From: Acidithiobacillus acidisediminis
Lineage (GTDB): Bacteria; Pseudomonadota; Gammaproteobacteria; Acidithiobacillales; Acidithiobacillaceae
Reading direction: 5' to 3'
Assembly: GCF_023277115.1 (NCBI RefSeq)
Contig: NZ_JALQCS010000001.1
Coordinates: 682,001-746,000, forward strand
DNA length: 64,000 nt
Both the position numbers and the translations under genes were made by a program. Positions 1 through 64,000 of the stretch are shown piece by piece. Each line of letters starts with the position of its first letter. Position 1 is the first letter of the stretch. Under the pieces are notes generated by a model. The model ran no database searches, was not told the DNA's origin, and saw nothing but the letters and a program-made list of their open reading frames with translations.

Positions 1-247
1 CCAAGGTAAAGAAATTCAGCGCCTGAGTCCGGCCGGGAGTGCGGCTTACGCGGGCCAGCGCCCGTTGTTGGCAGACGCGGTTGAGCACTGAGGATTTGCC
101 CACGTTGGAGCGCCCCGCCATGGCCACTTCGGCACCGTCGTCGGCGGGAAGTTGGCCACTGCGGGTCACACTCAGCAGATACTCCGCCTGTTGCAGGGCA
201 ACAAAGGGCTGGGATCTGGCGGCGAGATGGGGCTTGGTATGGTCCAT
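1..247 (-). CDS. engB: Ribosome biogenesis GTPase EngB/YsxC (3' end outside window)
   Basis: This is the N-terminal 82 residues of a YihA/YsxC-type GTPase, which in other bacteria assists large ribosomal subunit assembly. The P-loop reads [13 protein letters not shown] and is followed by the family's [13 protein letters not shown] switch region, where the window edge cuts the gene. The ATG at 247 starts MDHTKPHL, the usual length ahead of the P-loop. It is transcribed away from resB, from which it is separated by about 90 bp. Confidence 0.93.
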
Positions 248-336
248 GCTTGGAGCATAGCCGGGCTGCACAGCGGCTGGCAATTCCTAGCGGAGTCGCT
301 AGACTGCGGGGCAGAGAAAAGAAACGGGAGGTAGTT

Positions 337-2169
337 TTGCAGACCGCAAGCGGTGTTCGGCCTGCGCAGTCGTCGCGCCTGCGGCTGCTGGTGCAGTTCT
401 TGGGATCCATGCGTTTGGCCGTCAGTCTTCTGGTGCTGCTCGCCATTGCATCGGTCATCGGCACAATATTGAGTCAACAGCAGCCCTACGAAAACTACCA
501 GCTCCAGTTTGGCAGCTTCTGGTTCCAGGTGTTTCGTGAGTTGGGCCTCTACAACGTCTACCGGACGGTCTGGTATACCGGGATCGTCGCCTTCCTGGTG
601 CTGTCCACGGCCACCTGTGTTACCCGCAATTCGCCGCGCATGCTGCGCGACATGCGGGCGCTGCCGGTGCGGCAGCGGCGTGGGGCCATCCGGGCGCAGG
701 ATCAGTTTTTTGCGCACGATCTTACCCTTTCTCCTGAGGCCATGAGCGCAGGCCTGGCGGATCTGCTGCGCAAGGCAGGTTTTCGCCCGCGTCTGGAACG
801 CGATGGGGATGATGTTTATGTGGCGGCGCGCAAGGGGCGCTTTCATCGGCTTGGTTATTTTCTGACTCACCTCGCAATCATCCTGATCTGTGCCGCAGCC
901 CTCTACAATGCCGATATCCCGGTGAAATGGGCGGAATGGACCGGGGCGTTGCGCCCGGCGACGAATTTCGACCTGCCTTTGTCTCAGATTCCGCAGGCGG
1001 CCTGGATGCCGCTGCACAACCCTGCCTATCGCGGCATCATCACTCTACCGGAGGGGCAGACGGCGGATGCGGTTTTCGAAATGGCAGGCAACGGCTATCT
1101 GGTGCAGCCCTTGCCCTTTCGCATTCATCTGCGCTCTTTTCATGTCAGCTATTATTCCACCGGCATGCCGCGAGACTTCGTTTCTGACGTCGTGCTCTAT
1201 AGCCCCACCGGGAAGGAGCTGAAGAGCGGCATTATCCGTGTGAATCATCCGCTGGCCTATGATGGCGTGGAGATTTACCAATCGAGCTTCAGTGATGGAG
1301 GCTCTCTGCTGCACTTGCAGAGCTATGTACTGGGCATGCCCGCAGTGCATCCCGGCATGCTTTCCGGCCGCGTCGGACAGACCCTGCAGGCAGGGAATTC
1401 CGGCTATTCGGTACAACTGAAGAATTTCTCGCTTTATAACGTCATGCCGCGCGCGGCTGTTGGGGAGAAGCCCGATCCCCAGCATCCCATGGTCAACCTG
1501 GGACCGAGCTACACCTACATCGTTCATGACCCGCATGGCGGTGCTGCCGAGTTCAAGACCTATTTCAGTCCCATCACCCGGGCCGGACAAAGCTATTTTG
1601 TACAGGGCTACCGGCAGGCGCTCGGCGCTCCCTATCACTATATGTACCTTCCGGTAGGCCCACAGGGTGGGGTCACCCTGTTTCTGAATTATCTGGCGGC
1701 CTTGCAGATTGCCGCACGCAGCGGTGCGCAGGCCTCTCCGGCAGAATTTCAGCAAATTTTTGCCATGCTCGCGGCACGCGTCGCGCCCTCGATGTCGAGG
1801 GCTGAGCAAGATCGCTTTGTCCAGGCCAGCCTCGATGCCTTGGCGCAGATGCGTGACTACCCTGCCCCTTTCCTTCTCCGCCTACAGTCTTTCGATCACC
1901 GCTGGGCGGCCGGTCTGCAGGTCACCAAATGGCCCGGTACGGTGCCGATCTACTGGGGTTGTGTCGCGCTGGTTCTGGGCATTTTCATCCTGTTTTATCT
2001 GCCACAGAAGCGGATCTGGGCGCTGATCGAGAAACGGGAGGGCGGTTGCCACCTGGAGTTGGGGGGTACAGCCGACCGCAACAAACGAGAATTTGCCCGG
2101 GAATTTGCCGCCTGGGAGCGTGCCTTGCAGGCAGCCCCCGGACAAGAGAAAGGTTCATTACACTGCTGA
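337..2169 (+). CDS. resB: Cytochrome c biogenesis protein ResB (system II)
   Basis: ResB (Ccs1) and CcsA form the system II haem delivery and ligation complex that attaches haem to apocytochromes c outside the cytoplasmic membrane. The N-terminus has the family pattern of a first membrane helix (LAVSLLVLLAIASVIGTIL), the QPYENY loop and a second helix, then a third helix near residue 180, a large periplasmic domain and a final helix near the C-terminus. I chose the TTG at 337 because GGGAGG lies 5 bp upstream. The open frame reaches back to an ATG at 250, but that extension has no hydrophobic or conserved character. ccsA follows after 24 bp, so the two are probably co-transcribed. Confidence 0.9.
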   Translation: MQTASGVRPAQSSRLRLLVQFLGSMRLAVSLLVLLAIASVIGTILSQQQPYENYQLQFGSFWFQVFRELGLYNVYRTVWYTGIVAFLVLSTATCVTRNSPRMLRDMRALPVRQRRGAIRAQDQFFAHDLTLSPEAMSAGLADLLRKAGFRPRLERDGDDVYVAARKGRFHRLGYFLTHLAIILICAAALYNADIPVKWAEWTGALRPATNFDLPLSQIPQAAWMPLHNPAYRGIITLPEGQTADAVFEMAGNGYLVQPLPFRIHLRSFHVSYYSTGMPRDFVSDVVLYSPTGKELKSGIIRVNHPLAYDGVEIYQSSFSDGGSLLHLQSYVLGMPAVHPGMLSGRVGQTLQAGNSGYSVQLKNFSLYNVMPRAAVGEKPDPQHPMVNLGPSYTYIVHDPHGGAAEFKTYFSPITRAGQSYFVQGYRQALGAPYHYMYLPVGPQGGVTLFLNYLAALQIAARSGAQASPAEFQQIFAMLAARVAPSMSRAEQDRFVQASLDALAQMRDYPAPFLLRLQSFDHRWAAGLQVTKWPGTVPIYWGCVALVLGIFILFYLPQKRIWALIEKREGGCHLELGGTADRNKREFAREFAAWERALQAAPGQEKGSLHC

Positions 2170-2193
2170 TTGGGTAGGAGAGGAGCGAAAAAT

Positions 2194-3372
2194 ATGGCAA
2201 AGAGCATGGAATCCTGGGTCGAAAATCTGCCACCGGAATTTCAGCACCGCAGTGGCGCAGAGATTTTTCGTCACGAAGCGGTTTGGATCCTTGGCCTGAG
2301 CGCAATCGCCGCATTCATTGTCTTGCGTTGGGGCGCGAGCTTTGGCTATTGGCAATTTGTGGTGCTTGGGTCTTGGTATGTTGGCTTACTTCTCGCGGGT
2401 ATCGCTTGGCGCCCCCTGCAATGGGCTACGGTAGCCAGCGTCTTGCCCGCCCTCTTCGCCGTGTGGCTCTATGCGCATGGGCAGACCGCGACAGACAATA
2501 TCTTGCTGCATTACGTCTTGCAGGGCGTTGCCGCGGCGCTGTGGATGTCCGCCCTCCTGCTCCTCGGTACGGTAGCCTATCTTGCTTATGCCGTCACCGG
2601 CCGCGCTGGCATTGGCGCCTGGGCCACGCGCCTGACCTGGGGCGGGGTAATCTTTGGCTTCATTGGCCTGGGCGTGCGCTGGCGTGAGACCTATCTGGGG
2701 CACCCGAGTTGGGGACATATTCCCGTCAGCAACCTGTGGGAAGTCTTTGTGCTCTTCTGTGCCACCACGCCGCTGTTTTATCTGTACTATGAAAGCAAGG
2801 CGCAGAATCGCAGCCTGGGCGCCTTCGTCATGCCCCTCGTGGCCGCTGCGGTGGGCTTTTTGCTCTGGCTTACGGCGGCGCAGCATATGGATCAGATCGA
2901 GCCGCTGATTCCCGCTTTGCAGAGTTTCTGGATGAAACTGCATGTACCGATGATGTTTGTGGGGTATGCGAATTTCACCATCGCCAGTCTGATCGGGGTA
3001 GCGTATTTACTGGGGGATTGGTCTACCAAGCGCGGCGGCGTACTGGCGCAACGGCTGCCCGAGGCAGCCCTGATGGACGAGGTCATGTATCGGGCCATCG
3101 CTCTGGGCTTTCTCTTTTTTACCGTGGCTACCATTCTTGGTGCCGTTTGGGCGGCGCGGGCCTGGGGTGGTTTTTGGTCGTGGGACCCGAAAGAGACCTG
3201 GGCCTTGATCGTTTGGCTCAACTATGCGGGCTATCTGCACGCGCGGGTGGTAAAAGGCTGGCGTGGCAGAACCATGGCCTGGTGGTCCTTCCTCAGCTTA
3301 TGGGTGGTAAGCTTCTGCTTCTTGGGCGTAAATATGTTTCTCTCCGGCTTGCATTCATATGGGAAGCTTTGA
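2194..3372 (+). CDS. ccsA: Cytochrome c assembly protein CcsA/ResC
   Basis: This 392-residue polytopic membrane protein is the haem-handling partner of ResB in system II cytochrome c maturation. The C-terminal half carries the tryptophan-rich haem-binding signature WGGFWSWDPKETW, flanked by membrane helices with histidines. The ATG at 2194 is preceded by AGGAGAGGAG, which sets the start. An upstream in-frame TTG at 2170 lies before this ribosome binding site and is unlikely. Acidophilic lithotrophs rely on many c-type cytochromes, which fits a dedicated resB-ccsA pair. It converges with the MFS gene, only 16 bp separating the two stops, and no clear terminator is seen between them. Confidence 0.92.
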   Translation: MAKSMESWVENLPPEFQHRSGAEIFRHEAVWILGLSAIAAFIVLRWGASFGYWQFVVLGSWYVGLLLAGIAWRPLQWATVASVLPALFAVWLYAHGQTATDNILLHYVLQGVAAALWMSALLLLGTVAYLAYAVTGRAGIGAWATRLTWGGVIFGFIGLGVRWRETYLGHPSWGHIPVSNLWEVFVLFCATTPLFYLYYESKAQNRSLGAFVMPLVAAAVGFLLWLTAAQHMDQIEPLIPALQSFWMKLHVPMMFVGYANFTIASLIGVAYLLGDWSTKRGGVLAQRLPEAALMDEVMYRAIALGFLFFTVATILGAVWAARAWGGFWSWDPKETWALIVWLNYAGYLHARVVKGWRGRTMAWWSFLSLWVVSFCFLGVNMFLSGLHSYGKL

Positions 3373-3388
3373 AGAAAAAATACATGAA

Positions 3389-4600
3389 CTAGTTGCTAGT
3401 TTTGGTGTTGGGAGAAAAGAATCGGGCAAAGAGAAGGAGATATAGAGCCTGCAGTCCCGCCCCCAGATAAAAGGGCCAAGTGAGATAACCCGCGGCAAAG
3501 AAAAGCCCGGCGACGACTGGGCCGATGGCGCGCGGGGCTTGAATGCTCAGGCTGTTGATGGTGGCGGCCAGGCCTCGATGGCGCTGGCTGACGATGCCGA
3601 GAAACAAGGCCTGGCGCGAGCCGATGCTGCCTTGGTTCATGGCTGAACGGAAAATATAGGCGAGCATGGCCAGGAAAAAGTTGGGAGCGAACGGAATGGC
3701 CAGGAGCATCAATAAACCCAGGAGACGCAGGCGCACGACCGCCCCGACCATGCCAAAGCGAGCATTCAGGCGAATGCTCCCGATTGAGCTGGCCGCAGCG
3801 ACAAGGAAGGCAATGGCCATTCCTGGGCCGATCAGCGCGGGTCCAGCGTGAAAACGTAGGTGCATCCAATACGCCATCAGCGGTCCGATCAGCCCAATGC
3901 CTAGGCCGTTGAGACTATTGATCGCCCCAAAAGCCAGCAGGGGGCGCCAGCGCAGCGGCTCGACTGCGGTGTTGTCGTCGGTCTGCAACGCTTGTGCCGG
4001 AACCTTGGGCTCCTGGGCGGAAAAGAGCAGCCACTGACTCGCCAAAGCGCCAAGCAACACTAGGACAAATAGGCTGCGGTATCCCATCGCTTCCGGGATT
4101 GCTGGCGTGAGCCAAGCGGGAAGTGCGGCAATGGCCGCGCCCAACCCCATCCCGACCAGACCGATTGCGGTATTCACCGGCAATACGTGGCCCCAGCTTT
4201 CCTGGGGCAACACGCGGGAGAGCCATGCCTGTTCGGCAGGTGCGAAGGGGCCCGCGCCGCCATTGGCGCCGCGACCGAAGGCACCAAGAATGGCGGCAAT
4301 GCTCAGGAGTAGGGTATTGCTGCTGGCTAGGGCCAAGACGGCGGCGCCAGCCTGAACGCCCTCATAGACCAGCAGAAAGCGGCGAGCCCCATAGCGGTCG
4401 CTGGCAGGACCGACGAGGAGGGTGGCGAGACCGCCAAGCAGGAGACTGCCGGAATACAATGCGCCGATCGCCACCGCAGTCCAATGCAGGGCATGCAGGT
4501 ATAAGGCAAAATCGACTACTAGCGCGCCTTGGCCCAGGCTGCGGGCGGCTCGCGCGGCGAGGAGCCGCTGCGCCGCCGCAGGCAGGTCTTTCAGGAGCAC
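3389..4600 (-). CDS. MFS transporter, substrate unknown
   Basis: This 403-residue protein has about twelve hydrophobic segments and a major-facilitator loop between helices 2 and 3 (GPASDRYGARRFLL). The loop resembles the G-x-L-a-D-r-x-G-r-r consensus. The substrate cannot be read from the sequence. The start is a GTG at 4600 with no convincing Shine-Dalgarno sequence, so the first residues are uncertain. It lies 30 bp after panD on the same strand and may be co-transcribed with it. Export or uptake of a pantothenate-related compound is a possible but unsupported guess. Confidence 0.8.
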   Translation of the reverse strand: MLLKDLPAAAQRLLAARAARSLGQGALVVDFALYLHALHWTAVAIGALYSGSLLLGGLATLLVGPASDRYGARRFLLVYEGVQAGAAVLALASSNTLLLSIAAILGAFGRGANGGAGPFAPAEQAWLSRVLPQESWGHVLPVNTAIGLVGMGLGAAIAALPAWLTPAIPEAMGYRSLFVLVLLGALASQWLLFSAQEPKVPAQALQTDDNTAVEPLRWRPLLAFGAINSLNGLGIGLIGPLMAYWMHLRFHAGPALIGPGMAIAFLVAAASSIGSIRLNARFGMVGAVVRLRLLGLLMLLAIPFAPNFFLAMLAYIFRSAMNQGSIGSRQALFLGIVSQRHRGLAATINSLSIQAPRAIGPVVAGLFFAAGYLTWPFYLGAGLQALYLLLFARFFSPNTKTSN

Positions 4601-4630
4601 AGGACGCTTGGGCGGTCTAGAGGTTTCACC

Positions 4631-4996
4631 TCAAACGGCCAGGGGCGAACGGATGGGTCGATTATCTGGCTCGACGTGGACAACCTGGGGCTGCCAGTTA
4701 CGTGCTTCTTGCGGACTGATTTGCAGATAGCTGGCAATAATGAGGAGGTCACCTAGCGCGACGCGCCGCGCCGCTGCACCGTTGACGGAGATGCAGCCGC
4801 TGCCGGCTGCGGCGCTGATCGCGTAAGTGGTGAAACGATCACCATTGTTGACGTTGTAGATCTGGATCTGCTCATGGGGCAGGATTCCGGCAGCCGCCAA
4901 GAGATCGGCGTCAATGGCGCACGAACCCTCATAGTCCAGTTCTACTGCGGTGACCCGCACGCGATGCAATTTGCTCTTCAGCATCGTCAATAACAT
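4631..4996 (-). CDS. panD: Aspartate 1-decarboxylase proenzyme
   Basis: PanD is a pyruvoyl enzyme that makes beta-alanine from aspartate for pantothenate and CoA synthesis. The sequence begins [16 protein letters not shown] and has the self-cleavage context YEGSCAID. Starting at the ATG at 4996 places the pair at Gly24-Ser25, exactly as in the E. coli enzyme, which supports this start over the TTG one codon upstream. The ATG overlaps the stop of the preceding micro-ORF in a TGATG arrangement, and GAGGAG inside that ORF supplies the ribosome binding site. Length is 121 residues, close to the usual 126. Confidence 0.96.
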
Positions 4997-5115
4997 CAAG
5001 GCTCCTCACGCTTCTTGTTGCCGCGATGTGCGAGACGATTTACGCCCATGACAACCAGAAGGAGCAAGACCGGAGTCCCAACCATGACGATGACGTCTCC
5101 CCAAACACTGAGCAT
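4996..5115 (-). CDS. 39-residue single-helix membrane protein coupled to panD
   Basis: A short frame begins at the ATG at 5115, nine bases after a GAGGTG ribosome binding site, and ends in TGATG where panD starts. The product has a short amphipathic start ([13 protein letters not shown]), a hydrophobic stretch ending in [10 protein letters not shown], then a basic tail ([13 protein letters not shown]). That is the layout of a small inner-membrane protein with a cytoplasmic C-terminus. Both ends of the frame are marked by translation signals, and the overlap implies translational coupling. I do not recognise a family. It could be a leader peptide or a true micro-protein. Confidence 0.6.
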
Positions 5116-5234
5116 GTGTGGTGCACCTCTTTCACTTACGCGTTGCAAGTGTAGCGCGCCGGGACGGGTCGGGGAATCGCGCCGGAGTTTTTGCTAGACT
5201 AGCGCAACTCTGTCCCGCTGCAAGGATTTTCTCC

Positions 5235-6902
<1,668 letters not shown>

Positions 6903-6904
6903 CT

Positions 6905-6934
6905 TTACCATCATACATACCAGTTGGTATGATG
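6905..6934 (+). promoter_or_regulatory. Promoter with overlapping nested palindrome ahead of the nitroreductase gene
   Basis: A sigma70-like promoter reads TTACCA (6905-6910), 17 bp, TATGAT (6928-6933). Within it lie two alternative inverted repeats: CATACCA-GT-TGGTATG (6916-6931), and CATCATAC (6909-6916) paired with GTATGATG (6927-6934). A palindrome filling the spacer and -10 is the usual layout of a repressor operator, for example of the TetR or MarR families. No such regulator gene is adjacent. Confidence 0.6.
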
Positions 6935-6965
6935 TGGCTCCATCGCGAATACAGGAGAATCTGGT

Positions 6966-7565
6966 ATGGATGTCATGAGCGCAGTGCAAAATCGGCGGGC
7001 CGCAAAGTCCTTTGATCCGCAACATCAAATGTCGGCAGAAACGCGGCGGGTATTGCTGGAAAACGCTGCATTGGCGCCCAGTGCGTACAATATTCAGCAT
7101 TGGCGTGTCGTCGACGTGCAGGACATTGAGTTGCGCAAATCCATTCGAGAGGTCGCTTGGGGGCAAGCCCAGGTAACCGACGCTTCGTTGCTCTTGGTTC
7201 TCTGTGCGGATCTGGAAGCCTGGCAAGAGCGGCCGCAACGGTACTGGGCTACGGCACCGCAACCGGTGCAGGACTTTCTCCTTCCCAAGCTCGATGAATA
7301 CTATCGCGGTAAGCCAGAGGTCGCACGCGATGAGGCAATGCGCAGTCTGGGAATTTTGGGGATGACCTTGATGTTGCTAGCGCAGGATCTCGGTTATGAC
7401 AGTTGTCCCATGGATGGTTTTGATTATGCGGCCGTAGCGCGTCTAATTCGTTTGCCAGCCCACTATGCGATTGGCTACATGGTGGCCATTGGTAAGGGGC
7501 AGGACAATGCCTGGGAGCGTAATCGCTTACCGCTACAGGATTGGTTGATCAAGAACCATTTCTAA
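6966..7565 (+). CDS. Nitroreductase family flavoprotein
   Basis: This 199-residue protein has the nitroreductase fold signature: a start of MSAVQNRRAAKSFDP with the FMN-phosphate-binding arginines, the APSAYNIQHWRV segment in the first third, and GILGMTLMLLAQDLGYDSCPMDGFD near the C-terminal third. Such enzymes are FMN-dependent NAD(P)H oxidoreductases acting on quinones, nitroaromatics or other electrophiles; the physiological substrate is unknown. The ATG at 6966 follows an AGGAGA box. It is a single gene with its own promoter, and the operator-like palindrome suggests induction by a toxic electrophile. Confidence 0.88.
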   Translation: MDVMSAVQNRRAAKSFDPQHQMSAETRRVLLENAALAPSAYNIQHWRVVDVQDIELRKSIREVAWGQAQVTDASLLLVLCADLEAWQERPQRYWATAPQPVQDFLLPKLDEYYRGKPEVARDEAMRSLGILGMTLMLLAQDLGYDSCPMDGFDYAAVARLIRLPAHYAIGYMVAIGKGQDNAWERNRLPLQDWLIKNHF

Positions 7566-7567
7566 CT

Positions 7568-7596
7568 TTGCTCTGTCGATCATCTGGATTTATCGG
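7568..7596 (+). promoter_or_regulatory. Possible promoter of the aroQ-accBC group
   Basis: TTGCTC (7568-7573) and TATCGG (7591-7596) are separated by 17 bp. They lie about 50 bp upstream of aroQ in the 79-bp gap after the nitroreductase stop. The -10 is a weak match, so this is tentative. Confidence 0.35.
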
Positions 7597-7615
7597 GCAC
7601 TTTGCGGCAGACTTT

Positions 7616-7644
7616 AGGCCTATGTACCAAACGAACATAGGCTT
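7616..7644 (+). promoter_or_regulatory. Hairpin abutting the aroQ start codon
   Basis: GCCTATGT (7618-7625) and ACATAGGC (7635-7642) are perfect 8-bp complements around a 9-base loop. A G-U and an A-U pair extend the stem to 7616-7644, ending exactly at the aroQ ATG. The only Shine-Dalgarno-like AGG lies in the 3' arm. The element could limit translation initiation or be a DNA operator. Confidence 0.5.
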
Positions 7645-8097
7645 ATGGCAGCCCACGTGCCCCACATTCTGGTAATCCACGGTCCCAACCTCAATCTTCT
7701 CGGCAGACGTGAGCCGCAGCACTATGGCCAGCAGAGCCTGGCGCAAATTGATGCTGCCTTGCAGGCGCAGGCGCAAGCCTGGGGATGGCAACTACGTTCG
7801 CTGCAAAGTAATGCGGAACATGTGCTCGTGGATGCCGTGCAAGAGGCGGTTCAGCAGGGGGTAGATTTCATCATCCTCAACCCTGCCGCGTTTACCCATA
7901 CCAGCATCGCCTTGCGCGACGCGCTGAGCGCTGTTGCCATTCCCTTCATCGAAGTGCATCTATCCAACATTCACGCGCGGGAGCCCTTTCGCCGCCATTC
8001 TTATTTTTCCGATCTCGCCCAAGGGATCATCGCTGGTCTAGGTCCGGATGGTTATGGCCTCGCTCTCGAAGCGGTGCACCGCCGTTTTTCGGCCTGA
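7645..8097 (+). CDS. aroQ: 3-dehydroquinate dehydratase, type II
   Basis: AroQ dehydrates 3-dehydroquinate to 3-dehydroshikimate in the shikimate pathway as a dodecamer. The 150-residue length is standard. Visible family motifs are the N-terminal [17 protein letters not shown] (active-site lid with the catalytic Arg and Tyr), NPAAFTHTS, and [18 protein letters not shown] with the catalytic histidine. It leads the group aroQ-accB-accC-prmA, an order seen in many proteobacteria. No free Shine-Dalgarno precedes the ATG because a hairpin occupies that position. Confidence 0.96.
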
Positions 8098-8117
8098 ACA
8101 ACTGCAAGGAACTGCAC

Positions 8118-8591
8118 ATGGACATACAATTCATTCGCCGCCTGGCTGATCTCCTGGAAAAAAGCTCCATAGACGAGATTGAGGTGGTAGAAGGCGAGAG
8201 CAAGGTACGCATTACTCGCCATCAGAACATTCCAGCCGCAGCACCCATGCATTATACCCTGCCAGCAGCTGCTGCTCACCCAGCCAGTTCGGTCGCCCCA
8301 CAGGCCGAGTCTGGGACGGTGACCAAGGCAGAACCGCCGCAACCAGAAGGGTACATGATCAAATCTCCCATGGTGGGCACCTTTTACCGTGCCTCTGCCC
8401 CGGAGGCTTCCCCCTTCGTTGAGGAGGGCAGCGTGGTCAAGGCTGGACAAACCCTCTGCATCATCGAGGCCATGAAGCTGCTCAACGAGATTGAGGCGGA
8501 TGTGGGCGGCAAAGTACTCAAGGTTCTGGTGGGCAATGGGCAGCCCGTGGAATATGGGGAGCCACTTTTCATCATTGCCCCCGAGTCGTGA
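8118..8591 (+). CDS. accB: Biotin carboxyl carrier protein of acetyl-CoA carboxylase
   Basis: AccB carries the biotin that shuttles carboxylate between AccC and the carboxyltransferase in the first step of fatty acid synthesis. The 157-residue protein has an N-terminal helical region, an Ala/Pro-rich linker (residues about 40-75) and a C-terminal biotinyl domain. The biotinylation motif is [12 protein letters not shown], with Lys120 the expected biotinylated residue. accC begins 1 bp after its stop, so the two are co-translated. Confidence 0.96.
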
Positions 8592-8592
8592 C

Positions 8593-9939
8593 ATGTTCGG
8601 CAAGATTCTGATCGCCAACCGTGGCGAAATCGCCCTGCGCGTGCAGCGTGCCTGCCGCGAGCTGGGCATCCGTACGGTTGCCGTGCACTCGGAGCCGGAT
8701 CGCGACCTCATGCATGTCAAACTTGCGGATGAGTCGGTGTGTATTGGTCCGGCGCCCTCAGACAAGAGCTATCTCAATATCCCCGCGGTGATCGCCGCAG
8801 CGGAAGTGACCGATGCCCAGGCCATCCATCCGGGATTTGGCTTCCTGTCGGAAAATGCGGATTTCGCAGAACGGGTGGAGCGCAGTGGCTTTGTTTTCAT
8901 TGGTCCACGCCCCGAGAGTATCCGTATGATGGGCGACAAGATTGCAGCCAAGAGCGCCATGCGCAAGGCTGGCGTCCCCTGCGTACCCGGTTCTGATGGC
9001 CCTCTGCCCGAGGATCCCGCGGAGATTCAGCGTCTCGCGCGGGAAATTGGCTACCCCGTCATTCTCAAGGCCGCCGGCGGCGGTGGCGGGCGTGGCATGC
9101 GGGTGGTTCATACCGAGGCACATTTGCTCAGTGCGGCCAGTCTCACCACCGCCGAAGCCGGACGTGCCTTCGGTAACCCGGTTCTCTATATGGAAAAGTT
9201 TCTCGAGACGCCGCGCCACATCGAGTTTCAGGTGCTCTGCGACGGGCACGGCAACTGTGTGCATCTGGGGGAGCGGGATTGTTCGGTGCAGCGGCGGCAC
9301 CAAAAAGTCATCGAGGAGGCTCCGGCGCCAGGGATTACAACAGCGCAGCGGCAATCGATGGGTGCGGCGGTGGTTCAGGCTTGCAAGGATATCGGCTATC
9401 GCGGTGTAGGCACGATCGAATTCCTCTACGATCCAGTAGCAGAAACCTTCTTTTTTATCGAGATGAACACCCGCGTCCAGGTCGAGCATCCGGTCACCGA
9501 ATTGATCACCGGCATCGACATCGTCAAGGCCCAGATCCGCGTCGCCGCGGGAGAAAAACTCTGGTTCAGCCAGGATGACGTGCAGCTCCGTGGTCATGCC
9601 ATTGAGTGTCGCCTCAATGCCGAAGACCCCGAGCGATTCGTCCCCTCTCCGGGGCAGATCACGGCCTGGCATCCACCCGGTGGACCCGGAATCCGCGTCG
9701 ATAGCCACATCTACGCGGGTTATCGGGTGCCGCCTTATTATGATTCCATGATTGGCAAGCTGATTGCGAGCGGCAGTGATCGTGCGGAGGCACTGGCGCG
9801 CATGCGCAGTGCCCTGCGCGAAATCAACATCGAGGGCATTCAGAGCAACATCGCCCTGCATCGCCGGATTATCGACGATGCCCAATTCTCCGCGGGCGGG
9901 GTACATATCCACTACCTCGAGGCCTTGCTTGACCTATGA
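8593..9939 (+). CDS. accC: Biotin carboxylase subunit of acetyl-CoA carboxylase
   Basis: AccC uses ATP and bicarbonate to carboxylate the biotin on AccB. It starts [17 protein letters not shown] and is 448 residues long, the standard size. The ATP-grasp glycine-rich loop ([11 protein letters not shown]), the [14 protein letters not shown] segment and the catalytic [14 protein letters not shown] motif are all present. The ATG at 8593 is chosen over the longer open frame, which only adds out-of-frame accB sequence. Its stop overlaps the prmA start. Confidence 0.97.
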
Positions 9940-10838
9940 GTTCAGCTTGGTGGCAGCTACATCTTTGCGTACCTGGCCAAGATTTGCAGGCGGTGGAAGA
10001 GTCGTTGCTGGCTGCCGGCGCTGAAGCGGTTACCTGGTTAGAGGATGACCAGGCGGCTCCCGTTTTCGTCGATGGTGAATATTGGCCCCTGAACCGGGGG
10101 GCGGCCCTGTTCGCCCGGGATGAGCAGGTACGTGCTGCGGTGGATGTCCTGCTGCGACAACACTCTTGGCAAGGCTACGAGCCGCGTTGGGAACTGCTGC
10201 CCGAGCAGGACTGGGTTGCCGAAACCCAGGCCGCCTTCCCCGCGCAAAATCATGGGCGGCTTTGGGTTGCGCCGCACTGGGCCGATGTCCCCGCTGCGGC
10301 TCTGGTGTTGCGGCTGGATCCCGGTCGCGCCTTTGGTACCGGATCGCACGCAACTACAGCCCTGTGCCTGGAGTTTTTGAGTGATCGGATCCAAGGCGGC
10401 GAATCGATACTGGATTATGGCTGTGGTTCCGGCATCCTTGCCATAGCCGCCCTGTTGTTGGGAGCAGAATCTGCGCAGGGTGTGGATACCGATCCGGTAG
10501 CTCTCGAGATCGCGCGGGCGAATGCTCAGGAGAATCATGTTGCGGACCACATTTCTTTCTGTTTGCCGGAAGGGGAGGAAACCCGGCAATATGCGGTAGT
10601 CGTTGCCAATATCCTCGCGGCGCCGCTGATTGAGCTTGCGCCACGCTTGGCGCAGCGCGTCTTGCCCGGGGGGGTGATTGCCCTCTCGGGCTTGCTTGTA
10701 GAACAGGAGGATCTGGTCATGGCTGCCTATGCGCCGTATTTTGTCTTCACGTCGACAAGGCGGCGGAGCGACTGGTCCCTGATGGTAGGAGAACGTCTGC
10801 CAGGAGAGCGAGATGGAAGTCCAATGCCCGCGTTGTGA
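9936..10838 (+). CDS. prmA: Ribosomal protein L11 methyltransferase
   Basis: PrmA uses S-adenosylmethionine to trimethylate ribosomal protein L11. The 300-residue protein has the two-domain family layout: an N-terminal substrate-binding domain, then a Rossmann methyltransferase domain with [14 protein letters not shown], the SAM loop [14 protein letters not shown] and the [15 protein letters not shown] motif IV. It overlaps accC by 4 bp (ATGA) and the next gene by 26 bp, so it sits inside an operon. Confidence 0.95.
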
Positions 10839-11457
10839 ATCTGCCTTTTCCGTGGCTCCCGAAGCATTGCGCAAGCATCAGGGCGTTTTGCAGTGCAGTG
10901 TCTGCGGTGAAGTTTTCCAGGTGCCGATTGCCGCGCCCGGCGTCGCCAAGTCCATCGAAGCCGAATCGCGCCACCCTGGAGGGCTGGGTCGCGGGTTCTT
11001 GCTGGCAATCATCGTCTTTCTGGTGCTGATCCTGATCGTGCAGATCCTGTGGTGGACGCGCAGTTATGCCTATCTGGCGACCTACGCGCCCATTCGTTCG
11101 GTGCTGCTGCAGAGTGCCCATAGTCTGGGGGTAGAGGTACCTTGGCCGGGACCGAATCGGGAAATTCATATCACCCAGAGCACGGTGACAGCGCTACCCG
11201 ACCACTTGGCGATCATTCGGGGAAAACTGGAGAATACCTCCGGAATGGTGCAGGCCTATCCGCAGATTCAAGTCGTGCTGAGTAATGCCTATGGTTCGAC
11301 GATCCGTACGCTGACTTATACACCCCAGTCCTATCTTCCCGGCGACGTATTGGTGGGTAAGGGATTCGTTCCCGGCCATGCAGTCGATTTTGTTTTGCAA
11401 GGTCCGCAGCTGGAGGCGGCACCAGGCTACCAGGTTACCCTCCTGAGTCAGCCATGA
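10813..11457 (+). CDS. Zinc-ribbon membrane protein (MJ0042-type finger plus DUF3426)
   Basis: The first 40 residues contain two CxxC pairs (CPRCESAF and CSVCGEVF), the MJ0042-type zinc ribbon. A single membrane helix follows (GFLLAIIVFLVLILIVQILWW, about residues 58-78, shown in part). The C-terminal 130 residues form a beta-rich domain matching DUF3426, with features such as the GKLENTSG segment. Function is unknown, and the topology suggests a cytoplasmic zinc ribbon with an extracytoplasmic domain. It begins inside prmA after a GGAGAG ribosome binding site and overlaps fis by 4 bp. Confidence 0.8.
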   Translation: MEVQCPRCESAFSVAPEALRKHQGVLQCSVCGEVFQVPIAAPGVAKSIEAESRHPGGLGRGFLLAIIVFLVLILIVQILWWTRSYAYLATYAPIRSVLLQSAHSLGVEVPWPGPNREIHITQSTVTALPDHLAIIRGKLENTSGMVQAYPQIQVVLSNAYGSTIRTLTYTPQSYLPGDVLVGKGFVPGHAVDFVLQGPQLEAAPGYQVTLLSQP

Positions 11458-11714
11458 TGCGCGAGCCCATGTTACGCGATCAGATGCCAAGCCTGCGTGA
11501 CTGTATTTTTCACGAGGTGGAGCAGTATTTCTCGGACTTGGGCACTGCCCTACCGCGGGATCTCTACCAGCAGGTCATGGAGGAGGTCGAGCGTGCCTTG
11601 TTGGAGAAAGTGCTGCAGCGCAGCGGGGGGCAAAAGGGAATTGCAGCCCAGTGTCTGGGCATCAACCGCAATACGCTCAGTAAAAAGATCCAGCGTTATG
11701 GGCTCGATATCTGA
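11454..11714 (+). CDS. fis: Fis-family nucleoid/DNA-binding protein
   Basis: This 86-residue protein aligns with Fis, a dimeric nucleoid protein that bends DNA and regulates rRNA and recombination sites. The C-terminal helix-turn-helix reads GGQKGIAAQCLGINRNTLSKKI, which follows the NtrC/Fis pattern, and the upstream helices ([15 protein letters not shown]) match the dimer core. In enteric bacteria fis follows dusB; here it follows prmA and a zinc-ribbon gene with no dusB. Two ATG codons (11454 and 11457) are adjacent, and the first overlaps the previous stop. Confidence 0.88.
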   Translation: MMREPMLRDQMPSLRDCIFHEVEQYFSDLGTALPRDLYQQVMEEVERALLEKVLQRSGGQKGIAAQCLGINRNTLSKKIQRYGLDI

Positions 11715-12349
11715 ATGACGGGCTTTTGCCAGGATGTATCCAGATTGGTCTGATCGCCGTTGCCTTGGAAGCGCTGGTAGTAGGCCATGACCTTGGGTAC
11801 ATAGTCTTGCGTTTCCTGGAAGGGCGGGATGTGATAGCCGGCCTGAATGACCGCTTGGCTGCCCGCGTTATATGCCGCCAGGGCCAGGCGCAGATCACCA
11901 CTGAAGCGGTGGAGTAGGTCAGCCAGATACGCCGCACCGCCGCGCACGTTTTCTTCCGGATTGAAGGCGTTCTGCACCCCGAATCGGCTCGCGGTGGCGG
12001 GCATCAATTGCATCAGGCCCATGGCCCCCTTGCTCGATACAGCCCCTGCGTTGAAGCCAGACTCTACCCGAATCACGGCATTGAGCAGGGCAGCACTCAG
12101 CCCAAATCGCTTTGCCGCGGCCAAAACGACGGGCTGCAGCTCTGCGCGTGCGACCGGATCAAAGTGTTGTCGGGCAATCTGCGCGGCCATCTTCGGGGTA
12201 CGCATCACCAAGTGATAGGGCGCCTTGTGCGACGGGAGATTGGTGAGGTGGATTACTCCGTCGCTGCCGGTGTACTCATAAATATCTGCCTGCGCCATGC
12301 CGGTCGTGAGGCTAAGTAGCGACCCCAGCAGCAGGTACCTAAGCTTCAT
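11696..12349 (-). CDS. Secreted lytic transglycosylase (SLT domain)
   Basis: The 217-residue product has a cleavable signal peptide (MKLRYLLLGSLLSLTTGMAQA) and a short region related to DUF4124 (DIYEYTGSDGVIHLTN). A soluble lytic transglycosylase catalytic domain follows, with the ESGFNAGAVSSKGAMGLMQLMPATA motif (catalytic Glu in VESGF), then GGAAYLADLL and ALAAYNAG. It should cleave peptidoglycan in the periplasm. The start overlaps the sspB stop by 4 bp, so the two are coupled. Its 3' end overlaps the convergent fis by 19 bp. Confidence 0.9.
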   Translation of the reverse strand: MKLRYLLLGSLLSLTTGMAQADIYEYTGSDGVIHLTNLPSHKAPYHLVMRTPKMAAQIARQHFDPVARAELQPVVLAAAKRFGLSAALLNAVIRVESGFNAGAVSSKGAMGLMQLMPATASRFGVQNAFNPEENVRGGAAYLADLLHRFSGDLRLALAAYNAGSQAVIQAGYHIPPFQETQDYVPKVMAYYQRFQGNGDQTNLDTSWQKPVIQISSP

Positions 12350-12768
12350 TTGATGACTCGCAAGCTCGGACGCTGGGTGTCTCCCCGGTCGTCTGGATTT
12401 TTGGGGGTAGATTCTGGTCCCGGAGAAGTCGGTATGACGGGTTCTGGAAACCCCATCCCCTCTTGCGTTTCCGCTGCATAGATGGCAACCACTGCGGCCA
12501 TGGGTACGGCAATACGCCGGGCGACACCGCCAAAGCGTGCCTGGAATTGAATCCAGCCGTCGGCCATCTGCAGCCCGACAACGGCGGCGGGAGAGATGTC
12601 GAGGACGATCCGTCCATCGCGGTCGTAGCCAGCTGGAACCTCGACGCCCGGATAGTCGATCTTGACCACAATGAACGGTGAGTATCCCTGCTCCACGCAC
12701 CAAGCATGAATGGAGTCCAGCAGGAAGGGTTTGGCGGATTCTGGTAGCAACTGCATCCCTCGGTTCAC
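12346..12768 (-). CDS. sspB: ClpXP adaptor SspB
   Basis: SspB tethers ssrA-tagged and other substrates to ClpX for degradation. The conserved core is visible: PFLLDSIHAWCVEQGYSPF, VVKIDYPGVEVP, GRIVLDISPAAVVGL, and FQARFGGVARRIAVPMAAV with the YAAE end of the dimer domain. A disordered acidic or proline-rich linker leads to a short basic tail (RPSLRVIK) that fits the ClpX-binding peptide. I chose the GTG at 12768 because GGGGAG lies 6 bp upstream; an ATG at 12756 is the alternative. sspA, often its neighbour, is not in this window. Confidence 0.92.
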   Translation of the reverse strand: MNRGMQLLPESAKPFLLDSIHAWCVEQGYSPFIVVKIDYPGVEVPAGYDRDGRIVLDISPAAVVGLQMADGWIQFQARFGGVARRIAVPMAAVVAIYAAETQEGMGFPEPVIPTSPGPESTPKNPDDRGDTQRPSLRVIK

Positions 12769-12825
12769 GACGCACTCCCCGGATAAATTAGTACAGGTGC
12801 GCAGTATGACAAGCTTGAGGGCAGC

Positions 12826-12853
12826 TTGCAGCATTTCTATTATCTTCTAAAAT
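12826..12853 (+). promoter_or_regulatory. Promoter of the TraT-like gene
   Basis: TTGCAG (12826-12831), a 16-bp spacer and TAAAAT (12848-12853) form a good sigma70-type promoter in an AT-rich patch 59 bp upstream of the start codon. The patch stands out from the surrounding high-GC sequence. Confidence 0.55.
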
Positions 12854-12911
12854 AGTTCTGCGGTTCATCAGAAATTTTTGGCCGCAAGGTCGTACTGTTT
12901 TGGAGGAAATA

Positions 12912-13658
12912 ATGACCGCTCTCACCAGTACCCGGCTGCGCATGCTGGGCTATGCCCTCGTCGCTGGATCTGCAGTTGCGCTTTCTGGCTGTGCGGCAAC
13001 GCAAGTTGCATTGGAACACAAGGATCTCGACGTCCAGACCAAGATGTCCAATACCATCTTCCTGAATCCTGTGCCCCCGTCGGAGCAGACGGTGTACGTG
13101 CAGTTCAAGAATACCTCAGATAAAAGCTTGAACGTGGCCGCGCTGGAACAGGAGATTGATGCCAATCTGACCAATCAGGGCTACCGCATCGTTCCCTACA
13201 ACCAAGCCCATTACATGCTGCAGATCAATGTGTTGTCGGTTGGTAAAATGTCAGAAGCGGCAGCACAGAAGTCTTTGACCAATGGGTATGGTGGAGCGGC
13301 ATTTGGCGCGATTGCGGGTGCCGCCATCGGACAGAGTTGGACGGGGGCAGGCGCCGGTGGTTTGGTTGGGGGCGCGATCGGTCTGGTCGCTGACTCTTTG
13401 GTCAAGGATGTCACCTACGCGATGATTACCGATGTGCAGGTTGCAGAGCGGAGCAAGCAGGCGGTCCAGCAGCAGACTAACTCCAACCTCCAGCAGGGTA
13501 CCAGTACCACTACCACCCAGCAGGTATCGGGTGAGGGCCACTGGCTTTACTATCGCACCCGCATTGTTTCTACGGCGAACAAGGTCAACCTATCCTTCAA
13601 GAATGCTGTGCCGGCTTTGCAGGGGCAACTGGTGCATAGCCTTTCGGGTATTTTGTAA
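12912..13658 (+). CDS. traT: TraT-family outer-membrane lipoprotein
   Basis: The 248-residue protein starts with a lipoprotein signal peptide ending in the lipobox LSGC. It then follows TraT almost motif for motif: KDLDVQTKMSNTIFLNP, VQFKNTSDKS, a glycine-zipper central region with two hydrophobic stretches, DVTYAMITDVQVAERSKQ, and a C-terminus with RIVSTANKVNLSFKNA. TraT on F-type plasmids blocks mating-pair formation and confers serum resistance. The ATG at 12912 follows a GGAGGAAAT ribosome binding site. It has its own promoter and terminator and no conjugation genes nearby, so it is an orphan chromosomal copy. Confidence 0.9.
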   Translation: MTALTSTRLRMLGYALVAGSAVALSGCAATQVALEHKDLDVQTKMSNTIFLNPVPPSEQTVYVQFKNTSDKSLNVAALEQEIDANLTNQGYRIVPYNQAHYMLQINVLSVGKMSEAAAQKSLTNGYGGAAFGAIAGAAIGQSWTGAGAGGLVGGAIGLVADSLVKDVTYAMITDVQVAERSKQAVQQQTNSNLQQGTSTTTTQQVSGEGHWLYYRTRIVSTANKVNLSFKNAVPALQGQLVHSLSGIL

Positions 13659-13680
13659 TTTTCCTGTTTGAGTAAGCAGA

Positions 13681-13705
13681 AAGGCCGCCTGCAGCGGCCT
13701 TTTTT
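13681..13705 (+). terminator. Rho-independent terminator after traT
   Basis: AAGGCCGC (13681-13688) and GCGGCCTT (13694-13701) pair around a five-base loop and run into six T residues. It lies 22 bp after the traT stop. Confidence 0.92.
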
Positions 13706-13744
13706 GTGCCTGATTTGTCGCTGTGGCGGGCTGAGATTGGATGA

Positions 13745-14749
13745 TTACTGGCGATGGTACTCCACCACCCGTTCGACTTCGTTTTTGGCGCCGAGGATGA
13801 CGGGCACGCGCTGATGGAGTCCCTGCGGCTGCAGGTCGAGAATGCGCTCGCGCCCGGTGCTGGCCGCTCCGCCCGCCTGCTCGACAAGGAAGCCCATGGG
13901 GTTGGCCTCGTAGAGCAAGCGCAGCTTGCCGGGCTTTTTCGGATCGCGCGTGTCGAACGGATAGAGAAAGACCCCGCCACGGCAGAGGATGCGATGCACG
14001 TCGGCCACCATGGAGCCTACCCAGCGCATGTTGAAGTCCCGTTGCCGCGGACCCTCTTTCCCGGCATTCAGCTCGTCGACGTAGCGTCGTACAGGCGCTT
14101 CCCAATGCCGCAAATTACTCATGTTGATGGCATACTCGCTGGTGTCTTCGGGGACGCGCATCTGGGGGTGGGTGAGGACGTATTCGCCCACTTCGGGTAG
14201 CAGGGTAAAGCCATTTACCCCGTAGCCAGTGCTGTAGACCAGCATGTTGCTGGAGCCGTACAGGGCATAACCGGCGCAGACCTGTTTCGCACCGGGTTGC
14301 AGGAAGTCCTCCAGCGTGGCGTCCTTCCCTGCCACGGGGGCCTTGAGGATGCTGAAGATCGTGCCAACGCTGATGCCGACGTCGATGTTGCTGGAGCCGT
14401 CGAGGGGGTCGAAGAGCAACAGGTACTTGCCGCGTGGGACGCCAGCGGGTATCGCATAGGGTCCGTCTTCTTCTTCCGAGACCATGCCGGCCAGGTGACC
14501 CGTCCAGTCCATGGACTTGAGGATCGCGTCGTTGGCAATGACGTCCAGCTTTTTCTGCACTTCCCCTTGTACGTTGCCGGTTTCTGCACTGCCCAGGGCG
14601 CCGACCAGGGCGCCGCGATAGACCTGAGAGCCAATGAATTTGCACGCGACCATCAAGTCATTGAGCAGGGCGGCAAAATCTCCTGAGGCCTCGGGATAGA
14701 GGCGGGTCTCTTCGATAATGAACTGACTGAGGGTGGTACCAATCTGCAT
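13745..14749 (-). CDS. fbp: Fructose-1,6-bisphosphatase class I
   Basis: This enzyme removes the C1 phosphate of fructose-1,6-bisphosphate in gluconeogenesis and the Calvin cycle. The 334-residue protein shows the class I metal and substrate motifs: [11 protein letters not shown], the [20 protein letters not shown] active-site signature, and RYVGSM-like ([15 protein letters not shown]) and [18 protein letters not shown] segments near the C-terminus. It is the last gene of a long minus-strand run, 24 bp after zapD, and the traT terminator separates it from the convergent gene. Confidence 0.97.
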
Positions 14750-14773
14750 TGCTGTGAGGTCCTTATGGCCGGT

Positions 14774-15535
14774 TCAACAGGCGCTGAGCGCCAAACGAAA
14801 ATGGATGCTGGATTCTAGCGCGCGGCTCGGTCCAGGGTCTATCCATTGGAGAAACTGGACGTGCAGCCGATGAATTCCGCCACTGATTTTGGGATAGATC
14901 TGCGGATGTTGTGTCTCAATTTGCAAAAGGGACAGCGTTTGTCGGGGATTGAGAGGGGTGCCAAAGCGCCCGTGCTCGGCGATTTGGGTGCTCCAGGCGA
15001 GAGATTCCCGCAGAAAGCGGAGAATGATTTCGATGCTGCCTTCCAGAAGGTCGAATTCGGCGCGCCAGTGCTGAAATTGCAGTGCCCGAAACTGAGGCTC
15101 TTGTTGTTCCCAGAAGGCAAGCAGGGGTAGATCGGCCCCAGTCAGTCCGCCAGCGATCGCTTGACGCCCACGCGCGAGCTGGAGTAATTCCTGTTGTCGC
15201 AAGGTGTCGGCAAAACTCTGGTGGCTATCCCGCAGCACCTGTTGCTGAGCGCGTAATTGATTTTCCCAGACCGCCAGCGCCGCGTGATCGATCAATTCCG
15301 ACGCCTTCCATGCATGTAGCGCCTGAATCAGACGATCCAGCTCCAGCAGCAGATCAATCCGCAATTCGGGACGCTGACAAAAATCGAGAAGCTCCAGAAA
15401 GGTACGCAAAGCCGCTCGCACATTGCCGGGCTCCGTTCCCTCTCGGTCCAGGCAATGGAATAATCCTTCGAGTCGCAATAAGGAGCGGGTTCGCTCTTGT
15501 AACGCAGTTTCGTAGATGGCCATCGCGTCGTTCAT
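14774..15535 (-). CDS. zapD: Cell division protein ZapD
   Basis: ZapD (DUF1342) bundles FtsZ protofilaments at the division site. The sequence has the family start YETALQERTRSLLRLEGLF, a long all-helical N-terminal half, and a beta-rich C-terminal part including the PKISGGIHRLHVQFLQW segment. The ATG at 15535 gives MNDAMAIYETALQ; a second ATG at 15523 is also possible and no strong ribosome binding site decides between them. The neighbours coaE and pilD are the usual zapD context in gammaproteobacteria. Confidence 0.9.
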   Translation of the reverse strand: MNDAMAIYETALQERTRSLLRLEGLFHCLDREGTEPGNVRAALRTFLELLDFCQRPELRIDLLLELDRLIQALHAWKASELIDHAALAVWENQLRAQQQVLRDSHQSFADTLRQQELLQLARGRQAIAGGLTGADLPLLAFWEQQEPQFRALQFQHWRAEFDLLEGSIEIILRFLRESLAWSTQIAEHGRFGTPLNPRQTLSLLQIETQHPQIYPKISGGIHRLHVQFLQWIDPGPSRALESSIHFRLALSAC

Positions 15536-15586
15536 TCCGCTTGCTAGGTCGAGAGTGCCACAAGCCCGGTGGGGAAGCAAAAAAGC

Positions 15587-16183
15587 TTATGGGTCGAGGG
15601 CTTGCCACCAATGCTCGAGACGCTGACGTAACGCACTGGGTGGGCGAAGATTGGGAATGATCCACTCCGCGATGCGCCGGCGCTCCTCGGGGTGGATTTG
15701 TTGCGCAATGACTTCTTTGGCCGTCTCTGGATCCCAGCCGCGGGCGAGCAATCGCTGCATCTGCAGCCAAGCTGGGCAATCCAGCAAAAGCACGCCGTCG
15801 AGGAGGGGAGCGTAGTGACTTTCCACCAGCAAGGGCAGCACCCAAAGGATGATTGCTTCAGGGGATTCTCCCGCAATCGCCGCAGTCTCCGCCAAAAAAC
15901 GCTGGCGGATTTGCGGGTGCAGGAGTGCCTCTAGCCATTGTTTTGCTGCCCGGTCATGAAAAATCCGGGCCCGGAGCCGGGCGCGATTCAGGCTGCGATC
16001 GGCCTCCAGGTACTCGGGACCGAGCTGTGCAGCAATCTGCCGCAGATTGGCGTGACCGGGCTGGACCAGTTCGCGCGCAAACTGGTCGGCGTCCAGGATC
16101 CGCGCGCCCTGTTCGGCGAGGATCTCCGCGGCAAGGCTCTTGCCACTGGCAATGCCCCCAGTCAGACCGATACAGCGGCTCAT
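15587..16183 (-). CDS. coaE: Dephospho-CoA kinase
   Basis: CoaE phosphorylates the ribose 3'-hydroxyl of dephospho-CoA to complete CoA synthesis. The 198-residue protein has the P-loop GLTGGIASGKS at its start, then DADQFARELVQPG and the LLVES-containing lid region (VLPLLVESHYAPLLDGVLLLD). Its start overlaps the pilD stop by 4 bp. The pilD-coaE-zapD arrangement is widespread in gammaproteobacteria. Confidence 0.95.
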   Translation of the reverse strand: MSRCIGLTGGIASGKSLAAEILAEQGARILDADQFARELVQPGHANLRQIAAQLGPEYLEADRSLNRARLRARIFHDRAAKQWLEALLHPQIRQRFLAETAAIAGESPEAIILWVLPLLVESHYAPLLDGVLLLDCPAWLQMQRLLARGWDPETAKEVIAQQIHPEERRRIAEWIIPNLRPPSALRQRLEHWWQALDP

Positions 16184-16983
16184 CCAGGCGCGGCCAAGTG
16201 CAGGAATTGCACTATCACGACCTGCGGCCAGAGCAGCATGATGGCCGCACCGAGGGCGAGATAGGGACCGAAGGGGATGGCGTAATCTCGGCCCTTACCG
16301 CCGGCGAGAAAGAGGATTGCGACCAGTCCCCCGCTCAGGGCGGCGAGAAACAACGCGAGAAACATATCCTGCCAGCCCAGCCAGGCGCCAATCATGCCGA
16401 GGAGTTTGAAATCCCCATGCCCCATCCCCTCGCGTCCGCTCAGACGCAGGTAGATCTCCGCCAGGCCGCGCAACAGCCCATAGCCGAGGAGCAATCCCAG
16501 CACGGCATCAAGAGGCTGCGCCAAGGCGAAGGCGGGTGTCAGCCAGGCGCTGGCATTGAGCAATAGCCCGAGGAGCATCCCTGGTTTGGTGATGCGATCG
16601 GGTAACAGATAGGTTTCGAGGTCAATCAGGGTGAGGGCGAGCAATGCCCACAATAAGAGGAGCGCAGGGAGTAGCTGTCCGTGCCAGCCGAGTACCCAGG
16701 CGGCAAGCAGCGCCAGCAGGGCAGCGAGGAGTTCCACCAGCGGATAGCGCCAGGAAATGGCGCCCCGGCAGTAGCGACAGCGACCACGCAGGAACAGCCA
16801 GCTGAGAAGGGGAATGTTGTCCCAGGGGCGTAGGGGGTGCCCGCACTGCGGGCAGCGGGACCCCGGAAATGCGATGGATTCTCGGCGCGGCAGGCGGTGG
16901 ATGACCACATTCAAAAAACTGCCAACCAAGAGGCCGACAATCGCTAGCAGGACCCACGCCAAGGGTTCAAGTGTTGGGGGCAT
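16180..16983 (-). CDS. pilD: Type IV prepilin peptidase/N-methyltransferase PilD
   Basis: PilD cleaves the leader of type IV prepilins and methylates the new N-terminus. This 267-residue protein has about eight membrane helices. The cytoplasmic loop carries two CxxC pairs (CPQCGHPL and CRYCRGAI), and both catalytic aspartates are in place: the first in TLIDLETYLLPD, the second in the GHGDFKLL (GxGD) motif. The ATG at 16983 overlaps the pilR stop by 17 bp. The usual pilC partner is absent from this stretch. Confidence 0.95.
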   Translation of the reverse strand: MPPTLEPLAWVLLAIVGLLVGSFLNVVIHRLPRRESIAFPGSRCPQCGHPLRPWDNIPLLSWLFLRGRCRYCRGAISWRYPLVELLAALLALLAAWVLGWHGQLLPALLLLWALLALTLIDLETYLLPDRITKPGMLLGLLLNASAWLTPAFALAQPLDAVLGLLLGYGLLRGLAEIYLRLSGREGMGHGDFKLLGMIGAWLGWQDMFLALFLAALSGGLVAILFLAGGKGRDYAIPFGPYLALGAAIMLLWPQVVIVQFLHLAAPG

Positions 16984-18322
16984 GATCAACACTGCTATCA
17001 CCGCGCTGCAAGCGCAGGATCAAAGAATGTGTACTGATTCCCAAGCTCTGCGCGCAGGATTCGAAGCGGTTCTGTTGCGCGGCAAGCTGGTTGCGCAAGA
17101 AGAGCTGTTCGGCAGCGCGGAGGCGTTGCGCGAGCTGCGTACTCGGCAATGGCTTGCCCTGTATGGGCGTGGCCTGCTGCGTCGGATTCAGATCCTTTAG
17201 GGTGAGTTCGGGACCGGTGTGGAGGGCAAAGGCGCGCTCCAGGAGGTTTTCCAGTTCGCGCACATTGCCGGGGAAATCTTGCTGTGCCAGCCATTGCAGA
17301 GCAGCCCCGCTGATTTGTGCAGGCGGTTTGTTCTGACGCTGGGCAATCTTTTGTAACAGGGCGTCCACCAGCAGCGGAATGTCCGCGCGGCGTTGTCGCA
17401 GTGGCGGGATCAGCAGGGGTACGACGTGGATACGGTAGTAGAGATCAGCGCGAAAGGCACCGCTCTGGATCAATTCCTGCAAGTTGCGATGGGTGGCGGT
17501 AATCAAGCGAATGTCGATGGAAATTTCTTCCTTGGCCCCAATGGGACGAATTTTCCGCTCCTGCAATACGCGCAATAATTTGACCTGCATGGCCATGGGT
17601 ATGTCGCCAATTTCATCCAGAAACAGCGTGCCACCATCCGCCGCCAGAAAAAGCCCGTCGCGTCGCTGCGTCGCCCCGGTAAATGCGCCTTTCTCGCTGC
17701 CGAAAAGCTCACTTTCCAGCAGGCTCTCGGGAATGGCGGCACAATTGACGGGAATGAAGGGCTTTTCCCGGCGCGGACCGGCTTCGTGGATGGCGCGGGC
17801 GGTCAGCTCCTTGCCTGTTCCCGATTCCCCGGAGAGAAAAACCGGTGCGTTGCTGCGTGCCAAGAGTCGGATCTGTTGCCGCAGCGCTTGCATATTGGCG
17901 CTCTCGCCGACCAGGCGGGCAATGCCATCACTCCCTTTCTCCGGTTCCAGCGTGGCCAGCGCTTGTGCCTGTTCCACCATGCGGCGCAGGCGCTGGAGCT
18001 CGATGGGTTTGGTCATGAAGTCGAAGGCGCCGGCCTGCATGGCCTCCACTGCACCTTCGGTGGAGGAGTAGGCGGTAAGGACGGCGACGGGAAGTTGGGG
18101 AATGCGTTGGTGGATGTGACGGACAAGCTCGAGGCCGCTGCCGTCCGGAAGGCGCAGATCGGTCAGGCACAGGCTGAAGGACTGTCGCTCCAGCGCCTCA
18201 CGTGCGGCACGCAGGCTGTCTACACAGACTACCGCGAATCCCATCTCGGATAGGGTAATGTCGAGTAGTTCAGCGATGACCCGTTCATCATCGAGGACCA
18301 GTGCCCGCGCCGGTGCCGTCAT
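16967..18322 (-). CDS. pilR: Sigma-54-dependent response regulator PilR
   Basis: This NtrC-family activator has a receiver domain (residues 1-120; phosphorylatable Asp in LCLTDLRLPDGSG), an AAA+ domain with Walker A GESGTGKE and the sigma-54 contact loop GAFTGA (residues about 145-375), and a Fis-like helix-turn-helix at the C-terminus (SCAQSLGISTHSLILRL). With PilS it normally activates pilin transcription. The start overlaps the pilS stop by 4 bp, and together with pilB and pilD this identifies it as PilR rather than another NtrC-type regulator. Confidence 0.92.
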   Translation of the reverse strand: MTAPARALVLDDERVIAELLDITLSEMGFAVVCVDSLRAAREALERQSFSLCLTDLRLPDGSGLELVRHIHQRIPQLPVAVLTAYSSTEGAVEAMQAGAFDFMTKPIELQRLRRMVEQAQALATLEPEKGSDGIARLVGESANMQALRQQIRLLARSNAPVFLSGESGTGKELTARAIHEAGPRREKPFIPVNCAAIPESLLESELFGSEKGAFTGATQRRDGLFLAADGGTLFLDEIGDIPMAMQVKLLRVLQERKIRPIGAKEEISIDIRLITATHRNLQELIQSGAFRADLYYRIHVVPLLIPPLRQRRADIPLLVDALLQKIAQRQNKPPAQISGAALQWLAQQDFPGNVRELENLLERAFALHTGPELTLKDLNPTQQATPIQGKPLPSTQLAQRLRAAEQLFLRNQLAAQQNRFESCAQSLGISTHSLILRLQRGDSSVDHAPNT

Positions 18323-19959
18323 ACCGGGGTACCCAGGCGCCAGGTGGGAAGCGTGAACAGGAATTCCGCTCCACCCTGCCGATGATTTCTTGCCTCAATA
18401 TCGGCGCCATTGGCACGCAGGAGTTCGCGTACCAGCGGCAAACCCAGTCCGGTGCCAAGGGATTCGGTGGTAAAGAAAGGTTCAAAGATTCGTTCGAGAT
18501 CTTCTTCTGCAATGCCAGGACCATGATCGCGAACGCGGATTTCGAGGGCATCGCGTTCGGGCGACAATATTACCGAAATGTCTACCTGTACAACCTGATC
18601 GTCTTTGCGTCCGTATCGGGTCGCATTCAGTACCAGGTTGGTAAAAATTTGTCGTAACTGCTCCGGATCACAGCTCGCCAGCGGAAGATGATTGGAAACG
18701 TCGAGAGAGCTGTGCAGATCCTGCATCGACGGATCTTCCCGCAGTTGATGCAAAAGCGCCGGTAACCAAGCGGCGAGCGCGATGGGTTCAGGATGGGCCG
18801 CGCGCGGCCGGGCCATCTCCAGAACCGAATCGACAATCCGATTCAGGCGCTGGGATTCGCGATCGACAATGGTCAGGAGGCGTTTCTCACTTTCATTCAG
18901 GGAGCGCTCTCCTAACAGCTGCGCGGCGTGGCGTATCGCGCTGAGCGGATTGCGAATCTCATGGGCAATGTTGGCCGCCAGACGTCCGAGTGCGGCCATC
19001 TGCACCTCGCGCTGGCGCGCCCGCAATACCGTTGCATCACGCAAGCTCAGTAGATTGTAGGGCGTATTGGGAAGCGCAACCTGGTGTACCAGAAAACTCC
19101 GTTTTTTTCCGCTGCGGTCGGCTGCAGATAAATGTACTTCCTTTTCCTGCTTGGGGTCCTGAGCATGAAGAACGTCCGCGAGTTCCGGGCGCAGCAGGTC
19201 GAGCGGTGTTGGTAGCTCGTCATCATTGCGTAGATCGATCATTGCCCGGCCGTTAGGATTGCTGAATAGCACCCGGTGCTGACGATCCAGGACCAATAAC
19301 CCGGTATCCGATTGCTGGATGATCTCCTGGTTCAGGGCATTCAGATCAATGATTTGCTGCTCACGCGCGGCGCTCCAACGAGCAGCACGCTCGCGATTTC
19401 GCACTAGATTGTCGGCCAGAAAGGCGACGGTAAGCAGGGCAACGAGATAGATGAGAGTGCGGCTGGATATCCAGGTGATGTCTTGCAAGCCACTAATCAG
19501 TAACGTCAGCACGATCAAGAGCCAGACCAGTGCCAGAGCGGTTCGACCACTGAGCTGATAGGCATTGCCAATGAGCAGGAGAAATGGCAGGACGGCGAGG
19601 GTACCGGATATTCCACCGGTGAGGGAAAAGAGCGTGAGCACCAGGGCGATATCGACAGCGCTGACCACGAATTTTGTCGTTTCGCGCCAGATGCCCGGCC
19701 AAAGCTGCAGGGTAAATACGATTCCCAGACTCCAGATCAGAGCGATGGCACTGCTATCGCGCACTGCCGGGAGTAAGGCGGAGGATTTCAGAACCAGGGC
19801 ATTGCTGGAAAGGTTGCTCAGCGCCAGCAGTATGGCACTCACCAAGAGTCGCGAAATCGCCACGGTCCATGCTTCGCGCGGAAGTCCCCGTGGCCGGTCG
19901 GACAGCGTGATGCTGTCAGCGATTGGTAACGCGGAGGACTTCTTCAAGACTGGTGACAC
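18319..19959 (-). CDS. pilS: Sensor histidine kinase PilS
   Basis: The protein has about six N-terminal membrane helices (residues 30-190), a PAS-like segment (QQSDTGLLVLDRQHRVLF), a HisKA domain whose phosphorylated histidine is in NIAHEIRNPLSAIRHAAQLL, and a HATPase domain with NLVLNATRYG (N box), DHGPGI (G1) and GTGLGLPLV (G2). This matches PilS. The start is uncertain: a GTG at 19959 lies inside pilB and lacks a spaced ribosome binding site, so the true start may be up to about 40 codons downstream. Confidence 0.9.
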   Translation of the reverse strand: MSPVLKKSSALPIADSITLSDRPRGLPREAWTVAISRLLVSAILLALSNLSSNALVLKSSALLPAVRDSSAIALIWSLGIVFTLQLWPGIWRETTKFVVSAVDIALVLTLFSLTGGISGTLAVLPFLLLIGNAYQLSGRTALALVWLLIVLTLLISGLQDITWISSRTLIYLVALLTVAFLADNLVRNRERAARWSAAREQQIIDLNALNQEIIQQSDTGLLVLDRQHRVLFSNPNGRAMIDLRNDDELPTPLDLLRPELADVLHAQDPKQEKEVHLSAADRSGKKRSFLVHQVALPNTPYNLLSLRDATVLRARQREVQMAALGRLAANIAHEIRNPLSAIRHAAQLLGERSLNESEKRLLTIVDRESQRLNRIVDSVLEMARPRAAHPEPIALAAWLPALLHQLREDPSMQDLHSSLDVSNHLPLASCDPEQLRQIFTNLVLNATRYGRKDDQVVQVDISVILSPERDALEIRVRDHGPGIAEEDLERIFEPFFTTESLGTGLGLPLVRELLRANGADIEARNHRQGGAEFLFTLPTWRLGTPV

Positions 19960-21616
19960 CCTCTCGCACGCGGAGTAGGCCAGATTGGCGCATACTCAGA
20001 ATGCCTTCCGCCTCTGCTTGCCGAGCGAGCTCCAACGCCGTACCGCCGCGCAGGATGACCTCGCGCATGGCCTCACTGATTGGCATGACCTGGTACAGAC
20101 CCATGCGGCCACGATAGCCCCCATTACATTGATCGCAGCCTACTGGACCCATGGGGTTCCAGCCCTGGAGTTCTTCACTGCGGAAGCCCGCCTCGAGCAG
20201 CGCTGCTTCCGGTACTTTTTCGGGCTTTTTGCAGGCAACGCACAATTTCCGCACCAAACGTTGCGCCATCACCAAGTGCACACTGCCAGCAATGTTGTAG
20301 GTGGGTATGCCCATGTTTTCGAGGCGGGTAAGGCTCTGCGGGGCATCGTTGGTGTGCAGGGTGGCCAGCACCAGATGTCCGGTTTGCGCGGCCTTCACCG
20401 CGGTTTCTGCGGTTTCCAGGTCGCGGACCTCACCGACCATGATGATGTCCGGGTCCTGGCGCAGAAAGGAGCGTAGAGCCGAAGCGAAATTCAGCCCAAT
20501 GCGCTCGTTGATATTTACTTGATTGATGCCATAGACCGGGATCTCCACGGGGTCTTCCGCCGTGCTGATGTTGACATCACCGGTATTGAGAATATTCAGC
20601 GCGGTGTAGAGCGTCGTGGTCTTGCCGGAGCCGGTGGGGCCAGTCACCAGGATCATTCCGTACGGACGATGAATGGCATCGTCAAAGGCACGTAGCTGCT
20701 CGGGCAAGAACCCCAGGGCCTCGATGGGCACCTTGGAGCTGGCAGGATCGAGGAGACGCAAAACAATGGTTTCGCCAAAGTTGGTGGGCAAGAAGGAGAC
20801 ACGGAAGTCAATGATTCTTGCCGGTGGGAAACGCACCCGCAGACGCCCATCCTGGGGCAGACGTCGCTCAGAAATGTCCAGGCGGCATAGAATTTTCAAT
20901 CGCGAAGTGATCCCGTCGCGCAATCCCGCCGGGGGGTGCAGCATGTCTTGCAGGACACCATCGAGACGATAGCGGACACGGATGTCGCGTTCGTAAGGTT
21001 CGATATGAATGTCCGACACGCCTTTTTGGATGGCGTCAAGCAGGAGCTGCTGGACGAAGCGCACCACTGGGGCATCTTCCCCTTGTGCCTCGCCGCCGAG
21101 ATCGAATTCGTCCTGGTCGTCCCGATCGTCGGGAGAAGTAAAAAACTCCTCAAGCTGGTTTTGAAAACCGCCGGCGTATTCGGCGACGGCCTTGCTGAGC
21201 TTGTCCGCCTCGACCAAGATGGGATTGATTTGCAGCCCACCGGCATTGAAGCGGATATCTTCCGTGGCCTTGACGTCTGTTGGGTCCGCCATGGCCAGAT
21301 AGAGCGCGTCACGATGCAGCGATATCGGGAGCACCTGGTGGCGCTCCAGAAGCGCACGATCAATCCGGCGAATGACGGTTTCGTCGAGCTGAATGGCATC
21401 CAGATCCAGAAAAGGCATTTTGTAGCGTTCGGCAAGGTATTGCGCAAGATCCCGCGCGGAAAATGCCTTTTTCTCGACGAGAAAAGCCAGCAGCGGCCGC
21501 TTTCCTCTTGCCGGATCGCTGAGTAGGCTCCGTAAGGTGTTCTCTTCCACAAGACCGGACCCAACGATACCGCGTAGCAGAGGAGTCAGGGTTGCGAGTT
21601 CGGATGTGACAGCCAT
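19916..21616 (-). CDS. pilB: Type IV pilus assembly ATPase PilB
   Basis: PilB is the hexameric ATPase that drives pilus extension. The 566-residue protein has a helical N-terminal GspE-N/MshEN-type region, then the ATPase core with Walker A GPTGSGKTTTLYTAL, Asp box and Walker B (DPDIIMVGEVRDLETAETA), the His box TGHLVLATLHTND, and the tetracysteine zinc motif (CVACKKPEK and CDQCNGGY). The zinc motif and the pilS/pilR/pilD neighbours support PilB over GspE. pilS overlaps its 3' end, and aroE overlaps its start by 31 bp. Confidence 0.94.
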   Translation of the reverse strand: MAVTSELATLTPLLRGIVGSGLVEENTLRSLLSDPARGKRPLLAFLVEKKAFSARDLAQYLAERYKMPFLDLDAIQLDETVIRRIDRALLERHQVLPISLHRDALYLAMADPTDVKATEDIRFNAGGLQINPILVEADKLSKAVAEYAGGFQNQLEEFFTSPDDRDDQDEFDLGGEAQGEDAPVVRFVQQLLLDAIQKGVSDIHIEPYERDIRVRYRLDGVLQDMLHPPAGLRDGITSRLKILCRLDISERRLPQDGRLRVRFPPARIIDFRVSFLPTNFGETIVLRLLDPASSKVPIEALGFLPEQLRAFDDAIHRPYGMILVTGPTGSGKTTTLYTALNILNTGDVNISTAEDPVEIPVYGINQVNINERIGLNFASALRSFLRQDPDIIMVGEVRDLETAETAVKAAQTGHLVLATLHTNDAPQSLTRLENMGIPTYNIAGSVHLVMAQRLVRKLCVACKKPEKVPEAALLEAGFRSEELQGWNPMGPVGCDQCNGGYRGRMGLYQVMPISEAMREVILRGGTALELARQAEAEGILSMRQSGLLRVREGVTSLEEVLRVTNR

Positions 21617-22446
21617 GTGCGCAATTTTTCCTCAACAACACCGGAATCCGGCGACTGGCCGGTCCAGATACGAAAGCTCTCGGCCCCCTGTTCAACAAGC
21701 ATTCCCAAGCCATCCACACAACGCAAGCCGTAGGCCTGCGCCCGGCGCAGCAAGGGGGTTTGCAAAGGTTTATAGACGATATCACAAACAATGCCCGACG
21801 GCGGTAGTTGCTCGAGGGCAATTTCCGGATGATCCTCGCCCTGCAGGCCGCGGCTGCTGGTGTTGACCACCAGTTGCAGCTCGGCAAGCAATGGCGTGAT
21901 GGCTGCGGCGCTGAGGTCTATGGGGCGGATGGGCAGCCGAGAGAACTCCAGCGCCAGGTCCTCGGCTCGTTGGCGCGAGCGATTGGCAAGATAGATGGGC
22001 GCGGCTCCTGCTGCAGCGAGGGCATGGAGAATAGCGCGCGCTGCCCCGCCAGCACCGATAATCAGACTCGGCCCGGCGAGGGCTCGCGCATGGCGCCGCA
22101 GGGCACGGACAAAGCCCGTCATGTCGGTATTGTCCCCAAGGGTTTTTCCCTCCTCGAAGACCAGGGTGTTGACCGCACCAATGGCCGCTGCCTGGGGAGA
22201 AAGCTCATCGACCAGTGCCAGTACCGCTTCCTTGTGTGGGATGGTGACGTTCAGGCCCCGCAGACCCAGCGCCTGCAAGCTGCGGATCGCCTCCGGTAGA
22301 TGCTCTGGTCGTAGCGGAAATGGCGCATAGACGAAGTCGACCTCGGTCTGTTCGGCAAAGCGCTGTTGCATCCACGGGGACAGACTATGCTGCAGCGGAT
22401 GGCCGATGATGCCACAAAGCATGGCGTCGCCACTCGGTCTCAGCAT
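21586..22446 (-). CDS. aroE: Shikimate dehydrogenase
   Basis: AroE reduces 3-dehydroshikimate with NADPH. Family motifs are in order: the shikimate-binding HSLSPWMQ, NVTIPHKEAV with the catalytic lysine, GAVNTL, DNTDMTGF, the NADP-binding GAGGAARAI, and a C-terminal DGLGMLVEQGAESF. The ATG at 22446 gives 286 residues, slightly longer than usual; a second ATG at 22422 (MLCGIIGHP) would give the typical length. The first is preferred because GGGGCG precedes it. It overlaps anmK by 7 bp. Confidence 0.94.
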   Translation of the reverse strand: MLRPSGDAMLCGIIGHPLQHSLSPWMQQRFAEQTEVDFVYAPFPLRPEHLPEAIRSLQALGLRGLNVTIPHKEAVLALVDELSPQAAAIGAVNTLVFEEGKTLGDNTDMTGFVRALRRHARALAGPSLIIGAGGAARAILHALAAAGAAPIYLANRSRQRAEDLALEFSRLPIRPIDLSAAAITPLLAELQLVVNTSSRGLQGEDHPEIALEQLPPSGIVCDIVYKPLQTPLLRRAQAYGLRCVDGLGMLVEQGAESFRIWTGQSPDSGVVEEKLRTWLSHPNSQP

Positions 22447-23576
22447 GATGCTTCGCCCCAAGTGAGAAGCCGTGACCAGTTGTCTCCCGGAACCAGGCTT
22501 CCGAGCACGACGGCGCGCTGTTGGCCGGTGACATTCTGCAGATCGAGGGCGCGGCCGAGGAGGCACTGTCCGCCCAGCCAAGCGAAGGCCATGGCCTCCA
22601 TCGCTTCGCTGGGGATGGCGGTAACCTGCTCACCGATCTCGATAGAGCGTTCGGGGAGGGCGGCCTGGAGGCGTGCCAGCAGGAATGGATTGTGGGCACC
22701 GCCACCAAAGACCAGCATGCGCGCCGCCGCTGGCAGCCAGCGTTGGACGGAAAGCGCGATGCTTTCCGCCGTCAGGGCGGTGAGGGTGGCGAGAAAGTCG
22801 GCCTCCGAGTGCTGCCAGGTGGACCATTGCTGCGCTACCCAGCGCGCATCGAAGAGTTCCCGTCCCGTGCTTTTCGGCGGCGGGCGTTGAAAATAGTCCA
22901 TCCCCATCCAGGTATGCAGCGCATCCGCCTGAATCCGTCCCTGCGCCGCCCAGGCGCCGTCGTGGTCATAGCGTCTAGCGCCTTGGCTCAGGAGTTGGCT
23001 TGCAGCATCGATGAGGACGTTGCCTGGACCGCTATCGAAGGCCTGTGCGCTCCTCCCGTCATCGCGTGCAGGTAGCCAGGTGATATTGGCCATGCCGCCG
23101 AGGTTGAGGACCAGGAGGGGAGAGCGATCGCGCAGCAGGGCCGCATGAAAGGGAGGGACCAATGGCGCACCTTGCCCGCCAGCGGCGAGATCGGCGCGGC
23201 GGAAATCATAGGCGACACTACGCCCGGTACTCTGAACAACGTCGTAGGGCGAGCCTATCTGCCAGGTATATCCGGGCAGCGCATCGGGTTGATGGGCTAC
23301 GGTTTGACCGTGCAGCGCGACGAGATCGAATTCCCCGCCGGCGGCGAGAATCTGGTGGGCGAATTGTCCATGCAGCTGACCGATCTCCCGGTCCAGTGCG
23401 AGCAGGGCTGGGGTGGAGAGGGATTCCTGCAGACGAAAAATCCGGTCCTGCAGTTCCGCTGGGTACGGCCAGTGCCAGTGGCCAGCCAGCTTTCCCGCAG
23501 AGTCGGGGGAGAACTGCAGCAGGGCGGCGTCGATCCCATCAGCACTGGTGCCCGACATCATCCCCAGAATGTGCAA
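22440..23576 (-). CDS. anmK: Anhydro-N-acetylmuramic acid kinase
   Basis: AnmK hydrolyses and phosphorylates 1,6-anhydro-MurNAc released during cell-wall turnover, giving MurNAc-6-phosphate. The protein begins MHILGMMSGTSADGIDAALL, the family's phosphate-binding signature. It has VALHGQTVAH, FDSGPGNVLIDAA and VFGGGAHNPFLLARL further on. Its length of 378 residues is typical. It works in the same recycling pathway as lytic transglycosylases such as the one at 11696-12349. Confidence 0.95.
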   Translation of the reverse strand: MHILGMMSGTSADGIDAALLQFSPDSAGKLAGHWHWPYPAELQDRIFRLQESLSTPALLALDREIGQLHGQFAHQILAAGGEFDLVALHGQTVAHQPDALPGYTWQIGSPYDVVQSTGRSVAYDFRRADLAAGGQGAPLVPPFHAALLRDRSPLLVLNLGGMANITWLPARDDGRSAQAFDSGPGNVLIDAASQLLSQGARRYDHDGAWAAQGRIQADALHTWMGMDYFQRPPPKSTGRELFDARWVAQQWSTWQHSEADFLATLTALTAESIALSVQRWLPAAARMLVFGGGAHNPFLLARLQAALPERSIEIGEQVTAIPSEAMEAMAFAWLGGQCLLGRALDLQNVTGQQRAVVLGSLVPGDNWSRLLTWGEASC

Positions 23577-23597
23577 GGTTCTCCCCGCTTTTACTTC

Positions 23598-24083
23598 TCA
23601 GTCGTGCTCGTGCCCGTGCGGGCCATGCACGTGGCCGTGTTCCAGTTCCTCCGCACTCGCTGCGCGCACATCGCGCACCGTGACATCAAAATGAAGCCCC
23701 ATTCCGGCGAGGGGATGATTCAGGTCCACCGTGATGTCATTGCCTTCCATTTCGATGATCGTGGCAATGCGCACGCCCTCGTCGGTATCGACCTCGAACT
23801 GTGCCCCGACCTCCAGATCTTCTGGATCATCGAAGTCTTCTTTGCCCACCACGTCGACCAAATCTTCGTCCCATTCCCCATACCCATCCTCCGGTCCCAC
23901 GTCCGCCTGGACGCGGTCACCCGCCTGATGGCCATTGAGGGCGCGTTCCAGTCCAGGGACGATATCGCCGTGGCCATGCAGATAGACCAAGGGCTCATCG
24001 CCTTCGGAGCTGTCGAGGATTTCGCCATCCTCGTCGGTCAGGGTGTAATCCAGGGTTACAACACAGTCCTTGGCAATTTTCAT
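23598..24083 (-). CDS. slyD: FKBP-type peptidyl-prolyl isomerase SlyD
   Basis: SlyD is a prolyl isomerase and chaperone that also binds nickel. The 161-residue protein opens MKIAKDCVVTLDYTL, has the FKBP core (VYLHGHGDIVPGLERALNG), the insert-in-flap domain (GPEDGYGEWDEDLVDVV) and ends in a short histidine tail (HGHVHGPHGHEHD). The ATG at 24083 is preceded by GGAAG; an upstream in-frame TTG or ATG is not conserved. Nickel delivery is an inference from the tail, which is shorter than in E. coli SlyD. Confidence 0.93.
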   Translation of the reverse strand: MKIAKDCVVTLDYTLTDEDGEILDSSEGDEPLVYLHGHGDIVPGLERALNGHQAGDRVQADVGPEDGYGEWDEDLVDVVGKEDFDDPEDLEVGAQFEVDTDEGVRIATIIEMEGNDITVDLNHPLAGMGLHFDVTVRDVRAASAEELEHGHVHGPHGHEHD

Positions 24084-24155
24084 GGCGATGCTCTTCCTTC
24101 CAGGGGAAATCCTCGCGAGCAGTGTAGCCGTTGCGGAGGGGTCAAGCAAAAGTCC

Positions 24156-25130
24156 CTAGCTGGCCGGAAGATGCTCGTCGAGAATGGCGCGAAAGTCGGC
24201 GATCCAGTCGGCATTGTCGTTGAGGCAAGGGATATAGTGCATTTGCTTGCCGCCAGCGTGCAGGAAGCTTTCCTTGCCGCCTATGGCGATTTCCTCCAGG
24301 GTCTCCAGGCAATCGGTGACGAAGCCGGGACAGAGGCAATCCACGCGCTCCACCCCCTTACGCCCAAGTTCCTCCAAGGTGACCACGGTGTAGGGCTCGA
24401 GCCAGCGCGCCGGACCAAAGCGGCTTTGAAAGGTTTGCACCCAATCCTTGTCTTGCAAAGCAAGGGCCTGCACCAGAAGTTGCGTGGTGCGCTCGCATTC
24501 CTCTCGATACGGGTCGCCAAGCGCGACGTTGCGTGCCGGCAGTCCATGGAAGGACAAGAGCAGTTGATCGGGACGACCTTCCTTCTGCCAATGCGCCTGT
24601 ACCGAGCGTGCCAAGGCGGCAATGTAACGCGGGTGGGTGTGCCAATCGCGCAGAAAGGTCAGTTCAGGCAGATTGCGCCAGGTCCGCAGCTCGGCACTGA
24701 CGGCATCAAAGATGGATGCCGTGGTGGTCGCCGAATACTGTGGGTAGAGGGGAACCACGAGAATCTTCTCGCAGCCCGCCGCGTGCAGAGCGCGCAGTTC
24801 CTTCGCCAGGGCTGGCTGACCGTAGCGCATGGCGAGACTGACGCGCACCTTGCCGGGTTGCTCTTGATCATAGCGTTGCTGCAAACCTGCGGCGAGGCCC
24901 TGGCTGTAGACCAGCAGCGGCGAACCCTGGTCCATCCAGATGCTGCGATAGGCGCGCGCCGAACGCGCCGGTCGGCTCAGTAGAATGGGGCCATTGAGGA
25001 TGGGCCACCAGATCAGGCGAGGAATTTCCACCACCCGCGGATCACTGAGAAATTCGCGCAGGTAGCGGCGCACTGCCGGCGTGCTGGGCGCTTCGGGGGT
25101 GCCCAGATTGACGAGCAAGATACCAATCAT
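24156..25130 (-). CDS. hemH: Ferrochelatase
   Basis: HemH inserts ferrous iron into protoporphyrin IX, the last step of protohaem synthesis. The 324-residue protein starts MIGILLVNLGTPEAPST, contains the SFHGLPARNVALGDPY motif with the catalytic histidine, and carries FVTDCLETLEEIA with the conserved glutamate near the C-terminus. It overlaps the xthA stop by 4 bp. There are no cysteine ligands typical of [2Fe-2S] ferrochelatases at the C-terminus. Confidence 0.95.
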   Translation of the reverse strand: MIGILLVNLGTPEAPSTPAVRRYLREFLSDPRVVEIPRLIWWPILNGPILLSRPARSARAYRSIWMDQGSPLLVYSQGLAAGLQQRYDQEQPGKVRVSLAMRYGQPALAKELRALHAAGCEKILVVPLYPQYSATTTASIFDAVSAELRTWRNLPELTFLRDWHTHPRYIAALARSVQAHWQKEGRPDQLLLSFHGLPARNVALGDPYREECERTTQLLVQALALQDKDWVQTFQSRFGPARWLEPYTVVTLEELGRKGVERVDCLCPGFVTDCLETLEEIAIGGKESFLHAGGKQMHYIPCLNDNADWIADFRAILDEHLPAS

Positions 25131-25900
25131 GCAGGTTCCTCCAACTGTAAGCAGACCGGCGCGTGGTCCGAGGGTCGCTCGTTGGCACGCGCGGCGCGGT
25201 CGATGTGGATCGTCTGAATCTGGGGAAGAAGGGCCTCGCTGCCCAATAACAGATCGATGCGTAAGCCGATATCACGACGGAAGCTCGCGGCGCGATAATC
25301 CCACCAGGTCCAGGCACGTTGTTCCGGGTGTTGCTGCCGGAAGAGATCGGTCAGACCGAGATCCAGGAGCCTCTGCAGGGCGGCGCGCTCGGCCGGCGAG
25401 CAGAGGATATCCTCTCCCCAGGCCGCTGGGTCATGCACATCGAGGTCACTCGGGGCGATATTGAAATCGCCGAGGAGGAGCAAGCGCGGCCAGCGCTGCA
25501 GTTCGTCGCGCAGAAATTGCTCCAATCGCTGTAGCCATGCCAATTTATAGACATACTTTTCACTGTCCAGCGCCTGCCCGTTGGGGACATAGACATCGAC
25601 AATGCGTAAGTCTCCCACGCTCGCCGCGCAGAGACGGGCCTGGCCATCGCCCCCATCGGGCCAGTCAGCCTGGCTGGCGTGCAGAGGCAGGCGGCTGAGA
25701 ATGGCGACACCATTGTAGGTGGACTGTCCGTGCATCAGGCTCTGGTAACCGATGTCCTGCAGGGCTGCCACCGGAAAGCGCGCATCGGGGAGTTTGGTTT
25801 CCTGGAGACAAAGCACATCGACCTGCTCCGTCTGCAACCAGTCCAGCACTTGCGGCAGACGGACCTTGAGCGAATTCACATTCCAGCTGGCAACTTTCAC
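25127..25900 (-). CDS. xthA: Exodeoxyribonuclease III (XthA type)
   Basis: This AP endonuclease and 3' exonuclease acts in base excision repair. The 257-residue protein has all catalytic positions of the family: WNVNSLK, LQETK (metal-binding Glu), YVPNG, GDFNIAPSDLD (catalytic Asp and Asn), DYR, and the C-terminal SDHAPV (His). The start is a GTG at 25900 (VKVASWNVNS); the open frame continues upstream into gst sequence but is not homologous. A second, more distant homologue lies at 27766-28527 on the other strand. Confidence 0.93.
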   Translation of the reverse strand: MKVASWNVNSLKVRLPQVLDWLQTEQVDVLCLQETKLPDARFPVAALQDIGYQSLMHGQSTYNGVAILSRLPLHASQADWPDGGDGQARLCAASVGDLRIVDVYVPNGQALDSEKYVYKLAWLQRLEQFLRDELQRWPRLLLLGDFNIAPSDLDVHDPAAWGEDILCSPAERAALQRLLDLGLTDLFRQQHPEQRAWTWWDYRAASFRRDIGLRIDLLLGSEALLPQIQTIHIDRAARANERPSDHAPVCLQLEEPA

Positions 25901-25910
25901 GACTTGGCTC

Positions 25911-26510
25911 TCACTGGGGGATGGTCTCGGCAACGCTGTGACGATCGCGCAATGACTGAGTCCAGCGATGGAGATCGGCGTAGGGAAGAAGCAGTTCGGG
26001 GGCGCGCAGGTCGACATACCCGACGGCGGCAATGGTCGCAATCTGGCCCAGATCGAGAGGGCGCTGCGGTTGAGGTGACCAGTGCTGGCACTGCTCCTGC
26101 AGGTAGGCTAGGCCCCTCTGCACCTTGCCCCGCTGCTTCAAGATCAGTGTCGGATCCTGACAATCCTTGCTGTGACGATGCTCCTGTACCCATGCGATGC
26201 TGGCATCCATGATGCCATCCGCCAGGGCCTCCAGGCGCAGGCAACGAATCCGTTCCTCCGGCGCCGCAGGCAGCAGCGCTGGCTCGGGATGGAAAAGTTC
26301 GAGATATTGCAGGATCACCCGCGAGTCGTAGAGCGCCTCACCATTATTGCGTACGAGCACGGGGATTTTGCCGAGGGGATTCTGCTCCTTTCCGGCATGT
26401 TCTGGGTCGCGCAGGTCGACGTTTTCGATACTGCAGCTGAGGTTCTTCTCGAGTAGCGCCATGCGGACCTTGCGGGCATAGGGACTCGTTGGGGTACTGA
26501 ATAAACGCAT
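25911..26510 (-). CDS. Glutathione S-transferase family protein
   Basis: The 199-residue protein starts MRLFSTPTSPYARKVRMALLEKNL, a thioredoxin-fold N-terminal GST domain with the SPYARKVR glutathione-site motif. It continues with NPLGKIPVLV and the DSRVILQYLE segment, then an all-helical C-terminal domain. Conjugation, reductase or isomerase activity cannot be distinguished. The ATG at 26510 is used; the open frame extends far upstream over the antisense of rlmJ and is not coding there. It is the first gene of the long minus-strand run. Confidence 0.88.
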   Translation of the reverse strand: MRLFSTPTSPYARKVRMALLEKNLSCSIENVDLRDPEHAGKEQNPLGKIPVLVRNNGEALYDSRVILQYLELFHPEPALLPAAPEERIRCLRLEALADGIMDASIAWVQEHRHSKDCQDPTLILKQRGKVQRGLAYLQEQCQHWSPQPQRPLDLGQIATIAAVGYVDLRAPELLLPYADLHRWTQSLRDRHSVAETIPQ

Positions 26511-26627
26511 GGCGGTCATCCTCGCAGGCAATGTAGTGGGTCTATCATGACCAATGCCCGCGCCCAAGCCAAGCGCATCGGCTTGCCGCTCTTCCCTCTC
26601 GCTGCCGAATGCCGCACCATCCGCGAC

Positions 26628-27494
26628 ATGAACTACCGACACCAATTTCACGCCGGGAACGCGGCGGATTGCATGAAACATCTCGCCTTGGTGCTGGCCC
26701 TGGAGCAGTTGCTGCAGAAAGACCGCGCGCTCTACTACGTCGACACCCATGCCGGCGCCGGGCGCTACGATCTGGGCCAGACGGCTGAGGCGGAAATGGG
26801 CATCAAACGACTGTGGCCGCAGCGGCGAGCGTTGCTGGAGCTGCGCCCGTGGCTGGATTTGCTGTTGGCGGAAAATTCTGGCAAGGAACTGCACAGCTAT
26901 TTGGGTTCCCCCCTCCTGGCGGCGCGCTTGCTGCGTCCGCAGGACATGATCTTTCTGCTCGAAAAGGTGCCAGGGATTGCGCAGGAACTGCGCCAGTCTC
27001 TCGCTGCACGCCCGCAGAGCAGCGTCCTGGTCGAGGATGGCTATCAATTTTTGCAGCGCAAGGCGCCGCCCGCGCCGGGGCGAGGGTTGGTACTGGTCGA
27101 CCCGCCCTTCGAGGCAGTTGGGGAGTGGGAACAACTGGCGGATTCCCTGCTCGCAGCACAACAAAACTGGCCGCAAGCCAGTTTCCTCGTATGGTACCCG
27201 GTCAAGATCCGCGGTAAGATTTCGCGGCTCGGACAGCGACTGCAGGCCCAGACGGCGGTGCAGACCGTAGAGCTGCTGTGGGAGGAGGAGTCGGGCCCAG
27301 AGCGCTTGATCGGTTCTGGTTTGGCACTGATTCGCCCTCTCTGGGGTTTCTCCGAACGGTTCCTCGCCGCCTTGGGCCGCATGGCGCCACAACTTGCGCC
27401 GGCGGGGGGATGGTCGCTGCAGATGCGCGACCTGGCCCAGCGCGGGAGCCGTCCGCAAAACGATCAGCAAAGACTGGGAAATCGACGCAAATGA
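26628..27494 (+). CDS. rlmJ: 23S rRNA (adenine-2030-N6)-methyltransferase RlmJ
   Basis: RlmJ methylates A2030 of 23S rRNA. The sequence opens MNYRHQFHAGNAADCMKHLAL, the family hallmark, and has YVDTHAGAGRYDL (SAM site) and the catalytic LVDPPFE (DPPF) motif. The ATG at 26628 is chosen because homology begins there; 27 codons of upstream open frame look unrelated. Length is 288 residues. It is divergent from gst and overlaps the following 91-aa gene by 4 bp. Confidence 0.94.
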   Translation: MNYRHQFHAGNAADCMKHLALVLALEQLLQKDRALYYVDTHAGAGRYDLGQTAEAEMGIKRLWPQRRALLELRPWLDLLLAENSGKELHSYLGSPLLAARLLRPQDMIFLLEKVPGIAQELRQSLAARPQSSVLVEDGYQFLQRKAPPAPGRGLVLVDPPFEAVGEWEQLADSLLAAQQNWPQASFLVWYPVKIRGKISRLGQRLQAQTAVQTVELLWEEESGPERLIGSGLALIRPLWGFSERFLAALGRMAPQLAPAGGWSLQMRDLAQRGSRPQNDQQRLGNRRK

Positions 27495-27766
27495 ATGCAT
27501 TGCCGGCAGTAGATCAGATTCGTGAACTGCACTTTTACGGTGGACCGAAGGCCGAGTTACAACTGATGCTGGCGCAGCGGCCAGATAATCGTCTCTCCAT
27601 TCAGGTGCTGTATCAGCTCGCCCTGCGTCATGGTGTGATCAGCCCCAGCGGCGCGCGTGAGACGTTGGCCCAGCTCCCGCAGGAGGCCGCCGCAGCAGAC
27701 GCCCGCGCCCTGCTCCAGCGCGTGCTGGACCAGGGAGAATTCCTCGCGGTACGAGTGCAGCGTTAA
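27491..27766 (+). CDS. Uncharacterised 91-residue protein between rlmJ and exoA
   Basis: The frame starts at an ATG overlapping the rlmJ stop (ATGA) and ends in TAATG where the next gene starts, so it is translationally coupled on both sides and clearly real. The product is soluble and mostly helical by composition, with a leucine/glutamine-rich middle (LSIQVLYQLALRHGVIS) and an alanine-rich segment. I recognise no domain, cysteine motif or membrane helix. Its position between an rRNA methylase and a DNA-repair nuclease gives no firm functional hint. Confidence 0.75.
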   Translation: MNALPAVDQIRELHFYGGPKAELQLMLAQRPDNRLSIQVLYQLALRHGVISPSGARETLAQLPQEAAAADARALLQRVLDQGEFLAVRVQR

Positions 27767-28527
27767 TGCGTCTGTACAGCTGGAACGTCAATGGGTGGCG
27801 TGCCGCCCTGCGCAAGGGGCTGCGCGACTGGGTGGCGACGGCGCAACCCGACCTGCTCTGCATACAGGAAAGCAAGGCCGATCCCGACAAGCTTGCTGAG
27901 GCGGAACGCGAGTTACCGGGATACCACGGCGACTGGGCAGCCGCGGAGCGGGCCGGATACAGTGGTGTGGCAACTTTTTCCCGCTCTCCACTGCCCTTGC
28001 GGCAATCCGGCCTCGGCGATCCCCGCTACGACCGGGAGGGGCGCGTCCTGGTCCACGATTGTGGCGGCTTCGATCTTTACAATATCTATTTTCCGAATGG
28101 GAAGAAGGATGCGGAACGGCTTGCCTATAAGCTCGATTTCTATCGTGATTTTCTTGCGCAGATCGAGACCCGAGTAGCTGCGGGACGTCCAGTGATCTTT
28201 TGTGGTGATGTGAACACCGCGCACCACCCCATCGATCTCGCCCGTCCCGCAGAAAATGCCAAGATTTCCGGTTTTCTGCCAGAAGAGCGTGCCTGGCTCG
28301 ATCGCTGGGAAGCGGCGGGCTGGGTCGATAGCTTTCGTTACCTGCACCCGCAGGAGCAATGTTTTTCCTGGTGGAGTCAGCGCACGGCGGCACGCGAGCG
28401 CAATGTCGGTTGGCGCCTCGATTATTTCTGGGTACATCGTAGCCTTTTGCCCCGCATCCGCGGCGCTGGGATTGCCACGGATGTTCTGGGTTCGGATCAC
28501 TGCCCGGTATGGCTGGACATCGATTAG
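27766..28527 (+). CDS. Exodeoxyribonuclease III homologue (ExoA type)
   Basis: The second exonuclease III-family protein in the window (253 residues) begins MRLYSWNVNGWRAALRKG. It has IQESKADP, YNIYFPNGKKD, the catalytic GDVNTAHHPIDLA, and C-terminal RLDYFWV and SDHCPVW. These motifs are closer to the ExoA/APE1-like subgroup than to XthA at 25127-25900. It should act as an AP endonuclease or 3' repair nuclease. It overlaps the preceding 91-aa gene by one base, and prmB follows after 9 bp. Confidence 0.9.
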   Translation: MRLYSWNVNGWRAALRKGLRDWVATAQPDLLCIQESKADPDKLAEAERELPGYHGDWAAAERAGYSGVATFSRSPLPLRQSGLGDPRYDREGRVLVHDCGGFDLYNIYFPNGKKDAERLAYKLDFYRDFLAQIETRVAAGRPVIFCGDVNTAHHPIDLARPAENAKISGFLPEERAWLDRWEAAGWVDSFRYLHPQEQCFSWWSQRTAARERNVGWRLDYFWVHRSLLPRIRGAGIATDVLGSDHCPVWLDID

Positions 28528-28536
28528 GAGGGCAGC

Positions 28537-29442
28537 ATGCGCTGGCAAGAATATCGGAGTTTGGCAACTGGTTTGCACAGTATCGAAGACTTCTGGCGCT
28601 ATGGTCAGAGCCGATTTGCGCGTGCGGCCATTGACTGCAGCCAGGGCTATCAGCAGCCGAAGGCGGAAGCAGCCGCGCTTCTGGCTCGGCGTTTGGCGCT
28701 GGAGCCGGAAGACTTGCCCGAGCTACGCAGCGCAAGACTGACGCCAGCGGAGGGCGACTGGGTCCTCGATGCGTTCTACCAGCGCGAAATCCTGCGCCGA
28801 CCCACTGCCTATATCTTGCAGGAGGCCTGGTTTGCTGGCCTGCGTTTTTTTGTCGATGAGCGGGTGTTGATCCCGCGCAGTCTCCTCGAACCCTTCATTG
28901 AGGAAGGCTTTGCGCCCTGGATCGCGGCAACGGGTGTGCAGCGAATTCTGGAGATCGGCACCGGCTCGGGATGTCTGGCGGTGGCCCTCGCCGAGCGTTT
29001 TCCCGAGGCTATGGTCGATGCGGTGGATATTTCTTCCGCCGCCTTGACGGTGGCGGAGCGCAACGTCCGTGCCCATGGCCTTGAGGAGAGGATACGGCTG
29101 CTGGTCTCCGACCTCTTCTCGGCGCTGCCGGCGGAGCGCTATGACCTGATCGTCAGCAATCCGCCCTATGTAGACGCCGCGGCGATGGCGGCATTGCCCC
29201 CAGAATACCAGCACGAGCCACGTCTCGCTCTGGCCGCTGGTGAGGATGGGCTGACCTGCCTGGTGCCTCTGTTGCAAGAGGCACCAGAGCATTTACGGGC
29301 GGGAGGAATCCTGGTTCTCGAGACTGGGGATGCCGAGGAAGCCTTGCTGACCCAATATCCGGAACTGCCCCTGATCTGGCTGGAGCACCCTGCAGGTGGG
29401 TACGGTGCTTGCCTGCTCCGACCTGAAGATCCAGTCGCTTAG
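28537..29442 (+). CDS. prmB: 50S ribosomal protein L3 glutamine methyltransferase PrmB
   Basis: PrmB methylates a glutamine of ribosomal protein L3. The protein has the SAM-binding loop LEIGTGSGCLAVAL and the NPPYVD motif that positions the glutamine amide. The VLIPRSLLEPFIEEGF segment is PrmB-like, where the paralogue PrmC has PRPETE. The 301-residue length fits. The ATG at 28537 follows an AGGAGGG ribosome binding site. Its last 4 bp overlap the convergent lysR. Confidence 0.93.
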   Translation: MRWQEYRSLATGLHSIEDFWRYGQSRFARAAIDCSQGYQQPKAEAAALLARRLALEPEDLPELRSARLTPAEGDWVLDAFYQREILRRPTAYILQEAWFAGLRFFVDERVLIPRSLLEPFIEEGFAPWIAATGVQRILEIGTGSGCLAVALAERFPEAMVDAVDISSAALTVAERNVRAHGLEERIRLLVSDLFSALPAERYDLIVSNPPYVDAAAMAALPPEYQHEPRLALAAGEDGLTCLVPLLQEAPEHLRAGGILVLETGDAEEALLTQYPELPLIWLEHPAGGYGACLLRPEDPVA

Positions 29443-30335
29443 GCTTCGGGTACCAACACGTCGAGAAAGGCCCGCAAAGCATGGGATCCATATTCCGCTT
29501 GCGGATGCACCAGATATAGCGTCCAGAACAACCCTGTCGGCGGTTCCAGGCGCAGGGAGGCGAGGGGCCAGCGCACCTTGTCCAGGGCCTCGACCGACGC
29601 AAAACCAATGCCCAAACCCGCGGCTACCGCCTCGCGCAGGGCCTCGACGCCGGTCACTTCGACGGTATAGCTGGGTTTCAGTCCGGCTGCGCGCAGGGCC
29701 GCTTCCACCCGGCGGCGGATGCCGGAATGGGCCTCGCGCCAGACGATGGGCTCTTGCAGGATTTCTGTCCAGGTTGCGCTTTTCTTGCCCGCCAGTATCC
29801 AGGGGTGCTGTAGCGGTAGAATGGCAACCAGTTCGTCTTCGCGCCAAGGGCGCTGCTGTAGAGGCTTGGGCAGTGCCTCTGCTGCAATCGCCTCCTCGGT
29901 AAAGACCAGATCCCAGTCATTCCAGTCCCAACTCTCCAAGGGTAAGACGCCGGTCTGCAAGCGCAACTCGATGCCCGGATAGGCGGTGCGGAAGCGTGCC
30001 AAATGCTCCATGAGAAAATAGTTGGCAACGGTGCTGCTGGCGGCAATGCGGAGCTGGCCTTCCTGCTGCTGTTGTCGCTGACTGACCCAGGTCTCGATCT
30101 GCTGCAGGTCTGCCCGCAGATGGCGCAGGAGAGGGAGAAGGGCTTCTCCCGCTGGGCTAAGACGAATGCCCCGCCCCTCGCGCAGATACAGGGGCTCGCC
30201 TAGGGCGAGCTGCAGTCGCTGCAAGCGTCCAGAGATCGTCGGCTGGCTGCGGTGCAGTCGGGCCGTGGCGCTGGCAACGCCGCCCTGTTCTGCCACCTCG
30301 AGAAAGCTGAGCAGATCTTCTACTTGTAATTTCAT
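29439..30335 (-). CDS. LysR-family transcriptional regulator
   Basis: The N-terminal 60 residues form a LysR winged helix-turn-helix (LLSFLEVAEQGGVASATARLHRSQPTISGRLQRL). The remaining 230 residues fit the two-lobed effector-binding domain. It is divergent from a DHA2-type efflux gene across 92 bp that contains palindromes, the standard layout for a LysR protein controlling its neighbour and itself. The effector is unknown. Confidence 0.92.
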   Translation of the reverse strand: MKLQVEDLLSFLEVAEQGGVASATARLHRSQPTISGRLQRLQLALGEPLYLREGRGIRLSPAGEALLPLLRHLRADLQQIETWVSQRQQQQEGQLRIAASSTVANYFLMEHLARFRTAYPGIELRLQTGVLPLESWDWNDWDLVFTEEAIAAEALPKPLQQRPWREDELVAILPLQHPWILAGKKSATWTEILQEPIVWREAHSGIRRRVEAALRAAGLKPSYTVEVTGVEALREAVAAGLGIGFASVEALDKVRWPLASLRLEPPTGLFWTLYLVHPQAEYGSHALRAFLDVLVPEA

Positions 30336-30338
30336 CGA

Positions 30339-30384
30339 TGATTCCGATGAATCAGGGAAAATAAATCCATTGGATCAATATAAT
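30339..30384. promoter_or_regulatory. LysR/transporter divergent control region
   Basis: TGATTC-CGAT-GAATCA (30339-30354) is a perfect interrupted palindrome just upstream of lysR, and ATTG-GAT-CAAT (30369-30379) is a second one. TATAAT at 30379-30384 is a good -10 for the transporter gene on the plus strand, but the -35 position (GGGAAA) is poor. That is the pattern expected of an activator-dependent LysR target. Confidence 0.5.
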
Positions 30385-30427
30385 TCTTGGCGCTACCGTT
30401 TGCCAGGGATTGCAGAAGGGGGAATGA

Positions 30428-31930
30428 ATGGCAAAGAGTGCAGAAAAACTGCCTTGGCTGCTCTTCCTTGGTGTAGGGCTGGCGCTCGCCCTGGGTTCCT
30501 TCGATGGCGCGTCGGTGCAGGGAATCTTTCCCTATCTCGCTGGCGGTGTTGCCACCAGCAGCGAGCACGCGCTCTGGACGCTGACCTATTTCATCGTCAA
30601 TTGGTCCGTGGGAATCACCTTGATGCCTTGGACAAGCGCACGTTTTGGCGCCCGCCGGGTCTTTCTTGCGGCCTGCCTGTTGGCGGCGCTGGGCAGTGTG
30701 ATCAGCGCAAGCACCAGCAACCTCTGGATCCTGCTTCTCAGCCGGGCGATGGAAGGAATGGCCGCTGGACTCCTGGTCCCCCTAAGTCAGAGCCTGTTCC
30801 TTCGGGCAAGTCCCGCAGAGCGGCATGGCTTGGTCACCGTCCTGTGGAGCAACGCGATGCTCGTTCCCTTCTTCGTGGGTCCTGCCCTGGGCGGCTACCT
30901 CGCGGTCAACCTGAGTTATCGCTGGATATTTGCCCTTTCCGTACCGATCTGGCTATTGGCCGCTTGGTTGGGAACTCGCCAGATTGCAGAAGAGCGTGGT
31001 CCGCGCCCAGCGGCTTTCGACCTGCTCGGCTTTCTGCTGTTGTACGCGGGCTTGATGGCCCTGCAAATCGTCCTCGACAATGGTGAGCAGTATGGTTGGT
31101 GGCACTCGCAGTTCATCTTGCGCGTCAGCCTCCTTGCCTTGGCCTTGCTCTCTCTCTTTGCTTGGCGTGTGGCTACGGCAAGACATCCGCTGTTGCGCTT
31201 TCACTATTTGCGCCACCGCAACTACTGGCTGGGCTTACTCTTACTCTGTCTGGGTTGGGCATTGTTCATGGGCTGGGCGTCCCTGCTGCCCCTCTGGGCC
31301 GAGGAAAATCTGGGTTTCAATGGCTGGTGGGGTAGCCTCATTCTGATTCCCATCGGCCTCGCGGCGGTACCCGTGTCGACGCTCATGGATCGCTTACACG
31401 GGCTTTTCGGCCTCCGGCGCCTGGCCAGCGCCTGCTTTCTGCTCTTCGCCTTTGCCTACGGCACGGCCTATTTGAGCCCGATGATGAGTCTGGGAGATCT
31501 GTTCTGGCCGATCTTCTTTGTTGGGCTCGGCGTGGGCTCGCTCTTCGTACCGCTGACTTTGATCATTCTCTCCGGGGTGCCCAAGGAGGAGATTCCCTCG
31601 GCCAGCACCACCAGCAATTTTATCCGAGTGTTCAGCGCCAACATTGGCGTGAGTATCCTGGAAGTGTGGTGGACGCGGGGAACGGCGCTGGCGCAGGCAC
31701 ATCTGCGGGCGGATATTCGGACATCGTCTGGCTTGCCTATGCCGGTTCTGCTGCGGCACATGGAGAGTGTCGCGGCTACCCTGAGTCTCGACAATCTGCT
31801 GCGTCTCTCCCTGTGGATTGCCCTTGCAGCAGCGGTAGCGGCGTATCTGTTCCTGATCTCGCCGCGGCGTCTGGCGACGTCCGCAAGCAGCTACGTGGAG
31901 GAAGAAGAGCGAGAGACGGCTTCGGCGTAA
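30428..31930 (+). CDS. DHA2-type MFS efflux transporter
   Basis: The 500-residue protein has about fourteen hydrophobic segments and resembles EmrB/DHA2 drug:proton antiporters. The motif-C-like region reads SNAMLVPFFVGPALGGYL, and loop 2-3 carries TSARFGARRVF. It should export a lipophilic or organic compound; no EmrA membrane-fusion partner is nearby. The start is the ATG at 30428, after an AGAAGGGGGA ribosome binding site. Its last 40 bp overlap the convergent mscS gene. Control by the divergent LysR protein is likely. Confidence 0.87.
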   Translation: MAKSAEKLPWLLFLGVGLALALGSFDGASVQGIFPYLAGGVATSSEHALWTLTYFIVNWSVGITLMPWTSARFGARRVFLAACLLAALGSVISASTSNLWILLLSRAMEGMAAGLLVPLSQSLFLRASPAERHGLVTVLWSNAMLVPFFVGPALGGYLAVNLSYRWIFALSVPIWLLAAWLGTRQIAEERGPRPAAFDLLGFLLLYAGLMALQIVLDNGEQYGWWHSQFILRVSLLALALLSLFAWRVATARHPLLRFHYLRHRNYWLGLLLLCLGWALFMGWASLLPLWAEENLGFNGWWGSLILIPIGLAAVPVSTLMDRLHGLFGLRRLASACFLLFAFAYGTAYLSPMMSLGDLFWPIFFVGLGVGSLFVPLTLIILSGVPKEEIPSASTTSNFIRVFSANIGVSILEVWWTRGTALAQAHLRADIRTSSGLPMPVLLRHMESVAATLSLDNLLRLSLWIALAAAVAAYLFLISPRRLATSASSYVEEEERETASA

Positions 31931-32796
31931 CGCTGGGCATCCTGCGCGCGGGCAAAGCTGATTTCCTGACGTGGGCGGGGGATCTCGATACCCGCCTGCT
32001 CCAGGGCATCCGCCAGGAGCCAGTGGTACTCAGCACTGGTACTGCCAGGACGCATCAGCGCGTGTCGATCGACCCAGACGATCATATCGCAGTCATAGCC
32101 AGCCTCGCCAAAGGCTTTGACCCACAAGCCCGGTTTTTTTCCTTCGACGTTCAGGGTGCTGTTGGCTTGCAGTGCCGCCGCGATGACCATGTCGCGCAGC
32201 GCTTCGCGATCCGTACCGTAGGGCACGCGAAAGGGGATGTGCAGGCGCATGGTGCTATCGCTGAGGCTCCAATTGATGACTTCACCATTCACGAACTGGG
32301 AATTGGGCACCAGGATATCGATGTTGTCGTTCGTGCGGACTTGGGTGTAGCGCACGCCGAGGTGAATCACCTCGCCATGCAAGCCATTTTCCTTGATCTG
32401 AATATAATCTCCCACCTTGATGCTTTGCTCCATCAGCAAGATCAGTCCCGACGCGAAATTACTGAAGATGTTCTGCAGACCAAAGCCCAGGCCAACCCCG
32501 ATGACCCCGCCAAAGATCGACAGACTGCTGAGGTTGACGCCAATGCTCTGCAGGACGATCAGTGCCCCGAAGGCAAGAAAAAAATAATAGCCGATGCGGG
32601 AGATGGCATAGGCCAGGGAGGGATCCAGGCGTCGACTCAGGAGACTGCGCGTCAATTTTCGCAGCCAGCGGGCACCCCACCACAGGAGAATGAGCAGCAG
32701 GATCAGTTCGACAATGCCGAGTGGCTCGATCTGGATGCCGCCGGGAAATGGTATGGGGGTGCGAAACCATGTCCAGATGATTTCGAGATGCTTCAC
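31891..32796 (-). CDS. Small-conductance mechanosensitive channel, MscS family
   Basis: Three N-terminal membrane helices precede the Gly/Ala-patterned pore helix (GGVIGVGLGFGLQNIFSNFASG) and the conserved beta domain (QSIKVGDYIQIKENGLHGEVIHLGVRYTQVRTNDN, shown here only as family hallmark pieces GDYIQIKENG and GEVIHLGVRYT). MscS channels release solutes during hypo-osmotic shock. The GTG at 32796 is preceded by AGGAGA at 8 bp, so the open frame upstream of it is not used. The gene is 301 residues. Confidence 0.92.
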   Translation of the reverse strand: MKHLEIIWTWFRTPIPFPGGIQIEPLGIVELILLLILLWWGARWLRKLTRSLLSRRLDPSLAYAISRIGYYFFLAFGALIVLQSIGVNLSSLSIFGGVIGVGLGFGLQNIFSNFASGLILLMEQSIKVGDYIQIKENGLHGEVIHLGVRYTQVRTNDNIDILVPNSQFVNGEVINWSLSDSTMRLHIPFRVPYGTDREALRDMVIAAALQANSTLNVEGKKPGLWVKAFGEAGYDCDMIVWVDRHALMRPGSTSAEYHWLLADALEQAGIEIPRPRQEISFARAQDAQRYAEAVSRSSSST

Positions 32797-32839
32797 TAGG
32801 GGCGTCTCCTTGGCTCTCCTTCTCCTGCCGTCGGCCCCC

Positions 32840-32868
32840 TGACGGAAAGACCCAGCATAGGGTACACT
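32840..32868 (+). promoter_or_regulatory. Probable argS promoter
   Basis: TGACGG (32840-32845), a 17-bp spacer and TACACT (32863-32868) lie 34 bp upstream of the argS GTG. The -10 is moderate and the -35 partial. Confidence 0.4.
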
Positions 32869-32902
32869 GCAGCAAAAATTCTGTTTGCTCAAGGTTTACT
32901 TT

Positions 32903-34645
32903 GTGAAAAATTTCGTCGCCGAACCTCTCTCGCTGGCCCTGCGGGACCTGCAGCAGCAGGGAATGCTGCACGACCTGCCGGCACAACTCGACTTCGATCG
33001 TCCGCGTCAGGTCGAGCATGGTCACCTCGCCAGCAATATCGCCCTGCTCCTCGCCAAGGGCGCTGGGAAAAAGCCTCGCGATCTGGCGCAGGCCATCCTG
33101 GACGCTCTACCCGCATCCCCGTGGATCGAGCGGGTAGAAATCGCCGGGCCGGGTTTCCTCAATTTTTTCCTGCGTCCGGCAGGATTCCAGGAGGCCATTG
33201 CCCAGGTGTGCGCCGCTGGCGCTAATTTCGGTCGCCAGGATCTCGGCGCCGGCCAACGCCTGCACTTGGAATTTGTCTCGGCCAACCCCACCGGGCCCTT
33301 GCATGTGGGGCACGGGCGAGGGGCCGCCTATGGCGCCAGTCTGGCAGAGATTCTGCGCTTTTGCGGTTATGAGGTGTTCTGCGAGTACTACGTCAACGAT
33401 GCTGGCCGGCAGATGGATATCCTCGCGGCCAGTGTCTATCTGCGCTACCTCGAGGCGGCGGGGGAAGATCTCCCCTGGCCCTTTCCGCAGAGCGCCTACC
33501 GCGGTGATTATGTGCGCGAGATTGCGGCGGGCCTTCTGGCTCGGGAGGGCGTGGCCTGGCTTCCTGCCGCCTTGGACATGCCGGACCTTGCCGCCATTGC
33601 CGACGGCGACACGGCTGTCGATACCCTGATTGCCTACTTGAAAGCAGCGCTTGGAAGCGAGGGATACCTGCGTTTGCATGCCGCCGGTCTGCAGGAAATC
33701 CTGAGCGATATCCGCGCCGACTTGGCCGAGTTTGGCGTCCACTACCAAAATTGGTATTCCGAGGCCTCCCTGATGCAAGGGGGCGCGGTTGAACGCGCCG
33801 TGGAGCGCTTGCAGGCGGGGGGGTATTGCTATGTTGCGGATGGAGCGATTTGGTTTCGCTCGACGGACTTCGGCGATGATAAGGACCGGGTGCTGCGGCG
33901 CGAGAATGGTGCCTATACCTATTTTGCCTCGGATGTCGCCTACCACTTCGAAAAAACAGAGCGTGGTTTTCAGCGCTTGATCGACATGTGGGGGGCCGAC
34001 CATCACGGTTATATCCCCCGTGTCCGCGCCAGTATGCAGGCCCTGGGGGCTGATGCCAGCAGCCTTGAGGTTCTGTTGGTGCAGTTCGCCATCCTCTATC
34101 GTGGTAGTGAAAAGGTATCGATGTCGACCCGCGCCGGCGAGTTCGTGACCTTGCGCCAGTTGCGCGAAGAGGTGGGGAATGATGCCGCACGCTTTTTCTA
34201 TGTATTGCGCCGTGCCGACCAGCACCTCGACTTCGATCTGGAGCTGGCAACCAAACACTCCGAAGAAAATCCCGTCTTCTACATCCAGTATGCCCACGCG
34301 CGGGTTCATTCCTTGCGCCGGCAGGCCTCGGAGCGCGGCCTGTCACTCCCGCCTGCGGTGGTCGATCTGACGACCTTGACGGACCCGCGCGAACTGGAAT
34401 TGGCAGATCTGCTTTGGCGTTTCCCGGAGCAGGTCGCGAGTGCGGCCCGGGACCGCGAACCGCATCAGATCGCCTTTTACTTGAAGGACTTGGCAGCCAG
34501 TTTTCACACCTATTACAACGCCACCCGCATCCTGGTAGAGGACGAGGCCACCCGCTGGGCGCGTCTGACCCTCGCCGATGCTGTTGCCCAGGTCTTGCGC
34601 AATGGTCTTGGCCTGCTCGGCGTGGGCGCTCCCGAGCAGATGTAA
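32903..34645 (+). CDS. argS: Arginyl-tRNA synthetase
   Basis: ArgS charges tRNA-Arg. This class I synthetase shows the N-terminal Add1 domain ([16 protein letters not shown]), the HIGH motif as [14 protein letters not shown], and the KMSKS-equivalent loop as [12 protein letters not shown]. It ends with the anticodon-binding helical domain and the typical terminal sequence [14 protein letters not shown] at 32903 with AAGG nine bases upstream is preferred over the TTG at 32885. The product is 580 residues. A SPOR-domain gene follows after 10 bp, as in many proteobacteria. Confidence 0.96.
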
Positions 34646-34655
34646 GACTGGGTCC

Positions 34656-35453
34656 ATGCGCGACTACAAGGATCACAGCAGCCGCAACCCAGCGCCGGAG
34701 TCCGCAGCGACGCCGATGCGGCAGGTGAAGCGCACGCGGCCGCAGGTCCCTGCGGAGGAAGAAAGCGAGCCTGTTCCTCCGGAAAGACGGCGCGGTCATG
34801 GGTGGATCTGGCTGATTCTTATCGCCCTGCTCTTGCTGAGCGGGGCAGTCTGGTGGTGGATCGCCAGCCTCCCCATGGCCAGCGGCCAGCTTGGTCTACT
34901 TCCCCAGGCGGCGAGTAGCGCAGCTACCCAGAGTGTCGTTCCCCGTGTGACAGTTAAAAAAGCAGAGTCGGCCGTGGTGACACCCGTCGTCGCGCCCAGC
35001 GTGTCGGCCACTGCCCTGATTACATCGGCCGTGGCGGTGAGCAGCAGCACAGCCTCGACGCAGAGTGTGCAATTCAATTTCTATCATATTCTGCCACAAA
35101 TGAAGGTGGATATTCCGGCGGACATCCTGGGTAGCGGACCGGGCATCCCCAGCGCGGAGACGAGCAGCGTTGCCGTCGGTGAGCCGGTTCGCATTCAGGT
35201 GGGTGCGCTCAACAATTTTGCCGGTGCGCAGGTGATTCAGGAGCGTCTGGCGCTGCTCGGCATTCCCAGCCACCTGGAAAAACTGCAGAGCGGCGCTCAT
35301 GCGCAGTACTACCTGGTCTTTACCCGCCGTTATGCTTCCTCCAGCGATGCCCAATCGGCCCTGGCCAAGATCCGTGGCATGGGCATCACCCCCGTGTTGC
35401 AGCCAGTCGTGGCACCGGGGCTCAGTGCGCCGTTGGCATCTCCAGCGCCTTGA
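34656..35453 (+). CDS. SPOR-domain membrane protein (FtsN-like)
   Basis: The protein has a short charged cytoplasmic start (MRDYKDHSSRNPAP), one membrane helix (GWIWLILIALLLLSGAVWWW), a long Ser/Ala/Val/Thr-rich periplasmic linker, and a C-terminal SPOR domain (residues about 185-255; VRIQVGALNNFAGAQVIQERL). SPOR domains bind denuded septal peptidoglycan. The layout and the position after argS match FtsN-type division proteins, but FtsN itself is poorly conserved, so I do not assign the symbol. Its 3' end overlaps the convergent ybjN-like gene by 32 bp. Confidence 0.87.
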   Translation: MRDYKDHSSRNPAPESAATPMRQVKRTRPQVPAEEESEPVPPERRRGHGWIWLILIALLLLSGAVWWWIASLPMASGQLGLLPQAASSAATQSVVPRVTVKKAESAVVTPVVAPSVSATALITSAVAVSSSTASTQSVQFNFYHILPQMKVDIPADILGSGPGIPSAETSSVAVGEPVRIQVGALNNFAGAQVIQERLALLGIPSHLEKLQSGAHAQYYLVFTRRYASSSDAQSALAKIRGMGITPVLQPVVAPGLSAPLASPAP

Positions 35454-35886
35454 TCGCGGCGCTGGCGCTTTCTTTGCCCTCGGCCACGGCACGTAGCCCG
35501 GGGAGATAGTGATTGCACGTTTCCACCGCTGCCAAAAGGTAGCTTTGCAGTAGCTGGATATCCAAACAGGACTCTGGTAACTGCACGCTGCTCTTGCAGT
35601 TGAGTTCCAAGTCATCCCAGTCCAGCTCAAAATTGCCGATTGGCAAACCGTAATTGGCGCGGGTCAGGAATTCCGCAAGGGCAGGCAAGTGAGTGGCCGA
35701 CAACTCCAAGCCCTGTGGGCGCACATAAAAGAGGATGCGTTGCAGTTCGGCATGAACGTGGCAATAGATGTCGAGGGTGCCGTTGGGGACCCCCACGGCA
35801 CAGGTAATGACCGGATAATCCTGCAAGGTCTTGGCATTCCAACCTAAATGACGAAACAAGGCCTCGGCGGCCTCCAAATGCTTCAC
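35422..35886 (-). CDS. YbjN-domain protein
   Basis: The 154-residue protein fits the YbjN family, whose fold resembles type III secretion chaperones: HLGWNAKTLQDYPVITCAVG, LDIYCHVHAELQRILFYVR, and FLTRANYGLPIGNFELDWDD are the typical blocks. YbjN members are linked to stress and motility control, but the molecular role is unclear. The start is a GTG at 35886 that overlaps the rsmA stop (GTGA), with AAGGAG seven bases upstream inside rsmA. It is therefore translated together with rsmA. Confidence 0.8.
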   Translation of the reverse strand: MKHLEAAEALFRHLGWNAKTLQDYPVITCAVGVPNGTLDIYCHVHAELQRILFYVRPQGLELSATHLPALAEFLTRANYGLPIGNFELDWDDLELNCKSSVQLPESCLDIQLLQSYLLAAVETCNHYLPGLRAVAEGKESASAAIKALEMPTAH

Positions 35887-36701
35887 GATGTCGCTCCTTT
35901 CTGTGCGAGTGCCTCGGCGAGGCGTTGGAAAGCTGCAAAATCCAGGGTTTCTGCCCGCGCCGAGGGAGAAATATCCAGCGCCTCCAGCATAGCGCTATCG
36001 CAGACTCCCTTGAAGTTGTTGGCCAGGGTCTTACGCCGCTGCGCAAAGGCGCGGCTCACCACCTGCGCAAAAGGCTCCAAGAGCGGCCTGGGCAGGCGCG
36101 GCGGCCGATGGGGGGTCAGGCGCAGAAAGGCCGAGTCCACCTTTGGAACGGGACGAAAATTTCCCGGGGCGACGGGAAACAGGATTTCTGCCTGTGCCTG
36201 GGCCTGTACCATGAGAGACAGGCGGCCATAGGCTGCATCCCCCGGTCCTGCCACGATGCGATCGGCCACTTCTTTCTGCAACATGAAGTGCATATCCTCT
36301 ATAACATCGATCTGTGCCAGAAGATGAAAAATCAGTGGAGTAGAGATGTTGTAGGGGAGGTTGCCCAGCACGCGCAGGGGGCGCCCGATCTCCTCGGCAA
36401 GGTGCCGATAGTCCACCTGCAAGGCGTCGCCGGCAATGATTTGCAAACGCTCAACCGGGGCCAGGGCGCGCAAGCGCGGCAGGAGATCGCGGTCGAGCTC
36501 AATCACGCGCAAGGGCTCCGTGCCCCGATCGTTGGCGGACAACAGTGCTTCCGTCAGGGCACCGGGGCCGGGACCGATCTCGAGCAGGGCATCCCGCGCT
36601 TGCGGTGCGATAACGGAAACGATCCGCGCCACGATGGCCGGTTGTACCAGAAAATTCTGGCCAAAGCGTTTCTTCGCCTGGGGCAACTTCGCTGCTTGCA
36701 A
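35883..36701 (-). CDS. rsmA: 16S rRNA dimethyladenosine transferase RsmA (KsgA)
   Basis: RsmA dimethylates A1518 and A1519 of 16S rRNA during small-subunit assembly. The sequence starts MQAAKLPQAKKRFGQNFL, has the SAM loop EIGPGPGALTEALL and the catalytic NLPYNIST motif, and ends in the small helical domain (AFAQRRKTLANNFKG). Length is 272 residues. pdxA, often its neighbour, lies two genes away on the same strand, separated by an inserted plus-strand HNH gene. Confidence 0.96.
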   Translation of the reverse strand: MQAAKLPQAKKRFGQNFLVQPAIVARIVSVIAPQARDALLEIGPGPGALTEALLSANDRGTEPLRVIELDRDLLPRLRALAPVERLQIIAGDALQVDYRHLAEEIGRPLRVLGNLPYNISTPLIFHLLAQIDVIEDMHFMLQKEVADRIVAGPGDAAYGRLSLMVQAQAQAEILFPVAPGNFRPVPKVDSAFLRLTPHRPPRLPRPLLEPFAQVVSRAFAQRRKTLANNFKGVCDSAMLEALDISPSARAETLDFAAFQRLAEALAQKGATS

Positions 36702-36765
36702 TTTGCGCTGTCCTTTATGCTATATTGCGTTAACGCCCCAGCGGGCGCTAAGCAACGGAAAGCCA

Positions 36766-37320
36766 ATGCATCTCGTGCTTCGTCTCGATATCAGCGGCCG
36801 GCCCATGGCTTGGGAAACCTGGGAAGAGGCTGCTGCGCACTATGCACGCGGTAATGTCGCGTGGACCCTGGGCGATCCCTTTTTCACCGCCCACGGTGGC
36901 CTTTCGCGTTGCAGTGGCGAGACGTCGGTTCTCGACATCCATCCGCTGATCGCCGTGCGCGGACGCCATCAGGGCAAGATTCGCCCCCCGGCCCTGAATA
37001 ACCCCACCCTGTTTCATCGAGATCGTCACCTTTGCCTCTACTGCGGAGGAAGCTTCCCCCAACGCGATCTGACCCGCGACCACATCATTCCCCTCTCCCG
37101 CCGGGGGCGCGACATTTGGACCAACGTCGTAACCGCCTGTCGTTGGTGTAACAGCCGTAAGGACAACCGCACCCCGGAAGAGGCTGGAATGCCCCTCTTG
37201 GCGGTCCCTTTTACGCCCACCTGGGCGGAATATCTGCTGCTCAGTAATCGCCGTATCCTTGCTGATCAAATGGAATTCCTGTTGGCGCAGGTACCCGTTT
37301 CGCGGCAGCATGTTTTCTAA
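36766..37320 (+). CDS. HNH endonuclease family protein
   Basis: This 184-residue protein has a central HNH zinc-finger nuclease motif: CLYCGG, then TRDHIIPLSRRG, NVVTACRWCNSRKDNRTPEEAG. The metal-coordinating histidine, asparagine and four cysteines are all present. Substrate and role are unknown; many stand-alone HNH proteins of this shape are chromosomal housekeeping genes rather than restriction enzymes. No methylase, phage or intron sequence is adjacent. It starts 64 bp from rsmA (divergent) and ends 3 bp from the convergent pdxA. Confidence 0.85.
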   Translation: MHLVLRLDISGRPMAWETWEEAAAHYARGNVAWTLGDPFFTAHGGLSRCSGETSVLDIHPLIAVRGRHQGKIRPPALNNPTLFHRDRHLCLYCGGSFPQRDLTRDHIIPLSRRGRDIWTNVVTACRWCNSRKDNRTPEEAGMPLLAVPFTPTWAEYLLLSNRRILADQMEFLLAQVPVSRQHVF

Positions 37321-37323
37321 CGG

Positions 37324-38319
37324 CTAGCATTCTGCGGCACGTCGTTGGCGGACGATTTCCGCCGCGGTCTGAATCGCCTGCAACAGACTGTGAATTTCCG
37401 CGCGCCCGCTTCCCGCCAGGTCCAATGCCGTGCCATGATCGACGCTGGTGCGCACAATGGGCAGACCCAAACTGACATTCACTGCGGCGCCAAAGGCGTG
37501 GTATTTCAGTACCGGAAGGCCCTGATCATGATACATGGCCAAAACGGCGTCGGTATCTTCCAGGTAGCGTGGGGTGAAGAGCGTGTCGGCGGGCCAGGGA
37601 CCGGAAATTTCCCAGCCCTCACTGTGCAGTTTGCCAATGACCGGGGCAATGATCTCGATCTCTTCCCGCCCAAGGTGACCGGCCTCGCCGGCATGCGGAT
37701 TGAGGCCGGTGACCCGGATGCGCGGATCCGCCACCCCAAAATCCTGGCGCAGCCCCTGATGCAAGATCCGCAGGCTGCGTTCAAGATCTGTAGCATTGAT
37801 CGCGGCGGCGACCTCGCGTAGAGGGAGATGGGTGGTCGCCAGGGCCACGCGCAGGCCGCGCCCCGCCAGCAACATCAGCACCTCGGCTTGTCCACAGCGG
37901 TCAGCCAGATACTCGGTGTGGCCGCGGAAGGGAACGCCAGCGTCGTTGATGACCCCTTTATGGATCGGCCCCGTGACCAAGGCATCGGCAAGGCCTGCTT
38001 GCAGCAGGGAAACGGCACGATCCAGGCCGGCGAGAACCATGGGAGCGTTGGCTGGATCCAGTTGGCCGGGACGGCAGGGGTGGGGCAAAGGGTTCGGCCA
38101 CACCGCCAGCCCCGGCTCTGCTGCACTGGGCCAGGGTTGTTCTGGTTCCCAGGGCCGTAATGTGGCCGGAATCCCGAGCTGAATGGCACGATGGCGCAAA
38201 CAGTCCAGATCCCCGATCAGGACCACGGGAGGCAAGGCATGTTGTGCCAAGGCCACACAAAGATCGGGGCCGATGCCAGCGGGTTCACCAACGCTGATCA
38301 GGAGGCGCGGCTCCCTCAT
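37324..38319 (-). CDS. pdxA: 4-hydroxythreonine-4-phosphate dehydrogenase
   Basis: PdxA oxidises 4-phosphohydroxy-L-threonine in the DXP-dependent pyridoxal phosphate pathway. The 331-residue protein has LISVGEPAGIGPDL at the start, GHTEYLADRCG with a metal-ligand histidine, TTHLPLREV, a second metal histidine in GLNPHAGEAGHLG, and SVDHGTALDLAGSG near the C-terminus. It overlaps the S4-domain gene by 4 bp and is the last gene of the mla operon, an unusual partner set. Confidence 0.95.
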   Translation of the reverse strand: MREPRLLISVGEPAGIGPDLCVALAQHALPPVVLIGDLDCLRHRAIQLGIPATLRPWEPEQPWPSAAEPGLAVWPNPLPHPCRPGQLDPANAPMVLAGLDRAVSLLQAGLADALVTGPIHKGVINDAGVPFRGHTEYLADRCGQAEVLMLLAGRGLRVALATTHLPLREVAAAINATDLERSLRILHQGLRQDFGVADPRIRVTGLNPHAGEAGHLGREEIEIIAPVIGKLHSEGWEISGPWPADTLFTPRYLEDTDAVLAMYHDQGLPVLKYHAFGAAVNVSLGLPIVRTSVDHGTALDLAGSGRAEIHSLLQAIQTAAEIVRQRRAAEC

Positions 38320-38573
38320 GCCGCCGGCTCCCGTAGGCTGACCACACCATCCGGCCCCTCCACCCGTTGTGGCAAGCGTAGCACCTCCACCTCGACGGTG
38401 CGTTGGGTCAATTCCAAACGCAGGTGATCGCCAACCTGCACCGGAGCTCCGGCCTTGGCCAAGCGTCCATTGATCTGTATCCGGCCCGCATCGCAGAGCT
38501 GTTTCGCTACACTGCGCCGCTTGATCAAGCGCGACATCTTCAGAAACAGATCCACGCGCAGACTATCGGTCAT
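38316..38573 (-). CDS. S4-domain RNA-binding protein (RqcP/HslR-like)
   Basis: The 85-residue protein is almost entirely an S4 domain: RVDLFLKMSRLIKRRSVAKQLCDAGRIQINGRLAKAGAPVQVGD. Short proteins of this type include RqcP (YabO), a ribosome quality-control factor, and the longer heat-shock protein HslR. The size is closer to RqcP, but whether this organism uses it that way is inference. The ATG at 38573 overlaps the upstream ATPase gene by 11 bp. Confidence 0.85.
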   Translation of the reverse strand: MTDSLRVDLFLKMSRLIKRRSVAKQLCDAGRIQINGRLAKAGAPVQVGDHLRLELTQRTVEVEVLRLPQRVEGPDGVVSLREPAA

Positions 38574-39498
38574 GGTTGCGCGCCTCCTGTAGGATATCGG
38601 TAAAGACCTCCTCGAGGCGCGGTTCCTGTAAATGTAAATCAATGATCTGTGCGGGTAAGTCCTGGAGGATGCGGAGCACCTCGCTCATGGGGTGCATCGT
38701 TGCGTCGATTTGCAGTACCCGGGTGTTGCCATTGGCACCGATCAGGATCGCATCGAGAGAATCTGGTAACTCTCCGGGGTCGCGATCAAATTCCAGGGTC
38801 AGGATGCGTTTGCGTCGGTGCTTGGCGAGCAAACGCTCCTTGTGGTCCAGGGCGATGATCTGCCCGTGTTGGAGGATGGCAATCCGCTCACAGAGCTCCT
38901 CGGCCTCCTCCAGATAATGGGTGGTCAAGATCACGGTATGTCCAAGCCCATTATAGCGGCGAATGAAGCGCCAGAGGCTCTGCCGGAGCTCGACATCGAC
39001 CCCCGCGGTGGGCTCGTCCAGCACGACAACGGGGGGGCGATGGACCAGCGCCTGGGCAATGAGCACGCGCCGTTTCATGCCTCCGGAGAGCGCCCGCAAA
39101 TTGGTGTTGGCCTTGTCACTCAGATCGAGCTCGGCCATCAGTTCGTCAATCCAGTCATCGTTGCGGCGCAGACCGAAGTAGCCGGATTGCCAGCGGAGAA
39201 ATTCCCGCACGGTGAAAAAGGGATCGTAGGCCAGCTCTTGTGGCACAACGCCCAGGAACTGGCGGCTCTGTCGATAGTGGCGCTCGACATCATAGCCAAA
39301 GATTTCCGCAACCCCACTGGAACGATGCACCACCCCCGACAGGATGTTGATCAGCGTCGACTTCCCGGCGCCATTGGGCCCGAGAAGGCCAAAGAATTCC
39401 CCCGCCTGGACATCGAGATCGACGCCGCCCAGGGCCAGAAAACCATTGCCGTAGCTCTTACGCAGACTGCGGATATGGACGGCGAGTGCTTCAGGCAT
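38563..39498 (-). CDS. ABC-2-type transporter ATPase without adjacent permease
   Basis: The 311-residue protein is an ABC ATPase of the YadG/NatA kind: Walker A LLGPNGAGKSTLIN, signature LSGGMKRRVLIAQAL, Walker B VVVLDEPTAGVD, and a C-terminal extension of about 90 residues. In many proteobacteria this gene follows mlaB and is itself followed by a YadH-type membrane subunit. Here the next gene is an S4-domain protein and no ABC-2 permease exists in the window. It overlaps mlaB by 8 bp. Either the permease is elsewhere or the ATPase serves another partner. Confidence 0.9.
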   Translation of the reverse strand: MPEALAVHIRSLRKSYGNGFLALGGVDLDVQAGEFFGLLGPNGAGKSTLINILSGVVHRSSGVAEIFGYDVERHYRQSRQFLGVVPQELAYDPFFTVREFLRWQSGYFGLRRNDDWIDELMAELDLSDKANTNLRALSGGMKRRVLIAQALVHRPPVVVLDEPTAGVDVELRQSLWRFIRRYNGLGHTVILTTHYLEEAEELCERIAILQHGQIIALDHKERLLAKHRRKRILTLEFDRDPGELPDSLDAILIGANGNTRVLQIDATMHPMSEVLRILQDLPAQIIDLHLQEPRLEEVFTDILQEARNHDR

Positions 39499-39802
39499 CG
39501 TTCTGACCGTGCCAGATATGGCTCAAGCCGTAGAGCGCCAACAAATCTCTGAGAGTTGGTGGCAGGTCACAAGGCTCTGCTGTGCTGCCCAGGGCGCGTT
39601 GCGCCTCCTGCCACTCGAGTAGAAAGGCCAGCGTAGCACTGTCCAAGGCCGTTACACCGGCGAGGGAAAGAGAGGTCCAGGATTTCTGCAAGAGACTGCG
39701 CGCGTCGCGCCGCAAAGTTTGGTCCATGGCGCGCAGACGCCAGTCTCCGGTAAGCCGGAGGCCTCCGCTGCCATCTGCCTCCCAGCCCGCCTCAGCCGAC
39801 AT
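39491..39802 (-). CDS. mlaB: STAS-domain protein MlaB
   Basis: MlaB is the cytoplasmic STAS subunit that stabilises the MlaFE phospholipid transporter. The 103-residue protein fits a STAS domain, with LTGDWRLRAMDQTL at the start and the LSLAGVTALDSATLAFLLEW core containing the conserved D-S-A segment. Sequence conservation is weak, and assignment rests mainly on position after mlaC. The ATG at 39802 overlaps the mlaC stop by 11 bp. Confidence 0.8.
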   Translation of the reverse strand: MSAEAGWEADGSGGLRLTGDWRLRAMDQTLRRDARSLLQKSWTSLSLAGVTALDSATLAFLLEWQEAQRALGSTAEPCDLPPTLRDLLALYGLSHIWHGQNDA

Positions 39803-40445
39803 GGGCCGGTTGGCTGCCTGCCTCGGCAACCTTGTCTTTCAAGGCGTTGAGTAGAGCGGGAATACCGTGCTGTCCGGCAATATTGCCGAAACTTTGCCGG
39901 TAATTCAGCACCAGGCTGACGCCATCCACGTAGATATTGTAAATCTGCCATTCCTTGCCATTCTGAATCAGGGCGTAGATGACCGGGATGGTTTTCCCTT
40001 GGCGCTGCTCGATATCCATGTTGACCTGGGCGACGGGCGGATTCTGTGAGATCTGCTGGCTACCCTGTACCCGAACATCTTGCCCGTGATAATGATTCAG
40101 GGCATTGCTGTAGGTCTTCACCAGCAGTTCGCGAAAAAGGCGGGTAAATTCCTGACGTTGTTCCGCGTTCATCTGCCGCCAGTAACTCGCCATCACGTAC
40201 GCAGACATGGTGTTGAAATCAACATGGGGAACGATGGCATCAGCGACTTCCTTCTTGATCGCCGAGGTCACCGGTTTGCCCTCATTCTTTTGCAGAATCT
40301 GCAAGACTTGATGGGTCATGTTCTGAACCACGGTAGTAGCGGCCTGAGCACCGCTGGTGGCCGCCAGAGCTGACTGGCCAAGCGCAAAAGACAGCAGAAA
40401 GGTCAGGAGAAGCCAGAGCTTCGGGTGGCGATGAGTTGAGCGCAT
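39792..40445 (-). CDS. mlaC: Periplasmic phospholipid-binding protein MlaC
   Basis: MlaC ferries phospholipids between the outer-membrane MlaA complex and the inner-membrane MlaFEDB pump. The 217-residue protein has a Sec signal peptide ending around ALAAT, then the Tgt2/MlaC fold: VPHVDFNTMSAYVMASYWRQM, the EFTRLFRELLVKTYSNAL block, and IYNIYVDGVSLVLNYRQSF at the end. Confidence 0.92.
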   Translation of the reverse strand: MRSTHRHPKLWLLLTFLLSFALGQSALAATSGAQAATTVVQNMTHQVLQILQKNEGKPVTSAIKKEVADAIVPHVDFNTMSAYVMASYWRQMNAEQRQEFTRLFRELLVKTYSNALNHYHGQDVRVQGSQQISQNPPVAQVNMDIEQRQGKTIPVIYALIQNGKEWQIYNIYVDGVSLVLNYRQSFGNIAGQHGIPALLNALKDKVAEAGSQPAHVG

Positions 40446-40462
40446 GAAGATCTCCCTGTGCG

Positions 40463-40945
40463 TTAGGGTGTGGGTGGAGTAGTAGAGGAATTGCCGCTAG
40501 CCTTGTCAAAAACCATTTGTCCAATCAGCTGATCGATATTGACGGCCCCTTGAGTCAGGCTGATGGTGGCGCCTGGTTTCAGGTTTTGCGGCATTCCTCC
40601 CGGCTGAATCGCAATGTACTGCTCGCCGAGCAAACCCTGCGTATAGATGGAGGCGCCCGTATCGATGGGAAGTTTGATGCGCGGCTCAATGCGCATGGTT
40701 ACCTGGGCCATGAAGGTTTTAGGATCGACGCTAATGTGGGTCACCTCGCCAATGGACACACCACCAAGCTTGACCGGGCTGCGATCCTTGAGGCTGCCAA
40801 TGTTGTGGAAGTCGGCGTGCAGAACATAGCCATTGCCGTAGGCAAAGCCAGACAGGTTACCAACGCGCAAGGCCAATACCGCCAATGCGGCAATCCCCAG
40901 AAGTACGAAGATTCCCACCCACCAGTCGATTGCCCGTTGACTCAT
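40463..40945 (-). CDS. mlaD: Phospholipid-transport MCE protein MlaD
   Basis: MlaD is the single-MCE-domain subunit anchored in the inner membrane that forms a hexameric lipid channel on MlaFEDB. One N-terminal helix (WWVGIFVLLGIAALAVLAL) is followed by the MCE domain, with ADFHNIGSLKDRSPVKLGGVSIGEV and the LLGEQYIAIQPGG loop. The length of 160 residues is typical. Confidence 0.94.
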   Translation of the reverse strand: MSQRAIDWWVGIFVLLGIAALAVLALRVGNLSGFAYGNGYVLHADFHNIGSLKDRSPVKLGGVSIGEVTHISVDPKTFMAQVTMRIEPRIKLPIDTGASIYTQGLLGEQYIAIQPGGMPQNLKPGATISLTQGAVNIDQLIGQMVFDKASGNSSTTPPTP

Positions 40946-40961
40946 GATCCATTCCTCAGCA

Positions 40962-41738
40962 TCAAAAAAGCAGGGCGGTCAGGACAAAGTCCAAACCCAG
41001 GACCGCCAGAGAAGCCATAACTACACTGCGAGTAGTGGCGGCACCCACCCCTTCGGCCGTGGGCCGCGCCGACATACCCTGCCAGACCGCAATCCAGGTC
41101 ACTACCAAGCCGAAGCAGAGGGCCTTGAAGAGGCCATTGAGGATATCTCCCCGCAGTGTCACGTTGGACTGCATCTGCGCCCAAAAGGTGCCACCGTCAA
41201 CGCCAAGCACGGGTACTGACACCAAGTAGCCGCCAAAGATGCCGACCAGATCAAAGATGACGCAGAGAATCGGCACGGCGAAGATCCCTCCCCACAGGCG
41301 CGGGGCCACCACCCAGGCGAGAGGATTGACCGCCATCATTTCCATCGCTGCGAGTTGCTCGGTAGCCTTCATGGAACCGATTTCTGCCGTCAGGGCCGAA
41401 CCGGCGCGGCCGGCAAAAAGCAGTGCCGTCAGTACCGGTCCAAGTTCACGCAGCAAGGACAAAGCGATGAGCGTGCCCAATGCGGAAGTTGCACCAAAGC
41501 GTACCAGTGCATAGTAGCCCTGAAAGCCGAGCACCATGCCGGTGAACAAGGCGGCGACGATCATCAACGCCAAAGACAGGACCCCGAGACCGTATACCTC
41601 GCGCAGCCACTGGCGCACGCTGAAATGCCGGCTGCTTACCGCGCTCAAGCCGCCCAGCAACAGGCGGGTTGAGGCGCCCAGACGCGGAACGGTCTCCCAG
41701 ACAACATGCCCCAGACGTGGGATGAAGGACTCCCTCAT
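40962..41738 (-). CDS. mlaE: ABC transporter permease MlaE
   Basis: MlaE is the membrane subunit of the phospholipid transporter. The 258-residue protein has five to six hydrophobic segments and the family pattern: GFQGYYALVRFGATSALGTLIALSLLRELGPVLTAL and GRAGSALTAEIGSMKATEQLAAMEMM (the coupling-helix region, quoted in part). Its ATG overlaps the mlaF stop by 4 bp. Confidence 0.95.
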   Translation of the reverse strand: MRESFIPRLGHVVWETVPRLGASTRLLLGGLSAVSSRHFSVRQWLREVYGLGVLSLALMIVAALFTGMVLGFQGYYALVRFGATSALGTLIALSLLRELGPVLTALLFAGRAGSALTAEIGSMKATEQLAAMEMMAVNPLAWVVAPRLWGGIFAVPILCVIFDLVGIFGGYLVSVPVLGVDGGTFWAQMQSNVTLRGDILNGLFKALCFGLVVTWIAVWQGMSARPTAEGVGAATTRSVVMASLAVLGLDFVLTALLF

Positions 41739-42547
41739 GACGGTCGCTCCAGACCCAGAGCCGTGGCAAAGGGTTGCGCCGCTGGGTAATGGAAGGGTAC
41801 TGGTCCCTCCGGGGCGCCCCGCAGAAATTGTTGCGCCAGGGGAGACGAGCTGGCACGCAGCTCCTCTGGGCTCCCTTCGGCAATCACCTTGCCTGAGCCC
41901 AGAATGTAGCCATAGTCGGCAATGGCAAAGGTCTCCCGCACATCGTGGCTGACGACGATACTGCTCGCCCCCAGGGCATCGTTGAGACGCCGGATCAGGC
42001 TGGCAATGATACCAACGCTGATGGGATCCAGGCCGGTGAAGGGCTCATCGTAGAGGATCAGCATTGGATCCATGACTACTGCCCGCGCCAAGGCGACGCG
42101 CCGCGCCATGCCGCCGGAGAGCTCGGCCGGCATGAGAGCGGCAGCGCCACGGAGACCCACCGCTTCCAGCTTCATCAGTACGATTTTTTCCAACAGTGAT
42201 TCTGGTAGGCGAAAATGGCGACGTAAGGGAAAGGCAACGTTTTCAAAGGTGTTGAGGTCGGTAAAAAGGGCGCTATGCTGAAAAAGCATGCCCATCTGCT
42301 GGCGCATTGCATATAGATCCGTGCGGGAAAGATCGCTGGGGCTGCGACCGGCAACACTGAGCTGACCGCGCTGCGCGCGCAGATTTCCCGCAATCAAATT
42401 GAGCAAGGTGGTTTTGCCCCCGCCGCTCGCGCCCATCACGGCGACAACCGCGCGCCGCGGGACATGCAGGTCCACTCCATCGAGGACCACGTGCTCGCCG
42501 CGTGCGAAGTGGAGATCGCGAATTTCTACCAGATCGTTTTGCGCCAA
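41735..42547 (-). CDS. mlaF: Phospholipid transporter ATPase MlaF
   Basis: MlaF is the ATPase of the Mla system that maintains outer-membrane lipid asymmetry. Walker A is GASGGGKTTLLN, the signature LSGGMARRVALARA, and Walker B ILYDEPFTGLDP. The open frame extends well upstream, but a TTG at 42547 with AAGGA just before it gives 270 residues, the normal size, and begins at the conserved VEIRDLHFARGE region. It is the first gene of the operon mlaFEDCB-ATPase-S4-pdxA. Confidence 0.93.
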   Translation of the reverse strand: MAQNDLVEIRDLHFARGEHVVLDGVDLHVPRRAVVAVMGASGGGKTTLLNLIAGNLRAQRGQLSVAGRSPSDLSRTDLYAMRQQMGMLFQHSALFTDLNTFENVAFPLRRHFRLPESLLEKIVLMKLEAVGLRGAAALMPAELSGGMARRVALARAVVMDPMLILYDEPFTGLDPISVGIIASLIRRLNDALGASSIVVSHDVRETFAIADYGYILGSGKVIAEGSPEELRASSSPLAQQFLRGAPEGPVPFHYPAAQPFATALGLERPS

Positions 42548-42577
42548 CGTCCTTACCTGTGACAGATCAGAGTGGTG

Positions 42578-42583
42578 ATTATA
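42578..42583 (-). promoter_or_regulatory. -10 element of the mla operon
   Basis: On the minus strand a consensus TATAAT lies 30 bp upstream of the mlaF TTG. The best -35 (TTGGCC) is 19 bp away and weak, so the promoter may need an activator or depend on the near-perfect -10. Confidence 0.45.
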
Positions 42584-42703
42584 ATCGCCCGACGGTCTCC
42601 GAGGCCAATCGTGGCTCCTGCGGCATTCGTGAGGCGCAAAAATCTCGCAAAATTCTGACAAAAACCTTGTTTCTTTAAGGTATTGGCTTGGCCTTTTTTG
42701 GCC

Positions 42704-42731
42704 TTGCATCCCCCTGCAAAAAGTGTATAGT
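42704..42731 (+). promoter_or_regulatory. speD promoter
   Basis: TTGCAT (42704-42709), a 16-bp spacer and TATAGT (42726-42731) form a good sigma70-type promoter. Transcription would start near 42738, leaving a leader of about 160 nt ahead of speD. Confidence 0.6.
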
Positions 42732-42737
42732 TGCCGT

Positions 42738-42898
42738 CCTGTTTCCACGGCACCGAAAGCAGTTACGGAGGGGTCAGTCCTTAAGAGACTCGGAGCGCGG
42801 CATAGCCGGTTCCAGCAAGGTAGGGCATAAAACCAAGTACTGTCTGGGGGTGCACGGGAGCTACTTCTTAACCTTTTGGCTTGTTAGGGGGGGCACCG
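42738..42898 (+). promoter_or_regulatory. Long, possibly structured speD leader
   Basis: The predicted untranslated leader is about 160 nt, long for this compact genome. It can form small hairpins (AGTC/GACT at 42775-42790 and CGGC/GCCG around 42798-42808) and ends in a G-rich ribosome binding site. It matches none of the SAM riboswitch consensus sequences I know. It could be a cis-regulator of polyamine synthesis or simply an unstructured leader. Confidence 0.3.
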
Positions 42899-43300
42899 AT
42901 GCGCTCATTGGGACACCAAATCGTCGCAGATTTTTATGGCTGCGACAGCAGTACCTTGTCGGATGTTGATTTTGTTACCGATGCTATGCTTGAGGCCGCT
43001 AGGCGTGCCAACTGCACCATCGTCACCCAGACCTTCCATCATTTTTCTCCTTATGGGGTGAGTGGTGCGGTCATTGTTGCTGAGTCCCACTTGGCCATTC
43101 ATACCTGGCCGGAGTATGGGTATGCTGCGGTAGATGTCTTTACCTGCGGTGACGTCATTCAGCCGGAAGATGCCTTGAGCTTTCTGAAAGAGGCCTTTGG
43201 CGCTGCGCAAGTTTCTACTATGGAGATGAAGCGCGGCCAAGTGGAGATGATGGGCGTTCCCAGTCACGAAGTGCGGGTCAAACCAGCACTCTGCGCCTGA
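42899..43300 (+). CDS. speD: S-adenosylmethionine decarboxylase proenzyme (short bacterial type)
   Basis: SpeD decarboxylates SAM to provide the aminopropyl donor for spermidine. This pyruvoyl enzyme cleaves itself at Glu62-Ser63 in VAESHLAIHTWPEYGYAAVDVF; the catalytic His68 and a downstream cysteine (DVFTCGD) are present. The 133-residue size matches the class 1B form. The start ATG at 42899 follows a run of seven G residues. No speE is adjacent. Confidence 0.94.
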   Translation: MRSLGHQIVADFYGCDSSTLSDVDFVTDAMLEAARRANCTIVTQTFHHFSPYGVSGAVIVAESHLAIHTWPEYGYAAVDVFTCGDVIQPEDALSFLKEAFGAAQVSTMEMKRGQVEMMGVPSHEVRVKPALCA

Positions 43301-43320
43301 ACGAGCATCGCGTTGATCGA

Positions 43321-43345
43321 GGCACCTCTTTGAGGTGCCTTTTTT
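43321..43345 (+). terminator. Rho-independent terminator after speD
   Basis: GGCACCTC (43321-43328) pairs with GAGGTGCC (43332-43339) around TTT and is followed by six T residues, 20 bp after the speD stop. Confidence 0.92.
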
Positions 43346-43949
43346 ATGATTTGCGGAGCGCGGCCTCCTTACCACCGAGCAGGCGTCGGATGTTGCTCCG
43401 ATGGCGCCACAGTACCCACAACGCCAGGACGATGACCAGTAGGCGCAAACTTTCCTGCGGCAGCAGAAACCAGGCAAAGATCGGCGTGCTCAGGGTGGCG
43501 ACGAGTGCCGCCAGGGAAGACACGCGGCTCGCGGCAAAAACCAGCAGCCATACAGCAAGGGAAGCCAGACCCAGGTAGGGCGACAGGGCGAGGAGAATGC
43601 CCAGGGTGGTCGCGACTCCCTTGCCACCGCGAAAGCGGAAATATAGCGGGTAGAGATGCCCGAGGAAGGTCGCCAAGGCGACCAGGGCGAACCCCCAGGC
43701 TGGAAATCCAACCAACCGCGCGGCAAGGACCGGTAGCAGGCCTTTCAATAGATCGCCCAACAGGGTGAGTGCCGCCGCTTTTTTGCCACCCAAACGCAAC
43801 ACGTTGGTGGCTCCCGGGTTATTTGAGCCTGCTCGACGCGGGTCGGGCAAGCGCAAGGCGCGGCTGACAAAGATGGCAGTAGCCAGAGATCCGAGCAAGT
43901 AAGCCGCCAGGCACCAAACGACAATCAGCCAGGGGGAGTGGATGGGCAA
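43344..43949 (-). CDS. plsY: Glycerol-3-phosphate acyltransferase PlsY
   Basis: PlsY transfers acyl groups from acyl phosphate to glycerol-3-phosphate in the first step of phospholipid synthesis. The protein has five membrane helices and the family motifs AYLLGSLATA, RRAGSNNPGATNVLR and GHLYPLYFRFRGGKGVAT. I chose a TTG at 43949 with GAGG nine bases upstream, which gives the typical 201 residues; the longer frame to an ATG at 44003 lacks a ribosome binding site. It is divergent from folB. Confidence 0.93.
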   Translation of the reverse strand: MPIHSPWLIVVWCLAAYLLGSLATAIFVSRALRLPDPRRAGSNNPGATNVLRLGGKKAAALTLLGDLLKGLLPVLAARLVGFPAWGFALVALATFLGHLYPLYFRFRGGKGVATTLGILLALSPYLGLASLAVWLLVFAASRVSSLAALVATLSTPIFAWFLLPQESLRLLVIVLALWVLWRHRSNIRRLLGGKEAALRKS

Positions 43950-44043
43950 AGTGGGGCAGCCTCGCGCATGGCAGTCAGCCGGGAAATCGGTATCATAAAA
44001 CATTCGCTGGGAAAGAACAGGCAGGCAGAGGAGCTGAGGGACC

Positions 44044-44421
44044 ATGGACATCCTTTTTGTACGTGAACTCAAGGTCCAGACCCGCATCGGGATCTACGAC
44101 TGGGAACGCGAGGTACCGCAGACGGTACTCATTGACCTCGAAATCGCCGCAGACGCAGCCCACGCTGCCCAAAGCGATCGCGTCGCGGCAACCATCAACT
44201 ACCAGACTGTCTGTGATCGGATTGTCGAAACTCTTGAAGCCGCGGAAACCCAGTTGGTTGAAACCGTCGCGGAGAATATCGCGGAGCTGGTTCGCGGCGA
44301 ATTCGCGGCCGCCTGGGTGCAGGTCAGCGTGCACAAGCCGGCGGCGGTGCGTGGTACCCGCGATGTCGGGGTGCGGATCGAGAGAGGGCTATCGAGCGCG
44401 CGAGGGGTAGCCAGAAACTGA
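44044..44421 (+). CDS. folB: Dihydroneopterin aldolase
   Basis: FolB cleaves dihydroneopterin to 6-hydroxymethyl-dihydropterin in folate synthesis. The 125-residue protein starts MDILFVRELKVQTRIGIYDWER and has INYQTVCDRI, LVETVAENIA and the terminal VSVHKPAAVRGTRDVGVRIER with the catalytic lysine. The plsY/folB divergent arrangement is common in proteobacteria. Confidence 0.95.
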   Translation: MDILFVRELKVQTRIGIYDWEREVPQTVLIDLEIAADAAHAAQSDRVAATINYQTVCDRIVETLEAAETQLVETVAENIAELVRGEFAAAWVQVSVHKPAAVRGTRDVGVRIERGLSSARGVARN

Positions 44422-44434
44422 CTGCCGGTTCTGC

Positions 44435-44463
44435 TTGCAATCCCGCCTCCGAGTGGGTACGGT
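44435..44463 (+). promoter_or_regulatory. Possible promoter of the DUF4168 gene
   Basis: TTGCAA (44435-44440) and TACGGT (44458-44463) are spaced by 17 bp, about 90 bp upstream of the start at 44553. The -10 is weak. Confidence 0.35.
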
Positions 44464-44552
44464 GAGGTAGTCTGACCGGAAATGGTGACGTAACCTGCTG
44501 ATATGCCGACTCATTGTCGGCCATCTACGACCTGTATGGAGAGGAGAAGCGT

Positions 44553-44891
44553 ATGCGATATCTGACAATTTCCCCGTTGCGCGCGGGGCTTTTGGGTGCC
44601 GTGCTGATGGGTTTCGGGTGCACGCTGGCTATGGCGGCAACGCCGGCGCAGGTCCATGATTTTGCTCAAGCCGTAGAGCAGATCAAGCCGTTGAATGAGC
44701 AGGTGCATGCAGCCATCAGCAAGCCGGGCGTTACGGAGCAACAGAAGGAAGCGATGAAAAAGTCCTACATGGCAAAGGTGGACTCCATTCTCGCCAGTCA
44801 TCACCTCACGGCGGAGCAGTACGGTAGCATGCTCCAAGAAACCCAGAAGAACCCAGCCTTTGCGAAAGAAGTCGAAGGTGCCATGCACTGA
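44553..44891 (+). CDS. Secreted DUF4168-like protein
   Basis: The 112-residue product has a signal peptide (MRYLTISPLRAGLLGAVLMG then FGCTLAMA before the predicted cleavage) and a small helical domain resembling DUF4168: VHDFAQAVEQIKPLNEQVHAA, ASHHLTAEQYGSMLQETQKNPAFAKEVEGAM. The function of this family is unknown. GGAGAGGAGAAG precedes the ATG at 44553, which decides the start over an in-frame upstream ATG. It is monocistronic. Confidence 0.75.
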   Translation: MRYLTISPLRAGLLGAVLMGFGCTLAMAATPAQVHDFAQAVEQIKPLNEQVHAAISKPGVTEQQKEAMKKSYMAKVDSILASHHLTAEQYGSMLQETQKNPAFAKEVEGAMH

Positions 44892-44959
44892 TGAGTTGTC
44901 GGCGATGGGGCGGGGCCGCTTGCCAGTGGAGGTAAACGGCAGTGTGCTCCCCTCTGCAG

Positions 44960-44977
44960 CGCCGCGAGGCGGTTTTT
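44960..44977 (+). terminator. Short terminator after the DUF4168 gene
   Basis: CGCC (44960-44963) and GGCG (44968-44971) pair around a stable GCGA tetraloop, followed by G and five T residues. The stem is only 4 bp, so efficiency is uncertain. Confidence 0.45.
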
Positions 44978-44979
44978 CG

Positions 44980-45008
44980 TTGACAGAGAGCTGGCTTGCC
45001 CGTATCCT
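44980..45008 (+). promoter_or_regulatory. rplM-rpsI promoter
   Basis: A consensus TTGACA (44980-44985), an ideal 17-bp spacer and TATCCT (45003-45008) lie 36 bp upstream of rplM. This is the strongest promoter match in the window, as expected for ribosomal protein genes. Confidence 0.75.
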
Positions 45009-45044
45009 TGCGCCCCTTGACGTTAAGGTAGAGCGGAGTGCTGC

Positions 45045-45473
45045 ATGAAAACCTATTCTGCCAAGTCCCATGAAGTACAGGGGGATTGGTTTGTTGTCGA
45101 TGCCACGGACAAGGTCCTTGGTCGTCTGTCCACGGAAATTGCCAAGCGCCTGCGGGGCAAGCACAAGCCGGAGTACACGCCGCATGCCGACATCGGGGAT
45201 TACATCGTTGTCATCAATGCGGACAAGGTGGCGGTGACTGGCAACAAGGCCAAAGACAAGATGTACTATCGACACACCGGTTATGTCGGCAACCTGAAGA
45301 GTGCATCGTTCGAGAAAATGATGGAGACGCACCCGGAGCGCATCATCGAAATTGCCGTCAAGGGCATGCTACCCAAAAACCCACTGGGTCGGGCAATGTA
45401 TCGCAAGCTCAAAGTCTATGCTGGAGCGCAGCACCCGCATGCGGCGCAGCAGCCCCAAACCCTGCAATTCTGA
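45045..45473 (+). CDS. rplM: 50S ribosomal protein L13
   Basis: The 142-residue protein is a textbook L13: [63 protein letters not shown], and a C-terminal [21 protein letters not shown]. It is the first gene of the conserved rplM-rpsI pair. Confidence 0.98.
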
Positions 45474-45485
45474 GGCGGATTTCGT

Positions 45486-45872
45486 ATGGAACAGTATTAC
45501 GGTACCGGTCGTCGCAAGAGTGCTACCGCACGAGTCTACCTGCGTCGTGGCAGCGGTAAGATCAGCATCAACAAGCGTAGTCTGGAAGAATATTTCGGTC
45601 GCGAAACTTCGCGGATGATCGTTTTGCAGCCCCTGGAGCTGACCGGTAACGGAAGTCAGTTCGACATTCTCGTCAACGTCAGTGGCGGCGGCGCCAGTGG
45701 ACAGGCCGGGGCGATCCGGCATGGAATCACCCGCGCCCTCATGGCGTACGACGAGACGCTGCGGCGGCCCCTGCGCAGTGCCGGCTTCGTCACCCGTGAC
45801 GCGCGCGAGGTGGAACGCAAGAAGGTCGGTAAGCACAAGGCGCGGCGCAGTCACCAATTCTCCAAGCGCTGA
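45486..45872 (+). CDS. rpsI: 30S ribosomal protein S9
   Basis: The 128-residue protein opens [20 protein letters not shown] and ends in the decoding-site tail [11 protein letters not shown], whose terminal lysine-arginine contacts P-site tRNA. It follows rplM by 12 bp. Confidence 0.98.
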
Positions 45873-45890
45873 GATCCTTGGGGATTGTGT

Positions 45891-45918
45891 AAGCCGCCTG
45901 CGGGCGGCTTTTCTATTT
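45891..45918 (+). terminator. Rho-independent terminator after rpsI
   Basis: AAGCCGCC (45891-45898) pairs with GGCGGCTT (45903-45910) around TGCG and runs into TTCTATTT. It begins 18 bp after the rpsI stop. Readthrough could feed argC, which starts 33 bp later. Confidence 0.88.
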
Positions 45919-45950
45919 GTACGCACAGGTTTTCTTCGGAGGAAGGAATC

Positions 45951-46985
45951 ATGATTCGGGTGGGCATTGTTGGTGGTACGGGATATACGGGCGTCGAGCT
46001 CCTGCGCCTGTTGCTGCCCCATCCAGAAGTCGAGGTCGCGCTGGTCACCTCCCGCGCCGAGGCCGGTCAGCGGGTCGATACCCTGTTTCCCAGCCTGCGT
46101 GGTTGTACCGATCTGCAGTTCTCCAGCGCTACGGATGCAGAGTTGCGAGATCTGGACGCGGTGTTTTTTGCCACACCCCATGGCGTGGCAATGGAAATGG
46201 CGCCAGAGCTCCTGGCTGCCGGCGTCAGAGTGATCGATCTGAGTGCTGATTTTCGCTTGCAAGATGCACAGGTATTTCAGGATTGGTACCATCAGGAGCA
46301 CCGCTGCCCCGAGCTTTTGTCGCAGGCCAGTTACGGCCTGCCAGAGCTCTTTCGCGAGGAGATTCGCGGCAGCCATTTGGTGGCCAATCCAGGTTGCTAT
46401 CCCACGGCTGTGACTTTGGGGCTCGCTCCGTTGTTGGAAAAGGGGCTGCTTGACCTGGATTCCCTGATCGCCGATTGCAAATCCGGGGTCAGTGGCGCTG
46501 GAAGGACTGCCCGTTTGGGCCTCATATTACCGGAGAGCGCAGATTCTGTGACGGCGTATGGGGTGAGCGGACATCGACATCGTCCGGAGATCGAGGCTAC
46601 CTTGAGCGCCCTTGCGGGTGGACCTGTGCAATTACAGTTTTCCCCGCACCTGATGCCGATGATCCGAGGTATTCACGCGACCCTCTATGGACGCTTGCGC
46701 ACGCCATTGGGCAATGAAGAGCTGCAAGACCTTTTCCAGCAACGCTACCGGAGCGAGCCCTTCGTCGATGTTCTGCCGTTTGCAGAGCACCCCAGCACCC
46801 GCAGTGTGCGTGGCGGGAACGTCTGTCGTATTGCCGTGCATCAGCCGCGGCCCGGACAGGTTGTTGTCCTGTCGACGATTGATAATCTTGTCAAAGGGGC
46901 TGCGGGCCAGGCCGTGCAAAACCTGAACCTGCTCTTTGCATGGCCGGAGTCCCTGGGGTTGCAGCAGATTCCGTTGCTGCCCTAG
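45951..46985 (+). CDS. argC: N-acetyl-gamma-glutamyl-phosphate reductase
   Basis: ArgC reduces N-acetylglutamyl phosphate to the semialdehyde in arginine synthesis. The 344-residue protein begins [21 protein letters not shown] (NADP loop), and the active-site cysteine is in [25 protein letters not shown] carries the conserved histidine. The ATG at 45951 follows GGAGGAAGG. The rplM-rpsI-argC order is common in proteobacteria. Confidence 0.96.
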
Positions 46986-47036
46986 TTATCAAAAAAGTTA
47001 CACAATGTACAATATATTTTAAGCGCACCCATGGGC

Positions 47037-47064
47037 TTGCTGAATAAAAAAATTCGACTATAGT
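47037..47064 (+). promoter_or_regulatory. Promoter of the c-di-GMP gene cluster
   Basis: TTGCTG (47037-47042), 16 bp and TATAGT (47059-47064) sit in a markedly AT-rich 155-bp gap after argC. The predicted start near 47071 leaves a leader of about 70 nt ahead of the first EAL gene. I found no match to the c-di-GMP riboswitch consensus in it. Confidence 0.55.
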
Positions 47065-47140
47065 AAAGTGCGTTGGGGTTCGTTTGCCCGACAGCTTTGC
47101 TTTGAGATAAAACCATCACATTGGCAAGAACGGCGCTCCC

Positions 47141-48298
47141 ATGATCAATGAATTCACTGCTTTTCAGGGCATACCCCGAGCTTGTAAGGCTCCAGACCGA
47201 GCCTGTGGTAGTCCTGGTTTGCAGGCCGTTTTTCAAGCTCCGGGCAAAAATTACAGCTGGCGTTTTCCCGACGATGTGCTGGCTGTTTTCCAACCTATTT
47301 ATTCCGTGTATCAGGGATGTGTTGTTGCGGTCGAGGCGTTGGCCCGCATTCGCGCCAGCAACGGGGAAATTTTGTTGCCGATGCAGTTTCTCCCCTTTCT
47401 CACTCTCGATCAGCGCCGCGAGCTGAGTCGTCAGATGCTCCTGGCCGGCATCGATCTGCTCGAGACGCTCGAAGCAGGGGGAGTATCCATTGATCTTTCC
47501 TTCAATGTCGATCCCGATTTCATGGAAGATCAGGACTGTATACCCTGTTTCCTCGGCGTGCTTGGCAACACCAGCATTGCCCCGCAGCGGATCACCTTGG
47601 AGCTATTGGAGAGTGGTGATTTCTTGCAGGGCGACATCGCGGTGGATCGCTTGCACAGCCTGCGTGAAACGGGAGCGAGTATTGCGTTGGATGATATCGG
47701 CAGCGCCTATTCCTCTCTCCTGCGCCTAAAAAATCTGCCTATCCAGAAAATCAAGCTGGACCAAGAGCTGGTGCGCGATCTCGATCGTGAACCGAAAATC
47801 ATGGCCTTTCTGCAGAGCATGAAATTTCTGGCTGATGGCCTGGGTGCCATCTTGATTGTCGAAGGGGTGGAAACCATTACCATTCTGGATGCCGTGGCCC
47901 AGCTTCGCCAGGATCTGGTGCAAGGCTATGCCATCGCCCGTCCTATGCCCGCCGAGGCCCTGCTGGCGTTTATCAGTGCGGGGGCGTTGCCGGACATCAG
48001 CCCCGCGCCGCAATCGTTGTTGGGGGCGTACGCCGCCCATGTGCTTCGCCGCCCGCTTATGTATAGCCTGGATCAAGAAAAAGACTCTGCCGCATTGGCA
48101 AGATTTCTGGAAAACTGTCCATTGCTGGGCTATTTGCGTACGCATGCGAGTGCTGTCGGTGATACGGTGCTGGCGGCATATACCGCGCTATTACAAGAAC
48201 AGCAAGGCCTTCGTCAGGATCGGGTGAACCAGCAGATCACCGAAACGGAGTTGCGGGTGCAGTCTCTTTTATACGATGCGATTCGTGCGGAGCCATAA
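47141..48298 (+). CDS. Stand-alone EAL-domain protein with degenerate CZB-like C-terminus
   Basis: This 385-residue cytoplasmic protein should be a c-di-GMP phosphodiesterase. All catalytic positions of active EAL domains are visible: VEALARI, the Asn in SFNVDPDF, LELLESGD, LDDIGSAYSS, KIKLDQ, VEGVET and QGYAIARPM (residues about 40-285). No GGDEF or sensor domain is present. Residues about 292-370 align with the C-terminal domain of the next two proteins (LLGAYA, then CP at 326-327, then LAAYTALL), but the zinc-ligand positions are not kept apart from Cys326. The ATG at 47141 lacks a clear ribosome binding site, so the start is uncertain. Confidence 0.85.
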   Translation: MINEFTAFQGIPRACKAPDRACGSPGLQAVFQAPGKNYSWRFPDDVLAVFQPIYSVYQGCVVAVEALARIRASNGEILLPMQFLPFLTLDQRRELSRQMLLAGIDLLETLEAGGVSIDLSFNVDPDFMEDQDCIPCFLGVLGNTSIAPQRITLELLESGDFLQGDIAVDRLHSLRETGASIALDDIGSAYSSLLRLKNLPIQKIKLDQELVRDLDREPKIMAFLQSMKFLADGLGAILIVEGVETITILDAVAQLRQDLVQGYAIARPMPAEALLAFISAGALPDISPAPQSLLGAYAAHVLRRPLMYSLDQEKDSAALARFLENCPLLGYLRTHASAVGDTVLAAYTALLQEQQGLRQDRVNQQITETELRVQSLLYDAIRAEP

Positions 48299-48349
48299 GA
48301 GGTTTCGGGGCCATGCGCCCATTCTCCGCGCCTTGCGGAGCGCTACGTC

Positions 48350-51300
48350 TTGAACCAGGGCTTCGATGCGGCGCTGCTTACGGAAGTGCGGCTACCCGTC
48401 TGGGAAAATAGAGTTCCATCTGCACAGCTATGGCGAGTGAATGCCTGGCTCTTTCTTGCGGTGATTCTGGCAAGTTTTCTTGCCGGATTCCTGTTCCAGG
48501 GTGTGTTGCCCAGTCAGTATTGGCCAATCTGGCCAGCAGAGGGGGTGGCGGCTTACGGTATCCTGGCCTGGGGGCCACGGGTGATCCCTGGGCTCTTCCT
48601 TGGGCGCCTATTACTAAGCTTGGGCATTCTTCATTTTCCTCTGCCCATTACTCTTTGGGCCGCCCTAGTAAGCATTGCCGCGCCCTGGCTGGGGCGGCTA
48701 CTGCTGGTTCAACTGGTCCCAGATTGGAAAGGCTTTGGCAGTATTCGCCATACCATCGCCTTTCTGGTTCTTTTTTGTCTGATTCCGGCACTGTTAGGCG
48801 CAGCGTGGCTGATTGTCGGCATGCGAATCTTGACCCAAGTCACGGTGCCGTCCACAGAAAATCTGTTTTTCTACTGGGCGCTGGCCTCTTCTGCCTCCTT
48901 TCTGAATGTTGCTGCACTGTTGTTGGTGCTGCTGCACGGACACAATCAGGCCCCAATACGGTTACGACCTAGCTTTCCGCCCCTTGCCCTGCTGCTGTTG
49001 GCAGTGGTTTCCGCGCTTTTTTTTCAACATTTCTCGGTTGGTAGCTTAGCGGAAGCGAGTGTCGTTTTTTTGATTCTGCCGTTCATCTGGATGTTGTCCA
49101 AGTATCCGGCCCAGTTGGTGTACCCCTTGGCGAGCCTGAGTTTTCTGATTGCCCTGCTGGGAACTAGCCACGGCTTGGGGCCCTATGCCCATGATCAGCT
49201 GATCCTGCCCGAAACCTTGGCCTTGATCATTGGTTTGACCCTGGAGGTGATTGGTCTGCTGGCGGGGGCGATGATGGCAGAACGCAGTTCGGCGAGTGTG
49301 GCGTTGGAACGCATGAACCAAGAGCTGGAGCAACGGGTCTTTGCCCATTCCCGGGACTTGCGCCAACGCAATCGCGAGCTGCACATTCGCGATGCCTTTC
49401 TGCAATCGGTGACCGAGGTCAATCGACTGTTTTCTGCGCCAGAGGTGCAGGAATTACCGCAGATTCTGGAGCGCTTCTGTACTACTCTGGTATCCCGCAT
49501 GCAGCTCGCCGCCGTATGGATAGGGCGGGTGGAAGATGCCGAGAATCGTATTCAGGTGGCGGCAGCAGCAGGGCCTCTCGCAGCCCCTCTCTCCCGACTA
49601 CACCTTCATCGTTACGCGCGTCCGGGACAGCCGCAGTCTCCATCGGGTCGAGCGATTGAAATGCAGCGCACCCTGCTGTTCTCCGGGGATGACCCCCTAT
49701 TCGCTCCCTGGTTTTCCATCATCCAGCAATACCGCATGGGCGGCAGTATCTATTCGCCGTTTTCGTGGCCGGATGGAAGTTCTGGAGTGCTCGCCCTCTA
49801 TCGCTACGTGGACAACGCTTTTCCGGTAGAGGTCACAGAACTTTTGGAGCGGCTCAGTGCCGATCTGGCCGCTTACTTACGTCAGCGCCAGGTGGCACGA
49901 GAACTTGAGGATGCCCGTATTCTCCAGAAAACGATGCTGGTGAGCGGTGACATTGCGCTGCAAGCACGCGACGCGCCCCAGATGCTCCAGGCCATTTGCG
50001 ACGAGCTCATTCGTAGCCGTCTGTTCAACGCCGCATTCATCGTCCGTCCCGACGCAATGGGAGTTTTTCAGGCCCTTGCCCTGGCGGGTTTCCGCGTAGA
50101 TTGGATCATGCGTAGGCGCTGGACCATCCATCCGGACGATATACCCGACGGGCAATCGCTCACCTCCCGTGCATGGCGGGAGGGCCAAGATCTTGTGGTT
50201 CAGGATTATTTGGCCGCACTGGGTCGCGATGCCGCGTGGTTTGAAGAAGCCCAAGCGAACCGCTGGCATTCGGTTGCAACTTTGCCGATCTATCACCTCG
50301 ACGAGCGTTGGGCGATGCTGAATGTGATCAGCGATCGCGCGCATCTGTTCAATGAGGAGATCGTGGAAGTGCTGCGGCGGGTCGCACTGTTGGTCGGACA
50401 TGGTTTGGACGAGATCCATCTGAAAGGGCAATTGTCGCAGGAGCGACAACGGCAAAGCCATCTCGCGCGCCACGATGCCCTCACGGGTCTGGCCAATCGG
50501 CGTGGACTCACGGAGTTTTTGCGGCCGGCGATGGAGCGCGCGCTGCGCAACGATAGTTTGCTCGCGCTGGCGGTGCTGGATCTGGACGATTTCAAGCCAG
50601 TGAATGATCAATATGGTCATGCAGCGGGAGACCTCCTGTTGCAGGAAGTCGCCAATCGCTTGCGCCTCTCGTTGCGGCAGACCGACCATCTGGCGCGTTT
50701 GGGTGGAGATGAGTTCGTTCTGGTCTGGGATAATCTGCAGAGTCGGGAGCAGATCCACTCGGTTCTGGAAAAAATTGGCGATAGTCTGGCGCAGCCCTAT
50801 TTCCTGGCGGATTTGCCCATGATTCGCATCCGCCTGAGCGCTGGGATCACCTTCTTCCCCCAACCTGAGGCAAGCTCGGGAGATACCGACCTGTTACTGC
50901 GGCAAGCCGATCACGCCTTGTATGAAGCCAAGGAAAGCAAAAACACGCGACCCCATTTCTGGTCGTTCTTTGCCGATGAGGCAGCGAGCGAACGGCAGCG
51001 CATCCAGGAGTTGTTGCGGAGCGGGCAGATGCTTTTGCAATATCAGCCCATTCTCGATCAACGCTATGACCGTATTGTCGGTGTTGAGGCCTTGGCCCGC
51101 TTGGCAGGAGGAGAGAAGGCCATTTCGCCCGGAGACTTCCTGCCCTTCCTTTCTCCCGAGGACCAATGGACCCTCACCAAGCTAGTGCTGGCGCAAGTGG
51201 CTGCAGATTGGCAGAGCTGGGCGAGACAGGGGATCAGCTTGTGGGTCGCGTTGAACATCCCACCGAGTTTTCTCGCCAGTAAACAAAGTCTGCAGAGATT

Positions 51301-52111
51301 ACAGCAGCTGTTGGCGAGTTGTTCCGTTCCCCCTCAGCAGTTGGTTCTGGAAATTCTGGAAAGCGACGAATTGTTGTCTCTAGACCTGAGTGCGCAAGCA
51401 ATTCGCCAACTCCAGTCCCTGGGATATCGCGTGGGGCTCGATGACGTCGGTACGGGCTACGCCTCACTGCTCTATCTGAAAGAGTTGCCGATCAATGAGA
51501 TCAAGATCGACCAGGCCTTCGTTTTACACTTGGGAGAACATCCCAATGACCTGCATTTTCTTCGCGCCTTGCTCGATCTAGGGCAATCCCAAGGGTTGCA
51601 GGTGATTGTCGAAGGTGTGGAAAATCAGACGATTCGTAATGTTCTGCGGTTGATGCAGGTACCCTTGCTGCAAGGCTACGCCATCTCCCGTCCCATGTTT
51701 GCCGAGTCCCTCCCGGGCTGGCTGGCCGAGCGTTCTCTTGCGTCGCAGCAGGATGCCACAGCAGAGTACGATTTGCTTCAGCTGTACGCTGAAGTTGTTG
51801 ATTTTCACAAGACCATCCTTGCCTTGGTCAGTCTCAATCCGGACTGGTTTTTGCGCCTGGCGCCCTGGTCAGGGCAACGGTGTCCTATTCACAGTCGCTT
51901 GCATGAGCTGGACTTTGTCGGGCAAGAAGAGGTGCTGCAGGCGCATGAGGACTACCATCGTCAGTTGGAGGCGATCACGCATGCCTTGAAACAGGGATTG
52001 ACGGGGGAAATCGCGGCCTTGCAGGGCGCGGGGGAGCAGGTATTGCATTGCATTGAAGAGGTGATGCATCGTCCCCTGCGCCGCCTCTCCGACCGCCGCG
52101 TTCTCGCGTAG
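48350..52111 (+). CDS. MASE1-GAF-GGDEF-EAL protein with CZB-like C-terminal domain
   Basis: The 1253-residue protein has an N-terminal MASE1 membrane sensor (eight or so helices, residues about 25-320), a short coiled linker and two GAF-like regions (about 360-690). A GGDEF domain follows, with intact GGDEF near residue 785 and an RQTD inhibitory site five residues ahead. Then comes a complete EAL domain (VEALARL, ALNIPPSF, LEILESD, LDDVGTGYAS, EIKIDQ, VEGVEN, QGYAISRPM). The last 110 residues contain His1153, Cys1178, His1199 and His1203, an H-C-H-x3-H set like that of the zinc-binding CZB domain of E. coli DgcZ. Both synthase and phosphodiesterase activity are possible. The start is a TTG at 48350 with GGAG upstream. 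Confidence 0.87.
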   Translation: MNQGFDAALLTEVRLPVWENRVPSAQLWRVNAWLFLAVILASFLAGFLFQGVLPSQYWPIWPAEGVAAYGILAWGPRVIPGLFLGRLLLSLGILHFPLPITLWAALVSIAAPWLGRLLLVQLVPDWKGFGSIRHTIAFLVLFCLIPALLGAAWLIVGMRILTQVTVPSTENLFFYWALASSASFLNVAALLLVLLHGHNQAPIRLRPSFPPLALLLLAVVSALFFQHFSVGSLAEASVVFLILPFIWMLSKYPAQLVYPLASLSFLIALLGTSHGLGPYAHDQLILPETLALIIGLTLEVIGLLAGAMMAERSSASVALERMNQELEQRVFAHSRDLRQRNRELHIRDAFLQSVTEVNRLFSAPEVQELPQILERFCTTLVSRMQLAAVWIGRVEDAENRIQVAAAAGPLAAPLSRLHLHRYARPGQPQSPSGRAIEMQRTLLFSGDDPLFAPWFSIIQQYRMGGSIYSPFSWPDGSSGVLALYRYVDNAFPVEVTELLERLSADLAAYLRQRQVARELEDARILQKTMLVSGDIALQARDAPQMLQAICDELIRSRLFNAAFIVRPDAMGVFQALALAGFRVDWIMRRRWTIHPDDIPDGQSLTSRAWREGQDLVVQDYLAALGRDAAWFEEAQANRWHSVATLPIYHLDERWAMLNVISDRAHLFNEEIVEVLRRVALLVGHGLDEIHLKGQLSQERQRQSHLARHDALTGLANRRGLTEFLRPAMERALRNDSLLALAVLDLDDFKPVNDQYGHAAGDLLLQEVANRLRLSLRQTDHLARLGGDEFVLVWDNLQSREQIHSVLEKIGDSLAQPYFLADLPMIRIRLSAGITFFPQPEASSGDTDLLLRQADHALYEAKESKNTRPHFWSFFADEAASERQRIQELLRSGQMLLQYQPILDQRYDRIVGVEALARLAGGEKAISPGDFLPFLSPEDQWTLTKLVLAQVAADWQSWARQGISLWVALNIPPSFLASKQSLQRLQQLLASCSVPPQQLVLEILESDELLSLDLSAQAIRQLQSLGYRVGLDDVGTGYASLLYLKELPINEIKIDQAFVLHLGEHPNDLHFLRALLDLGQSQGLQVIVEGVENQTIRNVLRLMQVPLLQGYAISRPMFAESLPGWLAERSLASQQDATAEYDLLQLYAEVVDFHKTILALVSLNPDWFLRLAPWSGQRCPIHSRLHELDFVGQEEVLQAHEDYHRQLEAITHALKQGLTGEIAALQGAGEQVLHCIEEVMHRPLRRLSDRRVLA

Positions 52112-52126
52112 CCAAGGCCAATCCGA

Positions 52127-55100
52127 ATGCCGCCGCAGCCCTTGCAAGTGCCTGCAATACAACGCAAACGGCTGCGCCGGTTACTTCGTCTGTTTTTTCT
52201 TGGTGTTGGGCTGGTTTTTTTTCTGCTTTATCTCTGGCAGACCCATACCGAGGTCCAGCGCCAGCGAGAAAACAGCATTAATCTCAGAACGCATCAGTTG
52301 AATACCTATGCGCAACAAATTCGCCAAAAACTGGACCGGAATTTTCATGATCTCGAATTTTTGCGCAAGATCATACGCTATCGTCCGGGCCAGGAGCCTT
52401 TTCCCGATGCGGCGAGCCGCCTGGCGCTGGAGAGCTTTCAGAAGAGCCATCGGGGTTCTCTAGCCGTCAATATCCAAGATGCCGATGGTGGCACCATCGT
52501 TTGGTCCACCAACTGGTCTCAGGGGCAGAAAACCCTCGTCAGCAGTGCAGCGTTTCGCACTGCGAGCAATCAGCGCGACTGGCTGGTGGGCAATCCTCTG
52601 TATGCACGGCGTTATGGGAATTGGATCGTTCCCATGCGCCTGCCCCTGTATGATGCATCAGGGAAGACCGTGGGTTTTTTGGGGCGCCCAACGGCACTGC
52701 AACAGATGCTATCGGCGGTGTCGGAACCAGGGGTTTCTATCCTGCTTGAGCGCGCTGGTCATCCCTTCGTCGAGCGCAATGGGCACGGACAATGGGGCGG
52801 GGCGGCACCAAGGACCTCCATAACCACAGAGCAGTTACGCGTCTCCGTCCCTGGCTATCCATGGGATCTGGAAATGCGCTGGCAAAGAGCCGGTTGGTTC
52901 AGCAGCCTTCCTCTCGCGGTCTGGTTGCAGACCACTTTACCCTTCCTCATTCTCCTGTTGCTATTGGGATTTCTCTACCGAGTTGCCAGCAAGGCTCTCG
53001 ACTATCTGTTGGATTTGCGCCAATTTCAGAGTGCAGCCATTGCCATCCATCATCGTCTGTTACGCGTCAAAAATCGCGCGGAGCTATATCCTACCCTTTG
53101 TGATGCGCTGATTCAGGAAGGGGAGATCCACAGCTGTTTTTTGTTGCAGCGGGGGGCGGACGACAACGAGGTAACGTTGCTGGCAGTGGCGAGTGTGAGC
53201 GCCGAGTTCGCCGCCTTGCGCACCCTTCCCCCGCCAGCGGGTAGAGAGGATGGCGCGCCCATCACCCTCGTTACCAAAGCATTCCATCTTGGCAGTCTCC
53301 AACGGAGTGCGAACATTCAGGATTGTATTCTGGTCGCCTCTCTGCGTGCCGCTTTGCGGCGGGAGCGGCTCTGTTGTGCCCTTGCGCAACCCGTCTTTCT
53401 TGCCGAACAGCAGCAGCCCTGGGGGGTCTTGCTCTGCTTGCAACACTGGCAAAGTAGCGAGGGTGATGCCAGTGAGCAATTCCTGCTGCGGATCGCAGAA
53501 AGTTTTGGTCTGGTGCTGAGTCTCTGGCATCGCCGGGATGCCTTGGATCAGGCGCAAGGAATGTTGGATCTATTGGCAGACTTTGATCCCCTCACCGGTG
53601 CTGCCAATCGCGGACGCTTGGAGAAAAAGTACACCGAATTATATGCCCGTGTCGGGGAAGGGGGGGAGTCGGCGGCGCTGGCGATCGTCGATCTCGATGA
53701 TTTTCATCAGATCAATCATCGCCTTGGGCGAGACGCGGCCGACCGACTGCTGTACCTGCTGCGGGAGCGACTAGAGGGTGCGTTGGCTGCCAATGATCTG
53801 GTGGCGCGTCTTGGTGGTGACGAGTTCATTCTCCTGTTTTCCTTTGCAGGTGACGAGCAGAGTCTGCGACAGAAACTGATTGGGTTGGAAAGCGCTCTGG
53901 ATCCGGAGTTTGCATTGGATTCCGATACCCGTGTGCCATTGGAACTGAGTATTGGTGTAGCAGTGTTGGCAGGCACGGGCGAGCACTTTCTCGACAGCCT
54001 CCTCCGCAGTGCGCAGGAAGCGCTGCGGGTGGCCAAGATACACAAAAAGGATCGGCTGCATGCTTGGGTGATTGCGGGCCAAGCGCTGGAAACCAAGCCG
54101 CGAAACCGTGCCCAGCGTCTGCTGGCGAACAGTGCTCTGGAGGTCTGGTATCAGCCGATCATCGACGGACTGGATGGTCGTTTTCTAGGGGTGGAGGCCT
54201 TGGCCAGGTTGGCAGATGAGGGCGGGCAGATCCTAGCGCCAGCAGTGTTCCTGCCCTACCTCACGGCAGAAGAAGTTCAGAATCTAAGCTGGCAGCTTCT
54301 TTCCCAGGCACTGGAGGATATCGCGGCGCTGGAACGGGACGGCTGGCCTCTATGGCTGTCTTTCAATGTGCCGGCGGAATCCTTTACCCGTTACTGTCTA
54401 CCCTGCCTGCGTGGCGTCCTCGCCAACTGCCCGCTGTCGCCGCAGCACATCACCATGGAAATTCTGGAAAGTGGGGACTTTCTCGACCAACCACAGGCTA
54501 TTGAGGTGATGCGCGAGATTCGCGCCATGGGCATTCATCTGGCGCTCGACGACGTCGGTACGGCCTATGCTTCCCTGCAGCGCTTACGTGACCTGCCAGT
54601 GGACAAGATCAAGGTCGATCAACATTTTGTCCGTACTTTGCCAGAGCACCCACAGGACCTGCATTTCATTCGCATCCTACAGGACTTGGCGGAAGAGATG
54701 GGACTCGATATGGTCGTCGAGGGGGTGGAGAGTGCAGAAATCCTTGATGTGTTGCTGACTATTGGTGTCCGTCAGTTGCAGGGCTATGCCATCAGCCGAC
54801 CCGTTCCCATGAGAGGCCTGCGTCGCCTTCTGGAAGAACCCTTCCGTCTGACTGGTGCGAGGCCGGCAACGCTCCTCGGCCTGTACGCCGGCATCCTGAG
54901 TATCCACGCGGTGATCAAGAAAACGCTGCAGCCTCTCGGCAGGCAACTCTTCATTATGGAGAGCGCCTTGCGCCGCGACGGTCCCTATGATCGCGCCCTG
55001 ATTCGCTTGGGCTATGGTCCCGGCGAGCCATTGCATCTTGCCTACCGCCACTATCAGTCCATGCTATCGCGGGTTCTCGCGGGCGGTATCGACTCGACAC

Positions 55101-55216
55101 GTAATCAGTATTGGCAGGACGTCGAGGGCGCACTGCGTGCGCTGCAGACGGCAATTCTCGCTGAGCGGGAACGAGCAATTGCGACGGGTGAGAACAACGC
55201 GGTGCCCGGTGAATAG
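52127..55216 (+). CDS. Membrane sensor GGDEF-EAL protein with CZB-like remnant
   Basis: This 1029-residue protein has a membrane helix at residues 19-40, a periplasmic sensor region of about 220 residues (PDC/Cache-like by layout), a second helix near 265-285, and a GAF-like region (about 310-470). The GGDEF domain has an intact motif at 563-567, but alanine replaces the arginine of the RxxD inhibitory site. The EAL domain has all catalytic motifs (VEALARL, SFNVPAES, MEILESGDF, LDDVGTAYAS, KIKVDQ, VEGVES, QGYAISRPV). The C-terminal 120 residues repeat the LLGLYA....H pattern of the previous two proteins but lack the other ligand residues. It begins 15 bp after the preceding gene. Confidence 0.87.
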   Translation: MPPQPLQVPAIQRKRLRRLLRLFFLGVGLVFFLLYLWQTHTEVQRQRENSINLRTHQLNTYAQQIRQKLDRNFHDLEFLRKIIRYRPGQEPFPDAASRLALESFQKSHRGSLAVNIQDADGGTIVWSTNWSQGQKTLVSSAAFRTASNQRDWLVGNPLYARRYGNWIVPMRLPLYDASGKTVGFLGRPTALQQMLSAVSEPGVSILLERAGHPFVERNGHGQWGGAAPRTSITTEQLRVSVPGYPWDLEMRWQRAGWFSSLPLAVWLQTTLPFLILLLLLGFLYRVASKALDYLLDLRQFQSAAIAIHHRLLRVKNRAELYPTLCDALIQEGEIHSCFLLQRGADDNEVTLLAVASVSAEFAALRTLPPPAGREDGAPITLVTKAFHLGSLQRSANIQDCILVASLRAALRRERLCCALAQPVFLAEQQQPWGVLLCLQHWQSSEGDASEQFLLRIAESFGLVLSLWHRRDALDQAQGMLDLLADFDPLTGAANRGRLEKKYTELYARVGEGGESAALAIVDLDDFHQINHRLGRDAADRLLYLLRERLEGALAANDLVARLGGDEFILLFSFAGDEQSLRQKLIGLESALDPEFALDSDTRVPLELSIGVAVLAGTGEHFLDSLLRSAQEALRVAKIHKKDRLHAWVIAGQALETKPRNRAQRLLANSALEVWYQPIIDGLDGRFLGVEALARLADEGGQILAPAVFLPYLTAEEVQNLSWQLLSQALEDIAALERDGWPLWLSFNVPAESFTRYCLPCLRGVLANCPLSPQHITMEILESGDFLDQPQAIEVMREIRAMGIHLALDDVGTAYASLQRLRDLPVDKIKVDQHFVRTLPEHPQDLHFIRILQDLAEEMGLDMVVEGVESAEILDVLLTIGVRQLQGYAISRPVPMRGLRRLLEEPFRLTGARPATLLGLYAGILSIHAVIKKTLQPLGRQLFIMESALRRDGPYDRALIRLGYGPGEPLHLAYRHYQSMLSRVLAGGIDSTRNQYWQDVEGALRALQTAILAERERAIATGENNAVPGE

Positions 55217-55280
55217 TGTAGACACGTGGCGACAGGTGGCTGCAGAGACGCGACAATAACGCCTTGATATTCCATCTCTC

Positions 55281-55286
55281 TATAAT
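55281..55286 (+). promoter_or_regulatory. -10 element ahead of the small envelope genes
   Basis: A consensus TATAAT lies 59 bp upstream of the ATG at 55345 in a 128-bp AT-rich gap. No -35 at the correct spacing is convincing, so this is tentative. Confidence 0.35.
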
Positions 55287-55344
55287 TGGAACGAATATTG
55301 CTGTAGATCCTTGTTGAGTCAGTCTGGAAGAGGAGGGAATCGCT

Positions 55345-55656
55345 ATGCAGTTCGTTGCTAAGACCCTGCGTGGATTGGTAATTTTTAGTGCTCTTGGTCT
55401 CTCGCTGTGGAGTTGCAGTATGGTAGCGAAGGCCGATGACTTGAATCTAGGTGTCGCTGTTCCGGGACTGAGCCTATACTTGGGTGATGCACCTCGCTAC
55501 TACGTTGCGCCGCCGGTCGTTTATGCCCCTCCTCGTCGGGTATATTACCAGCCGGCGCCCCGCTGGCACCGAGGCCCGCCGCCGTGGGCGCGGCGCTGGC
55601 ATCATGAGCGGGACCGCGACTGGCATGATGATTGGCGTGACGACCGGGATCGTTGA
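55345..55656 (+). CDS. Small secreted Pro/Tyr- and Arg/Asp/His-rich protein
   Basis: The 103-residue protein has a signal peptide (residues 1-31, ending near MVAKADD), a short beta-like segment (LNLGVAVPGLSLYLG), a Tyr/Pro/Val-rich middle (YYVAPPVVYAPPRRVYYQP) and a low-complexity tail of Trp, His, Arg and Asp. Similar small YXPP-type periplasmic proteins are widespread and uncharacterised. A GAGGAGGGAAT ribosome binding site sets the ATG at 55345. It is followed after 25 bp by a glycine-zipper lipoprotein, probably in one transcript. Confidence 0.75.
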   Translation: MQFVAKTLRGLVIFSALGLSLWSCSMVAKADDLNLGVAVPGLSLYLGDAPRYYVAPPVVYAPPRRVYYQPAPRWHRGPPPWARRWHHERDRDWHDDWRDDRDR

Positions 55657-55681
55657 CGGAATGATGGAGGAGTAGACAAAT

Positions 55682-55933
55682 ATGTTGATGGCTATTCGCC
55701 CGGCACGGGCTATCGTGCTGTTAATATTGGTTGCAGGCCTGAGCGGCTGCGCCAACATGAGCCCCACCGGGCAGCGTGCCCTGAGTGGGGGTGCGATTGG
55801 AGCTGCTGGTGGCGCTATTTTGGGTACCGTTGCGGCCGGAAATCCCGCCGTGGGTGCGGCCGTAGGTGGGGCCGTCGGAGCTGGAGTCGGGGCCGCACTT
55901 CCGCGCATTGAGCGGAGTTTGAACGGAAATTGA
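55682..55933 (+). CDS. Glycine-zipper lipoprotein
   Basis: The 83-residue product has a lipoprotein signal with lipobox LSGC at about residues 20-23. It consists almost entirely of GxxxG repeats (GGAIGAAGGAILGTVAAGN, VGGAVGAGVGAAL), the glycine-zipper pattern found in small outer-membrane-associated lipoproteins such as OsmB or SlyB-like proteins. Role unknown; envelope integrity is a reasonable guess. Confidence 0.78.
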   Translation: MLMAIRPARAIVLLILVAGLSGCANMSPTGQRALSGGAIGAAGGAILGTVAAGNPAVGAAVGGAVGAGVGAALPRIERSLNGN

Positions 55934-56029
55934 GCGGTGCGGCGCGGAGCGCCCATGGCTTGACGCTGGTCTGAGCCCTTTGCGATCATGGCCGGACATC
56001 ATTAGTCTTGCCATAGATCCAGGAGGACC

Positions 56030-57001
56030 ATGGACGCCAGCGATCAACAGCGCCTGCTGCGGGAAATGCTTTTTGCCCGACGTTTTGAAGAGCGTTGTGC
56101 CCAAGCCTATCAAGAACGAGAAATTGGCGGCTTTCTGCATCTGTATCCGGGGCAGGAAGCCTGCGCCATCGGCGTGCTGGAGAAGGCGCGCAAGGGGCAG
56201 GACTACGTCGTCACGGGTTACCGCGATCACATCCACGCGATTCAATGCGGAGCTGACCCCAAGGAGGTGATGGCGGAGCTGTATGGCAAGGAGACTGGTT
56301 CCTCGCGCGGACGCGGCGGTTCCATGCATATCTACGACGCGGAACACCATTTCATGGGTGGCTATGCGCTAGTGGGCGGACCATTTCCCCTCGCGGCAGG
56401 CTTTGCCAAGGCCATCAAGCTGCGCGGTGGGGACGAAATTGCCATCTGTTTCCTCGGTGATGGTGCCAATAATCAGGGAACGTTTCACGAAACCATGAAT
56501 ATGGCGAGTCTGTGGAAGTTGCCCGTGCTCTTCGTGTGTGAGAACAATCTCTATGGTATTGGTACGGCCATCGAGCGGGCCTCTTCCGAGATTAACCAGT
56601 ACCTGCGGGTGGCGCCCTATAAGATCGCTGCCTCGCAGGTAGATGGGCAGGACCTTGATATCGTCATGACCGAGGCGGAAAAGGCGATTCGGCACGTACG
56701 CGAAAAACGCGAACCCTATTTCCTCGAGCTGATGACCTATCGCCTGCGTGGTCACTCCATGTCCGACTCCGGCGCCTATCGTCCCAAGGAAGAGGTGGAA
56801 CGCTGGGCACAGCGCGATCCTATCGGGATCTACAAGCGTCGCCTCGAAGCGGCTGGCATTGTGGATGATGCCACCTTTCAGGCCATGGATGCAGAAATCC
56901 TGGAGCAGATCGAAAAAGAGATCGTGCGCTTTGCCCTCGAGAGCCCGGAACCTCGGGTGGAGGATTTGGAGCGTTACGTGTATGTAGCAGAGGGAGCGTA
57001 A
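56030..57001 (+). CDS. pdhA: Pyruvate dehydrogenase E1 component, alpha subunit
   Basis: E1 alpha and beta decarboxylate pyruvate with thiamine diphosphate and acetylate the lipoyl group of E2. The 323-residue protein has the thiamine diphosphate motif GDGANNQG...NN (FLGDGANNQGTFHETMNMA, then CENNLYGIGTA), GSSRGRGGSMH and the active-site loop YRLRGHSMSDSGAYR. The ATG at 56030 follows AGGAGG. A two-gene E1 rather than AceE-type E1 is used. pdhB follows 2 bp after its stop. Confidence 0.95.
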   Translation: MDASDQQRLLREMLFARRFEERCAQAYQEREIGGFLHLYPGQEACAIGVLEKARKGQDYVVTGYRDHIHAIQCGADPKEVMAELYGKETGSSRGRGGSMHIYDAEHHFMGGYALVGGPFPLAAGFAKAIKLRGGDEIAICFLGDGANNQGTFHETMNMASLWKLPVLFVCENNLYGIGTAIERASSEINQYLRVAPYKIAASQVDGQDLDIVMTEAEKAIRHVREKREPYFLELMTYRLRGHSMSDSGAYRPKEEVERWAQRDPIGIYKRRLEAAGIVDDATFQAMDAEILEQIEKEIVRFALESPEPRVEDLERYVYVAEGA

Positions 57002-57003
57002 GT

Positions 57004-57981
57004 ATGGCAGAAATGATGTATTGGCAGGCCATCCTGCGTGCCCACGATGAAGAGCTGGCGCGCGATCCATTGGTTTTTGCCATGGGCGAGGACATCGGCG
57101 TGGCCGGTGGCACCTACAAGGCCACCAGCGGTCTGTATGCCAAATATGGCGCGGAGCGAGTCATTGATACCCCGATCTCGGAAAACAGCTATACCGGTAT
57201 CGGTGTTGGTGCGGCAATGTTGGGCTGTCGTCCCATCGTCGAAATCATGAGCGTCAATTTCGCCTGGCTAGCGATGGATCAGCTGATGAATAACGCGGCG
57301 AAGATCCACTATATGTCCGGCGGCAAAATCCGTTGTCCCTTCGTCATGCGCGTACCCGGTGGCACCGCCCACCAGCTCGGCGCGCAGCACTCGGCGCGCA
57401 TGGAAAAGGTCTTCATGGGCATTTCCGGCCTGCGGGTTGTGACACCCGCGACGCCGCGAGATGCCTACGGCCTGCTCAAGAGTGCGGTGCGCTCCGATGA
57501 TCCGGTCGTCGTCATCGAACACGAGAGCATGTACAACCTCAAGGGCGAAGTGCCAGATGAGGAGTTCTTTACGCCGCTGGAGGGCGTGGAAATCCTGCGT
57601 CCAGGGCGGGATCTCAGTATCTTCGCCTACAACATCAGCGTGCATTGGGCCTTGCAGGCCGCTGAGCGCCTTGCGCAGGAGGGAATCGACGCCGAGGTGA
57701 TCGATCTGCGCGCCTTGAAGCCCCTTGATCGTGCTGGAATTGCGGCCAGTGTGCGCAAAACCCATCGCGCGATTGTTGTGGAGGAAGATGAAGCTCCCGT
57801 TGGGGTAGGGTCGGAAGTCATCGCCATCCTCAACGAAGAGGTCTTTTTCGAACTCGATGCGGCACCTGTGCGGGTGCATGCCCGGGACGTGCCGATCCCC
57901 TACAACCGTCGTCTGGAAAAGGCGGCTATCCCCAATGCCGACGAAGTCGTGGCTGCGGCCCGGAAACTGCTTGGCAAGTAA
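57004..57981 (+). CDS. pdhB: Pyruvate dehydrogenase E1 component, beta subunit
   Basis: The 325-residue protein is the partner of PdhA. It has the thiamine diphosphate glutamate region (FAMGEDIGVAGGTYKATSGL), DTPISENSYTGIGVGAAMLG, PFVMRVPGG, and the C-terminal transketolase-like part with VIDLRALKPLD and VVVEEDEAPVGVGSEV. It is followed after 48 bp by the E2-E3 fusion; the gap contains a GC-rich imperfect hairpin around GGGCGCC/GGCGCGCCC but no T tract. Confidence 0.95.
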   Translation: MAEMMYWQAILRAHDEELARDPLVFAMGEDIGVAGGTYKATSGLYAKYGAERVIDTPISENSYTGIGVGAAMLGCRPIVEIMSVNFAWLAMDQLMNNAAKIHYMSGGKIRCPFVMRVPGGTAHQLGAQHSARMEKVFMGISGLRVVTPATPRDAYGLLKSAVRSDDPVVVIEHESMYNLKGEVPDEEFFTPLEGVEILRPGRDLSIFAYNISVHWALQAAERLAQEGIDAEVIDLRALKPLDRAGIAASVRKTHRAIVVEEDEAPVGVGSEVIAILNEEVFFELDAAPVRVHARDVPIPYNRRLEKAAIPNADEVVAAARKLLGK

Positions 57982-58029
57982 GCTCCGGGCGCCATGGCGC
58001 GCCCGCCCCCTTTCCTGAGATGGTGAAAC

Positions 58030-61002
58030 ATGGCTGAAGCATACGTCATCAAAATGCCCCAATTGTCGGATACCATGACCGAGGGCGTGTTGGTCTCCTG
58101 GGAGAAAAGGCCCGGCGAGCGTGTCGAGCGAGGAGACGTCGTAGCCACGGTGGAAACCGACAAGGCAATCATGGATGTCGAGGTCTTCCGCGCCGGATAT
58201 CTCGCCGGACCCTTGACGGCGGTGGATGCCGTGGTGCCGGTGGGGGAGGCTATCGGTTATCTGGTCGACAGCCCTGACGCCGTAGTCGATGCTACCAGCC
58301 CGGATGTGGCGCCTGCGGCGACGGCTCCCACGGCGTCGGAAGTTGCGGAAGTGGCGCTGGGACAGGCCATCAAGATGCCGCAACTGTCGGATACGATGAC
58401 CGAGGGGGTGCTGGTTTCCTGGGAGAAGCAAGCAGGGGACCGAATTGAGCGGGGTGACGTGGTGGCTACGGTGGAAACCGACAAGGCGATCATGGATGTC
58501 GAGGTCTTCCGCGCCGGTTTTCTTTCTGGTCCTCTCCTGGCGGTGGACACGGTGGTGCCAGTAGGCGAGCCCATTGGATATCTCGTCGATAGTGTCGATC
58601 AGGTCTGTCGGGATACGCGAGCCGCCGCCAGCGAACAAAGGCCCCCGAGTGCGGTATCTGCCGCGCAAGGCCAAACGCCGGTGGCGCCGGCAAGCCGCGC
58701 CCCCGTCCCGCAGCCCACTGGTCGGGTTGTGGCCGGTAACCCAGTGGCGCGCCCCAGTTCGGGTGCCGCGAGTCCCTATGCCCGCTTGCTGGCGGGCGAA
58801 CAGGGGGTTTCCCTGGAAGGCTTGCGCGGCAGCGGTCCGGCAGGAGTGATCGTTGCGGCCGATGTGCTGGCGCAGAGTGCTGTCTCCTCGCCTGCGGTCG
58901 CCAGTGTGCCGGCAGCGGTTGCCGTCCCCGGTAATGGCCGCCCCATGACCGCCATCGAAAAGGCCATCAGTCAGGCGATGACGGCCTCGCTCAGTATTCC
59001 GGTCTTTCACGTGACGATGCATGTGCAGCCGGACGCGCTGTTGCGCGTTGCCAAAGCCAATGCGGTATCGGTCACGGTCGCCCTGGCCAAGGCTGCCTCT
59101 GCCGCGTTGAGCAAACACCCGCTGATCAATGCTGCCTACCAGCCGGGTGACCGTATCGTCGAGGATCGGCCGCAGGATATCGGCATTGCCGCCACGACGG
59201 AGGACGGCGGTCTGGTGGTGCCAGTGTTGCGCGATGTCGCGGCGCATTCCCTGAGCGAATTGCAAAGCGCGTGGAAGCCGCTGCTGGAAAAGGCGCGGAA
59301 ACGACGCATGAGCCCGGCAGAATATCAACACCCGACGTTTACGATCTCCAACATGGGCATGTATGGCATCAGTCAGTTTGACGCCATCGTCACGCCGGGC
59401 ACGGCAGCCATCCTCGCGGTGGCGGCGACGGGACCGCAAGGCATGCCCATCACCATTACCGCCGATCATCGGGTGGTGAACGGTGCCGAAGCAGCGGCCT
59501 TCCTGCAGGACCTCAAGACCGCGATCGAGCAGCCAGAGGCGTGGGCGGGAAGCGTGGGGCCGGTCATCCCGGAGGGAGATTACGACACCCAGGTTCTCGT
59601 CATTGGCGGTGGTCCGGGGGGTGAGGACTGTGCGCGGGACTTGGCCGAGCACGGCATTCGCGTGACCCTGGTCAACAATGCCCCGTACCCTGGCGGAGAG
59701 TGCCTCTGGCGGGGGTGTATTCCCTCCAAGGCCTGGCGCGCTGCGGCGGATCGCATACGCGATCGCGAACATGACGCCGCTATGGGCATCCAGTTGGGCG
59801 CAGCCAAACTCGATTGGGAGCAGCTGGAAACACATCGCCGTGGCATTCTGCAAACGCGCGGTGAAATGGCGCTGAAAACCGACCAGGGAATGAAAATCCA
59901 TGTCCTGGAGGGGATGGCTCGGTTCACCGGCCCACACACGGTGGAAATCAGCGGTAAGGATGCCCGTAGCCTGAGTTTCGGCGCCTGCGTCATCGCGACG
60001 GGCGCGCCGGCCTTCGTGCCACCGATCCCCGGCGCTCAGGAGGCCCTGGCAGCGGGGGCTGCCGTCACTTCGGACACGGTCTGGGAGCTGAGCGCTCCGC
60101 CGCAGCGTCTTTGCGTCATCGGCGGCGGCGCCATTGGCATGGAAATGGCGCAGATGTTCCATGACTTCGGTGCCGAGGTGCTGGTCCTGGAGGCGTTGCC
60201 CCGCCCCGTGGCTGAGATGGAAAAAGAGGTCGCGGAACAGTTGCTGACGGTATTGGGCAAGAACAGTCCGCGTCTGCGTGTGCAAACCAATGTGCAGGTG
60301 CAGAAGGTCAGCGGCGGGAAAGGGGATGTCACGGTGCAGTACCGCGACGCGGAAGGGCAGGAACAGCAGGTTCATGCCGAGCTGCTCCTGATCGCCACGG
60401 GCAAGCGCCCCCATACCGATGCCCTGCAGCTGGACAAGGCGGGAGTGCAATTGGGCGAGCGTGGTGCCATTGCCGTGGACGCCGCTTGTCGGACCAATGT
60501 GCCACATATCTTTGCGGTTGGTGACGTGATTGGCGGCTATATGCTCGCCCATACTGCTGGCCAGCAGGGGCGCGTGGCGGCGGCGAATCTCTTGGGCGAA
60601 CGGGCCCGCTATGACGCCAGCAAGGACAGTGGTGTCACCTTCACCCGCCCGCAGGTGGCGTTCGTCGGTCTCTCGGGCGAGCAGGCCAAGGCGGCCGGGA
60701 TGGATGTGGCGGAGGTCAAGGTGCCGTTGGCGATCGATGCCAAGGCCATGATGACCGGCGAAACCGACGGCCTGATCAAGCTGCTTGCGGACAAGAAGAC
60801 GCATCGTATCGTCGGCGTACATTTTCTGGCCGATCACGCCGATACCCTGGTGGGCGAAGCGGTAATGATGGTCCATGGTGAGCTGACGCTGGAACAGGTA
60901 GGGACTGCCATCCATCCGCATCCGACACAGACGGAGCTGTTTGGCGAAATGGCGCGACGGTTGCTCTCTCGCCTGCGCCGCTCAGCGCGCAACAGTCGCT
61001 GA
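58030..61002 (+). CDS. Fused dihydrolipoamide acetyltransferase (E2) and dihydrolipoamide dehydrogenase (E3)
   Basis: A single uninterrupted 990-residue protein joins two pyruvate dehydrogenase components. Domains in order: two lipoyl domains (about 5-80, lipoylated Lys45; about 112-187, Lys152), an Ala/Pro linker, a peripheral subunit-binding domain (about 247-282) and the E2 acyltransferase core (about 306-505, catalytic His480 in DHRVVNG). A complete E3 begins at Tyr518, with FAD loop GGGPGG, redox disulfide Cys558-Cys563 in ECLWRGCIPSK, NAD loop GGGAIGMEMA, and the catalytic pair His964-Glu969. In the E2 motif Asn replaces the usual Asp after the histidine. The two lipoyl domains are almost identical. 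Separate E2 and E3 genes are the norm. Confidence 0.94.
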   Translation: MAEAYVIKMPQLSDTMTEGVLVSWEKRPGERVERGDVVATVETDKAIMDVEVFRAGYLAGPLTAVDAVVPVGEAIGYLVDSPDAVVDATSPDVAPAATAPTASEVAEVALGQAIKMPQLSDTMTEGVLVSWEKQAGDRIERGDVVATVETDKAIMDVEVFRAGFLSGPLLAVDTVVPVGEPIGYLVDSVDQVCRDTRAAASEQRPPSAVSAAQGQTPVAPASRAPVPQPTGRVVAGNPVARPSSGAASPYARLLAGEQGVSLEGLRGSGPAGVIVAADVLAQSAVSSPAVASVPAAVAVPGNGRPMTAIEKAISQAMTASLSIPVFHVTMHVQPDALLRVAKANAVSVTVALAKAASAALSKHPLINAAYQPGDRIVEDRPQDIGIAATTEDGGLVVPVLRDVAAHSLSELQSAWKPLLEKARKRRMSPAEYQHPTFTISNMGMYGISQFDAIVTPGTAAILAVAATGPQGMPITITADHRVVNGAEAAAFLQDLKTAIEQPEAWAGSVGPVIPEGDYDTQVLVIGGGPGGEDCARDLAEHGIRVTLVNNAPYPGGECLWRGCIPSKAWRAAADRIRDREHDAAMGIQLGAAKLDWEQLETHRRGILQTRGEMALKTDQGMKIHVLEGMARFTGPHTVEISGKDARSLSFGACVIATGAPAFVPPIPGAQEALAAGAAVTSDTVWELSAPPQRLCVIGGGAIGMEMAQMFHDFGAEVLVLEALPRPVAEMEKEVAEQLLTVLGKNSPRLRVQTNVQVQKVSGGKGDVTVQYRDAEGQEQQVHAELLLIATGKRPHTDALQLDKAGVQLGERGAIAVDAACRTNVPHIFAVGDVIGGYMLAHTAGQQGRVAAANLLGERARYDASKDSGVTFTRPQVAFVGLSGEQAKAAGMDVAEVKVPLAIDAKAMMTGETDGLIKLLADKKTHRIVGVHFLADHADTLVGEAVMMVHGELTLEQVGTAIHPHPTQTELFGEMARRLLSRLRRSARNSR

Positions 61003-61006
61003 AATC

Positions 61007-61480
61007 GTGCACGAAGCCGAGCACCATCACGCCGCTGAATATACCAGTATTGCGGGATTGCGCGGCTTCGTCATTCGTTTTTATGGAAAGATGCTGGATA
61101 TCATCATTGCCATCCTCATCTTTCTCATGCTGGTCACCCTGCTCTACGCGGTCGGGAGCCTGATTCTGGATGTCTATGGGGCCTTTTCCAATCTCCATCA
61201 GGAGCAGGTCATCTCCAGTCTGGTGTCTGACGTCCTGTCGGTGTTTGTCCTGATCGAGCTTTTTCGTACCTTTACCGATTATCTGGAGTTTCATCGCATT
61301 CGGCTCCGGGTTCTGGCCGAGGTGGCGATTGTCTTCATCCTGCGTGAGCTCTTTATCGGCCTGTATGCCCATCGCCTCGGCCCCTTGGACCTTCTCGCCA
61401 CTGCGGCGCTACTGGCGGTGCTGGTAGCCGCGCGGGTGGCTGCCATCCAGTTTGTGCCGAAAGGTGGTCAGGATCGCTAG
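61007..61480 (+). CDS. PsiE-family membrane protein
   Basis: The product, about 157 residues, has four hydrophobic segments in the PsiE (phosphate-starvation-inducible E) arrangement: IIIAILIFLMLVTLLYAVGSL, the SDVLSVFVLIELFRTFTDYLEFHRIR loop, VAIVFILRELFI and LDLLATAALLAVLVA. Function is unknown. The likely start is a GTG at 61007, four bases after the E2-E3 stop, but no good ribosome binding site is seen. A longer frame from 60941 would overlap the fusion gene by about 60 bp. It is probably co-transcribed with the pdh genes. Confidence 0.72.
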   Translation: MHEAEHHHAAEYTSIAGLRGFVIRFYGKMLDIIIAILIFLMLVTLLYAVGSLILDVYGAFSNLHQEQVISSLVSDVLSVFVLIELFRTFTDYLEFHRIRLRVLAEVAIVFILRELFIGLYAHRLGPLDLLATAALLAVLVAARVAAIQFVPKGGQDR

Positions 61481-61566
61481 CTATCCTTGACGTGTGCCAA
61501 AAAAGACGAGCAAAATAATCGGGTATTGAAGATTGCGACGCGCGGTAGCGCGAGGAGAGTATAGGG

Positions 61567-61938
61567 ATGAGTACAGCTACGGAAACCATGACCGATCTGA
61601 ATGCCTTGCCCCCGGTGATGACCCTCACCGACAGTGCGGCGGAAAAGATCAAGTCCTTGATTGAGGAAGAGGGTAGCCCCGACCTCAAGTTGCGCGTGTT
61701 CGTTACCGGTGGCGGTTGTTCCGGGTTCCAGTATGGTTTCACCTTTGATGAGAACGTCAACGACGGTGACACGGAAGTCGAGCAGTTTGGGGTCAGCTTG
61801 CTGGTCGACCCGATGAGCTATCAGTATCTGGCGGGTGCGGAGATCGATTACAGTGAGGGTCTGGAAGGCGCCCAGTTTGTGATCAAGAATCCGAACGCCA
61901 CCACCACCTGTGGGTGTGGGTCTTCTTTTTCCGCCTGA
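61567..61938 (+). CDS. erpA: Iron-sulfur cluster insertion protein ErpA
   Basis: ErpA is an A-type carrier that delivers Fe-S clusters to apoproteins. The 123-residue protein has [34 protein letters not shown] with the first ligand cysteine, [32 protein letters not shown] (quoted in part as the family block) and the C-terminal CGCGSSF pair. The ATG at 61567 follows GAGGAG; an ATG at 61588 would give the E. coli length. Confidence 0.93.
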
Positions 61939-61964
61939 AGAACCCCGCCGCTCCGGCTGCGCGT

Positions 61965-61994
61965 AGGGAGACACCCGTCTCCCTTTCTTTTTTT
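61965..61994 (+). terminator. Rho-independent terminator after erpA
   Basis: AGGGAGAC (61965-61972) pairs with GTCTCCCT (61977-61984) around ACCC and is followed by TTCTTTTTTT. Confidence 0.9.
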
Positions 61995-62034
61995 GTGCGC
62001 GCTATGATGCAGATCAGCTTCTAGGAGAAATGTC

Positions 62035-63198
62035 ATGACCGATGCCACCGTCGTCCCCGGACTGGAAGGGGTTCCCGCTACCCACTCGGCCATCTCGAAC
62101 ATCGATGGTGCTGCTGGCCAGCTCTCCTACCGCGGCTATCCGATCGCCGAACTCGTAGCGCATAGCAACTATGAGGAAGTGGCACTGCTACTCCTCGATG
62201 GGGAACTGCCGCGGGCCAAGGATCTGCAGCGCTTCGACGCGGGCCTGCGCGGGCATCGCCAAGTCAAGTACAACGTGCGCGAGATCATGAAGTTCTTGCC
62301 AGTGACGGGCCACCCCATGGATATGCTCCACTGCACCATCGCGAGCCTGGGGATGTTCTATCCGCAGCAGGAGCTGTCGGATGCGGAACGCGATAACGCC
62401 TCACACCTCGATGCCATGGCGATGCGCCTCATCGCTCGGGTGCCGACGATTGTCGCCATGTGGGATCAGATGCGCTTTGGCAATGACCCCATCCCGCCGC
62501 GCAGTGATCTTTCCCATGCGGCAAACTTTCTTTACATGCTGCACGGACGCGAGCCGGATCCATTGCACGCGCGTATTCTCGATGCCTGTTTTATCCTGCA
62601 TGCAGAACATACCATCAATGCCAGCACCTTTTCGGTCTTGGTCAGTACCTCCACTCTGACCAACCCCTACCACGTCATTGGCGGGGCAATCGGCACCCTG
62701 GCCGGACCACTGCATGGCGGTGCCAATCAGCGGGTAGTGGAGATGCTGGAGGAGATTGGTAGCGTCGACAATGTCGAGTCTTTCTTGGAGGCGCGCCTGG
62801 CGGCGAAGGAAAAGATTTGGGGTTTTGGCCACCGGGTCTATAAAACCACGGATCCGCGTGCCGCGATCCTCAAAGAAATGATGCAGGATCTGGCGCAGGC
62901 CGGGCATCTGCGGCAGAGCAAGCAGTTCGCCATTGCCCAGGCGCTCGAGGCAGCAGCGGCGGAACGCCTGGGGCCAAAAGGTATCCACGCCAATGTCGAC
63001 TTCTATTCCGGGGTCCTGTATCACGAAATGGGCATTCGCAGTGACCTCTTCACCCCCATCTTTGCCATGGCGCGCAGCGTCGGGTGGCTGGCGCACTGGC
63101 GCGAGCAGTTGAGCAATAATCGCATTTTTCGCCCCACCCAGAACTATACCGGTGCAGCGCTGCGTAGCTACCAAGCGCTGGCGGAGCGTTCAGCATGA
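62035..63198 (+). CDS. gltA: Citrate synthase
   Basis: The 387-residue enzyme condenses acetyl-CoA, supplied by the upstream pyruvate dehydrogenase, with oxaloacetate. It is of the short dimeric type, beginning VPGLEGVPATHSAISNIDG. The three catalytic residues are in GPLHGGANQ (His), GFGHRVYK (His) and NVDFYSGVLY (Asp). Methylcitrate synthases look similar, but no prp genes are nearby, so citrate synthase is the likelier role. Its stop overlaps the gshA start by 4 bp, suggesting co-expression. Confidence 0.92.
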   Translation: MTDATVVPGLEGVPATHSAISNIDGAAGQLSYRGYPIAELVAHSNYEEVALLLLDGELPRAKDLQRFDAGLRGHRQVKYNVREIMKFLPVTGHPMDMLHCTIASLGMFYPQQELSDAERDNASHLDAMAMRLIARVPTIVAMWDQMRFGNDPIPPRSDLSHAANFLYMLHGREPDPLHARILDACFILHAEHTINASTFSVLVSTSTLTNPYHVIGGAIGTLAGPLHGGANQRVVEMLEEIGSVDNVESFLEARLAAKEKIWGFGHRVYKTTDPRAAILKEMMQDLAQAGHLRQSKQFAIAQALEAAAAERLGPKGIHANVDFYSGVLYHEMGIRSDLFTPIFAMARSVGWLAHWREQLSNNRIFRPTQNYTGAALRSYQALAERSA

Positions 63199-64000
63199 TT
63201 GCCATTCTCTCTTCCCCCCCGCGCCTGGTTACGAATCAGGTCGAGCCTCTGCACGAACTCGAAGAACACATCATTCGCAATCAGTGCGCCATCGAGCGTT
63301 GGTTCCGTTGCCAGTGGCAACAAACCCCGCCGCCTTTTTACGGTTCGGTAGATTTGCGCAATGCCGGCTTCAAGCTGGCACCTATCGACACCAACCTGTT
63401 TCCGGCGGGCTTCAACAATCTCAATCCCGAGCATTCGGCGCTGTATATCACTGCCATCCAGCACTACCTGGATCAGTATCATCCGAGCTTGGAACGCTTG
63501 CTGCTCATCCCGGAAAACCATACCCGCAACCTGTTCTATCTGGAAAATGTGGCACGCCTGGCGGAGCTCCTGCGTGCGGCGGGTCTGGAAGTTCGTGTCG
63601 CTTCCTGGGCCAGCGATAGTGCCCAGGACATCGATCTGCCTTCGGGCGAGCGCCTGCACCTCGATGTCCTGGAACGGGTTGGTGCGCGCCTGCGCGTTGG
63701 CGACTTCGATCCGGAGCTGATCCTGCTCAATAACGATCTCTCGGGCGGTGCACCGGAACTGTTGCACGGGCTGGAACAGGAGGTCCTGCCGCCGCTCGCA
63801 GCAGGCTGGCAACATCGGCGTAAGAGTCAGCACTTTAGTCATTATCGGCGCCTTGCGGTGGAATTTTCCGAGGTCATCGATATCGACCCCTGGCTCATTG
63901 ATCCGTTCTTTCGTCGTTGTAGCAACATTAATTTTCTCCAGGCAGAGGGCCTCGACTGTTTGGTCACCAATGTTGATGCGGTACTGGCCGAGATTGACGA
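63195..64000 (+). CDS. gshA: Glutamate-cysteine ligase, ferrooxidans-type (3' end outside window)
   Basis: The first 268 residues are present; the gene runs off the window without a stop. The N-terminal sequence (SVDLRNAGFKLAPIDTNLFPAGFNNL, in part FKLAPIDTNLFPAGFN) and later LLLIPENHTRN, ILLNNDLSGG and GWQHRRKSQHF match the distinct GshA family first defined in Thiobacillus ferrooxidans, which is unrelated in detail to the E. coli enzyme. It makes gamma-glutamylcysteine for glutathione. The ATG at 63195 overlaps the gltA stop (ATGA). Confidence 0.88.
   Translation, partial: MIAILSSPPRLVTNQVEPLHELEEHIIRNQCAIERWFRCQWQQTPPPFYGSVDLRNAGFKLAPIDTNLFPAGFNNLNPEHSALYITAIQHYLDQYHPSLERLLLIPENHTRNLFYLENVARLAELLRAAGLEVRVASWASDSAQDIDLPSGERLHLDVLERVGARLRVGDFDPELILLNNDLSGGAPELLHGLEQEVLPPLAAGWQHRRKSQHFSHYRRLAVEFSEVIDIDPWLIDPFFRRCSNINFLQAEGLDCLVTNVDAVLAEID

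Follow-up and report, generated by a model that had tools for sequence, protein, structure and literature searches.

The 2-oxoacid dehydrogenase complexes have a fixed textbook architecture, in which E1 and E3 are attached through a binding domain to a cage built of E2. Actinobacteria are presented as departing from that architecture in the passages of PMC10415282 consulted here: in their OdhA (KGD) E2o and E1o lie in one chain that forms a homohexamer, the hairpin near the three-fold axis is changed, a 17-residue linker is present and the lipoyl arm is taken in trans, while their AceF (as cited in the same passages) is a trimer-only, unfused E2 with a 3-residue insertion. Here we describe a gene of Acidithiobacillus acidisediminis (contig NZ_JALQCS010000001.1) whose single, functional product very probably unites the E2 and E3 of a pyruvate dehydrogenase complex. 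No description of an E2-E3 fusion was found in the open-access literature, as judged from titles and the starts of abstracts among the matches listed (subscription papers and preprints were outside the scope of this search).

Gene order, domains and catalytic residues

Within the window (the whole stretch of DNA that was analysed, 64,000 nucleotides), the gene reads as 990 sense codons closed by a single stop, none occurring inside the frame, and lies downstream of the E1alpha and E1beta genes. The domain order of its product is lipoyl-lipoyl-PSBD-E2 core-E3 (PSBD, peripheral subunit-binding domain), and the features, in window positions, are as follows:

56030..57001, plus strand: E1 alpha (pdhA-type, a ThDP enzyme); TIGR03182 at 410.1 bits, over the cut-off of 393.85, and PF00676
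57004..57981, plus strand: E1 beta; NF006667 at 380.1 bits, over the cut-off of 321, with Transket_pyr and Transketolase_C
58030..61002, plus strand: E2-E3 fusion, 990 aa, 103.6 kDa; from translation, Pfam domains and relatives
58045..58275, plus strand: lipoyl domain 1, limits hand-drawn; second of two PF00364 stretches, aligns to domain 2
58162-58164, plus strand: Lys45, predicted lipoylated residue of lipoyl domain 1; Lys in 82/82 fusions with a residue there
58366..58581, plus strand: lipoyl domain 2 (residues 113-184); best PF00364 (Biotin_lipoyl) stretch
58483-58485, plus strand: Lys152 of lipoyl domain 2; Lys in 83/83 fusions with a residue there
58768..58869, plus strand: PSBD (residues 247-280); PF02817 (E3_binding), E 5.6e-11 for the whole protein
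58939..59544, plus strand: E2 acetyltransferase core (residues 304-505); Pfam 2-oxoacid_dh, invariant residues and fold match
59545..59580, plus strand: E2-E3 linker (residues 506-517), with a GTG codon at 59554-59556
59590..60570, plus strand: FAD/NAD part of E3 (residues 521-847); Pyr_redox_2
59701-59703 and 59716-59718, plus strand: redox Cys558 and Cys563 of E3; invariant in 84/84 aligned fusions
60631..60951, plus strand: E3 dimerisation domain (residues 868-974); Pyr_redox_dim
60919-60921 and 60934-60936, plus strand: His964 and Glu969 of E3; invariant in 83/83 fusions with a residue there
62035..63198, plus strand: citrate synthase, a neighbour outside the complex that would use acetyl-CoA; PF00285, E 2.9e-135

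The first-pass annotation had read E2 and E3 as one continuous frame with the catalytic parts of E3 intact, and both readings hold: the frame is open here as in all 86 loci described below, and the catalytic residues of the fusion show no variation in the 82-84 sequences that cover them. Within the E2 core, Ser440, His480 and Asn484 are invariant (84/84 fusions) and, on our reading of the motifs, would be the counterparts of Ser558, His610 and Asn614, named as E2 catalytic residues in the title of PDB entry 1dpb. The chain falls below the NCBIfam equivalog cut-offs of both the lpd model TIGR01350 (385.9 vs 408.8 bits) and the mitochondrial-type E2 model TIGR01349 (312.3 vs 445 bits). The family of the E1 alpha (TIGR03182), together with the neighbouring citrate synthase, points to pyruvate as the substrate. 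We propose that E1 (alpha2beta2), held by the PSBD, would take pyruvate and acetylate a lipoyl arm, which would visit the E2 core to yield acetyl-CoA and then the E3 domain attached to that core, with reoxidation of the dithiol and formation of NADH.

Conservation of the fusion and of its junction

A search for the same domain order across genomes, which the first-pass annotation had proposed, recovered the fusion repeatedly: E2 and E3 share one open frame in 86/86 loci examined (84 distinct sequences; L013, L025 and L057 are incomplete, at contig ends or truncated), and both E1 genes lie upstream of it in 80 of them. Eighty of these loci are the best 80 of 508 confirmed relatives, ranked by match to the full-length query; since such a ranking favours fusions, prevalence was taken solely from an even sample of the class Gammaproteobacteria, in which the fusion occurs in 62/276 genomes (37 families). 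Matches were obtained in 65 genomes of this sample, from which G011, G169 and G224 were dropped (33-35% matches with stops); the match spans the junction in 60 of the 62 genomes retained (G073 and G195 each have one stop inside it), and G114 and G192, matched from the junction onward only, were counted as fused (frames of 1051 and 882 aa). The idea that sequencing, assembly or annotation produced the fusion artefactually was rejected and retains a negligible probability: the relatives carry the same fusion with a conserved junction, no point was found in its favour, and a stop or frameshift looked for near 59550-59585 is absent from the deposited sequence, other genomes reading through the same place.

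Since E2 and E3 are covalently joined, their ratio would be 1:1 as long as neither cleavage nor an internal restart occurs, and with this proviso the earlier claim of one E3 per E2 chain stands. The same annotation had placed neither start nor stop between residues 505 and 518; the stop is indeed absent, but the GTG at Val509 (59554-59556) is a possible start codon inside the junction. Thus a free E3 might also be produced despite the fused gene, by an internal start at this codon or by cleavage of the linker, and for this speak the start codons found around the junction elsewhere (ATG in 39/86 loci, GTG/TTG only in 44/86) and the Ala/Ser-rich E2-E3 linkers of some lineages. The codon, however, is not conserved (an 85% identical locus, L009, has no ATG/GTG/TTG at the junction, and no start codon is found there in 3/86 loci), whereas the junction residues are: Trp505 and Gly516 are invariant across the 84 fusions and Pro514 is present in 81/84. 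Moreover, no close unfused relative of the E3 was found at E <= 1e-90 in any of the 276 class genomes (the four best candidates per genome being scored), and we consider the production of a free E3 very improbable. The spacing from E2 to E3 between two fixed motifs ranges from 40 to 66 residues by lineage (40 in 50/84), and a rigid geometry is therefore not conserved.

E2 core, binding domain and candidate assemblies

In 84/84 fused E2 cores the hairpin preceding the DHR motif lacks twelve residues that are present in 20/20 unfused operon E2s. The stretch measures 14 residues in 84/84 fusions (74 by pattern, 10 by eye), as against 26-27 in 19/20 unfused E2s by pattern (L103, 26 by eye). Furthermore, the fused cores end in the invariant Trp505, where the unfused ones have a Leu/Met-rich tip. 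We considered whether hairpin loss and Trp tip are products of the fusion and rejected this, since L002, a second E2 encoded unfused in this genome, has both; the two traits may predate the fusion. The whole-protein AlphaFold model is a single chain that gives no assembly, and its pTM of 0.57 led us not to interpret the placement of the domains. Its E3 matched the lipoamide dehydrogenase 2eq7 (Z 43.4) and took up the fold-search list; a separate model was therefore made of the E2 core (pLDDT 92.6) and searched by itself, and its best fold matches are cage-forming E2s, headed among PDB entries by pig heart E2 (Z 28.3).

The first-pass annotation had held that the core assembly must differ from known complexes, for which the hairpin loss and Trp tip of 84/84 fusions speak; the sequence, however, does not force this conclusion, and the sharing of both traits by L002 weakens it. 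Should E2 remain trimeric and E3 dimeric, the number of chains in a closed assembly is a multiple of six (6n: 6, 12, 24 or 60), and we tentatively suggest such an assembly, in which E3 dimers would bridge E2 trimers; a small form of two trimers and three dimers (about 620 kDa), by analogy with OdhA, would be a first guess. The fused chain might, on the other hand, form an E2 cage of the canonical type, a 24-mer or 60-mer, on which E3 is an appendage, as the intact E2 fold with its cage-forming matches and the longer linkers of some lineages would allow. We consider the cage unlikely, given the loss of 12 hairpin residues in every fusion and the altered C-terminal tip. C-terminal additions to engineered E2p shells lie inside, and 24 or 60 copies of an E3 of ~50 kDa would presumably not fit there.

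The PSBD is conserved in the fusion alignment (mean entropy 1.21; linkers on either side, 2.57 and 2.14), with Arg252 in 83/83 fusions. We take R135, R156, D344 and E431 of Bacillus/Geobacillus to be residues of the E3-PSBD contact, roles for which a search of the open-access literature returned no source. The PSBD position aligned to R156 has Val in 54 and Ala in 16 of 83 fusions, and the E3 position aligned to Glu431, presumably the PSBD-binding site, carries S, A, H or T in 83/83. A control of 20 unfused E2/E3 operons, whose pyruvate and 2-oxoglutarate types were assigned by reading and not by family search, has Glu at that E3 position in 15/15 operons taken as 2-oxoglutarate type, and N, N, T, T and E in the five taken as pyruvate type (E2 matched over the whole core). 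As 4/5 unfused pyruvate-type E3s also lack the Glu, its loss is no sign that E3 binding is gone, and we rejected the lost salt bridge as proof of a PSBD that serves E1 only, the role that the first-pass annotation had suggested for it.

Autotrophy, free E3 and known systems

RuBisCO matches were found in 60/62 fused vs 88/214 unfused genomes of the class sample (Fisher p 5e-17, not corrected for common descent), or in 60 vs 77 once 11 weak matches that may be RuBisCO-like are set aside; two of the 62 fused genomes have none. As a family, the fusion is widespread and linked to Calvin-cycle autotrophy, which the first-pass annotation had not considered; the link is likewise uncorrected for common descent. 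Many CO2-fixing bacteria carry the fusion, and the present one is probably among them. The 2-oxoglutarate complex is absent from 30/62 fused genomes, and an lpd of the TIGR01350 type is found in 31/32 of those with this complex vs 4/30 of those without it (no correction for common descent; G236 has a strong TIGR01350 match, yet no 2-oxoglutarate E1 match). Because the free TIGR01350 lpd follows the 2-oxoglutarate complex, the tethered E3 appears to serve pyruvate dehydrogenase alone; the role of this complex would be the biosynthetic supply of acetyl-CoA in autotrophs, about half of them without a 2-oxoglutarate complex. The separate lpd that the first-pass annotation had suggested looking for in this genome is absent as one type and present as another: no TIGR01350 match occurs at E <= 1e-118, while the protein L004 exceeds the cut-off of NF004943 (NCBIfam name: dihydrolipoyl dehydrogenase), a type over cut-off in only 2/62 fused genomes (the present genome and one from the same family).

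The range of lipoyl proteins reoxidised by the tethered E3 could be wider and include, most notably, the lipoate-binding proteins of sHdr sulfur oxidation, and the fusion could matter for that. For bacteria, the portion of Cao et al. 2018 (PMC6067878) drawn on here proposes that LbpA may be served by an E3 that 2-oxoacid dehydrogenases also use. In line with this proposal, an Hdr-like cluster with two GcvH/LbpA-like genes is present in this genome, and of 23 genomes with a LipS1-like gene (every match scoring below the curated cut-off of that model) 17 carry the fusion; in 14 of these 17 the TIGR01350 lpd is absent, and in 12 of the 14 the NF004943-type E3 as well (the E3 survey covered these two types). 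However, a LipS1 match at E <= 1e-40 is missing from 45/62 fused genomes, so that the fusion is not tied to the sHdr pathway and sHdr is not supported as its general driver, and in this genome L004 is available as a second E3-type protein; we consider such a further role of the tethered E3 unlikely.

Taken together, these observations could describe a class of pyruvate dehydrogenases in CO2-fixing Proteobacteria, in which an obligate-trimer E2 is joined to an obligate-dimer E3, E3 dimers hold a 6n core without E2-E2 contacts or a classical cage, and the tethered E3 is the missing sHdr dehydrogenase of sulfur oxidisers that lack a free lpd; as a whole, we regard this picture as doubtful. The fusion looks like another departure from the fixed architecture, found in 62/276 class genomes with an E2:E3 ratio that would be fixed at 1:1, and may change how the textbook pyruvate dehydrogenase complex is assembled. 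It provides natural material for asking what sets a cage, a hexamer or another form, and what the PSBD does once E3 needs no docking. Moreover, it sharpens the question of which E3 serves the lipoate-binding proteins of sulfur oxidation, as 12/17 fused LipS1-like genomes have no free E3 of the TIGR01350 or NF004943 type at the thresholds used.

As far as the consulted passages of PMC10415282 go, OdhA resembles the fusion in carrying two 2-oxoacid dehydrogenase enzymes per chain, one obligately trimeric and one dimeric, and in combining a changed E2 hairpin with a short linker; by its position before the DHR motif (structures not superposed), the hairpin would be the same one. It differs in that E1 is joined to E2 there and E3 here, and in that its lipoyl arm is taken in trans, whereas the fusion has two lipoyl domains and a PSBD in its own chain; the phenylalanine-containing insertion that those passages give for the E2 C-terminus of OdhA was not seen in the fusion, which has the invariant Trp505 in that area. 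AceF, on the same passages, is like the fusion in an E2 that is possibly unable to form trimer-trimer contacts, and unlike it in being unfused and using a 3-residue insertion. The pyruvate dehydrogenases of mitochondria and many bacteria (E1alpha/E1beta, E2 and separate E3) have the same enzymes, lipoyl-PSBD-E2 core and E3 domains; in the fusion, by comparison, the E3 is covalent, the E2 hairpin is shorter and the Trp-containing C-terminal tip runs into E3. Lipoyl-E3 proteins (Neisseria P64K, 5u25), which are among the matches to the fusion, likewise carry extra sequence in front of E3, which we take to be limited to a lipoyl domain and to lack a PSBD and an E2 core, whereas in the fusion both of these stand between the lipoyl domains and E3.

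The E2-E3 gene, its operon and its relatives

The joining of E2 and E3 domains in this central enzyme complex is genuine, and it is both widespread and conserved; no description of it came up in searches of an open-access library. As the first-pass annotation had proposed, translation of the window gave one continuous open frame of 990 residues, in which Pfam recognised two lipoyl stretches (near copies of each other when aligned), a peripheral subunit-binding domain (PSBD), the acyltransferase core of E2 and a complete E3. The additional claim that no start lies between E2 and E3 failed, since an in-frame GTG is present in the linker (Val509, 59554-59556); base composition by codon position is alike before, within and after the junction. 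The same genome encodes a second, unfused set.

Pyruvate dehydrogenase genes of the window and second set of the same genome
56030-57001, directly upstream of the fusion: E1alpha, over the NCBIfam cut-off for pyruvate dehydrogenase E1
57004-57981, directly upstream of the fusion: E1beta, over the NCBIfam cut-off for pyruvate dehydrogenase E1
58030-61002 (+): E2-E3 fusion
L122:6931-10168 (G000:C1 about 1642930-1646170) (-): second E1alpha/E1beta/E2 set, with one lipoyl domain

The second set is neighboured by acetate kinase, phosphoglycerate mutase and PEP synthase genes; no E3 gene was seen nearby, and its E3 would have to come from elsewhere. Within the window, the strand opposite E1beta and the fusion holds a 1217-residue open frame (57268-60921, -), which is probably a by-product of high-GC codon use. 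Two adjacent large proteins (48350-52111 and 52127-55216) each carry, as read by eye, GGDEF motifs and an EAL-like stretch.

The best 80 of 508 confirmed relatives from a scan of genome contigs were combined with L001 and L009-L013, from the window's own genus, into 86 loci, comprising 84 distinct sequences. This search for the E2-E3 domain order in other genomes, suggested along with the original reading, found both enzymes in a single open frame at 86/86 loci (L013, L025 and L057 being truncated), which rules out a sequencing or assembly artefact. Named sources among the best 80 of the 508 include Acidithiobacillus, Thiobacillus, Hydrogenophilaceae, Thiohalobacter, Thiohalophilus and Chromatiales, and within the genus the fusion was matched in six of eight genomes, the assemblies of the other two being smaller (91% and 69% complete). 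These relatives suggest an Acidithiobacillaceae genome as the source of the window. At 80/86 loci the fusion is preceded by both E1 genes in the same orientation; four of the remaining six have less than 750 bases upstream, L088 has 1.3 kb and L093 has 8 kb. At L093, E1beta is present and no E1alpha occurs within 3 kb upstream on the same strand, despite the 8 kb available. Two fusions (L042, L064) come from MAGs whose contigs bear the labels Spirochaetia and Desulfobacteraceae, yet are placed inside the proteobacterial tree; mis-binned contigs and transfer are both possible.

Among 276 genomes that sample the class evenly, the fusion was counted in 62 (37 families). The weaker listed matches, at 33-37% identity, resemble ordinary E2-stop-E3 operons. 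No standalone E3 close to that of the fusion was found in these 276 genomes at E <= 1e-90 (best four candidates per genome scored). A phylum sample of 397 genomes yielded three fusions at E <= 1e-80, all from the same class.

Conservation and structure of the fused chain

Conservation was counted over the 84 distinct sequences, with those having a residue at a given position as denominators. The lipoyl lysines (82/82 and 83/83), E2 Ser440/His480/Asn484 (84/84), E3 Cys558/Cys563 (84/84) and His964/Glu969 (83/83), as well as the junction residues Pro502, Trp505 and Gly516, are invariant. The E2-to-E3 spacing between two fixed motifs is 40 residues in 50/84 and up to 66 in others. Linker length and composition vary by lineage (junctions of L001, L051, L055, L081 and L087), the linker being short in the window's relatives and Ala-rich in several others, while in L051 the distance from one fixed motif to the other reaches 66 residues. 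Beyond the E3 active site, in the C-terminal tail (window 60955-60999), R976, R977, R981 and R984 are invariant in 68/68 aligned fusions.

The E2 core model (pLDDT 92.6) retrieved known E2s in a fold search (best Z 28.3; 25.1 for OdhA, the actinobacterial E2-E1 fusion), and the E3 part retrieved lipoamide dehydrogenases (best Z 43.4). The PSBD varies less than the linkers on either side of it (mean entropy 1.21 vs 2.57 and 2.14). It is plausible that this domain now serves E1 alone. The absence from the fusions of a PSBD-binding glutamate of E3 is no sign of this, since in the control the same Glu was also absent in four of five separate E3s which, on our own reading, are of the pyruvate-complex type.

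Associated pathways and the reach of the tethered E3

RuBisCO large chain (PF00016, E <= 1e-20) was present in 60/62 fused vs 88/214 unfused class genomes (Fisher p 5e-17, common descent not accounted for); 11 of the 88 matches are weak and may be RuBisCO-like proteins, and their removal gives 60/62 vs 77/214. The opposite tendency was seen for 2-oxoglutarate dehydrogenase E1 (32/62 fused vs 181/214 unfused). Among fused genomes, free lpd (TIGR01350, E <= 1e-118) was found in 31/32 with this E1 vs 4/30 without it (G134, G195 and G234 near the E-value limit, G236 strong). The second dihydrolipoyl dehydrogenase family, NF004943, exceeded its cut-off in only 2/62 (the window's genome and G255, of the same family), which adds weight to the view that a second type of E3 is uncommon among fused genomes. 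By these distributions, free lpd accompanies the 2-oxoglutarate complex. For the two E3 types surveyed (TIGR01350, NF004943), it therefore appears that the tethered E3 serves pyruvate dehydrogenase.

For the window's genome, the question of a separate lpd had a divided answer: TIGR01350 gave none at E <= 1e-118, but L004 passes the cut-off of NF004943, a family named dihydrolipoyl dehydrogenase. The genome also encodes a glutathione reductase, a mercury reductase and a further relative, L005 (below every listed cut-off), and 2-oxoglutarate dehydrogenase E1 had no match at the thresholds of the class survey.

Cao et al. 2018 (PMC6067878) propose that a dihydrolipoyl dehydrogenase reoxidises lipoate-binding proteins (LbpA) in sHdr sulfur oxidation. 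The window's genome, with five GcvH-like genes in all, clusters two GcvH/LbpA-like genes with HdrA-like, LipS1-like and lipoate-ligase-like genes (L123:2460-11719, G000:C1 about 2718460-2727720), these last three matches all falling under curated cut-offs. A LipS1-like gene occurs in 23 genomes of the class sample, 17 of them fused. TIGR01350 is missing from 14 of the fused ones, and in 12 of those NF004943 is missing as well, so that in those 12 LbpA reoxidation would fall to the tethered E3 or another E3 type. Since 45/62 fused genomes of the class sample have no LipS1 match at E <= 1e-40, sHdr is not supported as the general reason for the fusion.

Proposed working and assembly

E2 active sites are formed in trimers and those of E3 in dimers, so a closed particle keeping both would need a multiple of six chains. 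Beyond the parts and their conservation, which are observed, we propose that E1, held by the PSBD, would place acetyl on the lipoyl arm, that E2 would form acetyl-CoA and that the covalently attached E3 would reoxidise the arm, yielding NADH. The fusion is predicted to act like a pyruvate dehydrogenase complex minus one defining feature, as in the classical complex E3 is a separate chain, whereas here it lies within the E2 chain.

The stretch before the DHR motif, the site of the E2 hairpin, has 14 residues in 84/84 fusions, of which 74 were measured by pattern and 10 by eye. For comparison, 20 E2s from unfused operons have 26-27 (19 measured by pattern, L103 by eye), and the second, free E2 of the window's genome (L002) has 15. 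The idea that the hairpin and tip traits evolved for the fusion is weakened by this second E2, which, unfused, also has a short hairpin and a Trp tip.

OdhA, in which a trimeric E2 is joined to an E1 that forms dimers, reconciles both as a homohexamer (PMC10415282); a hairpin close to its three-fold axis has been replaced, and its trimers no longer touch through their C-termini. In the E2-E3 chain the hairpin is shortened and the E2 tip altered, and we therefore favour, as a proposal, a small 6n assembly.
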